Shown piece after piece: positions 1 through 64,000 of a DNA stretch of 64,000 nt (the first letter of the stretch is position 1; the number at the start of each line of letters is the position of its first letter). The notes under the pieces are model-generated. The model did no database searches. It was not told where the DNA came from and saw nothing but the letters and a program-made list of their open reading frames with translations. This DNA comes from Capsaspora owczarzaki ATCC 30864 (taxonomy: Eukaryota; Opisthokonta; Filasterea), in the NCBI RefSeq assembly GCF_000151315.2, contig NW_011887300.1:565310-629309 (forward strand), given 5' to 3'. The position numbers were made by a program, and so were the translations under genes.

Positions 1-2560
1 GTTCGGCGTTGTTGCTCCAATGCGGACTGTTCTGCTGGCCAAGGGTCAGGTGCGTCGAGAAGTCGTGGCGATAGACTTCTCGCAGCCGCTCGCCAGTGTA
101 CTCGAACAGCATGCAGCGGTCGCTCAGTCGGAATCCCTGCATGCCACCGTTGTTGTACACGATGTGACCTGCCTGATCCAGAGTTGGGATACTCTTTGGG
201 ACCTTTTGAAGGCGGCGACGCGTCGCTTCGTCAATGTGCAGCTGGTGGACAGTCGTTCCTGGCATCGTAGCGAGCGCTGATACGTGTCCAGTCAGCAAAT
301 GCAGCCATAATCGATTCAAACAAATGGAATACATGAAATACAAGGCCCTACCTTTTTCGACATCCATGCCGTTGTTAATTGAGTTGCCACCTTTCATGAA
401 CTCGCTGAACTTTGCGCTGACGTGCGCAAAGTGAAGGTCGATGCGTGACTTGCCTGTTTGAAATGTACAACTTATCAGTACGCTTGAAGATTCGGGGATC
501 GACAGCTCGACATGCTCCTCACCTTCACCAGCCTCGAAGTGCCAAAGGTCGGTGATGTCGAAACTCGCTTGAGTATGCATCTTACTGGATAGGAAGACGC
601 TGAATGGCGAGTTGACGTAGTGTGCACCTGCGTCTGTAACAACAGAGGCAGTATTGATTCTGGGACGAGCGGGCGGTGAGAGAAATGCGACAAACAGTTT
701 TCGCGACAACACTGCTCTTACGGTGGAACTCGTCCCTCTGTGATCAGCGAGTTGATGACTGCAAACACAGCTTGCAGATGATGGATGATCAGAATCCAGT
801 CCTGTTTTTCATCGGGCAGCCAGGCGTCGAAGTGAAGCATGGCTACTTCGTTCGTGCTGGGTTGACGGAAAAAGAACACTATTCCATGAAAAGAGATCCC
901 AGTTTTCGCGAAAAAAGCTTGGCTGCTCTGACGATAGTTATCTGGCATGATTTTCATCTGTTAGCAGGAAGAAGGACGACAGAGTTTCGAAGCTCGTTAG
1001 GACAACAGATCGCGGAAAGTTTTTGGCTGTTCGAAACTCACTTTGAAATCACACAAGAACACAGCTTGACCGGGACCTAGGTTGTTGATCGTCTTGTTGA
1101 TGAGGGATCGAGTATGAGCCGAGCGGAGAAGGTGCGCCACCCACTGCTGAAGAGTTTGGCATCCTCGCTCCAGGATGGTCTGCATATCGGCGCATTCGCC
1201 GGGGTTTTGAGGGAGATGGGCGTCGATGTGCAGGCTCAGATCGGCAAGGGTAGTGAGGCCTTGGGTGCAGATTGGGCACGGCTGGGGACTGCTGAGCACG
1301 CCGAGGTGGTGCTGCTGCTGGCAGTCGTCCAACCCGAATGCGAGGCAGTGGAAGGGGTGGTCGTAATGCTTGGTTGGATCAGCTGTCAAAGCGAAAAGAT
1401 GGTCCCTCAGCCCTTGTAGACGCAGCCCTGCCGTATGTGCGTCCGGAAAAGCGATCGTCAATCGTTCCAGTTCTTGCAGCAGAAAAGGGATATCCTCGCT
1501 AAAAACCGCGAACGCTCGGTGGCAGTTGCCGCAAAGTCCGTTTTCAGGAACACGCCGCTGGAATATAAACTCTCCTGCGTGTAGAGCGCGCTGGAACACG
1601 CTCCAAGAGCACAGGAGGCCGTTTTCTGGGCGTCTTCGTGCATCTTCCGCATCGATGTTTCCAGGTAGACGATAGGCTTCGCCTCACCAGTGACAGGGTC
1701 CACCTTTGTCTTGTGAGCACTGGGAACTGAGTGATCCAGCGTGAATGCGCGGACGCTCGCATCTAGAGGGCGCGACTTGCGCGGCGTGGCTGGCGTCCGC
1801 TGAGCGATTTGGCCAACTCCATAGTGCAGATTGTTCGCGCGCGCCTGTTGCACAGCGTAGCGCGTCACACCAGGCATGGTTGCTAATATGTCCTTGGTTT
1901 TGTGATGGGCGACCGTTCCAAGAAGCTGCGGTGTCTGGTCTGGAAGAATGGGCAGCAGTTCTGCTGTGCACTGCAGGCGGATCTGGGCCACTGTGCCAGC
2001 TGTGACAGATGGCACGTATTTCTGCGCAGCAGCCTGAGCTGTTTCGGCAACCAGAGCGTCGTCATGGCCATGGACCTGCGCGACAGCAGCGACGAGAGCT
2101 TCGCAGCCAAGCTGCACCGCTTCCTCGCGCCGGCGTTTCGCTTCACGGGAGCCGGGGACCAGATCCTCTGTGGCCTTTCTGCGCGATCTGACGGGGGTTG
2201 CAGCTGCTTGCAATGGTACAGGGATAGGCTCGGATGTGGGAGCATCAAAAGTCAAGTAGGCGGCAGGCGGCGCGGGACTTGCAGCCGCGGCGATGCTCTG
2301 CCGCCGGCGGGGCTTGCGCGATGATGCTTGAGCCTCTTGAAGGGCATGGAGGTGCCTTTGGACGGCTTTGATGGCCTGGTAGATGGCAGAGAAGTGAGAA
2401 GATTTTCGCGCCAAAACACTTCGGCACCTTCACCCCCCCCCCTGCCTTCGCTTCTGCGTACTTGTTGCTCCCGATATTCATCTCGGCGCTTCATTCGTAG
2501 TCGTTCAGCCGCTCTGGCATTGTTCACCGGATCAAACACACTTCGTTTGGACCGAACCAT
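1..2560 (-). CDS. Transposase-like RNase H-fold protein, seven exons visible, 3' part beyond the window
   Basis: Proposed exons: 2462-2560, 1688-2375, 1042-1574, 722-957, 523-659, 352-453 and 276 to the left edge. All junctions are GT-AG and all phases agree, giving one open frame. I chose the ATG at 2560; upstream ATGs are possible. The N-terminus is basic (NNARAAERLRMKRRDEYREQ). A Cys/His cluster follows (LCGNCH, then HCLAFGL...CPIC). Next come DFK-MKIMPDNYRQSSQ and GISFHG, the motif TDAGAHY, and GKSRIDLHFAHV. From memory this order matches a widespread uncharacterised family in animals and protists whose core resembles a DDE/RNase H-fold transposase, with Asp residues in DFK and TDAG as candidate catalytic residues. 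The weakest intron is 1575-1687; the alternative there is a one-base frame change. Introns and an open frame suggest a domesticated copy or an intron-bearing element. No terminal repeats are visible, so I cannot tell which. Confidence 0.55.
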
Positions 2561-3299
2561 CAACGATACAAAAGTTTCGGAAAAATCGATCTCACACGGC
2601 TGCTGCTCGGCCACGAAAAAAGACTGCATATGATAACAGGTGATAAAATAGGTCGGCGTCTGCAATGGCAGCGGTGGACAGTGAATAGAACTCTCAGGGC
2701 AGCGTTTCTAGAGGTTTTTGGGCCAAAAACAGGGTATAAAGCTCGTCCAAAAATGGAAGTTTTCGCTCTTCAATTCCACCTTTTCGACCACCCCAACGAT
2801 TCTCGGTGCGCTACCCGCCCCAAAAACTAGACGCTACAATAAAATCGTATTGTCAACACAGTGTGGGGGTAGAGAGGGAGCCAGATCGAACCGGCTCGAA
2901 CTTTTTTTCTCGAAACCGACAAAGGTCGAAAAAAGTTGGGCCAGTGTCATACTGTACACTCTCATACTGTAACACTGTCGTCCACCCGTCACCGCAGAAC
3001 TTGGCTGCACAAACCGCAACCCCAATGCCGCGCTCGCTCGCACTCTAAATAGCCCTCGCTGTCCAACAGTCCTCAACCTCCCGCCATTCACCACAAGCAC
3101 ACACACACACACACACACACCTCCCTTATTGAACTCTCAAACGCTTTCTCCACCCATTGAATTGGGACTTTTGAAAATCTCCAGTCTCGTTCGCTCTGTG
3201 GCGTCATTCTTTTTTTTTTTTTTTTTTTTTTGATTCGTTTGCCACGCTCACACTCACTTTCCCCCTTTCCACTTCAACTCAAGTAGTGCGAGGAAAAAA
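2561..3299. other. Divergent intergenic region, no gene seen
   Basis: This gap separates two gene starts that point away from each other (ATG at 2560 on minus, 3300 on plus), so it should hold both promoters. It contains a (CA)n run at about 3098-3120 and a long T run near 3211-3231. I see no clear TATA box or conserved element. Confidence 0.5.
3098..3120. repeat. (CA)n microsatellite
   Basis: About eleven CA dinucleotides in a row, roughly 180 bases upstream of the STK32-type kinase start. Directly visible; function unknown. Confidence 0.9.
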
Positions 3300-3495
3300 A
3301 TGGGAGGTCTGCTGAGCCTCGAGGAAGACTCGTCGTCGGATGAAGACGACTACGTGCTCACTGGCGACAACGAGTCTGCCGTGCTCGTGCAGGACGCGGG
3401 ACTGCCGCCAGACCCCGAGGAAATCGACACGGCACGAGCGCGTGCGGTTCGGCGGCGGGAACGGCGACAGGCGGCCCTGCAGCACATTCTCGAAA

Positions 3496-3530
<35 letters not shown>

Positions 3531-5777
3531 GCGAGCCACAAGACTGTCCATGCATTGCGCTCACCAAAGCCAGTCAAGCGAGCGCAGAGCGGCGGTTCGA
3601 GCTGGTTTGGATTTGGCGGCGAAGTGAACGCCCATTCGCCATCTGCCACCACAGTGACGACGACGACGACGACGACGACGAGCGCGACCTCAGCCAGCTC
3701 CAACACTCAGAGCAACAGCAGCAGCAGCAACAGCCACAATGCTCATCACAGCACCACAGCGAACGCGGAATCACCCCATCCTCATCATGACAACGCTGCT
3801 GCTGCTGCTGCTGCTTCGACGACTCCGACAGCCGCTGCAGCAGCCGACCTCGCAATCCTGCACTCGCCGGCATACCTGATGGCCAGCTCGCCGCAGCTGC
3901 GCCATGAAGTCAACCTGGGCCAGTTCTCGCTCATCCGGACGATTGGCAGGGGCGGCTTTGGCAAGGTCCAGGTCGTCCGCCGCAAGCTCTCCCGCCGTTA
4001 CTATGCGCTCAAGTACGTCTCCAAGACCGAGTGCATCAAGCAGAACATGGTTGGGAATGTGCTCTTTGAGCGGGAATTGCTCGAGCAACTCCGGCACCCG
4101 TTCATTGTCAATCTGCAGTTCTCCTTCCAGGACGAGTTTTTCATGTACTTTGGCCTCGAGCTCATGACGGGCGGCGACATGCGCTTTCTGCTCGACAACG
4201 AGAACGACCCATTTGTGTTCACCGACAATGCGCTGCGGTTTTACGCGGCAGAGCTCGTGCTCGCCATCCAATACCTGCACGACATCCACATTGCCCACCG
4301 CGACATCAAGCCCGGCAATCTGCTGCTCGACAGCAAAGGGCACATTCACCTGACAGACTTCAACTTGGCCACGCGTCTCAAGGGCCGCAAGTCCCACACC
4401 ATCTGCGGCACCATCCAGTTCATGGCACCAGAGATTTTCGCGGATGCCGGCCACGACACTGCGGTCGACTGGTGGGCGCTTGGAATCACGCTGCTCGAGA
4501 TGGCCACGGGCAGCACGCACGTTACCGCCAAGGATTACACTGCGCTCGAGAAGGAGCTGGAGACCTTTTCGATTGCCAATCTCGAGAACAAAATGTCTGA
4601 CGTGTTGTTTGACTTTTTATCTGGCCTCCTGCTGAAAACGCCGTCCAAGCGATCGGCGTTCGCCAGCGCCATCCGCACCCATCCCTTCTTTGCCAGCGGG
4701 GTGTGCCAAAAGCCCGAACGATTGTCTGGAAGGCAGCGACTCATTGAAGCAATGCTCGAAGGTGAATCCATCGACGACTTGGCCAGCTTTGCAGACGATG
4801 ACGATGACGATGACGACAATGGCGATGGCGACGGTGGTGGGCAGGACCGCAAGAGCGGCCGTGAGTCGAGCCCGCCGCGCAGCCGAGCGGATTCGTCGTC
4901 GGCGTCACCACGTCCGCGTCGTGTCAAGTCAAAGTTCACGCCGATTGACTGGGTGGCCTGCGAAAAGAAACAGCTCACGCCGCCATTCCATCCGAACGAG
5001 CACATGGCCAACTTTGACCCCACGCTGGAGTTGGAAGAGCAGCTGCTTTCAGACAACCCGCTAGCCATGATCAAGCGCGCACGCAAAGTGTCGCGGCAGC
5101 GGCTCACCAAGGCACAGAGCCGCATCAAGTCGGACTCGGCCGAGTTGAGCGGCGTGACGCTCTGGCGCAACCTGCTGCTCGACCCCAGCGAGCACGCCAT
5201 GTTTGAGCGTCTGCCCAAGCCAATCATGGGTGAGCAGGCCGAACTGTTCCACAACTTTACCACCTTTGACCTGGAAGAGTACCACGACGCGCAAGTGGAG
5301 ACGATGGCTGCTGCCATGACAAAGCACACGGAGGCTCTTGAGTTCCGCAAAAAGATGCGCATCATGCGCATTGAGGATGGCCGCGCCCGTCGAGAAATTG
5401 TGGCTGGCGAACCGGATCCTGACGCACCTGCAGGGCTGGTGGTGACGTCCGCCCCAACGTCCGCCCCGACATCCGCTCCATCCTCCGCGCCGTCTTCGGC
5501 ACCCAGCTCTGCTCCCGGATCGCCTGGCGTCAGTCGAAAGCACAAGCACGACAAGTCCAGCTCGTTCAAAAACGCCGTCACCCCGCCTCGGCCTGGCCGC
5601 TTGAAGACGCTCGTCCAGAAACTGCGAGGTGTCGACCACCATGCCTGGCTGTCCAAAGGCATTTCCGAGATTCTCGACAACCAGTCTGCCGAGCGTCTCC
5701 CCGGCCTTGACGGCTCCCTGGACAGTCTCGAGGCTCGGTCGGCTGAGCGACTGCCAGGCGTCGAGAAGGCCGTCTAG
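3300..5777 (+). CDS. STK32: STK32/YANK-family Ser/Thr protein kinase
   Basis: Single exon, 825 residues. The N-terminus MGGLLS has Gly2 and Ser6, which fits N-myristoylation as known for YANK kinases and suggests membrane targeting. Residues 1-200 are low complexity with poly-Gln, poly-Thr, poly-Ser and poly-Ala runs. The AGC-type kinase domain spans about 204-462: GRGGFG loop near 216, YALK lysine near 238, HRDIKPGN near 332 and DFN near 352. DFN in place of DFG is the usual state in this family. The C-terminal region has the YANK-type segment DWVACEKKQL...FDPTLELEEQ. An acidic run, a repeated APTS/APSS stretch and two SAERLPG copies lie outside the conserved parts. It is about twice the length of animal STK32 because of these insertions. 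Family call firm; substrate unknown. Confidence 0.9.
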
Positions 5778-6049
5778 AGCGTGTTTCTCGAAACGCGAGT
5801 TTTGATGCAAAATTGGTTGTTATTCTTGTAGCAAGTACAGTAGTTGTGCATTTTCTTGGGCACAGGTGTGTCTTCTTGGTAAATTGTTCCCGCCCACAAA
5901 ACTTCTCGTTCATGTCTTAAAGTTATCCGCGCGCAAAATAGGGAAGGAGCGGGTTGAGCAAACAAACGGATTGTCTCCTTCACCAAGTTTGCAGATCGTC
6001 AAAGCCCAGTTGGCACGTCGTCATAGCTTGTAAGCCGAAACATCCACCT

Positions 6050-6629
6050 TTATTGACAAGTTCCATCATCGCAGCAGTCCGCGTTACACTCGGCCAACTC
6101 CTCGGCTGTCATTTCAAAGTCGGGCTGTCGCATATGCCCTGAGCTTGGTGCTGTCGGATCGCGCATATCCCTGAGTGCCGATACATCCGCTTGCAACGTG
6201 ACTACAGGAACCTTTGAGCTCGCAGGCAAAATGTATCTGTGTTGTTCGTCGAGGACGAAGGCGGTGATGAGCATGCGAACAAGAGGTGAAAAAAAAATGT
6301 CAAATCGATCATCATACTTGTTGTCGCAGTACGGGCAGTACGAATCCGTCTCCTCGTCAAAGTTGCTGCCCAAATTCCACGCCAACCCATCGCGATCAAA
6401 GGTGAGTCGAGATGTCATCGTAGAAGCGATTGTTGACAAGCCGAAACAAGACTTACGTGGAATTCTTTCGGAAGACCTTCTTGCACTGCCAAATGTCGAT
6501 AATTGTTTTAAAACAAAAAGCAATCATGGTCATGACCAAGCAGAACCAACGTTGCCAACGAGTGAGTATTCGAATTGAGTTGTGTTTTCCCATCCAAAGC
6601 CTTGATAGTTGACGTCTTTGGTTGACGTC

Positions 6630-6660
<31 letters not shown>

Positions 6661-7061
6661 GGCGGGAAATCGTTTTGCAGCCACACGATTGGAAAACACG
6701 AAACACGAAACAACGGCCGCAAATCACCGCGCCCGCATCCAAACTTCGACTATCAAGCACACACAGACCTTCTTGCATGCAAAGACGAGCTCGACGGTCT
6801 TGCGGAGCGGGTGCTGCTCGGACCCAGCGTGGCATTCGGGGCAGTCAAACCACTTCTTGCAGCATGCGGCGCGCACCGAGACCTGTTCCCCCCACCCCCG
6901 CCACCCCGCAGCAAGCACGTCAGCAGCAGCAGAAAAAGCAAAACAAGTGAGTCGCATGCAAACAAGAGGCGAATATGAGCGGCATGAGATCAGGTCGAGC
7001 TCGAGGGATGAATGTTTCACTTGTGACGACAAACCTGTGCGTTGAGGACGTGCTTGCACAT
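6050..7061 (-). CDS. Small CHY-type zinc-finger protein
   Basis: Five exons: 7035-7061, 6769-6882, 6457-6485, 6318-6365 and 6050-6236, giving 134 residues with consistent phase. The first exon encodes only MCKHVLNAQ. Zinc ligands continue in VSVRAACCKKWFDCPECH, then FACKKCKKVFRKN, then YCPYCDNKY, which is the order of the CHY zinc finger found in small fungal and protist proteins related to Hot13. The C-terminus is acidic and Cys-rich (CNADCCDDGTCQ). Donors are GTTTGT, GTCTGT, GTAAGT and GTATGA, so two are non-canonical beyond GT. Intron 2 (6486-6768) contains a long A run on the coding strand. Role is probably zinc binding or redox-linked folding, inferred from the family only. Confidence 0.8.
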
Positions 7062-7281
7062 TTGTGGATGGTGGAATTGGAGGAGGAATTAAGAGTGGCA
7101 TAGGAGCAAGATTAAAGCAGTCGAATTCAGTACAAACGAGGTGTCTGAGCTTCAAATGAGAACGACCACATCCACCGATTCAGCCACTGAAAGCGCATTC
7201 GCATTCATTATTCAACCCATCTTCAACAAAAGAAAGACTTGAACTCTAGCTCAGTCATTCCAATCGAGAGATTTACCAGTC

Positions 7282-8421
7282 ATGAGCGATCGTCGTATGA
7301 AAGACCTGCTCAAGCAGTCTGGGAGGTAACACAAACCTTCTGATTGCGCACCGACCTCGTTTTGATTTGGTTTGGTAGTAATAATGAGAGGTGATGATGG
7401 TGACCAGGGCAAGAACTATGATTGAGAGAAAGGGTGTGGTGGAGTCCGTCTGAGCAGCTCAGAAACTACTTCCGTTGATCCCCCCCCCCTCCTTCGCCTT
7501 GACGTGCTCAACGCCAACATTGATTTTCCTACTTGTCTTACAATCCTCGGCGCCCTCCCTCAACAACCAAGCCGCCGGTCTGGTGGTGCTGCGTCGGCTG
7601 CGGCTCCAAAGTGCCAGAACTGCAAGCAGCCGGGCCACTGGACGTACCAGTGCACCCGCAGCAGTGCCGATGCGACCGTCTACCGCCCAAGGCCATCGCG
7701 ATCCAAGCTGCTCGAGGACCGCATTGCGTCAGGCGCGCCGGCGTCGATCGCACTCCCGCCATCAGGCGTCGGGATGACTGCGGCAGGCGCTCCAGCTCAG
7801 TCCCAATCCCAAGCACAGTCCCAAGCCCAAGCCCAAGCGGATGAAGCCAAGAGCGAACGTGCTGCCTCGCATGAACTCTCTGCAATGTCGCTTGCTGCCG
7901 TGCCGCAGGGTGGTGCCGCCGAGCAAGGTCGAGGCCGATCCAACACAAAGCGACGAGCTGCGTCGCGATCATCGTCCAGCTCGTCGGGATTGTCGTCTGC
8001 GTCGGGATCGTCATCAGGGTCGGGATCATCACGGTCATCATACTCGTCGTCTGGATCATCGTCAGGCTCGAGCTCCGGGTCGGACTCTGGCTCTGACTCG
8101 GATTCTGGCTATAGCTCGGATTCGAGCAGCGGATCAAGCCACAGCAGCGGATCAAGCGATTCCGAAGACGAAGGCAAGCATCGTCGTCGTCGTCGTCGTA
8201 GCCACGGTTCTAGGCATCGTCGTCGTAGTATTAGTCGTAGTCCTAGTCCTGATCGGAGTCGCTCGTCCAAGAATTCACTTCGACCGCCTTCATCTCGTCG
8301 TAACAATGCTCGGTCTCGGTCTCCATCTCCATCCCGGTCTCGGTCTCAGTCTCGGTCTCGATCGCCGCCTCGTTCGTCTTCGTCTCGGAGTAGATCCGAC
8401 CGCGGGCGTCGCGACGATTGA
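7282..8421 (+). CDS. ZCCHC10: ZCCHC10-like zinc-knuckle protein with SR-rich tail
   Basis: Two exons, 7282-7325 and 7572-8421, give 297 residues. Exon 1 encodes MSDRRMKDLLKQSG and ends at a GTAACA donor. The acceptor at 7571 keeps the frame. A single CCHC knuckle, CQNCKQPGHWTYQC, sits near residue 30, and the GHWTYxC form is characteristic of ZCCHC10. The next 100 residues have Gln-Ser and Gln-Ala repeats. The rest is a long Ser-rich tract ending in repeated RS and SR dipeptides, longer and more SR-like than the human Ser-rich tail. This suggests a nuclear RNA-linked role, but the function is not established in any species I can name. Confidence 0.85.
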
Positions 8422-8623
8422 ATCAGGCAGCGCAAATGAATTTTTGTGTATTTGTGTGCATTTGTTGTTTCCATGGACTCTTTCCATGGACTCTGCTCAC
8501 TTTCCAGCAATTCTCAGTTCAATCTCTTTGGTTCCAGCATGTTTGAGGCACGAAACCGGGAAAAAAATGGCGCGAAAATGATCAACCCAACGAGCGAACG
8601 AATGGCGGGAAACCAAAATCACT

Positions 8624-8660
8624 CCCGCAACATCTGCATTCATGGTACAGTGTACCAGAC
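8624..8660 (+). repeat. Left arm of a 37-bp inverted repeat around the transposon
   Basis: Matches the reverse complement of 10041-10077 at 35 of 37 positions. The inner 13 bases (from CAGTG at 8648) look like a normal Tc1/mariner end. The outer 22 bases plus TA lie outside that end, so they may be part of a palindromic target site or of an unusually long terminal repeat. Confidence 0.9.
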
Positions 8661-10053
8661 ACATTTTACAAGTGAAGCAGCGGGCTGGGAGTGAAGATTC
8701 GAAGCGAGAACAGACAAAAATGAAAACTAAACAAAACAGAAAAAGAGCGGATTTTTTGCCCAATTTTCACAAAGCATTACATGGCACACAAACAACGTGT
8801 CGCAGCGCCTCCGCTCCACTTCAGTACTTGGTATAACCACCATTGGCATCTATCACAGCTTGAATGCGGCGCGGCATCGATGAAATGAGATCGCGGCAGA
8901 CCTCTGGCGTGAGCACTTCTTCGTAGACCGCTTGGAAGCGTTCCCACAACGCGGTCTTGCTCTTGATCTCCCTCTCCTGGTAGATCTTGTTCTTGACCAT
9001 GTTCCACGCATTTTCGATGGGGTTGAGGTCGGGAGAGTTCGCAGGCCAGTCCAGGACGGTGATCTGATTGGTTTCGAACCACTTGGCCACATCTTTTCTT
9101 TTGTGACAAGGGGTATTGTCATGCATGAAAATCATCTCGTTTTTGTTGTTCCACACGCGAATGCTTGCTAGCAACTCGCTCTCCAAAACTGAGAGGTAGG
9201 TGTCGCCGTTCATGACGTCGCCGACCTCGCAGAAAAGCGAAATTCCGAAACGAGAGATGGCGCCCCAAACGTTAATATGGCCACCGCTGAACTTGAGCAC
9301 GCATCGATCGGTCAACGTTTCGCCAACCGATCCACAGGTGTTGTTCCTGCAGAGATAGAGAGCAGTCTCGCCGGAGAAGACGACCCTCAGCCAGTCATTG
9401 ACGGTCCAATGCTGATGAGCGAGTGCAAAGGCCAAGCGTCGCTCTTTGTGTGTCTCTTTCAAGAGGGCTTTTTTGAAAAGTCCTGCACCATGCAGCACCC
9501 TTCTTATCGTGCATGGAGAAACATCAACGTTGGTCAATCTGGGCATAGTGGCGGCCACTTCGGGTGCGGTGTCGGACTCATTGAGGAGGATCTGCGCTAC
9601 AATGTTGTCGCGGTGTAATGACTTGAGCTTGCTGGGGCGACCGGGGCGGGGGCTGTCGCTCGTCGTCGCCCTTCCCGAGAAGCGTTGGGTGATGCTGATC
9701 ACTGTAGAACGTGGGAGGTGAAGCTGGGTGGCGATCTTGTTGTAGGAGAGGCCAGCATTTCGCAACGCGAGCACTTGACCGCGGACGACCTCCCTGGGCA
9801 TCTTGTCCAGCACGGGCAGCGGTCTTTTTGGTGAAGTTGGACGCAGCCATACCGGGGGCTGTCTGGGAGCCACGCGGGACGTGGACTGACTGCGTGTGCG
9901 AGTCATTGCGCACAAAAAGACTGAACCCAAACCAGAATTTGCGCGGGAAAAGTGACTTTTTTGTGTTTCCTGATATTTTTTATTTTGCTCGCTGCTGCTC
10001 CAATATGACTCGGAACCCCCGCTCCCGGTGTTCATCAGACGTCTGGTACACTG
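8648..10053. mobile_element. Tc1/mariner-family DNA transposon, about 1.4 kb
   Basis: The element runs from CAGTGTACCAGAC at 8648 to its inverted copy ending at 10053 and is bordered on both sides by TA (8646-8647 and 10054-10055), the expected Tc1/mariner target duplication. It encodes one transposase on the minus strand. It lies between ZCCHC10 and PAM17 and interrupts no recognised gene. The frame is open, but the first catalytic Asp is replaced (see the CDS), so this copy is probably not autonomous. Confidence 0.88.
8821..9906 (-). CDS. Tc1/mariner transposase with altered first catalytic Asp
   Basis: 361 residues from the ATG at 9906, typical for Tc1. Longer starts would read through the terminal repeat and are rejected. 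The N-terminal part contains helix-turn-helix regions (GLSYNKIATQLHLPRSTV, then GRPSKL and the second half TIRRVLHGAGL). The catalytic core has VWGAISRFG, HDNTPCHK (second Asp) and WPANSPDLNPIENAW (third acid, spaced as in DD34E). The first Asp, normally in a FSDES-like motif, reads FSGET here, at about 9371-9385. Loss of this metal ligand should abolish catalysis, although binding to ends may persist. No stop or frameshift is seen, so the loss looks recent. Confidence 0.92.
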   Translation of the reverse strand: MTRTRSQSTSRVAPRQPPVWLRPTSPKRPLPVLDKMPREVVRGQVLALRNAGLSYNKIATQLHLPRSTVISITQRFSGRATTSDSPRPGRPSKLKSLHRDNIVAQILLNESDTAPEVAATMPRLTNVDVSPCTIRRVLHGAGLFKKALLKETHKERRLAFALAHQHWTVNDWLRVVFSGETALYLCRNNTCGSVGETLTDRCVLKFSGGHINVWGAISRFGISLFCEVGDVMNGDTYLSVLESELLASIRVWNNKNEMIFMHDNTPCHKRKDVAKWFETNQITVLDWPANSPDLNPIENAWNMVKNKIYQEREIKSKTALWERFQAVYEEVLTPEVCRDLISSMPRRIQAVIDANGGYTKY

Positions 10054-10077
10054 TATCATGAATGCAGATGTCGCGGG
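10041..10077 (-). repeat. Right arm of the 37-bp inverted repeat around the transposon
   Basis: Inverted partner of 8624-8660, two mismatches in 37. The inner 13 bases are the transposon end; the outer part continues the symmetry beyond the TA duplication. Confidence 0.9.
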
Positions 10078-10329
10078 CGAGACGGAAACTAACACAGGTC
10101 CCAGGGAGGGCGAAAAATTGAAAAACAGAAGGGTGGTCGAAAATTAATGATCGGGATAGTATCTTCTAAAGTTTCAACAATCCATGCCAAATCGTTGACA
10201 GCATGATATGAGCGCGTGCGGTCCACGTCAAAGGTAGATTTCCTCCCTTGTCACAATGTTGCCAAACTCTATTTTATTTCATCATCACTTCACTTTTTTT
10301 TTTTTCATTGTTTTGTTTTTCTTCTCAGA

Positions 10330-10611
10330 ATGCTTCTCAGTAGCTGCCGTCCTCGTTTCGGCTTCTTTGCTGCTGCACACGCGCTCGGCTCTGTCGCCGC
10401 ACGGCCCGCCTTCTCCATCCCCACGCTGACCCTTGCACGGTGAGCCCTTGCTACATTGAAGTTGATCTGGTGTCGTGGTGGTCGAGTGTCCCCCGATGCT
10501 CAATGAGGGGTTGAGATCTCGTCCTTTCGCTCTCTCTCTCTGTTTGCCAGATCGCTCGCGTCGTCGTCGAGCACAGCCAGCCCCACTGATGATGCAGCCA
10601 AGATCCCTCCT

Positions 10612-10659
<48 letters not shown>

Positions 10660-11423
10660 GCTGCTGCTGAGCCAGCGACTGCGACTGCGGCTGCGACTGC
10701 GGCTGCAACCCCGAAGCCGCCCATGATGCCCTTCAACGAGTACTGCAAGGCCAAGACAGTCCACAATATGGCGAGCAACATCGCGGGCGTCCCTGTCGCG
10801 ATCGGAAGCATCCTGCTCAACTCGTGGGTCTTTGTCATGGTATTCCCGGAAGTGTACGACGGCTCAGTCCCGCAGGACCAGCTTCCTCAGTTCTTGTACG
10901 TTCCGACACGACATTTTGCCGAAACGTTGACCAAACAAAAAAAAAGTTTACTCACCCGGCGTGGTTGCTTGTCACTTTGGAAACAAACAAAAACAACATC
11001 AGTGGCCTTGATTTGATGGTGATTGCGGGCATGACGGGCATGGCATCGGCTGTTCTCGGCTTTGCAGGCGGCAAGTGGTTGTACTCGCAAGCGTATGCGC
11101 TGCTCGCGCCAGCCCGCGCTCGCCAGATGGATGCGGTAGGTCGAGTGACAATTGCATGGCTGACACACTTTGTTCAATCCACTGACGTTGTTTCGGATTT
11201 GTTTTTGGTTGCTCTTGTTGACCAGCGTCACGCCGACTTTGTCGATCGCATCACAACGCGCCGCCATGCAACGACCTCCATGTCGGATGATTACTATGGC
11301 GACAAAATCAAGTCGCTGTCGGATTATCGCAAGTGGCTCCGCGTGCAGCACAAGCGTGGCAAGGAGCCCGCCAACGATGCCTTGCGAGATCCCTTTGCAG
11401 ATTTTGGCAAAAAGAAGCAATAA
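10330..11423 (+). CDS. PAM17: PAM17-like subunit of the mitochondrial presequence import motor
   Basis: Four exons: 10330-10439, 10551-10895, 11003-11135 and 11226-11423, giving 261 residues. All junctions are GT-AG with agreeing phase; splicing creates QFFGLDLMVIAGM across intron 2. The N-terminus is basic and Ser/Ala-rich like a mitochondrial presequence, followed by a poly-Thr tract coded by ACT repeats (10613-10660). Two hydrophobic segments (around IAGVPVAIGSILLNSW and MVIAGMTGMASAVLGF) and the C-terminal motif DDYYGDKIKSLSDYRKWL match fungal Pam17, which assists TIM23 and Hsp70 in matrix import. The protein is longer than yeast Pam17 because of the poly-Thr region and the charged tail. 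Family call from motif order, recalled from memory. Confidence 0.87.
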
Positions 11424-11522
11424 AAGTACCCTCGCGTCTCCTTTGTCTTCATTCTAGCAGTCATATTAGAGTACAAAGCCAAAAACAAACCATCCACCAA
11501 AAACAATAGGTTGCTGTCCATT

Positions 11523-13494
11523 TCAACGCAATGCTCGGAACCAGGCTGCTCCAGAATACGCGGCAAAGTCAGTATCGGTTCGCAACGCGTCAAGGTCGAG
11601 CAGACGCAGACGAAACGCCGTCTCGAGCGCCGCTTGACATTCAGTTTCATTCCCGAGAAGAGCGTGGGCACATGCCAGGTTGTAGAGGGAGGGCTCGGCG
11701 TCGTCGCTCGGTTCCGCTTCGTCGTCGTCCTCATCCCGCCGGCTCTTTTGGGCAGGTGCCTTGCCCTTGCCTGCGGCTTCTGCGCTGGGCTTGACCAGCA
11801 CGCCGTCGAGCGCAAGAGACTGAAAGTACATCGGAATCGCCTCACCGAGCAACCCAGCGATGGACTGGCCGCGGCGGATGGCGACACGCGCTCGAGCCAT
11901 GAGCGCATCGCCGGCTCGAGAGTACCAGTTGATGGAATTGTCGGCGTCATCGTCGGTACCCGAGCTTGGCTTGCTTTCCGATAGCAGCGAGGCGAAGCCT
12001 TTGTGAGCCAGGTTGCCCAAATCGTCAGCACGCGTTAGCCCGCTTTGGTCATCACTGCCTTGATCTTGGTCGGCTTCCAACAGGCTCTCGGCCAGGGATA
12101 CTTGGGCTTCCGCGAGCTGTCCGCGGATTCGGATGGTGACTTCGCGTACCGAGGCGTCCGCGGCGAGACCCGCAGATTGCGCCAATGCAGCCGTGAGCCC
12201 TTCGATACAGGACAAGTACAATGCATGCCTGTCGCCGGAAGAGCGCCCAATGGCACTGTCGTCTTGCTCGGCTTGGGTGAATTGCAAGGCCGCACGCTGT
12301 AGCGCGAGCTCAAGCGCCGGTAAGGCAAGATTTCGCTCCGAGGCCAGCTTTGAGGCGTTGTCCAGCACGGTATTGGCCTGGGCGAACAGCATGTTGCTGG
12401 CGTCCAGAGTATTCGTCAACGCAGCTGCACTGCGGAGTGCGGAGACCCAAGCAGTCGCGCAGTTGATGGCGTCCTCGGGTGTCACATTGTCCGAACCGTC
12501 GTTGTCTGCATCCTGTTCAGCGCTGCTGGAAAGTGCGGCGCGCAAGGTCGTCGGTGTCAGATCCACTGGTTGCGCTGATTGCGTATGAGCCGGTTCAGCA
12601 CTGCTACTGCTGGATGCGTAGGCCTGGGTCGTTGCGAGCGCTTGATCCACGGCAAGCTCGACCAGCTGCTTTTCAAACGCAGCGCGGAACTTTTCACAGG
12701 CCTGACCATACAAGGCGCTTGCCGATGCAACATTGTTATCATGCTCTGCCAACTCAGCGCGCATGACAAAAATCTGACAGAAAAACAGCAAAAAAAAAAA
12801 CCGCCAATCAGCGAGATGTGCTCAAACCTTTGTTCTTTGTTTCCAAATCACTACACTGAGCTGGTGACCTACGTACCTGGCCATAGTTGAACAGGACATC
12901 ACACGCTTCTCCGCCCCGGAAGGCGAGCTCATCGTACACTTGAGCAGCGTCGAGGAGGAGCCGCTCTTTTCGTCGACGACCTTCGCACAGGGTGGCTTGC
13001 TTGAGGAGGTTGTGACCCCTGATGATGTTGGAGCAGCATGACACGGCAAAGTGAGAGCTTGAAAAACATCTCTGATGAGCAATTGGTTCTCGAAAGCAAA
13101 AGCAGAGGCACCATACCAGTGATACAGCGCTTCGGTTGATTCGGGCTCAATCGCGACTGCAGCCTTGAATGAATCGACAGCCATGGCATAGTATTTCATT
13201 GCCTTGACAGCTTCAACCGTCCCGAAATCGCTGTAGCGCTCGCCCTTGCCTTGGTTGAGCAGACCTTCGCTGAACAACTTTTCGAACGACTTTGAGTTCT
13301 GACTGGAGGTGCCTGCACCGGAGCTTTTGCTCGGGCCACCATGTCCCTTTCCTGCAGCTCCGCTGCTGCTTGAGCCGGCGGCTGTGCTCTAATATTTGAG
13401 AATGAGAGGCTGAGAGACTGAGAGACTGGCAATAGACAAAAAACAAACAAAAAAACAAACGCGAGTTGCTACGTACGTGCTTTCCCTTGACCAT
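11523..13494 (-). CDS. TPR-repeat protein of unknown function
   Basis: Four exons: 13477-13494, 13117-13388, 12877-13018 and 11523-12773, giving 560 residues. The first exon codes for only six residues (MVKGKH) and ends at GTACGTAG. After a Gly/Ser-rich linker, TPR-like helices appear: KAMKYYAMAVDSFKAAVAIE, then EALYHWGHNLLKQAT, a stretch containing DAAQVYDELAFR, and NNVASASALYGQACEKFRAA. Further repeats lie in the Ala-rich middle, and a last TPR pair is near the C-terminus (YNLACAHALLGNETECQAAL). An acidic, lysine-flanked linker precedes the last pair. It converges with PAM17, leaving about 100 bases between the stops. No orthologue name is recognised; scaffold or chaperone-adaptor roles are typical of the fold but not shown here. 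Confidence 0.8.
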
Positions 13495-14800
13495 TCTGAG
13501 CTGAATCGAGGTGTGTAAGGCTTGGCTGGTCTAGCACAAATACGAAAAGGAAGAGGAAACAACAATCACAGAACGATGAGTCGAGAATAGGGTTGCGAAT
13601 GGCAAACACAAATCAAATTCAGGCAAAAAAGGGTAATGTTGGTAACGGTCATTCGGCTCTCAGATTGGGATGCGGCACCAGAGCGTTCCAGTGTGACAAA
13701 ACCTCTCAACAAAAAACAGCCATGTACGCCTTCTCCTCGAGGAGCAAGCTTACACAGAAACTCGTTGACAAGCTCGCCTCACTGAATCAAAACTGATCTC
13801 CCCGCAGCAATGAAAAACCGCTTTTGCATTACCATCACGCCATCGCTCTCTCCAGTGTCAACGGTCTGTCTCCACTCTCTGCACATTTGGATCCAGTGCC
13901 ATAACTTGTTAGTGAGCCATCTGTACGATTTTTGGCTTGAACAACTCCAAGTCGAAAACTGTGCACCCTCCCGTGCCATCCAAACACCTGTGCACAACGA
14001 GGTCTCTCGAATATTCCCATCCAATCGATCACGCCTCTGAGTTTTTCCAACAACAACAACAAGTTGGAAGAGAGGTGGCAGGAGTCCGAACGTCGAATCT
14101 ATCAGAGTGCTCGCGTCAATCCGCACATGTTTTACCATAATGCACGATCAAAGCAAACGCACTGACGCTCTCCGGATGCACACCCGGCGCTTTTCATGAC
14201 CGACGGATGTGAATATTGTTGATGGCTCGTTTTTGTGCTTTGATGCACCTTCTGGATGGAGCGGTCAAAATGCACTGTTTTGACTTGCGCTTGTCGTTGA
14301 GCACAAGAATCGCTTGTCCACTGAAACAAGGCAGCAAACGCAGCAACGCCTCTGCTATCGTGGAGTAGAATCCAATGATTGATTGAAGAGATAAAACCGC
14401 GGGGGTGACTTTGTCGAGAGGAGCGATGAGAGTGAGTGTTTGATGTGTGCTGACTGAACAAAAAAGCATTGGAGGAAGCACGCTGCGCGGACCATCATTG
14501 AATCAGTCGATGCAAACGCAACCACAGGTGCTCGATCAAGCACAAGATCGATCGGGCAAGAGCGCTTGTTGCATGTGCGAGACGAGACTGCCGCCATGCG
14601 TACTCCAGATCAGCAGAAAAAGAAAAAAAGTTGGCGAAAAGGCTGAACAAAATGTATGGGATACTACCTACTACAACAAGTGGACTGAGTTGTTGGAGCT
14701 GAAAAAGTAAAAAAAAAAAAAAGTCAAACTGAAGGGGTTGCAGTAGGATGTATTAAAAAAGGAGAGTTTGCAACAACAGCGACTAAAAACGTAAACATTA
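13495..14800. other. Unresolved region with two exon-like segments
   Basis: No gene could be built. Two plus-strand stretches look coding. At 14064-14165, after an AG, the frame reads LEERWQESERRIYQSARVNP and on to a stop. At 14609-14710, after CCAG, a frame ends NVWDTTYYNKWTELLELKK and stop. Joining them would need an intron I could not place, and I recognise no family. The rest shows no coding signal. Confidence 0.3.
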
Positions 14801-14921
14801 TCACGGATCGAGCTGTTCCAGCGGCCCACCGTTGGTGCATTGTGTGTATGTATAGTGGTGTTTGCTTATTCCGGAGGCTGGAGACTGGCCCGTTCGCTTG
14901 ATTGTTGCTTGAATCCAGCCC

Positions 14922-15800
14922 TCATCGATGACAGTGACGTCGATAGCTTCGTCGCCCTCCTCGAGCTTCGTCGCCCTCCTCGAAGGAGACCTCATCTGCA
15001 TCGCTGGCTTCATACGAATAGATTGCCTTCCAGGCGGGAGCCTCGGCAACAGGGGCAGGAGCGGGAGCGGCGCGCTAAGCAAAAAAAAAAAACAAAAAAA
15101 AAACAAAAAAAAAACCGGAGAGTAAGAAAACAGTGAGCATCGGCTCAAATTGTAGGCACACTATCTCTGGATGCACGATGTCCAATGCTCTTCTTACAGC
15201 AGCTGGTGCGCGAGGAGCCGGGGGTGCCTCCTCTTCCTCGTCGCCGCCGTAGCTGGCTTGGGCAGGGGCAGAGTACGACTGAGCAGGGGCAGAGTACGAC
15301 TGGGCAGGGGCAGGGGCGGATCCAGTCTCGTCGTCGCGTGCGCGCTGGTCGTAGTTCATGCGCGCCTTGGTGGCAGCAACGGCGCGTTGCGTGGTTGGGT
15401 CGTCCGCCACCGAGGTGACTGTTCCGCGCAACTTTTCGGCCTCGGCATGGTAGGCGGCCATCGACGACTGCTTGGTGTTTTCGGCAATACGCTTGGCCTC
15501 GGGGGTGTCGGCAACGGCGGTGAAGGTGCCCTTCGGGTAGTGGCTGTTTTGGCCGAGAGAGCAAAAGTCAGCTGTTTTTTGGCTCAAAATCACTCTCCAT
15601 CGCAGCAACAGCTAGCAACCACTTAGCAGCGCTTACGTTTGGCAGTAGGGCTTCTTGTTCAGGCCGCGGTAGGTCTTCATGTTCAGGGTGATTTTGCAGA
15701 CCTCGCAGTTGAAGCACATCTTGTGCCAGGCCTGGTCAAGAGCGTTAAGCTTCTCCACAGGGTAGACGGGCTTGGTGCAGCGTGCGCACGGCGGGTTCAT
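14922..15800 (-). CDS. LASP1: LASP-like LIM/nebulin-repeat/SH3 protein, SH3 frame interrupted
   Basis: Exons 15637-15800, 15198-15543 and 15074 downward. Exon 1 plus the start of exon 2 form a LIM domain with all eight ligands ([22 protein letters not shown]). Exon 2 adds two nebulin-like repeats ([19 protein letters not shown] and a second with [13 protein letters not shown]) and a linker of repeated SYSAPAQ. Exon 3 starts an SH3 domain ([20 protein letters not shown]). A 19-bp tandem duplication then shifts the frame and a stop follows at 14922-14924. Read past one copy, SH3-like sequence resumes ([16 protein letters not shown]) and runs to a stop near 14801, but lacks the usual final PxNYV. 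LASP proteins bind actin and localise to adhesions. Either the SH3 is lost in this allele or the duplication is an assembly error. Confidence 0.85.
14946..14983 (-). repeat. 19-bp perfect tandem duplication inside the SH3 exon
   Basis: Two adjacent identical 19-base units, 14946-14964 and 14965-14983. Because 19 is not a multiple of three, the second unit shifts the LASP-like reading frame. Confidence 0.95.
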
Positions 15801-17182
15801 GTCTGAATGCGATGAGGTGACTGTGGAGAAAAAGGAACAAAAAGCAAAAAGTCAATGCAAAATCCATACAAAACAAAAAATCCAATAAAATTCAATAAAA
15901 TCCAATAAAATAAAAAAAATGAAAAGAGGGAAAAATTTGCGCTGCTTGTACTCCGAGCGACTTTCGGCAGATCAGCAGCAGCCAAAGCACACAGCAATCA
16001 CAGCACTGCACTGCAACTGACTGCAGTTTCCAGGTCAGGGGCAGAGACAGGTCCGCTGAGGATTGTGGCTGGACTGTCTGTGTTTGTTCGTGCATTCAAT
16101 CTTAAAATGGCAGGTTTTCCCGTTTTTTTTTTTTTTTTTTTTTTTTTTTGGTTTTTGGTTTTTGAAGGACGTTGTTTTGTTTCGCAAAGCTGTGCGTTGT
16201 TGCTTGTGGATGCGTGCAGCGTGTGTGATTGACGAGCGAATGCATATCAAACACGCACAACGTCATAGTCGAGCTCGACGAGAGGCTGCAATCCGCTGCT
16301 GCTTTCCGCTTTGGACAAGAAGACGTTTTTTTTTTTTTTTTTGTGGATTTTTTTTTTTTTTTTTTGGCTTGTTGTGGATTCACACGCTCTGCAACGACGA
16401 TCGATGAACATGAGCAGGACAGAGTGAGCTGTACCGCTCGATGCCATCGTAGTGCGACCAAGCAGTAGCAGCGGCAGCGGTTTCGAGGGAAGCAAAACGC
16501 AACGGAAGAGCAAAACCAAAGAAAATAAAAGAAAAGAAAAAAGGGGGAAATTTGAGCCCGTCTGTGACAGCGCACATCCTCTTCTCATTCAGACGCATGA
16601 CTCTGAGGCGAGTGCTGCAGCGATGATGACACAAGGAATGCGCAACAGACAAACGCGTTCGATGGAGGCGTCGGGCGAGGCGCGCGGAGCCAAGTGAACG
16701 GTAACGAAAAAGACGAAAAAAAAAAAAAAACAAAAAAAAAAAAAACGAAAAACTTACAATTCAAAGAAGAAGACTGGACATTTTGGCTGGTACTTTGCAT
16801 TGCCTGATTCCGCAGCATCGTCATCCAGCGCCAGCGTGTCCAGTTAGAGGCTTCGGACAAAGTTGATGGTTACGGCGTTGAACAGAATGAGTGCCGGCAT
16901 TTGCTGAGCCATCTCATCAGCCATCTCATCACCTTCTTCGGCTCACACACAAATTCTAAACCTATGCCCCCCTCATAGAACAAACAAGCCAATAAAAGCG
17001 CGGTTCAGCGTGTTACGTGGAATGTATTTTTTTCTATTTTCGAAAAAAAAAAAAAAGCATTCACCAGGAAAAATACCAGGATTCACTCGGCCAACAAAGA
17101 GCAACCAAAAGAACAACGACGCAGCATGCCGATCAAAGGGAAGAAACAAGTGGGAAACAAAGTGAGACACTTGGGAAACAGC
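15801..17182. other. Gene-free region with long A/T homopolymers
   Basis: This lies between the LASP-like start and the RPLP0 stop. It holds several A or T runs (about 16123-16149, 16327-16342, 16350-16365, 16718-16745 and 17041-17056) and a short direct repeat of AGCCATCTCATC near 16910-16932. It probably contains the LASP 5' region and the RPLP0 3' UTR. No conserved coding segment is seen. Confidence 0.5.
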
Positions 17183-18130
17183 TTAGTCGAAAAGACCAAA
17201 GCCCATGTCGCCCTCCTCGGACTCCTCCTTCTTCTCCTCCTTCTTGGGCTCCTCCTTCTTGGCCTCAGTCTTGGCGGCGACAGCGACGGGGGCGGCAGCG
17301 GCAGCGAAGGCAGAGGGGTTGGCAAGGTAGGCCTTGAGCTTCTCGGCCTGCTTGAAGGTGTAGTCGATCTCGGCAACAACAGCGAGGACGTTCTTGTAGG
17401 CGTTGACGATCGAGTGGGGGACCGAGGCAACGGTGGGGAAGTCGATGGCGAGGGAGACGGCAGCGACGTTGCGGACACCAAGAGTGAACTTGGAGAGGAG
17501 GTCGTCCTGGGTAATGTCGAGGACTTCGGGCGAGAAGACAGCGCCGTTGTCGTAGACGTTGCGGATGACAAGACCGTACGAGAAGGGGGAGATGGCGAGC
17601 ATGTTGAGCAGGGCGGCAGCGGAGGCGTCGACCTTGTCGCCAGACTTGATCAGGTGGACGTCAGAGACGATTTCGATGGTACCACGGGCGATCTTGGTGG
17701 GGATGGACAGAGCCTGGAAGAAGGAGGTCTTCTCGGGGCCGAGACCAGTGTTGCCAGCGGGGACGAACACATCAACGGGGGCGAGGGCACCAGCCTTGGC
17801 GGGGGCAGCGACACGGTTGGCGGTGATGATGGTGCGGACCTGGGAGAGGTCGTCCTTGGTGAAGACAAAGCCGACGTTCTCGCGGATGAAGGGGAGGAGC
17901 TTCTCAACAGCGGGGTTGGCGGCAACGTGTCCGCGGATGGCCTTGCGGATCATGGTGTTCTTGCCCATGAGGATGACACCGCGGCCGCGGAGGGACATGC
18001 GGATTTGCTGCATCTGGTTGGAGCCGACATTGTCAACGCCGACAATGAACAGGCGGGGGTACTCCTGGAGGAGCTGGACAAGCTTGGTGAAGTAGTCAGT
18101 CTTACGCTGGTCGCCGTCTGCCTTCGACAT
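17183..18130 (-). CDS. RPLP0: 60S acidic ribosomal protein P0 (uL10)
   Basis: Single coding exon of 315 residues, the usual length for P0. The N-terminal rRNA-binding domain has [20 protein letters not shown], then [20 protein letters not shown]. The insertion domain, [17 protein letters not shown] and [11 protein letters not shown] follow. An Ala-rich hinge leads to the acidic tail ending [11 protein letters not shown], which recruits elongation factors at the GTPase centre of the large subunit. The sequence is very close to animal P0. Codon choice is strongly biased to C-ending codons, as expected for high expression. An AG directly before the ATG could be a 5' UTR splice acceptor. Confidence 0.97.
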
Positions 18131-18131
18131 T

Positions 18132-18160
18132 CTGAGTGTAGTAGAGGGGTATTTAAAAAC
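18132..18160 (-). promoter_or_regulatory. Possible RPLP0 core promoter or TOP-like leader
   Basis: On the minus strand a TTTTTAAATA box at about 18150-18159 is followed by the pyrimidine-rich CCCCTCTACTACACTCAG just before the ATG. The pyrimidine start resembles the TOP leaders of ribosomal protein genes, but the box is only about 20 bases from the ATG. A short leader or a 5' UTR intron acceptor are both possible. Confidence 0.35.
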
Positions 18161-19094
18161 GGCGCTCTGTCAAAAGGAGAGTGAAAGCAAGGTGAGTGGG
18201 ATGAGTTGAGCAATCGATGCAATGTTGCATCAGCGAACAAAAAAAAAAAATTAAAAAGAAAATAAAGACAAAAAAAGAAAAGGAAACGCCGACGCGAAAG
18301 GCGCCGATGGCGGAGCGCAAGCAAACGGAGGAGTACAATGACACCGATGACGATAGCCACGCTAACGCTGCGGGACGAGATCGAGGCAGTTGAACGAGAG
18401 CGAGAACAATAAAAAAGAAAAAAAAAGAAAAAAAAAAGAAACGAGAGCCACATGTGTTGCTCCTTCTCCTCGGCGTCCTAGACACCGGATCCCAAGCGCA
18501 AATCATGCGAATAACATGTTCTAGAGATGGGGCGCAGGGGGAGGCGATGGACGCGGAAGGGCGCGCGACTGGAGGAACAGGAAACGAACGGAAATCAAAA
18601 GAAATTGAAAAAAAGATGAAAACCGCGTGGTCGGCAAAAAAAAAAAAAAAAAAAAAAAGCCATCCTTTCTTTTGCTTGCTTTCACTTTCTCTCGCTGTGA
18701 GTTCTGCCGCGCTGCCTCAACGAACAGGAGCAAGCAATGCACACGGACGGTTGACGAACAGAGCGCGGTCGGTCGGTCGGCGAGTGGTTGAGAGGAAGAC
18801 GAAACTCGAAAACAAAAGGGGCAAAGTAGAAAACCCAAAAAAAAATCAAAAAATCAAATCCAACAACGCTTACACGAAAAGAAGAGAGCGAACAACCAAA
18901 AGTCGAAAACACACAAATCACCGAAATTCAGAAAAAATGTTCACCGTCTAAAGCTTTATGAAGAATAACAAAGGAAAAAAAAAGAAACGTAGGATATTGG
19001 CCTCCGCTTCAGAAAATGCACAGAAAAAGCAAACACGGTTGAACAGCTGTATATTTTTAACAAACGGGAGAGCGGCGTCATTACTGGCGCAAAG
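18161..19094. other. Gene-free region with A/T tracts
   Basis: This separates the RPLP0 start from the TAF8 stop. It contains A-rich runs on the plus strand (around 18238-18250, 18411-18440 and 18637-18658) and a GGTC repeat near 18766-18780. No coding segment with family similarity is seen; it probably includes RPLP0 upstream control sequence. Confidence 0.45.
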
Positions 19095-21092
19095 CTACTT
19101 GGTACCGACAGTCTCGCCAGGCGGAATCAACCGAGGAAGCGCTCGTACTTGTTGGAACTTTTGGAAAAACACACATGCCTTGCCTGCGGCCCTGGATTCC
19201 GGCGATGTCATTCGCTCTCGCGCAATGCCCATTGTATTGGGTCCGCGAGCAAACACGATCGGGGCACAGTACGACGGATGAGGTTCGACAATAACTGTGA
19301 CGAACACACGATTGCAGTTTGAGTTTGTTCGTGCTTTGGCGCCGTCCAACAAGAAGGAAGCAGAGATCGAAAAGATCGGAAAACAACGCTTCATGCAACT
19401 CACCAGCCTCTGGCTTGACTTTGGCTAATTGGACTGACTTGTCAGTGCTAACTGGCTCGGCGTTGTGTTGCTCTGTTAGTGCCAGGAAATTGGAAAGGGA
19501 CACTGCGACGTCGCGTTGCTGGTGTCCCCAGATGGGTCGTACTTGGTGCCAATCCGTCAAGCGTTTCGGCATAATCTGTCATTGTGGGGTGTGTGGGTGT
19601 GTGGGGGTTTTGGTGCTAGTCAGTAAGGTGACTTGTTTTTGTGTGGTTGCTTGATGTGGATTCTCGAGTCCATAATGCCAAGGACCCCAAACCGATGCTT
19701 TCCTCCAATCGAGTGGCCGATCAGTTCACAATAGTTCACGCTTACCAAAGTGCGCAAATATGTATGGTTTGCTGGATACCGTGGCAAAAAGGAGGGAATA
19801 AAGTCGGGAACCAATTTTGCCTCGGGATCATCAAACATGTTAACAGGCGATACGAAAAAGCGATAGTGGGGATCGTTTTGCCGTTCTGCAAGTTCTCGGA
19901 ATTCGCTTTCTTCTATCCTCGTTTGGACGAGCGCTGTGGCCGGAGGTGGGGGGGGGGGAGAAAGAAGGAGATAAGCCACAAAAAAAAGAGGAAGGAGAGT
20001 CGAACGGTGAGAATAGAACAACTCCCGAAATGGCATCACAACTCTGAATGGACACGCTACCGTGCTTTTCTTGGGAGCCTTGCGCCGAGTCGAAGAGGAA
20101 GCGGGTGAGACTCTCTGTATTGTAGTCCAGGGGCTGCATTTCGGTAGGTTCAGAACAGCGTGAGCACACCTTCGACATGTCAATCAAAACAAGCTGCTGA
20201 AAAGCCAATCACACTCACATTGACCAAGTTGGATTGATTCCAACTCCCAGCACGAAAGGGCAAGTCGGGCAGCATCTCGTTCGCAGAGCGCAATCGCGCG
20301 TTGGACGAAAAATCGGCCAGGGAGGCGCGGAGATCATTGGCATTGCCCTCTGTCCGTCCCGCGTGCTCGGCATACGCCTGTGCCACGGCGCCAATCTTTT
20401 CTATGAACTCAATGTACACGTCGGCCAGCTGAAGGTGACGGACGAGGGGACGCAACATTGGAAAACACTGAGATTAGAATGCGTACAGGATGCACAAAAC
20501 GCGCTCCCTGTCCTGCCACCCTTACCATGTCGACGGCAGATGTTTTGGCAACGGTCATGCCCGTTTCCCGCATCGCCTGGCCGACCAGGTGGACAATGAT
20601 TGCTCGGCGATGCTGCGCATTGGACTGCGCGAGCGGCGGCCGTGCGCCCTCGTCCACCCACTCGAGCCCCGTCGCAGCCTGGCCAAAGTACTCTGCAGCA
20701 GCTGGATCGAGATCGTACCCGGGCGGCGCCACCGCTTGCGCGAGTCCTGCTCGGCCAGCAGCGAACGCCGAGGCGTCGTCCAGTCCCGCAGTCGAGTGCA
20801 ACGCCGGCAGCCCGCCCAGCAGCGCCACATTCGCACCGGACGACGCCAGCGATGGATCGCCCAGTCCGACCGGCACAAACTCTGCGCCCGCAGGCAAGAA
20901 CCCCGCCGTGTTCAAGCCGCCAAAGCCAGCAGCCGAGACATCGAGCCCGCCAAGCAGAGATCTCGCATTGGGGTCGAGCATCCCGCTGCTGCCCACATCG
21001 CCAAGCAGAGGGTGCTGCAGTGGTGGCAGCGGATTCATGGCGGACATGAGGAGCTCGTCCATGAAGCTGTCCGTGACAGCCGACATGTCCAT
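19095..21092 (-). CDS. TAF8: TAF8-like TFIID subunit
   Basis: Six exons: 20526-21092, 20219-20428, 20061-20133, 19746-19933, 19404-19575 and 19095-19333, giving 482 residues with agreeing phases. An N-terminal extension of about 150 residues is rich in Gly, Leu, Ala and Pro. The histone fold then reads HRRAIIVHLVGQAMRETGMT, crosses the first splice junction (SAVDM-LADVYIEFIEKIG) and continues to AYAEHAGRTEGNANDLRASL. The TAF8 C-terminal motif follows: PDFIPSFLPRYPANHTYLRT. In other eukaryotes TAF8 pairs by its histone fold with TAF10 within TFIID. The acceptors of exons 3 and 6 are weaker than the others. Confidence 0.85.
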
Positions 21093-21378
21093 GGTTGCAG
21101 TGTCGATGGTGGATGGTTGAGAACAGCGATTGAAACGGAGGGGCTAAGCGGCGAATGGAAAAAAAAGTGACTAGATTTCTGAGACTGATCCAAAGTCACG
21201 CGCTCACACATAAGAGGGTTCAGTGTTGGAGCGTAACACACAACGCAGAGTCGAAACATTTCAAAAGAACAGCAACAAAAATGAGACCGAATCGATTTGC
21301 ACCCGCTTTGAAAGATCAACACATGTACACACATTCAACGCGCTGAACACATCAGTCTGCAGCAACTTGCGCTGATCC

Positions 21379-22488
21379 TCAGGGATCCAACGTAGCGAGA
21401 AGGCAGCCAAACGATGGGCGATCGTCAGATTCGTCGTCAAGACACTCGAGCGCAAGTGTAACAAGCTCGCGGACGCTCTGACTCTCTGCCTCGGTTGGAT
21501 TGAGCGCCGAATCCAGCATGCCATTGATGGCTTGGTTTTTCACAGCCTTCCGCATCTCGTTTTTCAGTCTGGGCCCGGGCTTGGCGGCGGTCATGATCTC
21601 GAGCAGAATCATGCCGAATGAGTAGACGTCCGTTTTGGTGGTCATTCTGCCCTCGATGAGGAACTCGGGGCACATGTAAGCAGCTGTGCCCTGCACGTTC
21701 TGTGTACGCAGGTAGCTTTTATCATGGAGGTGTTGGGCTGCACGAACGAGGCCAAAATCAGACACTTTTGCGTTGAAATGCTCATCCAGCAGAATATTGT
21801 CCGTCTTGAGGTCAAGGTGGAACAGAACATGGTCAGGGAAAGCTGTTTGGACGTAGTGCATGCCGCGGGCGACATCAGCCGCAATCCGATGACGCTGAGA
21901 CCAAGTTAACGGAGGCGTATCTTTCTTGCGACTCAAGCGATCACGAACCGATCCGTTCGGCATGAATTCGTAGACCAGGCATCGCTCGTCGCCTTCTTCC
22001 GCATACGACAGAATGGAAATGATGTTCGGGTGGCGGAATTTCGACAAGGAGTCCAGTTCCGACTTGAATTCGGCAGGGCCTTGTTTGGATTCGGCAGACA
22101 GCTTCTTGATGGCAACATGAGGGCCAGGCAGATTGGCACCGTACACGCGACCGAATGCTCCTTCGCCAAGCAGAGAATCAGCAGCAAAATTGTTCGTGAC
22201 GGAGACAAGAGTTGCGAGGGAAACTTGTGGGATGGGTCCGTCAAAGTTCGACGCTGATGCCGAGTCTTCTTTTTCGCGCTCAAGGACGTCAATCCGATCA
22301 AGAGCTGACTTCAGTTCATGATCCTTGGCAGCAAGCTCCTGATTTTTTGCAGCGAGTTCCTGATCTTTGGCAGCTTTGATACAAACAGCTGAACAAACAA
22401 AAGACTGCAAAAGACTGCGCTTGATCGAAATATTCGCACACTCACTTCCTGTACTCTTATTGCAACAGTTGGCTTTGAAAATATACAT
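21379..22488 (-). CDS. TKL/IRAK- or RLK-like protein kinase
   Basis: Two exons, 22446-22488 and 21379-22388 (57-nt intron, GTGAGT donor), give 350 residues. After a short N-terminus there is a heptad-like repeated segment (AAKDQELAAKNQELAAKDHE), probably a short coiled coil. The kinase domain follows: LLGEGAFGRVYGA, VAIKKL, the loop HLDLKTDNILL (HLD in place of HRD), DFGLVRAA, and GTAAYMCPEF in the activation segment. The pattern NNFAADSLLGEGAFG and MTTKTDVYSFGMILLEIMTA resembles plant RLK/Pelle and animal IRAK kinases. No membrane segment is present, so it is probably cytoplasmic. All core catalytic residues look intact. Confidence 0.82.
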   Translation of the reverse strand: MYIFKANCCNKSTGSECANISIKRSLLQSFVCSAVCIKAAKDQELAAKNQELAAKDHELKSALDRIDVLEREKEDSASASNFDGPIPQVSLATLVSVTNNFAADSLLGEGAFGRVYGANLPGPHVAIKKLSAESKQGPAEFKSELDSLSKFRHPNIISILSYAEEGDERCLVYEFMPNGSVRDRLSRKKDTPPLTWSQRHRIAADVARGMHYVQTAFPDHVLFHLDLKTDNILLDEHFNAKVSDFGLVRAAQHLHDKSYLRTQNVQGTAAYMCPEFLIEGRMTTKTDVYSFGMILLEIMTAAKPGPRLKNEMRKAVKNQAINGMLDSALNPTEAESQSVRELVTLALECLDDESDDRPSFGCLLATLDP

Positions 22489-22699
22489 CGAGGGGGGGGG
22501 GGGCAGAAAAAAAAACAATGAATGACACAACGTCGCCGAGCAAGACCAGAAGCAGCAAACACGAAAGCAAGCGCTCAATTTGCAAACTCCGAAACTTCTG
22601 AAAAACAGAAGACCGACGCGTTGGTTGGGGGGGACCAAACAAGGAAACGAGCAAAAAAAACACAAACCAACCATAAAAAACATGGGTCAAATGTTTGCT

Positions 22700-25591
22700 T
22701 TAGCAAGTGGCCTTGGCGATCGGGTTGTAACGATCGGCGTACGGGGGCATGGAGGGGCAGTTCTCGCGCATGTGGGCGAAGGGCTGGACAGTGTTGAACT
22801 CGGGGAGCTGGATGCGGTACTTGCCGAGAATCTGGCACCACTTGTTGCCGGGGTCGGCAGCCTGGCACTTGGCGGGGATGGGAGCAGTGTCAAACCAGGC
22901 GAGCTCGTACACGTCAAGAGGAGTGAACTCGGCGCAGTTGATGCTGTCGGTGAGGTTGCCAAAGAGGCCGCCAGCCTTGTAAGTGTAGCAGACAAAGACG
23001 TCGCAGACCATGGCAATGCCGTCGGGGTACCACGGCTCGTGGCCGGCGTAAATCCACCAGTCCTGCTCGGGCATGGAGATGAGCTGGCCGAACGAAACGT
23101 TGTGGGCAGCAGCGTGGGCAAAGATCTCGACGCAGCGAGTGTAGGCAGTGCCAAGACGACGGTTGAAGGCCACGTTCCAGAGGGAAGGAGTGTGGAGCTC
23201 GACAAGCAGGGGCTCGAGGATGGGGTCGAGGAGCGAGAGCATGACGACGAGGTAGTGCTGGTCGACGGGGGCGGGCATGTTCTGGTCGGGGGTGTCGAGC
23301 CAGGTGAAGAGCATGTTCTGGAAGCCGTACAGGTTGCCAACAACGGACTTGACAAAGGCAATGGCGGCAGTCTCGTTGAACTGGGCACGCTTCTCGGGCG
23401 ACAGGGGCAGGTGGATGACGTTGTAGTCGGCAGCGGTGGCGTACTTGATCCAGTCAGCGTAGGGGTTGCACTGGACAAGGTTGACGGGCCAGTAGTTGGA
23501 CTTGGACTGCGACTCGCAAATGTTGAGCTCGCCGTCAATCCAGAGGGCAACGGTGGTGTGGCCGAGGGCCGAGCCAGAGCCCCACATGATGGTGGGATCA
23601 AGACCGTCAAGACGGACAATGCCGATAAAGTCGCCAGACTCAATCTCAGAGGGGTCGAGGGGAACCTCAATGGTGGTGCGGGGAACCATCGTCAGGTTGG
23701 CGTAGTCGTGGAGGAACTTGAGGTTGTTCTCGGCAGTCTGGGTGGGGACGTGGGTGGACGAGTTGCCGCCAGTGTTCAGGCCGAGAGCGCCCAGGAAGAG
23801 CTGGAGGGTTTCGTAAATGTCGACAAGGGTCTCGACCTCGTTCTGGAGGAAGCGGAAGACACGGAAGCCGTTGCGGCCAATGTCCTCGAGCTCGGCGGGG
23901 CTGAACTTTTCCCACTCAATGACCTGGACGCCGGCAGCCTTGACAATCTGGCCGTGCCAGCTGGTGACGGTGGCGAAAAAGTAGTAGTCCTCGCAGAACG
24001 TGTTGAGGGGCTTGGACGAGGTGAGCGTCATGGTGGCAGATCCGGCAGTCTGGTCGTACACCATCGACAGCGTGTTGACAGCAAAGCAGCCGCCGGCAAA
24101 GGTGATGGTCTGGTTCATGTTGAGCGAGTTAATGTAGATCGGAATCCAGCCCCAGTAGAGGTCGGGGGCGTAGGGGTTGCCGAGCTCCTCAGCGCGCTTG
24201 TTGATGCGCTTCATGCGGTTTTCGTGGTGGGGCATCATCGAGTCAAAGAGCTCGCCCTGGGACTTGGGAGCGATCTGCTCGACGTGGTCGATGACGACAG
24301 TGTGGCCCTGTTGTGCAAGAAAAAAACAAGAGGAGTTTTTTATTGTTGTTGGTGAGTCAATAAGCCAGTGGGTGAAAATCGACAAAATAAAAATTTAAAG
24401 GAACGGAAAAAAAATCGGCAAAATATGCCGCCATATCACAAGACTCAAACAAAATCGTAAACAAAAAGGACATTTGATACGAAAAAAGTTCACTAAAAAA
24501 CGCTACACTTGTTTCGGTGAATATGCGAAAAAAGATCGAGTTGCGCAAGCACATTGTGCGATGAACTCGAGCGCGCAGCAACCACTCCGCTTGACCGAGC
24601 AATGGTGCGAGTATGACCACATGCTGGTTTCGGATGTGTGTGTGTGTATGTGCTGTGCGTTCCAGGAACCAATGCCACAAAGCGAGCCGACGGGGAAAGA
24701 AAAAAAAGAAAAAAGAAAAAAAAAAGCCTTCACACGACCAACATTTGGCCACACGCTCCCCACACACCCTCATCGCCGCGCTTTTGTCAGCTGGCATGGC
24801 TCTCTTTCTCAATACACCCTGCAGCCACGACGCAGAGCAGCCGAGGGTGTGAAAGACGCACATCCAGATCAAAAAAAGCGATTTTAAAAAACAAATACAA
24901 AAAAGACCGTCGGCAATAACAATCTTTTGTTTTTTTTTTCGCATTTTTTGTATTTCCCCGCCTGCATCTTGCCGTCGCTCGGCTTCCAGACCCTCTCCTC
25001 GTGACGTAGTGCTCACAAAGCAATAACCAACGACACGAAGCGCCAAGCCGCATTCACTGCAGCGCAATTGAACAAAGAAGCACCGATTTGAAAAATCAAA
25101 ATAAAAAAATCCAAAAGGATCGGCAAAAAGGGCTAAAAAAAAAGAAAATTAGTGGAAAAACAACAACAAAAAGTCACAAGTGCATTTCAATAAAAAAGTC
25201 CTGTTTCTCTGCTGCTGCTGCTCGCTGTGCTCCGTGTGGGATGACGCAATGTGACGCACTCTCACCATCAAGTTGTAGTGAAGCAGCGAAACAAAAGACG
25301 GCGCATCCGCAAAAGCAACAGAAGCAAAAGCGAAAAGGGAAAAAGAAATAATAAAAAATAAATGACAAAGCCGGTTTTTTTTTTTTTAGGTTTTCGGCTG
25401 TGTGTGCAAGCCACATTCAAACAAGGGCAAGGGCAGCGAGGGGTTTGTACCTTGCCAGCATGGTGGAAGACTTGCTTGTCGCGGAAGGTCTTCTGCGACT
25501 CGTAGCCCTGGGAGAGGAGCTGCTCGGGCGAGTGTGCGGCGAGCGACGACGCGGCAAGCGCAAGGAGCGCAAGGCACACAAAGGCGCGCAT
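22700..25591 (-). CDS. Secreted protein of unknown function, protist-wide family
   Basis: Two exons, 25451-25591 and 22700-24307, give 582 residues; the 1143-nt intron is the longest in the window. I chose the ATG at 25591, which starts a clear signal peptide (MRAFVCLALLALAASSLAAH). The body has many N-glycosylation sites and a conserved-looking core: GDFIGIVRLDGLDPTIMWGS, then GHTTVALWIDGELNICESQ, YWPVNLVQCNPYADWI and LYGFQNMLFTWLDT. I recall similar uncharacterised secreted proteins in ciliates and algae. The GHT...DGEL...ES pattern is vaguely like papain-fold amidases, but I see no matching nucleophile Cys, so no activity is assigned. Highly biased codon use suggests strong expression. Confidence 0.75.
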
Positions 25592-25800
25592 TGTCAAAGA
25601 AAAAAGAAAAGTGAGGACTGGATTGTGAAACTTTGAGCAAATTTAGAGATGAAATTGCAACAATGGGGAAAATTAACGCACACAAATTTAGATGAAGAAA
25701 CAAGGTAAATTATTGAAAAGAAGAAGGCATGAATGCGAGGGTTGGAAAGAGGGTTGAAGGAAAACGGGGTTGACAGGGAGGTTTTTGTTGGTGTTTTTTT

Positions 25801-26089
25801 TGAGGCAACTTTGGCTCGAGGAACTTGAGCCTTGAGATGTTTATGCCTGCTATATCGTGTACTGAGATTCTTGTGTGTCTCTATCAGCGGTGTGCGGTCT
25901 CCAGAGCTCATAAAAGCTGAGGAGCCGGCTTTTACTTTTGCTGGTGCGTTTTGAAGCAACTTTGGCTCGAGGAGCTTGAGTCTTGAGATGTTTATGCCTG
26001 CTAGAACGTGTACTGAGATTCTTGTGTGTCTCCATCAGCGGTGCGTGGTCTCCAGAGCTCATTCAAGCTGAGGAGCCGGCTTTTACTTT
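25801..26089. repeat. Direct tandem duplication, two copies of about 138 bp at 151-bp period
   Basis: Copies at about 25801-25938 and 25952-26089, separated by 13 bases, differ at about nine positions. Each runs from TGARGCAACTTTGGCTCGAG to GGAGCCGGCTTTTACTTT. Neither copy gives a convincing protein. Confidence 0.9.
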
Positions 26090-28275
26090 GAACGGAGTTG
26101 CTCCCGGCTCTTGCTCATCTGCTTGACACGCAACCCGAATGCACTGAATCTCTGTACTCTCGAGTAAGACCAGCCCCCATAGACCATCGAAGAGCCCAGC
26201 CGAGTTCTTAAAGTGGTTCTGGTTTCGAAAGTGAAAACTTTCCAGATTCCGGTTTTCAGAGACTCTTTTAACGGGCTGGTCGTTTCTCTCGCCATGCTGC
26301 GCACCTCACGTTGCCCGAGAACATCGCTGCAAGTCCACTTGCCAATTGGTGCTTCTATCCGGGCTGTGAAACTGTTTCAACACAACCAACAACAAACCGA
26401 TTGTCCTGATTGCCTTTTGAAACCACACCCGCCAAAGCGCTCGAACCAAAGGCCAGCAACACCACACCCATGCATGTGGCAGAGGCCATAACTGATCGCT
26501 GTTTTCCCAAACAAACAACCGAACAAGCAAACAAACAGAAAAAAAAAGAAAAAAAAAAAACAAAACATTTCCACAGCAACCGAGTGTGTTGTTTCACTTG
26601 TGCGGCATTTCGGGTGCCAGGATCCCGCCGTCCAATCCGTTTCAAGAGGGCACTACGACCACGTCGCGCAACGCGGGTCGGAGCACGTGCGCAGCCCACC
26701 CAGAACACACACGGGCGCAATCCATCCTGGCGGCGAATGAGTCATTGACAACGGCAAATAAAATTGACACCCCTTTTAAGTGCGTCACATTGTCACCTAA
26801 GCCCGGAAGCGAATCTTGAATTGCGCCTCCGCCGCGCCCTCTTTCATCGCACTCCTGGTCCCTTTTATTTGTTGCTTGCTGCAAGCCTTTTGTTCCAAGT
26901 CTCAGACTTGCCTTTGTGGTCTCTGCGGAATACGTCTTGTTTGGACCAGTTTTTTTTTTCTCTATTTTTCTGTATTATTTTACTTTGTTTGTCTCTTTTT
27001 CGTAAGTCGTTTTGTTTCCAGTTAGACTCGCATTTTCCACCTACGCTCGAGTTAGAGAGTTTTTTTTTTTTCTCGTTGTTTTTTTTTTGGTCGGTTTTCG
27101 GTGTAGTTCGTGCTTCCCCTCTCGTTATCCAGCCACCTCTTGCTTTGTTGCTGCCTATAGACCCGCGGTACCGACAGCTCCATGCTTCTGACGCTTGCTG
27201 CTTCTCCAGCGACCTCGGAAAACGCAAGCGTTCAGACGGATGAGAATAGGGCTGAGTTCGTTTTTTTTTTTCCTTCTCTTTTGTGTGGATGTCCCAGGTC
27301 TGGTGTCTGTCTCTGCGCCCATCTGGTGCTTTTGAAGCCTCGCTGTGTCACGTACATTTGCCTATCGGTGGGCCTCTCTCTGTGGGCCTCCTGCACAGCG
27401 ACAGCATCCCTTTTGGATTTTTGCCCCCTTTTTTTTTTCTTATATTTTGCATTGGACTTTCCATTGGATTTTTCGCTTTTTTTTTTTTTTTTGGTCTGCT
27501 ATCGACGTTGCCTGCCGCTCGGTCATCGGCGCCGCCGCTGCTGCTGTGGTCTACCATTCCAGCCATCCTCAGCCGTCGCCCGTCGAGACCGAGCTTGCAG
27601 CAGCAGCGACGTGAGCGCAACGAAAACAACAGCAACAAATAATCATCATAATAATAATAATAATCATACGCCGAATAATAACAATAGAGACAAAAAAAAA
27701 AAAAAAAGAAAAAAAAAAGAAAAAAAAAAAAAAAAGAAGCAGCTCCGTTTTGCATTGCGTTTGACGCGCGCTTTTTGCTCGCCGTTGCTGCATCTTCATG
27801 TGGCTGCTCCCACTGCAGTCATCGTCGTGATGAGAGCACTACACCGTCCCAACGCCGAGATCTTGTTTTCAATGCCAGCAAGTTCAACTTCTGAACTTGG
27901 GTGACGGTCGATGTTTTGGCACAAAAAAAAAAAAAGAAAAAAAAAAAAGGCGGTTTTTTTTTTGTTTCGTCGCTTGTCGTTGGAAATCAGTCAGTCTCTC
28001 ACTTTGCATTGTGTGTTTGTTGAAATAGCAGGTCTTTTTTTTTTCCTTGAGCTTTCCTCGACCTCCCCTCTCTCGTGTTCTCTCTCTCTTTCTCTATCTT
28101 TCTCTATCTTTCTCCTGTTTCAAGCGGTTTTTCCACTTTTTTTTTTTTTTTTTTTCAGTTTTCCCCTTCCCTTTTTTTCCTTTTCTTTTTTCTCTTTTTC
28201 TTCTGGCTTTTGTGAGTGGAGCGTAAGGTCACCACTTTTGCGCCACCGCCACCGCCACTTGCTTCGAGTCGGTGC
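26090..28275. other. Long gene-free region upstream of the RA-PH gene
   Basis: Rich in T and CT tracts on the plus strand, with a TAA-type run at 27630-27665, an A-rich stretch at 27691-27736 and a T run ending in CAG at about 28138-28157. The last could be the acceptor of a 5' UTR intron of the downstream gene. Several frames are open, but none shows conserved motifs. Confidence 0.45.
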
Positions 28276-28486
28276 ATGCCTGCCGCAACCGAAGTCCATC
28301 CGGCCAGCGGCGGCCTGTCCGCACTACGACACACGCCTCCCGGGTCTCCTGCTGGCGGTCCTGCCTCGCTGTCGTCGTCCGTCTCGTCGGTAGCCTCGTC
28401 GTCGTCAGCGTCCAACATGCACAGCTCATCGTCACTCGCGTCCATGTCGAGCGCAACGTCGACCACCAGCTCCAACGCCAACTCGC

Positions 28487-28520
<34 letters not shown>

Positions 28521-29649
28521 CGACCGGCAGGCAGAAAAGGCAGAAAAGGCAGAAAAGCGCGCTGCGAGCGGCCGCGACACTGTCCGAGAGTACCGCCATG
28601 CGCTCACCATGAGCAACACGATGCGCATGTCCAAGCAGCGCAAGACGCTGACCACGGACGCCGTGGCAGAGCTTCGAAGACGCGTCGAACAGTACAACTC
28701 GACGCGCGACGAGCCAAACTTTCATCTGCAGCTCGAAGAGACACAGTCCACCGTCCTGTTCTCGGGCATGGTCAAAATCACCAGCTACCTCACAGGCATG
28801 GAGGCGCGCACAACCATCATGCGCATCAACAATCGCGTCGTGACGCCGGACGTCATTTCGGCGCTCATGACCAAGTACCATCTGGACAAGTCGAACGATG
28901 TTGCCGACTATGAGCTGTTTGTGCACTCGCGCGGGCACGAATGCTCGCTTGTGCCGACCGAATTCCCCCTCGAAATCAAGCTGCTACTCGACACGGATCC
29001 CAGCTTCCCAGACAACAATGTCGAGTTTATCCTGCGGCAGTCCTCCAAGAGCGCAGACCTCTTGCTCAATCAGACCATCCAGAATCCGCTGTTCGAGCGT
29101 CGCGTCTCGATCGTTCCCGACAGCGGCATTCGACTCAAATCGGGCTACCTGAACAAGCGCTCCATGGCGCCCGGCACCACGCGCAACTGGAAGGTCTGCT
29201 ACTTTGTCTTGTCGAACGACTCGCTCGCCTACTACAAGTCATCCAGCGACACGTCTCCGACCGCCGTCTATCACATTTCACAGCTCACCGACATTGAGTA
29301 TGTCGAAGAGTCGCTCATCCGGCGAAAGTACTGCTTCCGCATGGCGTGCCCCTCGTACATTTTCTGCTGCGCCGTCGACGAAAAGTCGTGCCGCGACTGG
29401 GTGGAGCGCTTGCGGCAAGTCCGACAAATGTGGGACTTGCATCCCGAGCAGCAGCGCCACCTGCTCAACCAGCGCCGCCACTGGCGCTACGTGGGCCAAT
29501 TGCCCGCCTCTGGCTCGAGCAGCTCCGCGACGCCAGCTCGCAACCGCTCAACCAGCACTGCCAAGCCGGCATTGACCAAGCCGGACAAGAGCCACAGCTC
29601 GTCCAACAGCCTTTCCGGCATCGCTGCGTTTGGCGTGTCCGACCCTAGT

Positions 29650-29684
<35 letters not shown>

Positions 29685-31455
29685 TAATAATAATGCTGGT
29701 GCTGCCTCTGCTGCCGCGGCTCATACTACAACGCCAGACAAGACGACCGCCGCAGCCGCAGCCGCAGCCCCTGCCGCATCGTCCTCTGCCGTCGAGCCAT
29801 TTTCGTACAACAGCAGCACGTTTGGCTCTGGCTTCCCTGCGATTGGATTCATGTCACCCCAACTCTCCCGCTCGTCTTCTCTCTCGAACGTCAATGGCAC
29901 GATGAACGGAACGGGCGCTGGCACTGCCGACACTGCCGCCGTCGACCACAAGGAGGTGGAGAGCGGATTGTTGAAACTCGGCCGATTCGTGCGGCGAGCC
30001 TCCCACCGATTGTCCCGCAAAAAGTCCGTCTCCGACTCGCACAACCACTCGTCCGCCGACGCTTCGGTCGCCACATCTGCCAGCGTCTCGGCCCCGACGA
30101 CCCCGTCCGCTCCCAAGGAGGTCATCATCACGCCCGGCACGCCACCTCCCAAGCCCAAGCGGTCGCTGCGCAACTCGTTCCGACGCAAGAAGGCAAAGGA
30201 CACTGCAGAGTCTGTCTTTAGCACCGTGGACTCGAGCACCAGCAAGACGTCTGGGGCGGCAACTCCCGCAACATCGTCCGTCTCCTCGGCCGCCACGATT
30301 GCCCCGGCTGACTTTGAGGCCATGTCGCCCGGCTTTTACGGGTCGATGATGGTTCACGACGTGCCCCAGCTCGAGTTTGACGCCTCTGGCATTGACTTTG
30401 AGGACGACGACTACTTTACCCGCTTTGTCAAGGGCGACGACACGAACGCGTGGGAGGGCATCACCATGGTCGAGCTGGGATGTTTTGTCGACTCGCTGAT
30501 CGAGTCAGAGCACACCGCCATTCAAGCAGTTCGTGCGCGCTATGCGGCCCACAAGTTCTTGCTGTTGCACGCCATCGAGTCGCTGACGGAAGACGAGCAG
30601 GAGCTTGCCCAAGTTCGCGCTCAAATCGCCGCCGTGCAAGCAGAGTACCCCGACCATCCCGAGGGCGACACGCATGCCGTGACCACGCCGTCCAAGCGCA
30701 CCATGTCCTCCAAATCGTCGTCCTCATCGTCGGTCGCGTTGCCCGCAAACTTTGTGACGGGCAACCACGTGCCGCCGACCCCGCGCGCCAGCAACGGAAC
30801 GCACATTGCCAGCTCGAACGCGAGCTCTCTGGCTGGCACGCATCCGGGCAGCATATCCAGCATCAACAGCGTTGGTAGTGTTCATAGCGCTGCCAGCAAC
30901 CAGAGCTCGTCTGCGAGCACCCACTCGGGTGATAATCGCTCCAACACGGCGCTGGCCAAGGCAGCCAACCGACTCTCCTGGTCGGGTGTGGCTGACGCGT
31001 CCTTGCAGGACTATGAGCTGAGCAACGCGCTCATGGCCCCTGCCAACACGGGCAACTTGAACGTCCCAGCCCCGCCCACGCTGAAGCGCTCCAAGTCGCT
31101 CACACGCAGCGAGCTCCGCAAGAGCAAGCGCGACAGTTCGCGCGCCCAAAAGGAGCTCGACAAGCGATTGCTGCAGATTGAGAAGGAAAAGAAGGAGCTC
31201 GAGAAGAGACAAAAAGATCTCGAGCGCCGTGAGCGCGACCTGCTTGTGGAGCAGGAGCGTGAACGCGATCGACAGCTCAAGAAGGCCATCAAGACGGGCC
31301 AAGTCGCGACCGAAATGCCCGCTCAAGACAACGCTCATCCCGACGGCGTCGAGCAAGAAGAAGAAGAGCCGCAAGGCATCTTTTCCAAGCTCGTTCGGCG
31401 GCGTTCGACGTTGCGGAAGAAGCGCAATATTGACGAAGTTCCGACGCCGTCCTAA
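28276..31455 (+). CDS. RA-PH tandem-domain adaptor protein
   Basis: Single coding exon of 1059 residues from the first in-frame ATG (28276); an upstream non-AUG or spliced start is possible. Residues 1-150 are Ser-rich with a poly-Gln run. A Ras-association-like domain lies at about 160-260 (VKITSYLTGMEARTTIMRIN, VVTPDVISALMTKYHL, YELFVHSRG). A PH domain follows at about 285-382 (KSGYLNKRSMAPGTTRNWKV to WVERLRQV with the invariant Trp). The long middle is disordered, with basic SLRNSFRRKK-like patches. A coiled coil of alternating E and K/R blocks is at about 945-1010. Adjacent RA and PH domains are the core of MRL (RIAM/lamellipodin) and Grb7 proteins, which link small GTPases to membranes and actin. 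No SH2 domain or poly-Pro EVH1 ligands are seen. Confidence 0.8.
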
Positions 31456-31911
31456 ATCTAGCTTCTTTTTTCTTCTTCTTCTTCTTCTTCTTTCGGTTTT
31501 GCCATTCCTTTGGCGGCCATCCATTCTCGCATCCGCCTGTTTTAGACTCGTTTCCACATTCTCTCGTCGATAATTCTTAGTTTTGACGTCGTGTCGGGCG
31601 TTCGTTCGTCCGACTTGACGTCGTGTTATTTCAAATATCCCCCCCCTCTAACTCTCGTCCCGTCTCCGAGCTCGATTTTTCTGTGTGTATCTGTGTTGTG
31701 TCTTTTTTGCGTCTGTTTGCTTCCATTGCTAGACTTTTGGGGCATTGCCGACCCCTCGTCTTTTGTGCAGTTTGCTTCGTTGTCATCCTATCAAACGCTG
31801 TGTGCTCGTAAATGGTTTTTTTTCTTTTGTTGTTCATGTGCTTCGGCCTCGGTGGCGTTTACTGGTACAAGTTGACGCAAAAATACAAAGGAAAGAGGGT
31901 TGGTTGGCGGA
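31456..31911. other. Convergent 3' intergenic region
   Basis: Lies between the stops of the RA-PH gene and SPT2. T- and C-rich on the plus strand (a TTC repeat at 31465-31493). Probably holds both 3' UTRs; nothing else is seen. Confidence 0.5.
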
Positions 31912-33489
31912 CTATCGGTTCGAAGCAGCTCCACGTTTTTTGGCTGCTTTCAAGGCCGCCTCTGCACGTTCGAGTTCAAGTTCTCGGCGGTCCTCCTCGC
32001 GTGCAATCCGGTCACTGGTGGTGAGCAAAGCACAGGCAGCGCAAAGTCAGGAAGCTGTAAAAAGGCAAAAAGATTGGTTTGATTTGCGTGAACAAACCTG
32101 ATGGCTTCTTCGCGTGCCATTTCCTCGACAGTTGCCTCCATATCGTCGTCCGACGAGGAATAGTCATCAATGTCACTGTGTGTTCAGTCAAAGTGAAGTG
32201 AGGCAAGCAAGACAAATCATCACGAATCGTTTTCCAAAAAAAAAAAAAAATCGAAATCTGCGACCTACTCGTCATCGTCTGCGTAGCCGCCGTAGCGTTC
32301 GCGGTAGAGTGCAGCCATGGCAGGTGACATGTGACTTGTGTCGTCATCAATAAAGTCGTCCAGAGAGTTTGAGCGTTTGAGTGTTGGGCGTTGCTTCGGG
32401 GCGCTTGCAGACGCGAGACGCGGCTTCAATCCGGACGATCTGCTGGCGTCCGCAATTGAAGTGCCGGATTTGTGTGGAGGCTTCGTCACTGCCGATAATG
32501 GCCGTTGTGGCGGCAGCATTGGCTTTGTCGACGCAACCTGCTTTGGCGCAAGTGTTGCAGCGGAGGCCAGTTTGCCACCCGATGGCGCCCCCTTTGCTGG
32601 ATGTGACGGCTGTGATGCGCCACGAGTTGCTGTCGAGTTTGATGGTGGTTTTCCATTTGTGGGAGCTGGTCGGGCACTTGAAGCGTTGACTTTTGGGGCT
32701 GCGGGGGGTGTCTGGCGGTCGTGACTTGACGCCGAGGATTTGGCGGCCAACTGTTGCTTGTTGGACCTTGGTGGGATTGCAGATCGAGCAGCAGCAGCAG
32801 CAGCAGCAGGCTTGGCCATGCTATTCGGTCGCTTGAAGGACGACGATGATGACGACGGCGATGATCTGGATGGCTCTTTGGGCTTGACTGGCTGCTGTGC
32901 AGCGCTTGGCGGTGGATTGGTGTGGAGCTGTGCTACCTGGGCCATCATTTCGGCAAATGACAGCGGCTTGGCTGCCTGCTGCTTTGGTGCAGCGACAGCT
33001 GGAGCCAAACCGCCAGCCGTTTTCGTCTTCGTTTGGGACTGACTCTCACTCTCGAGCCGTGCCCGCTTGCGATCGCCACCGCTTCCGCTACTGGAGCCTG
33101 CTTCCTGCAGATTCCGACGCTGGGGTCGCGATTCGGCCTGCGCTTGAGCCTGAGCCTGCGCGTGAGCTTGTTCTTGATGAGCGACTTGTCGCTCAGCAGC
33201 TTGTTTCGCAGCGCGCGTCTCTGCTGCGATGCGCGCCTGGACCATTGCAGCTGCGCGCTGAGCCTCATCCCTGGCACGGGCCTCAATGTCTGCTTGGACC
33301 TGGAGCTCCTTTGCGCGCTGCTGCGACTCGAACTGCAAGAAATCAACAAACCAAAAAAAGAAGTTAGCTCGGATTTTCTCAGCCAGATGTTGCTCAGAAT
33401 TGAAACAAAACAAAAAGATGAGCGCAAACCTCGAGTTCGCGTCGCTGCTGCTGGCGACTTGCGGCTTCCAGAATATCGCGAAAGCTCAT
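31912..33489 (-). CDS. SPTY2D1: SPT2-like chromatin protein
   Basis: Four exons: 33430-33489, 32269-33332, 32098-32175 and 31912-32014, giving 434 residues. It starts MSFRDILEAASRQQQRRELE. An Ala/Gln/Glu-rich helix with repeated QA pairs follows, then a basic KRARLES nuclear-type signal and a long Ser/Pro/Ala-rich linker. The C-terminal SPT2 region is split over the last three exons: SLDDFIDDD, ALYRERYGGYADDD, then DIDDYSSSDDDMEATVEEM and REEAIRSDRIAREEDRRELE. SPT2 proteins bind H3-H4 and act in transcription-coupled histone recycling. Donors include GTTTGC and GTTTGT, which recur in this genome. The start faces the lipase gene 447 bases away. Confidence 0.88.
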
Positions 33490-33935
33490 TGAAAATCGAG
33501 GTTAAAGAAAGACGCGTTGAGACCAAAAGTTCTGAGAAACAGAATTGGACTGAGCTTTGGTCAGAAAGAGTCGTGCTCTTTTAAATTGGATTTACTATAA
33601 TTCTAGAAGAATGCAAGAGTTGAATTGTGCTCGAGGTGCGTGAGCGAATGTTCTCAGATTCACAACGAGCAAGCAACGAGATTGAACTGTCACTTCTGAG
33701 ACTGGTTGACTCGATCGATTCTCAGCAGCCGTGCTTTTATTGCATGTCGAAGCGAAAAAATGCTCGGACAGACAGACAGCGCTTCGAACGAGACCAAGTC
33801 GGCCTTTTCTTCGTTCCAGCTCAAAGTTTGAAATCTTTGAAATCTGCAGTACAGTACATTTTGATACCGTATTCTACTGGTATCTACTAATACTCCATTC
33901 AGTCATTTTCTTCTTCTTTTTTCTTGCTTACAATC
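33490..33935. promoter_or_regulatory. Divergent promoter region between SPT2 and the patatin-like gene
   Basis: 446 bases between two outward-facing ATGs, so both promoters should lie here. No TATA box or repeated element stands out. Confidence 0.4.
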
Positions 33936-36371
33936 ATGGTCATGCGCATTGCTGCTGCTGCTGCTACTGCGCTGCTGGTCACCATTGCGCTGTCCAGCCA
34001 GCTCGCCTTTGCTGCCCCGCTCGTCCGCGACCGCAGCACTCCCTGCCGCGCCCTCGCTCTTGCTGGCGGTGCGTCCCCCACTCACTCTCTCTGTCTCTCC
34101 CTCTATGTCTCTCTCTCTCTCTCTTCCATTACAATCTGTCTCTCTCCTTCACTTTTCAATGCTTTTCAATGCTTTTCAATACGAAACTCGCAATTTCGTT
34201 CGGCTGATTTCGGGTTTTTGGGTTTTTGATAATTTTAAACCGCTTTTTTTTTTCATTTGCTGTTCCTTTTCGTCTCATTCGTCAAAGTGGGCGACTTGAG
34301 TGAGACAAGCGAAAAGAAGGACAGACAAGCGAAAGACAGACAGCGAAAGAGAGAGAGAGAGAGAGCGAAAGAGAAAGAGAGCGAGTTGCACAGTTCGCAT
34401 TCAAAAATAACAAAAAAAAATAAAAAAAAATAAAAATAAAAAAATCAAATAAAATAAATTGTATTTAGTTTGTATTGAGTTTGCGGCTTGCACAACCCAT
34501 TTTATTCCAATCACTAACTCACTGAATTTAACTGAATGCTTTTCTTCCATTGCATCGCTTTTGTTTCTTTGGTTTTTTGGTTTTTTTTTGCTTGTTTTTT
34601 GACTTGACAAGGCGGCGACCGTGGCGCGTACCAGGCGGGCGTCTTCCAGGCGTTTGTCGAGAATGCTCCCGACCAGGTGACTTACGACGTTGTCACTGGA
34701 ATCAGGTAAACATGGCCAATGGGTTTTCTGTTTGTACTTTAATGCATTTAAAAGAACAAATACTTATACTTGTTTGCTATCGTGTGAATATCTACTTTTG
34801 TTCTTGTGATCCGACTTGTTCCCCTCGTTTTCATCTTGTTTCATTCCTTGCCTCTGTGGCCATTCTGCTCCGTGCATTGATCGAAACCAACACGACCGCG
34901 TCTTCCGCTTTTGACACAGTGCCGGGTGAGTCCGTTCCGTCTTTTGTTTGTGTTTTTGCCTTTTTTTGATTCAATTTTTCGGCTTCCGAAAAGCAAGAAA
35001 AGCAAGATCGGATGGTTTGGTCAAATGATCAAAACACTCTTTGACACAAAACAACAGCCAAAAAACACGAAGAAGAAGAAGAAAAGGAACGTTTGATGCT
35101 GGAATTGGGATTATTGACTTGTGTTTGTTTTTGACTCTTGTTCCATCACTTTCAGCTCCATCAACACGGCTGCTCTGTGCATGTACAAGGTACGAAAGAC
35201 ACGACACAAACATGCTCATGAGAATTCGTGCTGAAACTCACACTTTTTGACGCTGTTTTTTGGTTGTTGTTTTTTGGATTCGTTTGGGTTGAAACAGCAA
35301 GGCGATGAGAAGGTAAGAAACAACTCCTGCATGCTTCGCATCCTTGCTCGCAAGAAAAAAAACACGAACGCTCATCCCGTTTACGACGCGTCTCGCACAC
35401 ACAGGCTGCTCTCGATTTCGTCTTGGGCGAATGGCTTTCCATCGTCGCCTCGGACATTTACAAGAACTGGCCGCTTGGCATTGCGGAAGGCTTTGCCGTC
35501 AAGTCTGGGCTTTTCAGCACGGCTCCGCTCGATGCCTACCTGCACTCCAAGGTCAACGTCACTGAAACGCTTGCCAGCGGCCGCAAGTGCGTGGTCGGCG
35601 CTACTTCTCTGACCCGTGACGCCTACACCCAATTCGACTCGACCAACGCCAACTGGCTGACTGCTCTCCGTGCCTCCAGCGCTGTCCCCGGCGTGTTTGA
35701 GGCCGTGACCATTGGCGACGAGACGTTTGTTGACGGGTACGACTTGGTCATTATTGGGATCTTTTTTTTTTTGTTTCGAAAGTTGCTGAATTACCCCTTT
35801 TGTTTTGTTTGTCTGCCCGCCTTTTTTTTTTCCCTTTTCAACTCACGCTTCACAGCGGTGCCGAGTACATGACCCCTGTTTCTGACGCCCTCGCCAAGTG
35901 CGCCGAGGTCTCGGACAACCTCTCCATCGATGTCATTCTGTGCATTGGCCTGCAGCTGCCCGACGCCAACCACACTTGGATTACGCCCGAGGTCTTTTTG
36001 CGCACCGCCACCCTCGAGGCCCAGAACATTTTGATGAAGAATGCTCAAAGCGCCTCGGTCGCCTTCCCCAACGCCAAGATCCGCCTGGTCTTCCCGAGCA
36101 AGGTTCTTCCTGGCTACTTCCTGACCTTCAAGCCCGAGTATGCTGAGGAGGTGAGTTTGGTCGTTTGGGTGGATAGAGCAGAGAGTTGGAGTCAACTTTG
36201 GGACGTTACTACCCGATCAAGAAGAAACTGCAACGTACTCACTGTTTACTGCGCGTTTTGTAGATGATCAAGGTCGGCTACACCGACGGCATCAATGCCC
36301 TCAAGGCTGATGGCACCCTGCCCGAGGGCTTTGAGGCTGTCGAGCTTGACCTGTCTCGCTTCCGCAAGTGA
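33936..36371 (+). CDS. Secreted patatin-like phospholipase/acyl hydrolase
   Basis: Eight exons: 33936-34068, 34612-34705, 34920-34925, 35156-35189, 35298-35312, 35405-35736, 35856-36150 and 36264-36371, giving 338 residues with all phases consistent. A signal peptide (MVMRIAAAAATALLVTIALS) is followed by the patatin oxyanion motif GGGDRG near residue 45. The nucleophile elbow GISAG comes next, with Ser76 encoded across exons 2 and 3. The catalytic Asp is in FVDGG near residue 204. Exon 3 is only 6 nt and exon 5 only 15 nt. The protein probably hydrolyses acyl lipids outside the cell or in the endolysosome. Short proteins of this kind are found in many protists and bacteria; the substrate is unknown. 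Confidence 0.88.
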
Positions 36372-36599
36372 GCAAGTGCTGCATAGTTGACCGACTGTCG
36401 ATAGCGGGAAGGTGGCTCCCTTCCTCTTCCGTTTTCTCATTGTTATATTGCTCGTGTGAATTTGTAATGCATGGTTTCAATGCGAAAACTTGTGCATGCA
36501 TATTTGGCGTTCTTTTTCTGATTGTTTTTTTTTTCTTTTTTCGGAGTGATTCAAAGGCCATCGAATGGAAGTGCTTGACGCTAGCACGACGAACAGGTG

Positions 36600-37563
36600 C
36601 TATGACATCCACTTGAGGCAACTGAGAGTTGGAAAGTACAAATATACGACAAAAACCAACGGAACAAAACGAAAGTCATCGCAACAAAACCGACATACCG
36701 TGTTTCTTTGTGCATGTTCATACACTTTTGACTACAATACCGCGCCCCACATGGAACGCACGAGTAACATGCGTGAAAGCCGCAGACGGCGCAAATTTTG
36801 CGGTCGGGCAACTGTGATGGAGGCGCTGCGGCTGATACATACGTCGGGACGTCTCCGTCCTGTTGCTGTAGTATTCCCTGCAACGTCATTTGGCAAAAAT
36901 GCATTGCTTGTGAGACAAGAGAAGAATATGTGTTTGGAACGATTTCTCAAACGTGACAAGCAGCTGTGTACCGATTCTTCAAGCAGAACAGCAAACGCTT
37001 TGCGAGGTCGGAACTTGTGCAAGCCTTTCCGCCGTCTCTTGTTTTGTGTTGCATTGGCTGCCATTGTGACAAAAAAATGTGTGACGAGTGAGTATGCGCG
37101 TTTTGGACTCGTCCGAGTAAGTTTTGTTGCTCTGGCCATTGCTAGTTGTTCAACCACCCGATCCGATTGCTCCAGTCAAGCAGACCCGACCAGCCAGAAA
37201 TTCAACATTAAATCGAAGAGCTCCAACAATATCAGATCGAACGAAAAGCTCGTTGGCGGTCGTACCATCGTCGCCGGCGAGGGCGGCCTTGGCGGCGAGT
37301 GCGGCCGCGGTCGGCGCCTCGTCCTGCAGCAAGTGCGGCTGGTCTTGGAAGTTGTCGCTCTCGAGCGTCTCCAGCTGGCGACGCTGTCTTCGTTGGCGGG
37401 TCTGCTCGTCCATGACGCGACGCGGCGCAGTCACTCCATTGGCACTCGCGGCCGCAGAGCGAGCTAAAGACAATCCAAATCCCCCAAAGTGTGCACAACA
37501 TGCATGGTGAGTCTCGGAAAGATTGGCAAAGCAAACTGTGGTTGTGTGGATCGTACACTCCAT
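36600..37563 (-). CDS. ZNHIT1: ZNHIT1-like subunit of the SRCAP/SWR1 complex
   Basis: Five exons: 37557-37563, 37266-37463, 36972-37057, 36699-36877 and 36600-36621, giving 163 residues (human 154). The first coding exon is only seven bases (ATG GAG T) before GTACGA; that assignment is inferred from phase and donor. The conserved N-terminal helix reads RRVMDEQTRQRRQRRQLETL, then SDNFQDQPH. A basic segment RRRKGLHKFRPRKAFAVLLE follows. The HIT zinc finger is CAVCGFHACYSCVPCGARYC with MNMHKETRC, and the protein ends CLKWMS. ZNHIT1 supports H2A.Z deposition by SRCAP/SWR1. All seven HIT Cys plus His ligands appear present. Confidence 0.88.
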
Positions 37564-37907
37564 TCGGGAGGAGGATGAACAGAGATGTGTTTATGTGAAT
37601 ATGGACTGAGACGCTTCCTAATCGAGCTGTTCTGAGATAACTATCAAATGGTCAGGGGGGCTGCAAGCCGCATTCAATGAAATCCATGGTAGTGGCATGG
37701 CGGAAGAGGCGTTGAAATGGTGAGAATTCCCCAACGCGGCGACTTTTTTGCGATTATTGGCGGGAATTCCCGCCTGCTCGCTTCTGCTCCATAGAAGCAT
37801 CAAACGAGAGCAGGTATGACACAAGATCAACGGCAAAAAAAAAATCAAACGACAGTGGAGTACGAATGAGTCAACAAGGTTGTTTGGAAAGTACAAGAAT
37901 ACAGGAT
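37564..37907. other. Short intergenic region, nothing recognised
   Basis: 344 bases between the ZNHIT1 start and the stop of the ARM/SPRY gene, both on minus. It probably holds the ZNHIT1 promoter and the 3' UTR of the upstream gene. It includes a small inverted motif around GCGGGAATTCCCGC near 37758-37773. Confidence 0.4.
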
Positions 37908-38416
37908 TCACAACTCCGCAAGGGCTCCGCTCTGAAGAAAGCGGATGACCCCGGTTCGAATGGCCTCGTCATCAAGTCCAAGTGCGGGGATGGGGTGGAA
38001 GGGGCGGGTGCCAACGTTGAGCTTGATGCGGCATCCATGGCACAAGGGTCGGAATCCCTGTTTCGGCGACCAGGGATATTCGGCTAGCATCAGAAAAAGT
38101 ACCAAAAAACACACGGGTGAAATGAGCACATCTTTGTTTCAAACACGCAGCAACGTCCAACCTCCGTCTATGTTACCGAGAATTGCGCCATTCACGCAAA
38201 GCAGCATGAGCGAGGCGCGAGCGATGTAAATCAGCCCGACGGTATCCTGCCCTGATAGAGCAGGCGGCGCAATGATCGGGTTGCCTTGACTGTCGGTCAA
38301 CGGAATCACGCGCTCCAGTCGCGAAAACTGCTGGTGGGTTTCGAGCATGAAAATTCTCCATTCAAACACCAGCACCGGTTGACCAGGAGCAACGCAAAAG
38401 TTTGCGGCGCGCTCAT

Positions 38417-38484
<68 letters not shown>

Positions 38485-41400
38485 CAGAGACATGCAGATG
38501 GAAGAAGGAGCACCGTGTTATACAGTGAGATCCCCCGAGATCCATCCTCACAGCGAGTCACCAGCTCGAATTCAGGCTTTACCTCGCGTCAAAACGAAGG
38601 TGCTCCACCTCGAAATACAGAGATGGTGATACTGAGATTCCTGCAAGACTAGGAGGGCACCAGCTGAGGTCCAGAGCCACAGGAGCAGATCTGGCATTGT
38701 TTGGCAAGAATCTGCCCACGTCAAACAAGGAGTGCGAGTGAGTCGGCAAGTCGAAACTTTAACGACACAAGCAACAAGCAACACGCAACGCTGGGCTCAC
38801 CGCATTTCCGTCGGATTGAACACGACAGAGCAGCTCTCTCCACTGCACAGCGACACTGCCGGGTAAAGGTCGTCGGGCCGAATGGAGACGTTTGAAAAGG
38901 CGACGCCAATGTCCACGCCATCGAGCCAATAGCGAATGGTTCGGTTGCTCACACCCAGCAGACAGCTGACAACCTGTCCCGAATCCCATTGTGGGCCGTA
39001 GTTTTGCTTTGTTGGCGAACGCATGTCGTCGTCCGACGAAAACGACAAACCACAAAAACGACAACGACAAAAACAACAACAACGCCAAAACAAGAGTGAG
39101 TCAGAATTCAACAACCAGGAGGGAATGGGGAAACAAAATCAACCCAAACTGCAAGCAAACACAAGCAGTACCTTGAAATCCATGGAACCATGCCACAAAA
39201 ACCGGCGCGCTCCGTCGTAGGCAAACGATTGAAAGTCATCGCCAACCCCCATGCCTTGAGTGGCATCAAAAATAACACACGACGCCTGAGAAAAGCCAAT
39301 TTGAATGACGCCTCGCGAGCGCAGCACCACTTCAAAGTAAAAGTAGTCGTGCTCGCCCGAGTCCGACGGCAGAGAAGAGGAGGCCGACTGCGACGCTCCC
39401 TCTTGTTGCGCTTGCCACCGGATTCGCGGAAGGGTTGATGCTCGCTTGTGCGCGCCAACGCTGTGAAAGTCCATGGAATCGTTCAAGACCGTTTCATGAT
39501 CGTCTGCCATCATCAGGATGGTCGTAGAATTCTTCATGGAGAGCTCATTCCAGGAAATCTTGCGACTGTCCTCGTGCCGCGGGGCAGTGGCCGGGTAGGC
39601 GCTCAGCCACGGGGCAACGGTTGTCAGTCTCGCCATGGAGATGGCCGCGCTCCGAGCATAGTCTGGCAGACTCATGGCCAGCTCATGAAACCGGTGACGC
39701 CCCGTCCATACATAGTGATACAGGCGGTTTGGTACTTCGGCATCGACAGCTGGCTCGATACTGCTGTATCCCAGCTGACGGCCTGTCGTCGGGGACTTCC
39801 ACAACAGCGTGAGGAGGCGGGAAATGTGGAAATCCAGCACCAACTCGCTCGGCTTGAGCTCCTTGCCATGCTTGGGCGATGCGAGCGCCAGCAGCCACAA
39901 GGTAACGTCACAGCTCGAGCGCAAGACGTGGCGGCGCACTGCATCACCGTCTCGGCGCCAAAACGTGGGAATTTCGAACGACAGTGTGCGCACGTGCGAG
40001 TTGTCGAGAAACCACGCAATGTCCTGGCTGTTGGGCGGAGGCAACGGTGACACGTACTCGGGATTAACCTCGGACATGTCAAACATGTATAGTTCTTCAT
40101 ATCGTAAAGGAAGATACTCGAATTCTCCGGCGACGACGGGAGAGGTTGGTTGAGGAGCATCCGACTCCCACGCCGCGGGCATGCTGTCGAAATGTTGGTC
40201 TGGGACTGCGCTTGTTGGAGCAGTCTCGAGCGGTTGGGATGGCATTTCCATCGAGTCGTCCGATGAAACTGTTTGAGCGTCGGCCAGGGCAGGTGGAGCC
40301 GTGCTCTCGCTTGCGCTTGCTGATCCACTGGAGGCTAGACTGGTATTCGCACTCCCCTCTGCTGGACTGGGCGTGCATGCGCTGACAGTCGTGCTGTCCG
40401 GTGTTTCAACGCTGGCTGCACTCGAGTAAAAAGGCAAGTCTTCTGGATCCTCCGCAGCCCAGGAATCATTCGCAATGTTCGGTGGGTGGGGTGGCATTGG
40501 AATGGGACTGGGAACTGGCTGTTTGTAGGTCAAATCCACAGGGTAGCGACCATCAGACTTGACCAGCTGACGATAGTGCAGGTTGCCAAGAACGACGACA
40601 GCCGACGCCTTGAGGTCTGTCAGCAATGTCAGAACAGAGCTGATCACGAGTCGGGATGGCTGAGCAGCAGCAGCAGCAGCAGAAGTAGTAGTAGTAGTCG
40701 TCTGAGTGCCAGCCGGGGCTGGCGCCTGGCCTCCTGCTCCGTTCCGGCTGGTTGTGGTGGCTGGCAGCTGCTCGGAAGAGTACATCGAGTCGAGCGCAGA
40801 AGCTGGAAAAACATAGCTCGCAGCAGAAGCGTCTGACGCTCTGGAGCGGGAAACTGCAGCCGTCGAGATGTGCTCGAGGTACGAAACCACCTGGTCGTCA
40901 GCTAGATTCTGGCTAGTGCCCGCCGAGTACGCGTCGTTGACGCGCCAGGCATCTTCGGCCACGTCAGACCCGTCATCGGACTCGAGCTCATGGCGCTCTT
41001 GCATTTCATCATCCTTTGCTTGTTCTTGCGGTGTCTGAGGACGCGCCTCGGTCGAGTCATCGGCTGTCGTCGGGGTTGTAGAGCGCTCCGTTTTGCGAGC
41101 GGCTTGCTGCATGAGGGCATCGTGAAAAACGCCCAGATGTGGTTCGCACGCACGAAGAACGGGCTCGCACTCGCCGATGAGAAACAGCAAGCTGACCAAG
41201 GGATCAGTCATGCTTGGAATCATCATGTTCACGGCAAAAGGTTCGTTGGAAAGGGTCAAGAGCACCTTGAGGACGCCCAACAACGGATGGTACCACCGCT
41301 CGAGGAAGGCGACATAGTAAGCGTGCACGAGCCCCTCGGCACGAACAAATTCGCCAGCAGCCAGGTCGATCGTATTGCCGTGTTCATCAAGCTGAACACC

Positions 41401-44400
41401 AGCCCGAGAAACCGCGTACATGGAGGCGAACTTGACAAGTCGGCGCAGATGCAAGGCAGCCTCATCAATCAAGCTCGTAAAGTGGCTGAGGAGAGGGTGG
41501 TTGAACGCCGTTGCCACCTTGAGGCGCTGCAAGCGGACAAAGACTGCAAGAAAGTGCAAGTCTTCCACCACGCGCTTCGCCAGCCAGAGGCGGTGCGTCC
41601 AGGCCACCTGATCTTCGTTGAGAACAACACTGGGAGACACAGGCTCATCCAGTATGGCAATCGCGGATTCAAGTTGCCCTTGTGCCTCTTCTACAACGCT
41701 GAATGGAATGGGTGCGGCTTTGCGCTCAGACTCGAGCGTTGAGGACGAGACAACCGGAATTGCGCTGGAAGCATCGCCAGTGCAAATTTGAGAAATCCTC
41801 ACAAACGCGAATCTCAGCTGCGATGCGGCGTCCATGTGGGCCTGCTCGTCAGGCACCTCTGTCGTCAACGGGCCGGTGGTGGTAGCGCGTGGGGCGTGGC
41901 GACTGGCGTCGGTCCGGGTGTTGGTCTGCTGGCTTGCCACATGCAACGAATTGTCCTCCAGCGCTGTGCCACGGAGTCCGTGGATGGAGTCGCGGCGTCG
42001 GAGACTCGCGCCAGCGGCTGTTGGACGCTCGGACGCGGCAGGTTGCGAAAACGTACCAGCAGCATCGGAATGATCATCAGTCACAGGCACATTCGCCGAT
42101 GATGCAGCCCGCGGGTTACCATGTGATTCTGACGCGACAGTGCCCGTACGAGCCAAAGAACTCGCCCGCGAGCGTACCCGAGGCGATCGCTCCTGCCGTG
42201 GCATGATGACGCGCGAGTCACCCAAGCACTCTTCTGGCCGTACGTCACAGTTTTCACTTTCTGCGAGAAGAAAGTCCGTCCATCGACGCAATCTTGTGGA
42301 AACGAACTCGGCCATTTCAAACCCCTTGGTTGTGCCACGATTGACCCCAGCAGCGATGCCGCCTTCCTGCCCTTGTTCGAGCACCTGCATGTTGACTGCC
42401 AGGCGGCCCACGAGCTCGAGAAAAATGTGTCGATAGGCCACAGTCGTGACCATCATTTCGCCAGCATGGCTCAGGGCTAGAAAGGTCAAAGCGAGGGCCT
42501 TCCGCGTGTGAAACTTTAACGACTTGCGCCACAGCGCACACAAGATTGTCAGACCAGTCGAGTCCAGAATCGCTCGCTTCGCATGCGTCGATCGATCAGC
42601 GAGATGGAAGAGCGAGTCGGCGCAGAATTGGTGCACTTGCGGACTGGGAGAGAAGGAAAACTTCCAAATGGCAACAAGGACGCCACGCTTGAGCAGAGTG
42701 GGGTGCGAGCGAGGATCCGAAATGAACCGATTGAAAATGACAATCAAACTGTTGCGCAAAGGCTGATCTTGCGTGTCCGACAGCAAGACCAACTGCGAGA
42801 CGATATCGGGGGTCGTTTGCGCAAGCACGGCTGCGATGCCCTCAGGTTCCGGTGAGCTCACGATAATGCGCAAAAGGGACACTGCCCAAAACACGCACTG
42901 CGTATCCGACGAGGACAGGCAGCTGGAGAGGCGTGGGAGCAGGTGCGCGTTCACTAAGGCCAAATGGAACGAGGTATCGTTGGCGCAGAGAAGGTTGAGA
43001 ACCTGAAGAACAATCTTCTGCAGGGTAATGTCCGTGTTGCTGAGAACCTTGATCAGATTGCTTGCAAGCACGGTGGACTGCCGGCGGAAGAGGAAATCCG
43101 TGTTGTTTTCCTGCACAACGCGATACATTAGCACGGCAGCGGAGGCATACACCTCCTTTTCGTCGCTGCGGAGCGCCTGGAGCACAACATCAACAATGCC
43201 AAATCTGACGGCCCGCTGAGCATAGTGGCTGCCGACCGGGGACGACGTCAGCGTGCGGACGAGCAGCTGGAGCGCCAGTCGATGAATCCCCGTACACGCC
43301 GAATTTCCGCAGAGGTGCGCTATGCTAATGAGAGGGTCCAGCATGCCCATTTCCAGCAAAAGAGGGCAGTACACTTCGATGACGGCCACACGCTTTGTGA
43401 CGGCAAGCGTCCAAAGAATGGACTCGCGCTCGCGCGTCTGGGTGATGCTGCGGTACAAGGCTGGAATCAAGCCAGCATTCACGGCTGCCTCCACATCGCG
43501 CTCATTGACCATGCAGTCAAACAGAGACACCATGCCAGCGCGGACGATGGATGAAGAGCAAATAAACTGCTTTCGCTCTGCAGACGATGAGGCTGCGTCC
43601 GGCCCGGTTGGCGGCGGTGATTGGGACGAGAGCCCCGGAAGGACGGATACCAGCGCATCAGTGCGCTGATCATGTTTGGCACGCTGATCTGCAAAGTCTC
43701 TGAGTCGGCGGAAGGTTGAAATCCACGTTGGTGCACTGGCAATTTCCGGCAAACTTTCCACCTCGGTGAGAGTTGCGTCGAGGTAGGTGACAAGAGCCTC
43801 GAGGAAGCCAGTCTGAACCATGGTCGCGCGGTTGTGCGAGATCTTTCCAAGAGCAAGAATGGTGGTGACGGCCTTCACCTTGGAGGTGAGACGTGTTCGC
43901 AAGCTCGTCAACTGGGGAGACTCGTCGCCTGTGGCGGAGGTTGCGTCAGAATCAGGCGCAAGCGTCATTGCTGGCAGTGATATCACTGCACGCAGCTTCT
44001 CCATCTCGGAAGGCGCTGCAAAGCGGCTGATGAAGACTGTCTGGGCCAGCCGCTGGAGGCGCAAGTTGGGCGACGACTTCCACAGCTGCATCAACGCACT
44101 CACAGGCAACGTTCGCGCAATTTCTGCCAGATTTTTCGCCGTCGCTGCGTCGAGCCGGTTGCCTGCATTTGTGCGCAATCCGCGCGTGCCATTATTGGTT
44201 GTGAGAGTGGTTGCTGCACCGGATGCAACAACGCGAGCGGCGTCGTTTCCGTCTCCCACCAACGCTGCTGTGGCGGTGTCGGCACTCGTATCCAAATCTT
44301 GCTCGTCGGTTTCTTGATGATCCTGGTCAATCCCATCGTCGTCGTCGTCATCGAAGGCTTCTTCTTCTTGCTCGGAATCATTGTCAGTATCAGTATCTCG

Positions 44401-44762
44401 AGCTTGATCGTCCCGCCACTCGTCGTCCTCGTCCTGAAACGCCGCCCCTTGGTGTTCTTGAGTTTCCTGAGCGTCGTCCTGCTCTTCTTCTTCTTCTTCT
44501 TCGTCTTCTTGGTCTTGATGATCTTGGTCCGCTGGCTGACGACCGTCGCCACCAACCATGGCGTTCAGCTCTCCACGCCGCTGCCGCTGCCGCCGCCGTC
44601 TCCGCGACTGTTCTCGTTGGCGTTGCTGCCGCTGTCTTCGTTGTCGTCGCGCGGCAATCCGGACGACTGCGATCGTGACCGTCGCCACGGTGGCTGCAAT
44701 GAGGACGGGCCGAAGCTCAAGTCCAGCGCGACCCAGAAGCGCCCGCCACTGCCACCACCACC

Positions 44763-44796
<34 letters not shown>

Positions 44797-44898
44797 CTGT
44801 GGGGTAACGAGCACTGGGTTGATTGATGCAGCAGGCGGAACGGCATCCGCGAGCCGCGGCGATGATGCGGACGACGGTGGCCGCGCAACTCCAGCCAT
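37908..44898 (-). CDS. Giant ARM-repeat/SPRY membrane-anchored protein
   Basis: Proposed exons: 39172-44898 (1909 codons), 38801-39006, 38583-38711, 38177-38416 and 37908-38083. Start chosen at the first in-frame ATG (44898). One hydrophobic segment (LELRPVLIAATVATVTIAVV) near residue 65 is flanked by a strongly basic stretch, then long acidic runs. The middle has many ARM/HEAT-like helices (for example GLIPALYRSITQTRERESIL and ALRSDEKEVYASAAVLMYRV). The end of exon 1 and exon 2 form a SPRY-like domain (YFYFEVVLRSRGVIQIGFSQ, then TIRYWLDGVDIGVAFSNV). Exon 4 contains SQGNPIIAPPALSGQDTVGL, and the protein ends at GALAEL. The exon 3 to exon 4 junction is out of phase with the best donor, so that boundary is unsure. 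Total near 2150 residues. No orthologue recognised. Confidence 0.72.
38419..38490. repeat. (GA)24 microsatellite followed by CAGAGA repeats
   Basis: About 24 GA units at 38419-38466 and four CAGAGA-like units after them. On the minus strand this is a (CT)n tract ending directly at the AG acceptor of exon 4 of the ARM/SPRY gene, so it would serve as the polypyrimidine tract. Confidence 0.9.
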
Positions 44899-45302
44899 CC
44901 AGCTTGTCTCGAAATCTGAGAACGGTGGGAATACCAAAAGGATGCAAGGATGGGAAAACTTGGAAATCCAACGAAAAAGGAGAAGTGAAAAATTAAAATA
45001 AGGAAGGGTTGCAAGTTTTTTGGGCTCCGACCATGGCTGGAGCGACAGGTTGCGACCAGACCCCGAGTTGGACAACTGATCTGCAGTGCTCAACGTCGAC
45101 AGCGTACTGTACACTGTAATGGCCAGGTAGATCTAACCCGATTCATTGATTGATACAACAATGTGCAATGACAACTATCCAAAACGCACTCAAATCCACT
45201 GAAATACACTAACACTCTCATTTACAACCACCACAGGCAGGCAGCAGGGGGTAACGTAGCCGGCTGGACAGACTCGGCACTGGGTCCTGAATCGTGACGG
45301 CT
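44899..45302. other. Short intergenic region
   Basis: Between the ARM/SPRY start and the stop of the acidic-repeat gene, both on minus. A TTCTCAG just upstream of the 44898 ATG could be a 5' UTR acceptor. Nothing else recognised. Confidence 0.4.
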
Positions 45303-46408
45303 TCAAGCCATGAAGGGCATCTTCGCATCGGCTTCAGGCTCGTCGGCAGGTGAACGAGTGTTCACCTGAGGAGGGCTTCTCGACATGATGTATGCACCTG
45401 CGGGGCTGCCCTCTTGAAGGTACGCATCAAGGTACGCAGCTACGGTGTCCGCTGGAGCACTTGCTAAAGTCGTGGGGGCAACCGTGCCTTGACCATAGTG
45501 CGCAGCGTTCGGATCGCTATTCAGAAAGGGTTCAACATCGAGCATGTCCGACAGCAGACGGCCTCCAAGCCACTCGCCTTCCGGCAAGGGAAGCAGATCT
45601 GCCATCACAGCCATAAGCTCGTGTTCGTCGATAGCGCCGTTGACGTCGTCAGGTTGTTCCGCGAGGCCGGCATTGCCGAAAGCAGCCATCAGCTCTTGTT
45701 CGACTTCAGGGTGCTCCTCGAGGCCGGCATTGCCGAAAGCATCTTGTTCGTCTTCAGGCTGTTCCTCGAGGCCGGCATTGCCGAAAGCCGCCATCAGCTC
45801 TTGTTCGACTTCGGGCTGTTCCTCGAGGCCGACAGCCTGTGCAGCCATCAGCTCTTGTTCGTCGTAAGGTTGTTCCTCGAGGCCAGCATTGCCGACAGCC
45901 GCCATCAGCTCTTGGTCGTCTTCAGGTTGCTCCTCGAGGCCAGCATTGCCGACAGCCTGTGCAGCCATCAGCTCTTGTTCGTCTTCAAGTTGTTCCTCGA
46001 GGCCGGCATTGCGGACAGCCTGGATGTCTCGAACCCAGAGCAGACTCAGCCCGCCCTGATGGATCAGGTATTTCACAAAGCGTTCATCGCTTGACTTGTA
46101 CTTTTGCCAGCCGTTCTTGAGCATGAAACTCTTGCCCCAATGGCCCCCGATCGGAAAGCGTTCGATGGTGCTGCGACTGATGATGTAAATGTTGCCCCCT
46201 CGGACGTTTTGTTTTTGAATCCGGTTAAGGTGCACGAAGAAGATAATAAAGCGTATGCCATTGAGCACAGCATCGAACAAGCCTTGCACCCATTCTGTCG
46301 TCACCGGTGCATCGCCAACATTCAGAGAGCAATACGGAATGTTTTGTGCAACACGGCGGGGGATCGCGTTGTTGCGTGCAGCGTTTCGTGCAGCACGGCG
46401 GTTGAACT
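45303..46408 (-). CDS. Acidic tandem-repeat protein, 5' exon(s) not identified
   Basis: The terminal exon begins after TTGCTTCCTGCAG at 46409 in phase 1 and is open for about 368 residues; no ATG precedes it in this exon. The first part (about 130 residues) contains LFDAVLNGIRFIIFFVHLNR, then FPIGGHWGKSFMLKNGWQKY and FVKYLIHQGGLSLLWVRD, which I do not recognise. The rest is built of about seven imperfect copies of NAGLEEQPEDEQELMAAQAV, followed by a Pro/Ala-rich tail. The repeats are strongly acidic and Leu-containing, compatible with a helical or disordered binding tail. A signal-like MKTLLLCFVLS frame near 46750 on minus is a possible but unproven first exon. Confidence 0.55.
45640..46040 (-). 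repeat. Coding tandem repeat, roughly 48-69 bp units
   Basis: Near-identical units reading, on plus, as blocks of CAGCTCTTGTTCG followed by CTCGAGGCCGGCATTGCCG. Unit lengths vary in multiples of three, so the frame is kept. High similarity points to recent expansion. Confidence 0.85.
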
Positions 46409-47809
46409 CTGCAGGAAGCAAGTAACAAACAGAAACAAACAAACAACAAACGAAAAAAAAAAAAAAAACAATTAACGCTCAATTGTCTGATTCATTTTGA
46501 AGGGGTTGGTTTTTTTAAATTTTATTTTATTTTATTTTCATGGTGGGTTGAGAGGTGTTGTCATTTTCATTATTTTCTTGGTGGGTTGAAAATGTTGTCA
46601 TTTTAATTTCTTGAATTTAGCTGTGCAGCAACAAGCTCCCACTGCCTTTCGCCCTTTCTCCCCTCCCCCGAAAAAGCACACGCTGGATGCAGCACTCGGA
46701 GCAGCAGCTCTCAGCCTGGAGAGCACAAAGCAGAGGAGAAGAGTCTTCATAGGGGAGAGAAGAGCATGAAAGAAAGGAGCAGAAATAAAAAAAGGCCGCT
46801 TTTCTCCCTCGAGAGCAAAAAAATCCCGCCCGCTCCCCTTCCTGAGCACTGAAACACTCTGGAAACTGATGTGGTAAGATAGGGGTATCAAAATGAAGGG
46901 CGTGAAAGCGGGAGTAAGGTGCATGGGAAGGCGTTGTGCGAGGGCAAGCGAGCAGTGGGAGCGTACCCATGAAGGCAAAATACAATTGAAAAGTGGACTG
47001 ACATGATGTCATAAACTGCTAGATCGATGGCGAATGATGAAGCACTTCATGAGTCGATTAACATGGCACGTAGCTTGGAGTTCAGCAAGCATCACTTGGC
47101 CGCGCTCCACACGAGCCAGCTTCTCGAGGCTCGAGGCTCGCGTGCGCACACAGTGCCATCATGTGGTGTTGTATGCGGCTCAAGTGAGTCGAAGCGATAG
47201 CTCTCGGGGGAACTGACAACTGGGAGGTAGGACAAGAGGGAACAGTAGAAAAATAATAAAAAAATAAATTCAAAAAACACCAGCGCTGAGGCGACCGTCT
47301 CTTGATGCCCGCCGCTGCTCCCTCCGGGTCGTCGCTGCACTGGTCATGCACATGTTCATGCTGTTACTTGCTTCTTGTCATCCAACGAGGCCGCCGCGTC
47401 CCCTGTACGCCAATGGCGCTTGTCGTTCCCAAGGCAGCAGCGATCGATTAGTTGGACGGCCGGCTTCGCGGACGCAGCTTTTGCCCTGGCGTCCGACCAG
47501 TCAGCACCGCCGAGAGTCCCACGTTTCTGTCGGCATCTGCCCTTCCTCCGAACGCGCGCGGGGGGGGGGTGAGTGGCTGGCGGCGCACAGGGCTCGAGTG
47601 CCCAACGCTCTGGACAGCCTTCATTTCATTGGTGGAATATTATTATTGAATATTATTATTTTATTCTGATTAATGTCACACAGCAAAACGAATCAATTCA
47701 TGCGCCAATCAGTGTAAACAGCCCCCCACGGACGGTTGTGCCGATTTGTGCAGGATGATCAATTTGCGTTCGCCAATGTTTTAATGAAACACCGCCGTGT
47801 ACTATTGCA
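46409..47809. other. Gene-free or unresolved region
   Basis: It should contain the missing 5' exon(s) of the acidic-repeat gene and the 3' end region of the BTB/CAP-Gly gene. A small direct repeat (TGGTGGGTTGA... with TTGTCATTTT) occurs at about 46541-46570 and 46580-46606. A C/G-rich run is near 47561-47570. No convincing gene is seen. Confidence 0.4.
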
Positions 47810-50800
47810 CTAAGATTCACTCAGAACAGTTTCAACGTTGGCAAGCTTGACGAGGACGCCATGTTGCTTTGGGGCGTCAAAGTATCGCACGTCGTTGATG
47901 CAGCCATCGTGGTATTTGGGACCTGCAAGTATTCAGAAAGCAGGACTCGGTGAGCAATCAAAAACCTCACTGTAGTATGCTCAATGCAGCTTGGACATTT
48001 GCTGTTCCCTACCTGGCTCATCGAGCTCCAGTCCGACAAAAGTTCCTGGACTCACGTGAATGTTGCCGACGTACCGCACTGTGCCCAACCGCGCGTCCCG
48101 AAGACGAACACGCATGCCAGACTTCAGTTGATTCGCCGCCAGGCTCGTCTGGACAGAATCGCGAGCTTGTGAGGGTCGAGCAGGGGAAGAGGCAGCGCTC
48201 GATAATCCTGCCCCTCCGTGCACGCGTTGGGCCATGCTCGGGATGTTGCGCCGAACAGGTGCTGTAGCTGGTGCGGCGTGACTTCCGGACAAGTGATCAG
48301 CCGCCGCGGTACTTCGAGAGACGCGACTTGCGGCATGGTGGTCGGGTGTCAACGCCGCGCGACTTGAAATAGGACTTGGATGAGAGTCGCTCGTGGCGCG
48401 AACTTGGGCAGAATGTCGAATAGGAGTTGCGGGATGTGCACCCGATGATGCCTCCCAGCGGGAACCCGACCGCCCTGTCGTTGCCGAAGGTTGCGAGTTG
48501 TTTCGTTTTGGCGTGGCTGGACTTGCAGAGTCGTCCAAGTCGATAAAGCTCTCCCCTATCCAAGCAACGTGTCGACAACAACGCCTGTCAGCACTCAATC
48601 AAGTGGGAATGTGGTTTTTGTATTTTGTGTCGTGCGCTCAGCACATGCGCCGAAATCTCACCTGCTTGGATCGTCTCCATCAACGAGGCTGGGATCAACG
48701 CGAACTCGGCTGAACGACGGACCCAGCCTGAATTTCGTTGCGCAAACTGAATGTGCCACGCGAGCAGCCGCTGCAAGGCTTCAGGCAGGGCCAGCCCGTT
48801 TTGGGTCGCGTTGAGACGCTGGGCCAACGTGTGGATGGCCAGCAGTCGACGACACGCAGTCTTTGCAGTTGTTGACAGCATAAACCGCTCAGCAAAGAGA
48901 ACAAATGGCGACCGCTCGTCCTGAGTCGAGTCGAGGACGAGCTGACACAAGCACGGCATGGCCATGTGCCTGTCTTGATCTGCTAAAACCCAGTCACAAA
49001 AGCTGTCTTCCAGGCGTTTGAGGCAGGCGCTCCGCACAGCCTCAAGCGCTTTCAGCGAAGGTTTGGCCCATTGAACCTGAGGGTTGGCAGCAATCCCTCG
49101 CGTCGCTCGCAACAGCTCCGAGACGACGACTCGCGGCGACACCCCGCCCTGACGTGCAGCGACGCTCTTGTCCAAGTCAATCGCAAAATCGCTGTCCCCT
49201 AGGTCCTGCTGAGAGTTGACGGCAAGCAGCATAAACGGCTTGTTGTAAACAATCTCTCGCAGCGGCTCCTTCAAGTTCATGAACGATCTGAGCATCCAGA
49301 CTCGGTCACAGTGCAATCCGAGCCAATCCATGCACCGGTCGGCCATTTCCGAACAAGCCGGAATTTCCGAGGTCGCATTGCACACGTTGATAACTTCGCT
49401 GACGCACTGCTTGACGAGGTATGGGCGAGAAGGCCAAACGACACGATTTCGCAAACATCAATCAGCTTCTTTGTGTTGGCTCCAACTCGAGAAAAACACG
49501 ACTCGCAATCCCCAATCATGACAAAACAATCAAACAATGCATTGGTAACGCACCTGATCGGTGCATGGCACGTGGAAATTGTGGCAATGCTTTGACAGAA
49601 AATCTTCAACGCGACGAACGGTGGTGTGCAGTCCGAACGTGTCGGCTGCGGCTGCGAGAGCCAACGCATTTTCAGCAGACACTGAACAATTGCCGGCGTA
49701 CATGGAGACTACAAGTTGCACGGCAATCTCGGGAGCGATGCCAGGCAATGCAAGCGTGCGAAGCGCCGCAGAGTCGGACGGCAGAGTCGACCACGCACCT
49801 GCAAGGATGGAATAAAAGTAGGGAGCTGCTCCTTGCAACACGACCTGATGAGCAAGAATGTGGGTGCCATCGTCGAGAGCTAGCGCGACATTGCCTTCTG
49901 GAACCGCCGGGGCTTGCGCCCCACTTTCTCGTGCTTCAAGCAAGCGTGCAATGCTGGCGGCGAGTGTCGAGCATGGCGAGAGTTGAACGGGAATATGCCG
50001 AATGAGGGAGAAGGACTGCGATGCATCGCTCTGGCGAGTCCATGTCGGTACTTGCAACACGAGCTCGGGACAGCGTTGAGGCTCCGGTGCCTGAGAAGAC
50101 AGCAACAAGGAATCTGCTGCGCTGACGAGGTCTGGCATGCTGTAATGAATGCCCACTTGTCGGACTGCATGCAGGTCGTTGGATGATGGCCGCTCTTGAT
50201 GTTTGCTGGCGGTCTTTGGCTCGAGAAGGCGATCGGTGTATAAAAATCTGCAATCGTGACAACAACCAGGGGCAATTTCACGAGAATGAGACAATGTAGA
50301 ATAGAATGGGCGGGTTGACCAAAGATTGACACAAGGGAAGACGAGCTGCTCTTTGAGTCGTTGCTTTTGACAACTCTGATGTCAGTGGCTTACGTTCGAA
50401 TCTGGCGCAAGATTTGTGTTTCAACGGATTCTGTTTCAAATGTCAATCAAACAGTGGAAACGAACAAGGAATGAGAGCAACGTCGCAGAGTCACGCCGGT
50501 CGGCATTGGAATTGTTGAAGTGTGTGCAGCAAATAGGAGGAGCCATCCGCCATCCGTGTGGCAAAGTGGTCATGGCGCAGGGGAGAGCGAACGAGAGAAG
50601 AGTCCAAACCTGGTCGAGTGGTGGATGGCGAGCTCGGCGACGACGCCAGCAGCAGCGACTGGACTCGGACTTCGTTGGGCGCTGTGAATGCATCGATGAA
50701 CGCTTGCGACGCGCGCGCAGCAAGCACGGCGGCGTGGAACCGGACGCTGCTTGCCACAGGAACGGCTTGCCGGGGCTGAGCAACCAAGCGGACGATGCTG

Positions 50801-51066
50801 CTACGGCGCTGCCCTCTCTGTTGTTGTTGGTCTGGCTGGGTTGCACGGTGGCTATCATCAGCGTCATGACCATCATCGTCGTGTGGGATGAGCGCAGACA
50901 GACGCGCCACGAGCTCGTCAGCCGCACTGGCGTCAGCAATCCGGCGCAGTTCCCCTTCCGTCTGGCTGATGACGGGCATCCCGTTTGACAGCGTGTGGTC
51001 GGAATAAAAAAGAAAAAAAAACGGGCAATAGAGAAAACGACTGAGAGTTTTGGCAAGTAAGCTCAT
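47810..51066 (-). CDS. Double-BTB protein with C-terminal CAP-Gly domain
   Basis: Five exons: 50495-51066, 49554-50247, 48662-49406, 48013-48555 and 47810-47922, giving 888 residues with consistent phase; an upstream exon is possible. The first BTB fold includes VRFHAAVLAARASQAFIDAF and ends across the first splice at FLYTDRL. The second reads VALALDDGTHILAHQVVLQG, then VSMYAGNCSVSAENALALAA. A helical region after it (SFMNLKEPLREIV, CLKRLEDSFCDWVLADQD) resembles the part following the BTB pair in BTBD8-like proteins. A Ser/Pro/Arg-rich linker leads to a CAP-Gly domain (GMRVRLRDARLGTVRYVGNI, then GTFVGLELDEPG and CINDVRYFD). The usual GKNDG motif is changed to KYHDG. CAP-Gly domains bind microtubule ends or EB/tubulin tails, which suggests a microtubule-linked adaptor. 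Confidence 0.82.
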
Positions 51067-51327
51067 CGTCTTCCGGTGTTATTGTGGGCAGCAATCGCGA
51101 TCATAACTGCCGTTCTTGCGAGTTCTTGGAGGACCTTTTTGCGTTGTGCAGGCGAAATACTAGAAGATCTGGAGATTGTATGATGCAGTATAACTGGCAT
51201 GTCTGCCTGTCGCGGGAGGCGGGGTGGGGGTAGAGAAGGGCAATCGTACTGTAGCAAAGCGGTTTGTTCGTGAACCTATTGTAGATGCGACACCAGTCTT
51301 GCTGCACAACTCTCTGTATCGCAAAAC

Positions 51328-51699
51328 ATGGGCATTTGGGTGTCGTTCACACATGTTCGAGGCATTTCAACCACTTTGGCAAACCTCCCAAAGAGACACC
51401 AAACGGACATCTATCGTCGTGACAACCTCAGCCTCACTGGCACTTCGTTGGTTTGCTACCCCATGAAGTATGGCGCCCTCAGAAAGGGAAAGGAGCGCGA
51501 CGAGCTCCAGGTGCTTGTCGGTTACGAGGCCAGAAGCGAGGATCTTACCAAGGTTGACAGCGACCTTCCGCCGATGATTGTGCGTTCCGAGTTCCCCTTG
51601 ACCGAGGCGGACTGGATAAAGTTTGCCGAGCATCTTCCGGAATATCTGCACGAGGAGCGCGAGTCCTTTGCCGATTACTTTCTGTTCCAGTTTCGCTGA
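51328..51699 (+). CDS. Hypothetical protein, 123 residues
   Basis: Single open frame from an ATG to a stop, codon-biased like its neighbours. It contains RRDNLSLTGTSLVCYPMKYG, then ELQVLVGYEARSEDLTKVDS and SEFPLTEADWIKFAEHLPEY. There is no signal peptide, membrane segment or motif I know. It faces away from the BTB/CAP-Gly start 261 bases away. It may be a complete small gene or one exon of a larger one. Confidence 0.5.
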   Translation: MGIWVSFTHVRGISTTLANLPKRHQTDIYRRDNLSLTGTSLVCYPMKYGALRKGKERDELQVLVGYEARSEDLTKVDSDLPPMIVRSEFPLTEADWIKFAEHLPEYLHEERESFADYFLFQFR

Positions 51700-51917
51700 A
51701 CGCTGGATGGCGGGAACAGTTTGCCGAGACACTTTTTTTTTTTTTTTTGGTTTCGTTTGTTGTTCACCGTTGTTCAACAAATACATTCTGGTCCTTCAAC
51801 TTTGGAAGCATCCCCTCCAATACAGTGCCTTGGAGCATCACTCGTGTGAAAGCAGTTCAAGTACTTTTTAACTGGAGCAAACGACCCAACAGCCCCTGTA
51901 GATGTGTTCGATTGGAT

Positions 51918-52100
51918 TGTTCGAGCAGCACCGTTTACTGTGCCATTGCACCCGAGGTCTTGGAGCACGGCGGTGCCTACTTTGAGGACTGCAATCTCAG
52001 TGCTGCCGCTGCGTACGCTTCCGACCCGGAAAATGCTGCCAAGCAAGCTTTGGGAGCGTTCGGAGAAGTTGATCTCTGGAGCGCTAAAAAAAAAACATAG
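51918..52100 (+). pseudogene. C-terminal remnant of a short-chain dehydrogenase/reductase
   Basis: About 60 residues read SSTVYCAIAPEVLEHGGAYF, then EDCNLSAAAAYASDPENAAK, ending LWSAKKKT and stop. The pattern TVYCALAPE...GGxYFxDC is the C-terminal end of RDH/WWOX-type SDR proteins. No Rossmann fold (TGxxxGxG) or YxxxK region is found upstream, so this is a fragment or an orphan last exon (an AG precedes it). The stop falls within the left arm of the inverted repeat at 52079, so the original end may have been replaced. Confidence 0.55.
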
Positions 52101-52270
52101 GCCGAAAGTGAAATTAGTTACTGCCAAAACATTCACAAAATCGCTTCGCTTTTTAATGAAACTATAAGAAAGTGCAGTTTTTGATTCCCAGAAATGAGCG
52201 AAGCGAAATTTCGATCCAGTTTGCGATTAAATTTGAAAGCGATTCGGCCTATGTTTTTTTTTTTGCGCTC
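52079..52270. mobile_element. MITE-like element with 28-bp terminal inverted repeats
   Basis: The arms 52079-52106 and 52243-52270 are inverted copies with one mismatch (GAGCGC, an A run, CATAGGCCGAA). The 136-bp interior is AT-rich, has a second smaller inverted pair (CGCTTCGC / GCGAAGCG) and no coding capacity. No clear target-site duplication is visible. A simple large hairpin of other origin cannot be excluded. Confidence 0.65.
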
Positions 52271-52661
52271 AAGCAGTGAGATTGTGCACTTCCTGACTCT
52301 TTTTTTTTTTTTTTTTTTCGCTCTTGCGCACAGCTGCACAGTGGGTAAACCTTCCAGCTTGCTCGGTTCTGTGGTTGATCCAATAAAACAAACCTCCTTT
52401 TCGCTCGAGTTCATCGGTTCCGCTCTTTCGATCCAATTTACAGAAATGGAAGATCGACACCAGAGTGGCCCATCTCTGGTGTCGTGCGGTTTGTTTGGCT
52501 GATGATCGCTGCGGCAGATTGGCAGAATTTCAGATTTGTAGAACGAACATTCACAAATTTTGCAATCTTGGTTCACTCTTCTTCTCCTTCAACAAACTTC
52601 CCCCTTCCCCCCCCCCGCCCGCTTCCCCCCTGTGTTTCAAAAAGGCAAATCAATAAAAGAG
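52271..52661. other. Upstream region of TBC1D5
   Basis: 391 bases with a T run at about 52301-52318 and C-rich tracts near 52600-52628 just before the ATG. It probably holds the promoter and leader of the TBC gene; nothing specific is recognised. Confidence 0.4.
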
Positions 52662-55600
52662 ATGGAAGAGGACGAATTCAATGTTGCAGCGCTGCTTGCG
52701 CCTTCGCCCGCGGTGGTCGCAGCGCAGTTGGCTGCTCAGCAAGCCGCGGCCGACGCCGAAGCCGATCGCAAGCGCAAGGCCCGTCCCGCTGCGCTGCTCG
52801 ACGCGCTCCTCGACGCCCCGACGGTGGTTCAGGATCCAGCTGCTGCATCCGCCTCGGGCGATGTGTTTAGCTCAATCCCCCTCGACCAGCAGCAGCAGCA
52901 GCAGCAATCTGGGGGATTGGTCGAACCCCCTGCGACCAAAGCGCTCCCTGTGCACGATCCGCTGTCGACGCCCGACGGCATTTTCGACGAGGCCGAGGTG
53001 TCTGGCTCGGGCGAGCGCTACGAGGCTGTCGAGGAGGACCACACTGCGCTGATTGACGACGCGGCCGCCTTCGGCAAGAAGAAGAAGCCCAAGTCAAAGC
53101 CAAAGCCAAAGCCGACCAAGTCAAAGCAGGCTGTCAAGAAGCCCAAGCAGCTGTTTGACGATGACGACGACGACGACGAGAACGACGCGTCAACACTGCA
53201 GCAGCAGAAGCAGAATCAAACGGAAGGTGGAGAGCGAGACCAAGGCGAGGACGACGATGAGGTCGGCAACGACGAGGATGAAGACGACGACGAGGAGGAT
53301 GACCAGTCAGGCGGTCGGGCCAGAATGTCACTGCAGTGAGTCAAATCCCAAATCGCAGACCGTCTCTCTCTCGGGTTGGGGGTGAAGAGGGTGGCGATGC
53401 TGTATGTGATGCTGATGGTGGTGGTGGGTGGATGGGTGGGTCGCAGTCGAGAGAGAAGGGGACGAGATTGAATGATGGGAAGATGAAACAGAACGAAAAG
53501 CGGAGCAATTCAACTTCCCACTCGAAACGGTCAAAACCTTGCTGGGAACGCAAGCAGTCAGAGCGCAACGAATCGTGACTTACTCGAGGAAGTAGGGCGG
53601 ACGGGGAGGAGGCGGGAAGGACGGGCGGTGAAAGGAGGAAAGTCGATAGGAACGCTTGAGGCTTGCACACAAATCACTCACCTCACCATCACCCCCTCAC
53701 TTGGATGTTTGCTCTAGAGCCGAATGGGACGAAACCTTCACCGGAAACGAGTTTATGCTGTCGCTCAAGGCGCGGGGTCTGACTGGCACACTGCGCGCCT
53801 CGCGCTTCCGCAGCGTCGGTTGGAAGGTACGGCACGCGTCGTTGCTGTCACCCTGGTGGTTGTTGATCTTGACAGAGCTTTGCGAGAGCTAACAACCTTG
53901 CTGTATATTCCTTATTGGGGAACAGCTGTTTTTGGGAGCTCTGCCGCATGACCGCTCGCAGTGGCTTGCCTCCACCCTCAAAGATCGCGAAGAGTACGCT
54001 CAGCTGCGCAAGTCGACCGAGTTGGATCCTCACGAGGTTCCCAGTGACGATCTGATGACCAACAACCCGCTGTCCGCTGCCGAGAATGTCAGTTTTGGAA
54101 CAAAAACGGTCAGCTGGCAAATCTTTCAAAGGTCTGTGCTTTAACATTGTTTTTTTGTAAATTGTTCTGTCTGTCTGCAGAACCCCTGGCAACAGTACTT
54201 TAAGGACCGAGAGTTGCGTCAAGTGATCAAGCAGGATGTCACCCGCACGTGCGTATCGGTTTGACGTTTGCTTTCTTCACGCTAGTCATCGTAAATACTG
54301 AAATCGCGCTTCATTGGCTCTGCACTCTAGATTCCCAGAGAGCGAGTTCTTCCAGTCTTCTCCCCTTCAAGAAATGATGCTCAACATTCTCTTCTGCTAC
54401 ACCCGCACACACTCGGACCTGTCGTACCGTCAAGGCATGCACGAGCTTCTCGCGCCCATTCTCTTCTTGATGCACAAGGAGTGCAAGCAGTATGACCGCG
54501 CTTCGAGGTAAAGTTGTAGGCGTCGTCGTACCGCTGTCTCTGTGGTTTGCTTGTTGTCGATACCAACAGCAATTGTGTGTCTGTTTAGCGAAATTTCGGA
54601 TGAAATCCGCACAATGCTCGATGCAAGCTTCATTGAGCACGACGCGTACGTGCTCTTCTCCAAGGTCATGAGCGCGACTGCCGATTGGTATGCACAAGGC
54701 GATGCCCCGAAACGAGTGGTGAGTATTGAGCTGCTTGCACTGCAATTTGAAAACAAAAAAACTTCTGGCTGCTGATTCTGACGTCGTTTTTTTGAACAGC
54801 CCAAGCCGGCTCCGACGTTCATCACGGCGCCTTTCGCTGACGCCAAAGAGGAAGAACAAGAGAAGGTGCGTGTTGATCGTCGCGTCACACTGCTTCCCTC
54901 GTGGCTCACTGATCATCTCTGCTTCGATCCAGACTTCGGACATTGTCAAAAAGCTGAAGCACATTCAGCACAAGCTCTTGCAAGACGCAGACCCTACCCT
55001 CTACGCCCATCTGCAAAACCTGCAAATCGAGCCACAACTCTACGGACTGTACGTGATTTCAGCTCTTCTCGTTGATTGTTGTTGAACAGTTGTCTTGTTC
55101 ATTTGTTTTCCCTGACGTTGACGTTGACGCTGGATTCTCTTCTTTGCTTCTTTTTTTTTGATTCGGATCAGCCGGTGGGTCCGCTTGCTTGTCGGCCGAG
55201 AGTTCCACATGGACGATGTGATTACCATCTGGGACGCCATCTTTGCGGACAGCCCATTCTTGTCGCTTATTGACTACTTTTGCGTGGCCATGCTGCTCTA
55301 CATCCGAGAACCTCGTGAGTTTCTTTGCTTTGCACGTTGTGTATGACTTTTTTTTCGAAATTTCTGACCCTCTGGTCGATGGTCTGCAGTTTTGATTAGC
55401 GACTACATGGGCTGCCTCAAGCGCCTGATGCGCTTCCCACCAGTCGAGGACGTGGTTGCGCTGGTCGAGCGCGCTCTCGAGCTGCGCGAACCGCGCACTG
55501 GTCGCACAGACCGACGCCCTCAACAAGCGAGCTCGGCCGTTCCGCCTGCCGTCATCAATTTCGCGGCAACGTCGGCTCCCAGCGTCTCGGTGGCCAGCTC

Positions 55601-56893
55601 CTCGACCAGCCAATACGTGCCGCCATCCAGTCGTGGGCAGTTTTTGTCCGCTGGAGCGGCAACCAAGCACCACCCTGCTCCCAAAAAGGTAATGGCTTCT
55701 TTTTTGTTTCTTTGTTTTCTTTTTTTCTTTTTTCATGTTTGTTTCAACTCTTTTATTTTTTTCCCCGACGCTGCGGGCTCAACAACATTTTTTTTTTTGA
55801 TGTTGGTGTCCATGAACAGGACAAGGCGTCAACTCTGTTCAACATCATTGGCTCGACGACGTCCAGCATCAAGGCCGCCGTGACCAAGGCCGCAACCAAC
55901 TCGTCGTCGTCGTCGTCCTCTCACTCACAGCGCTCTGCTGGTGGCTACTCTGCCGGCGCTTCGACCACTCAAGCTGCTTCACGGCCCGGCCGCTCCGGCA
56001 GCGTGAATGGTCCCGGCCCGAAGAACTCGCAGCTGGAGGAAGCGCTTGCCACCGTGCGCACCATGAACGCGCACTGCGGTGAGCAAATGCAAGGGTTTAT
56101 CCGCACGCTTGAGGCGCAAGTTCTCGGCAAAGTCGCACCAAACCGCGAGACGGCACTTGTTGCGCTTGCGGGACTGAAGCAGATCAAGGACATGCTTCGC
56201 GGCAATCTGCCGTTCGATGCATCGCAAGCAGGCGGCGCCGTCGACGCGGACTCGTTGCACAACAGCAGCAACGATCTGGCCGCACTGGACGACGATGACG
56301 ACCACGTCCTTCGCCCGGCCACCATCATCTCCCCGGCAGCGGCCGCGCTGGATGCGCCCGACAACATTTTCGGACCCGGTCCGGATGTGATTGCTGCGCC
56401 CGTCGAGCTCGTTGGAGGGGATGCGCAAGACGACGAGGCAGCCACGATTGAGGACGTCTCCAAGCCCTCCATCACGGCGAAAGCCGCGGCGGCGCTCATG
56501 TTTGGTGACGATGAAGACGCAGACACGAGCGCAGCAGCTGCCCTCCTGAAGACCAACGGAGCCAACAAGGTCGCCTCGACACCAGTGGCATCTGCAGCAG
56601 GCAGCACCAGCAAGAATGCCAAGGACTCAAACCGCGGTGCTCAAGCCAAACCCTCGACTGCTGCCAGCGGTCCTGTCGTTGCTCCAAGCAAGTCGACCAT
56701 TGTCAACAACATTTTCTCGGCAGGTCTGGATGATGAGAATGAGGACATTTTCAGCGTGGCCAAGCAGCGCAAGGAGGACGATTCAAACCACTTTGTGAGC
56801 TCTATCGGCAAGAACACTGCAGCAAAAGACGTGGATGCCATTCTCGGAGGCCCGTCCCCTGCCAAAGGCGGCTCTCGCCTTGACTTTTTGTAA
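52662..56893 (+). CDS. TBC1D5: TBC1D5-like Rab GTPase-activating protein
   Basis: Eleven exons: 52662-53335, 53718-53826, 53926-54087, 54181-54248, 54331-54507, 54589-54718, 54800-54865, 54933-55048, 55172-55314, 55390-55688 and 55820-56893; 1005 residues, all phases agree. The N-terminus is acidic with poly-Gln and Lys-rich runs. The TBC domain starts near residue 240 (AEWDETF, GWKLFLGALPHDRSQWL). It carries NPWQQYFKDRELR, the IKQDVTRTFPE finger with the catalytic Arg, YRQGMHELLAPILF with the catalytic Gln, and QLYGLRWVRLLVGREF. The C-terminal 350 residues are disordered with acidic clusters. In animals TBC1D5 binds retromer and acts on Rab7. The order of blocks matches TBC1D5 rather than other TBC proteins. 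Confidence 0.93.
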
Positions 56894-57126
56894 CGCCGTA
56901 CACTTGCTTGATGGCGCACAGCTGGGTGGAGTTTCTGTGGTGTGATTTTTGTCGTGATTTTTTTTTTTGTTTGTTTGTTTGGTTTCATTTCTTCTTCCTC
57001 GCTGAAGAAGTGATGGCTTGTTTGTCAAAATTCAACTTTACAATGTCGAAATTGTATTACGAACTCAAACCCAACAAGTAATCGAAAAAAAAAGGACAAC
57101 TTCACAACAGAGAGAACAATTAAAAG

Positions 57127-59320
57127 TTAAGTGGACGAGACTGCCGCTGCACGACTGCTCTCAGCAAAACGAAGCTTCTCCGCTTGGAATTGAAGTCGCT
57201 CCACTAACAAGGCTTGCCGTTGAGTCTCGAGCTGCGAGTAAGCAAAAGAGATAAGCAGGATAGAGGGGGAGTGGAATGAGCGAGATTGGCAAACGCAAGT
57301 GTCGAAAAGTAAAAAAAAAAAAAAAACAATCGAAGCGACTCACCTGCTGTCGCTCCTTCTCAACAATCGCCTCAAGCTCTTCGAAATTCTTGAGCTTGAG
57401 GTCAAGCTTTCGTAGTTGGGTGTCCAGCAAGTGACCGAGTACGGCGTACGCCTTCTTCTCTTCAGCAAGTGCAATAACCTGTTTTTTGTTTTTGTTTTTT
57501 TTTTTCGCAGAAATTGAGTTGCCAGAGAACTGGGGACAGAGGAGCCCATCAAAACAGTGCACTTACCTTTGCTCGCACGGCAGCGGACGCGATAGCAGTG
57601 GCAGCAGCAGTCGACACATTGGAGGCCTTGCGAGACGTCTACCAAAATGTAAGGTAATGGTTAGCATCGAGCGAACAAACGCTGAAATCATCAGACACAA
57701 AAGGGGAGGGGAGGAAGGGATGCTGTACCTCATCCGACACATCCATTGCAACTGGCTTGTGGTCGCCGTTGGACAGGTTCTCGGAGGGAGCGCCGCCAGC
57801 CGCGACAATGGCAGCGCGAGCAGCAGCCGCTGCGACTGCCGGCTCCACACTGCCAGCAAGGAAGGTGATGGTGGCCATGACGGGATTCGCTGCGCTACTG
57901 AACGGCGTGGGTTGGTGTGCTAGCGGACCCAATGAGGAGCCGGCCGCAGACTCCAAGAATGGCTCTTCAATTGGCAGTCGGAGGAACCGCAAGACGCACT
58001 CCTCGTGTGTCCGCGTGCCAACATGCTCTGAAACCTTGTTCCAGTCCTCCTTGAACATCTCAATGCCCTCCAGAAGCAAAAGTGTTTCTTCGTCGCTCCA
58101 CTCGGTCAGATCGGCAGTCTCTACTCGCGAAAAGTCTGCTGGTTTCAAGGAGGCCGGGAGATGACCTGTGCCGAATCAAGCAACCCAGAACATATCGGAG
58201 GCAACATAAACACACACACACACAGACCGGGTCAGTCCCACCGTGTCACTTTCAACACCACCCTGGAAAAGGAATTTTTACCTTGCAAGTAGCACGTCCC
58301 GCACACTCGCACATCCTGAGTCTGCGACTGATAGAATCCACTGGCACAGGCGCTTGTGCAGCTTGCGCACTTGATGTTCGCGCCGTGGTACGTGTCGCCG
58401 CGAGGGAGGGATGGCAGAGAGCCGCCTCGTGGTGTTGCGGGAGCACTCGTTGCGGCATTGCTGGCAACGGAATCCGCCGCCACGCTTGCCACGGATGGTC
58501 CCGAGGAGGCAGTCTCGCTGACAGCACTCGTGCTGTTTGCGGTGCCAGAGGCAGAGGAGTGGTTGGCGGCTTGGACGAGCGAGGTAAAGGACGGGCCGGC
58601 ATGCCAGCCGGCAGGAGTGTCGTACACGATGCCGAAATGGGATGTTGACGGCGGGCCGACGGGTGATGGCCGTACTTCCGGATCCACTTGGTAATTGATA
58701 ATGCCCCAGTGCTCGAGGAAGGCGTGCACGCGAAGAATCGCACAGACGTCGCCAGCGAGGTTTCGACGGCACGCAGTCGCGGTCAGGTACTCGAGCGGGT
58801 TGAGGCGGTAGCAGTCGACCATAAAGTTGCGATACGCAATATAGATTTCGGGCGTCTTTGAGCGGTTGCGCCCGTTGAAGAACTCGGGCAGCGCACGGCG
58901 CTCGATCGTGTGAAGGGCATTGTAGTCAAACCAAGCGGCAAAGCTCGGCACCAACAGCGGGTGGGTCTGTTCCGCCAGCACCTGCGTGGACGGGAATGAC
59001 GAGTACGCTGGTGCCTGGATCAGTCGAGTGACGGTTGAGTTTGAGCCGACTTGGTGTCCAGCAGCAGTGGTCGCAGGAGCAGTCGTGGAGTTGGAAGCGG
59101 CCTTCGATCCGCCCGCCGCAGCAGACGGAGCACTGCCATCCGCAGCACCGCCCGTCGCACTCGTAGCAGCAGCCCCAGCACCAACACCAGCACCAGCAGC
59201 ACCGGTCGTCGCCGTAGTCGCTGCAGCAGTCGCAGCACGATCGCTCTCGCTGCTCTCATCGTCGTCCGCCTTCGACGCGCGCTCGCTTGCTGCGCCCACT
59301 GTCGCCCGCATCGCCTGCAT
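57127..59320 (-). CDS. SMARCC: SMARCC/SWI3-type SWI/SNF subunit
   Basis: Five exons: 58282-59320, 57729-58165, 57567-57638, 57344-57478 and 57127-57231, giving 595 residues from the ATG at 59320. Ala/Thr-rich N-terminus, then a SWIRM domain ([69 protein letters not shown]). Next come a ZZ-like zinc finger ([23 protein letters not shown]) and a SANT domain ([40 protein letters not shown]). A C-terminal coiled coil follows ([20 protein letters not shown]). The order is that of SMARCC1/2 and SWI3. An alternative start at 59495 encodes NLS-like [11 protein letters not shown] in a different frame that closes at 59256. Intron 1 contains a (CA)n run. Confidence 0.93.
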
Positions 59321-59495
59321 CACCACCGCCACTCGATGCCATTGTCGTCGTGTTCGTGTTCGTGGTCGTGTTCGTGGTCGCTGCTGCTGCTGCTGCTTCG
59401 GCCTTCTTGTCGGATTGCTCCTCGTCCTCGTCCTCGCTTCGGCGGCGCTTGTTGTTGTTGCTGTTGCTCTGCTGCGGCAGTCCTGCGGCGTCCAT

Positions 59496-59805
59496 GGCGT
59501 TTTGGAACTTTTTTGCTTTATCAATTGAAAACCAGAATCGCGACGTGAAACTTGAACAGCGTCGAACAACCAACAAAGTGAGTGAACTTTGAATCAAAAA
59601 AAAAAAAAAAAAAAAATCGGAGATCGCAAAAAAAAAAAAAAAAAAAATTGGCGCCAAATCTCAAATTGGATTTTTGGATTGTGGATTTTGGATTTCATTT
59701 GGTTTTGGTTTTGTTTTTTTTCCAATGCAACCAACGATAGTTTTGTGCAGAATGTACTAATGATTGAGATACAAGAAAAACTTTCATAAACAAAATTGAA
59801 GGCAT
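59496..59805. other. Intergenic region with A tracts
   Basis: 310 bases between the SMARCC upstream end and the IDI1 stop. Two A runs lie at about 59597-59616 and 59629-59647. It probably includes the SMARCC promoter. Confidence 0.4.
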
Positions 59806-61534
<1,729 letters not shown>

Positions 61535-61858
61535 TGTGAAGAGTGTGTGGAACGAATGGAATAAAAAGAAAAGAGTGAGCCCTCCAATCGTCTCAGAACG
61601 AACACACTAGAATGGGGAAAGTCGATTGAAACGTAATAATGGTTGGGCGCTTTGGAAGAATCAAAGAACAGAACCGCGGGCAATGTGAAGCTGCAAAACG
61701 AAACTCTGCTTCAACCCATCTCATCCCAGCTCCTCCATCCCTTCCATCGAGTTGAAATATTTTTACGAATGGGAATGACGAATGCCAGTTATAATCAATT
61801 TGGATACTACGGTAGCTCAGTCTGCAGTTCGAGAGCGAGAGAGTGTGTGTGGCGGACG
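61535..61858. promoter_or_regulatory. Shared divergent promoter of IDI1 and RSAD1
   Basis: Only 324 bases separate the two outward-facing start codons, so both promoters must fit here or inside the transcripts. No TATA box is obvious. Confidence 0.45.
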
Positions 61859-63433
61859 ATGCTGCGGACGACAGCATGGCAAACTCCGATTCGCCGCGCT
61901 GCGCTCTGGGCAGGCTCAACCACCCCGACCGGTGCGGATTCTGGTCGTAAGCAGCCACAGCTGCAGCTGGCTCCAACGGCCGTCGAGTACGACCCGGCAG
62001 CAGTCTCGGTCTACATGCATTGGCCGTACTGCTCGCGCATCTGCCCGTACTGCGCATTCAACAGGTTAGACCACTGCCACTGGGATATGAATGGTCAATT
62101 CTATGGGCATTGGATGTAGCTTTCTTGTGTTTTCACGCTCCTTCAGCGTCGTATCTCACTCGATTCGGATCAAACCTTTTTGCCAACTCGCAACAGAACA
62201 TTGATGGACAAATCGGTCGACGTCGCACGGATGCAACGCGCAATGGTCACGGAACTCGGTGCGCAGTTGGCACATATTGGCCCAGGGCGCAAGATTTCCA
62301 GTGTGTATTTTGGCGGCGGTACGCCATCGCTCGCTCCACCGGGATTGGTCAAAGACCTCTTGCACACCCTGCGCGCGTACCAGCCGGATTTGCCGAGTGG
62401 CATGGAAGTCACACTTGAATTCAATCCTATCCAGTGCCATGGATCTGGTGGACTCGAACTGCTGCAGAGCTTTGCCGCTGCGGGAGTGACGCGCGCATCC
62501 CTCGGCGTACAAACGTTCAACCCGGTGCACCTGAAGACATTGGGCCGAGACCACACTCCGGAACAAGCGCTGGATGCGTTGCAGAACGCGCGTGCAGTGT
62601 TTCCAGGCCGGGTGTCGCTCGATCTCATGTTTGCCACCCCGACACAAACGATTCGCGACTGGGAAGAAGACTTGCAGCTCGCCGTGGCGCACGCCGATGC
62701 TCACATCTCGCTCTACCACCTCACGCTGGAAAAGGGCACAAGTTTCTTTACCCGGCACAGCCGAGGTGCTCTAGCCTTGCCCAATGACGACCAGGCAGGC
62801 GACATGCTGGAACTCGCCAGTCGCACGCTCTCCTCGCATCAACCCCGCCCGTGGCATCGCTATGAGGTGGCCAATTTTGCACAGCCCTCGCACGAAAGCC
62901 AGCACAACCTTGGATACTGGGCAGGCAATGACTATCTCGCCATTGGACCGGGAGCGCACGGACGGGTGACCCTTCCGCCATTGCCAGCTGCTGGCACGAA
63001 CGCCACCAGCACTTGGCGTCGTTTTGCGACCGTGCAACAGCGCAGCACGCCCCACTGGCTGCAGAGCGTGGAGACTCGAGGACGCGGAACACACCGTGAA
63101 GAGCAGCAGACACCTGTCGACCGGTTGCAAGAAGTGCTCACAATGGCGCTTCGAACCCGACGCGGCATCACGACAAGGGCATGGGATGCACACTGTTCGC
63201 AGCTGTCGTCGCATTTGTCTGCGCCAATTCCCACCCTGGCTGCGCTCGTTTGTGATGAGTCCGAAAAGTCGCTCCAGCATTCGACCACGCAATTTCTGCG
63301 CGCTGCGCTGGACAACGGTGCCATCGAGTTGGATTTGGACGGACTCCGGGTTGTCCAATTGCATCTTCTCGACGAGATCATGTCGTGGCTTCTGCTGCGA
63401 TTGGAGCAGCTTCTGAGCAGTGGCAGAAGGTAG
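61859..63433 (+). CDS. RSAD1: RSAD1/HemW-like radical SAM protein
   Basis: Two exons, 61859-62064 and 62197-63433, give 480 residues. The N-terminus is basic and Arg/Ser/Thr-rich like a mitochondrial presequence. The radical SAM cluster motif CX3CX2C lies at Cys58, Cys62 and Cys65 (HWPYCSRICPYCAFNR), just before the intron. It continues with YFGGGTPSLAPP, VTLEFNP, GVTRASLGVQTFNPVHLKTL and SLDLMFATPTQT. The HemW-type C-terminal part has YEVANFA, HNLGYWAGNDYLAIGPGAHG and RTRRGI. HemW family members are heme chaperones and not coproporphyrinogen oxidases, although often misannotated as such. The intron acceptor CAACAG fits the phase. Confidence 0.93.
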
Positions 63434-64000
63434 TGGCGGACGGATTTGTCTTTCAGGGAGAAATAAAGGCCCGCTTTGGGTCTGCTAGTGTGTACGTAAC
63501 GCACCCAAACTTGCTTTATTGGGAAAACCGGCTTTGCAAAACAGCAACCGCAGTCCGTTCCTCTACTGCACAATAGCAACCGCAGATTTCCAGATCGGTC
63601 TTTTTTGCACTTTTTACACGAGTGGGGTTTGTTTTCCCATCACACATTCGCACATGGCCTTCATTTATGCGTTCTCGTACTTCATTAGCGCACACCCGTT
63701 TTCGGTCTTTACTAACATTTGCTGCACGACGTTTGTTGAATAAAAAAGCATTTGCTTCATCCATTTCGTCTAGCGTTGCAGCATCCAATATCAGCTGAAA
63801 TCTCCATCTTGTTTCCATCTCCCCACCTGCACTGCTGCTGCTGATTGATTCGCTGGCGGTTTTTGTGTTCATATGTCCTTTTCATTACCAAATAAAACCC
63901 CCTCCCGTGTCAGATGTTGGTTTTTAGTCAAGGTCGGCCGATCCCTCCACAATCCGATTCGTCGCGGTTTTGTACCTCTCTCTCCTTGTGTCAACTCGCC
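63434..64000. other. Region downstream of RSAD1, no gene seen
   Basis: Probably contains the RSAD1 3' UTR (AATAAA-like motifs near 63460 and 63739). A 118-codon open frame on minus from an ATG at 63872 lacks conserved motifs and is not called. Confidence 0.4.

Follow-up and report, generated by a model that had tools for sequence, protein, structure and literature searches.

In the gene at positions 33936-36371 (plus strand) of the Capsaspora owczarzaki window –the whole 64-kb stretch of DNA analysed here– a coding exon of six nucleotides, TGCCGG at 34920..34925, is predicted to complete the nucleophile elbow of a patatin, and this reading is well supported by the sequence. The microexon is very probably real and mostly constitutive: its two flanking introns would be removed singly, the spliced message would encode GISAG, and the enzyme would depend on the exon. 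If the gene is transcribed as modelled, a close unicellular relative of the animals would provide a clear example of a catalytic site that cannot work without a 6-nt exon.

The gene and its predicted product

The gene comprises eight exons, whose splice sites were placed by reading frame and motif, and introns of 92 to 543 nt. Its spliced product has 338 amino acids and no internal stops. The Patatin profile (PF01734) scored 95.8 bits against this product (cut-off 27.7) and was covered from 1 to 191 of 191 positions; judged by its sequence, the product is a patatin-like phospholipase. After splicing it contains GGGDRG, GISAG, and DGG, and hence all three patatin motifs (GGGx[RK]G for the oxyanion, GxSxG for the nucleophile, and DG[GA] for the Asp). 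The patatin family uses a Ser-Asp dyad. The preliminary description, which had spoken of a lipase nucleophile elbow, was right in kind, but the family is patatin and not that of the alpha/beta-hydrolase lipases. Among other profiles, the alpha/beta hydrolase one (PF07859) matched other genes and missed the 33936-36371 gene, and an AAA_26 match in the product (16.8 bits vs. a cut-off of 27) was dismissed as chance. The N-terminus is hydrophobic and by eye resembles a signal peptide. The 338-aa protein may be secreted, and the predicted enzyme would act as a lipid acyl hydrolase.

All exons lie on the plus strand. Exon 1 (33936..34068) holds the start codon, the hydrophobic N-terminus, and the beginning of the GGGDRG oxyanion motif, which is interrupted by intron 1 (34069..34611, 543 nt). 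Exon 2 (34612..34705) carries the remainder of GGGDRGAYQAG and ends after GI and the AG of the catalytic Ser codon. The 6-nt exon 3 is enclosed by intron 2 (34706..34919, 214 nt, gtaaac...gacacag) and intron 3 (34926..35155, 230 nt, gtgagt...tttcag), both of phase 2. Exon 4 (35156..35189, 34 nt) supplies the last base of the elbow Gly and then SINTAALCMYK. It is followed by a 15-nt microexon, exon 5 (35298..35312, QGDEK, phase 0-0), which is less certain than exon 3. Exon 6 (35405..35736) stops inside the DGG motif, after the Asp and two bases of a Gly codon, exon 7 (35856..36150) completes this motif, and exon 8 (36264..36371) ends with the stop codon at 36369-36371.

The predicted six-nucleotide exon within the nucleophile elbow

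Exon 2 ends with GGA ATC AG at 34705 and is followed by gtaaac. The acceptor gacacag ends at 34919 and precedes TGCCGG, which is followed by the donor gtgagt; the next acceptor, tttcag, ends at 35155, and C TCC ATC AAC starts at 35156. Read across both junctions, the codons give G-I-S-A-G-S-I-N, with the Ser formed by AG and T, the Ala by GCC, and the last Gly of the elbow by GG and C. Position and letters of the exon are exactly those given in the preliminary description, and so is its share of the elbow: the third base of the Ser codon, the whole Ala, and two bases of Gly. The same phase 2-2 arithmetic bears out that skipping the exon would keep the frame and lose Ala-Gly. With six nucleotides and canonical GT-AG introns on both sides, exon 3 fits the microexon size class (internal exons of 1-15 nt).

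The exon had also been described as the only in-frame route found to GISAGS, and it proved unique when we enumerated splice paths between anchors fixed in exons 2 and 4. The enumeration covered paths built from either one or two GT-AG introns, each at least 40 nt long (4,695 paths). Only one of the 310 one-intron paths was open and in frame, and none restored GxSxG. The 4,385 two-intron paths included 26 that were open and in frame, one of them with GxSxG, namely the path using TGCCGG; the nucleophile elbow was hence obtained by 1 of 4,695 paths. When exon 3 was left out, the Patatin score fell from 95.8 to 77.9 bits, a loss of 17.9 bits.

To estimate how often such a cassette arises by chance, we made 20,000 shuffles of 34712-35150 that preserved its dinucleotides; the patterns were written post hoc, after the site had been seen. 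The loose pattern AG[TC]NNNGGGT –post hoc like the others– was found in 241 of 20,000 shuffles and 13 times on both strands of the window. The strong-site pattern YAG[TC]NNNGGGTRAG, likewise post hoc, was found in one of 20,000 shuffles and once on both strands of the 64-kb window, whereas the version that additionally codes for Ala, again defined after the fact, was absent from all 20,000 shuffles and present once in the window (both strands). Cassettes bounded by AG and GT, up to about 150 nt long and restoring VTGxSxG, were present in 305 of 3,000 shuffles; that a rescue exists at all is therefore weak evidence. The weight of the microexon claim rests on its tiny size, its strong sites, and its exact fit.

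The elbow was then compared among relatives. Its G, S, and G were invariant in the 338-aa protein and all five aligned bacterial and phage relatives, whereas the residue after Ser varied; these five were picked from 34 records (25 plasmid and nine phage), with human-pathogen and other environmental records omitted. A search with a 68-residue piece retrieved at least six prokaryotic loci, and an intact GxSxG was displayed in four of six; for the other two, the sequence line ended before the elbow (L033) or nothing was displayed (L032). Because GISAGSIN was among the search words, the four of six are a biased tally and carry no weight as evidence for the motif. The PDB sequence search gave weak matches only, the best of which (E 0.0081) was a phospholipase, and a search of viral contigs with the 338-aa protein found no relative.

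Within the Capsaspora genome itself, the PF01734 profile gave at least ten matches, which correspond to at least nine genes, including the 33936-36371 gene (L014); L012 and L016 count once, as adjacent exons of the same gene. The eight other patatin genes found were L007, L008, L009, L010, L011, L012, L013, and L015, the last of them below the family cut-off. All eight (counting L015, below the cut-off) have an uninterrupted Ser-x-Gly in the elbow, and none has an intron between the elbow Ser and Gly. A protein search with E up to 1 found no second copy of the gene in the genome: all five matches were the gene's own exons. By eye, introns were placed upstream of the matching site in two of these genes: 7 nt away in L012 (about 1400-1504), within the first Gly codon of GTSAG, and about eight residues away in L007. 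L013 (from about 1414), likewise by eye, has one in the GGG loop; in L012 and L013 the positions differ from those in the 33936-36371 gene. Published Capsaspora GAPDH and actin sequences (PMC9170242) matched the genome exactly in four of four cases: the two GAPDH primers point towards each other within a single locus, and the actin promoter and terminator sequences lie on either side of a gene with actin motifs. None of four coYki queries taken from that paper (two primers and two 90-base arms) matched, which counts against the otherwise very probable assignment to Capsaspora owczarzaki; the coYki region may be absent from the contigs or may have escaped the search.

Inclusion, skipping, and retention

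We favour constitutive inclusion of exon 3: its two ordinary GT-AG introns lie 6 nt apart within the nucleophile elbow, and the spliceosome would most likely recognise each as a unit, taking out one and then the other. AG, TGCCGG, and C would thereby be joined into G-I-S-A-G, and phospholipase activity would depend on exon 3. Recognition of each flanking intron as a unit is suggested by their short lengths of 214 and 230 nt and by sites that look strong, as judged against the general consensus. Alternative splicing in Capsaspora is reported to be predominantly intron retention (PMC4739763, PMC3870316). Short introns, strong-looking sites, and a retention-dominated transcriptome fit intron recognition that needs no long exon, and thus favour constitutive inclusion. 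From these features we infer both the inclusion of exon 3 in the mRNA and the order of intron removal. Against this reading, 6-nt exons can be recognised inefficiently in some settings: with such an exon in place of the 9-nt one of potato invertase, skipping or mis-splicing is reported for more than half of the transcripts (PMC4674806), which by analogy counts against efficient inclusion of TGCCGG. The lack of the same intron pair in all eight paralogues found also counts against a constitutive microexon.

Retention of either intron could be a real form of control. If intron 2 were kept, the Ser codon would read AGG and be followed by TAA; if intron 3 were kept, GGG TGA would place a stop after Ser-Ala-Gly. 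In both introns the stop codon begins one base inside, and retention is the predominant type of alternative splicing in this organism. Because of these immediate stops, retention is no worse a candidate for the off-state than skipping. However, a phase-2 GTRA donor would by our reasoning always create such a stop, which needs no selection, and we regard control by retention as rather unlikely. The preliminary description had instead suggested an on/off switch. As a regulated switch, inclusion would yield an active phospholipase and skipping an inactive one, in proportions that would vary with life stage. The premises of the switch are supported by the sequence, in which the exon completes the elbow and skipping it keeps the frame (GISAGSIN becomes GISSIN, a form that is presumably inactive). 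The on/off step is unsupported: the splice sites of exon 3 look strong, and roughly a third of exons would be expected to keep the frame by chance alone. Moreover, none of the eight paralogues found shares the exon, and the other microexon of the gene (exon 5, 15 nt) is symmetric as well.

Regulated exon skipping does occur in Capsaspora, where 191 cassette exons are reported with a PSI below 95% in at least one stage and 29 change by at least 15%; most of "these exons" (around 60%) are frame-keeping, and among those under differential regulation two-thirds overlap an annotated domain (PMC3870316). A potato invertase transcript is also described as showing cold-induced exon skipping, for an exon that the source does not specify (PMC8483784). 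The Capsaspora survey took its junctions from annotated sites and set a minimum of eight bases per boundary (PMC3870316), so a 6-nt exon was probably neither visible nor excluded there. Taking both sides together, a regulated switch appears very unlikely, and the chances are slimmer still for an active-site microexon switch in which stage-regulated skipping of TGCCGG would inactivate a secreted phospholipase of Capsaspora and leave the remaining protein intact. The least probable reading is that there is no microexon, with 34706-35155 as a single intron and an inactive patatin carrying GISSIN as the product. Although the GISSIN path is the sole open in-frame one among the 310 one-intron paths, it would cost the 17.9 Pfam bits despite keeping GGGDRG and DGG, and the strong cassette at 34917-34930 (1 of 20,000 shuffles) would be a coincidence.

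Comparable microexons and further introns in catalytic motifs

The mechanism of constitutive inclusion proposed here is not new, and its precedent is the mini-exon of plant GH32 genes; the host and the enzyme are unusual. As in potato invertase and chicory 1-FEH IIb, a tiny exon would supply catalytic-site residues, which there include an Asp. The plant cases differ in being 9 nt long and coding for glycoside hydrolases, whereas the exon described here has 6 nt and belongs to a patatin of an amoeboid holozoan. The 9-bp mini-exon is reported to code for DPN, which contains one of the three active-site residues, and an allele that lost the mini-exon is described as putatively non-functional (PMC4477480). 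In potato invertase, the introns flanking it are described as removed in two steps (PMC4674806). A survey of ten plant species ranks the mini-exon's motif with those most commonly coded by microexons, and reports that annotation often overlooks plant microexons (PMC8831610). If our model is true, it would be a warning that gene models can lose an active site through short-read aligners and annotation pipelines; the gene would also offer a simple test of very small exon recognition among short introns.

Animal microexons often keep the frame, and the 6-nt exon of chicken cTNT lies in an animal gene and in no enzyme active site. Exon 3 shares its length with this cTNT exon, which is described as constitutive, and six nucleotides are given as the smallest size known for a constitutive exon before the single-nucleotide exon of APC11 (PMC4674806). 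It also falls in the size class of the 3-15 nt microexons of animals (PMC4739763). In the filamentous fungus Trichoderma virens, a microexon switch in Xlr2 is reported to alter the DNA-binding domain of a regulator, with isoforms measured (PMC11121469); unlike it, the Capsaspora exon would sit in an enzyme active site. Among the matches listed in the open-licence literature on microexons with Capsaspora, patatin, or active sites, no title names the TGCCGG exon.

Exon 3 is much better supported than exon 5, because the latter is worth only 2.6 bits (the Patatin score falls from 95.8 to 93.2 bits without it) and competes with other open solutions: two of 50 one-intron and five of 65 two-intron paths are open in its region, so that a single-intron form is open too. 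Exon 5 (QGDEK, 35298-35312) is symmetric (0-0) and lies in a loop after the elbow, ahead of the next conserved Trp. TGCATG, the RBFOX word of animals, occurs at 35178 in exon 4 and at 35328, 15 nt after exon 5. It is present 24 times on the plus strand of the window, and an animal-type enhancer reading near exon 5 was set aside.

Finally, four of the seven introns (at 34069, 34706, 34926, and 35737) interrupt catalytic motifs, namely GGGDRG, GISAG twice, and DGG. The hypergeometric P of this clustering, calculated post hoc, was 6e-5 over all positions and about 1e-3 over positions that follow [ACG]G. It may reflect glycine codons acting as good insertion sites.
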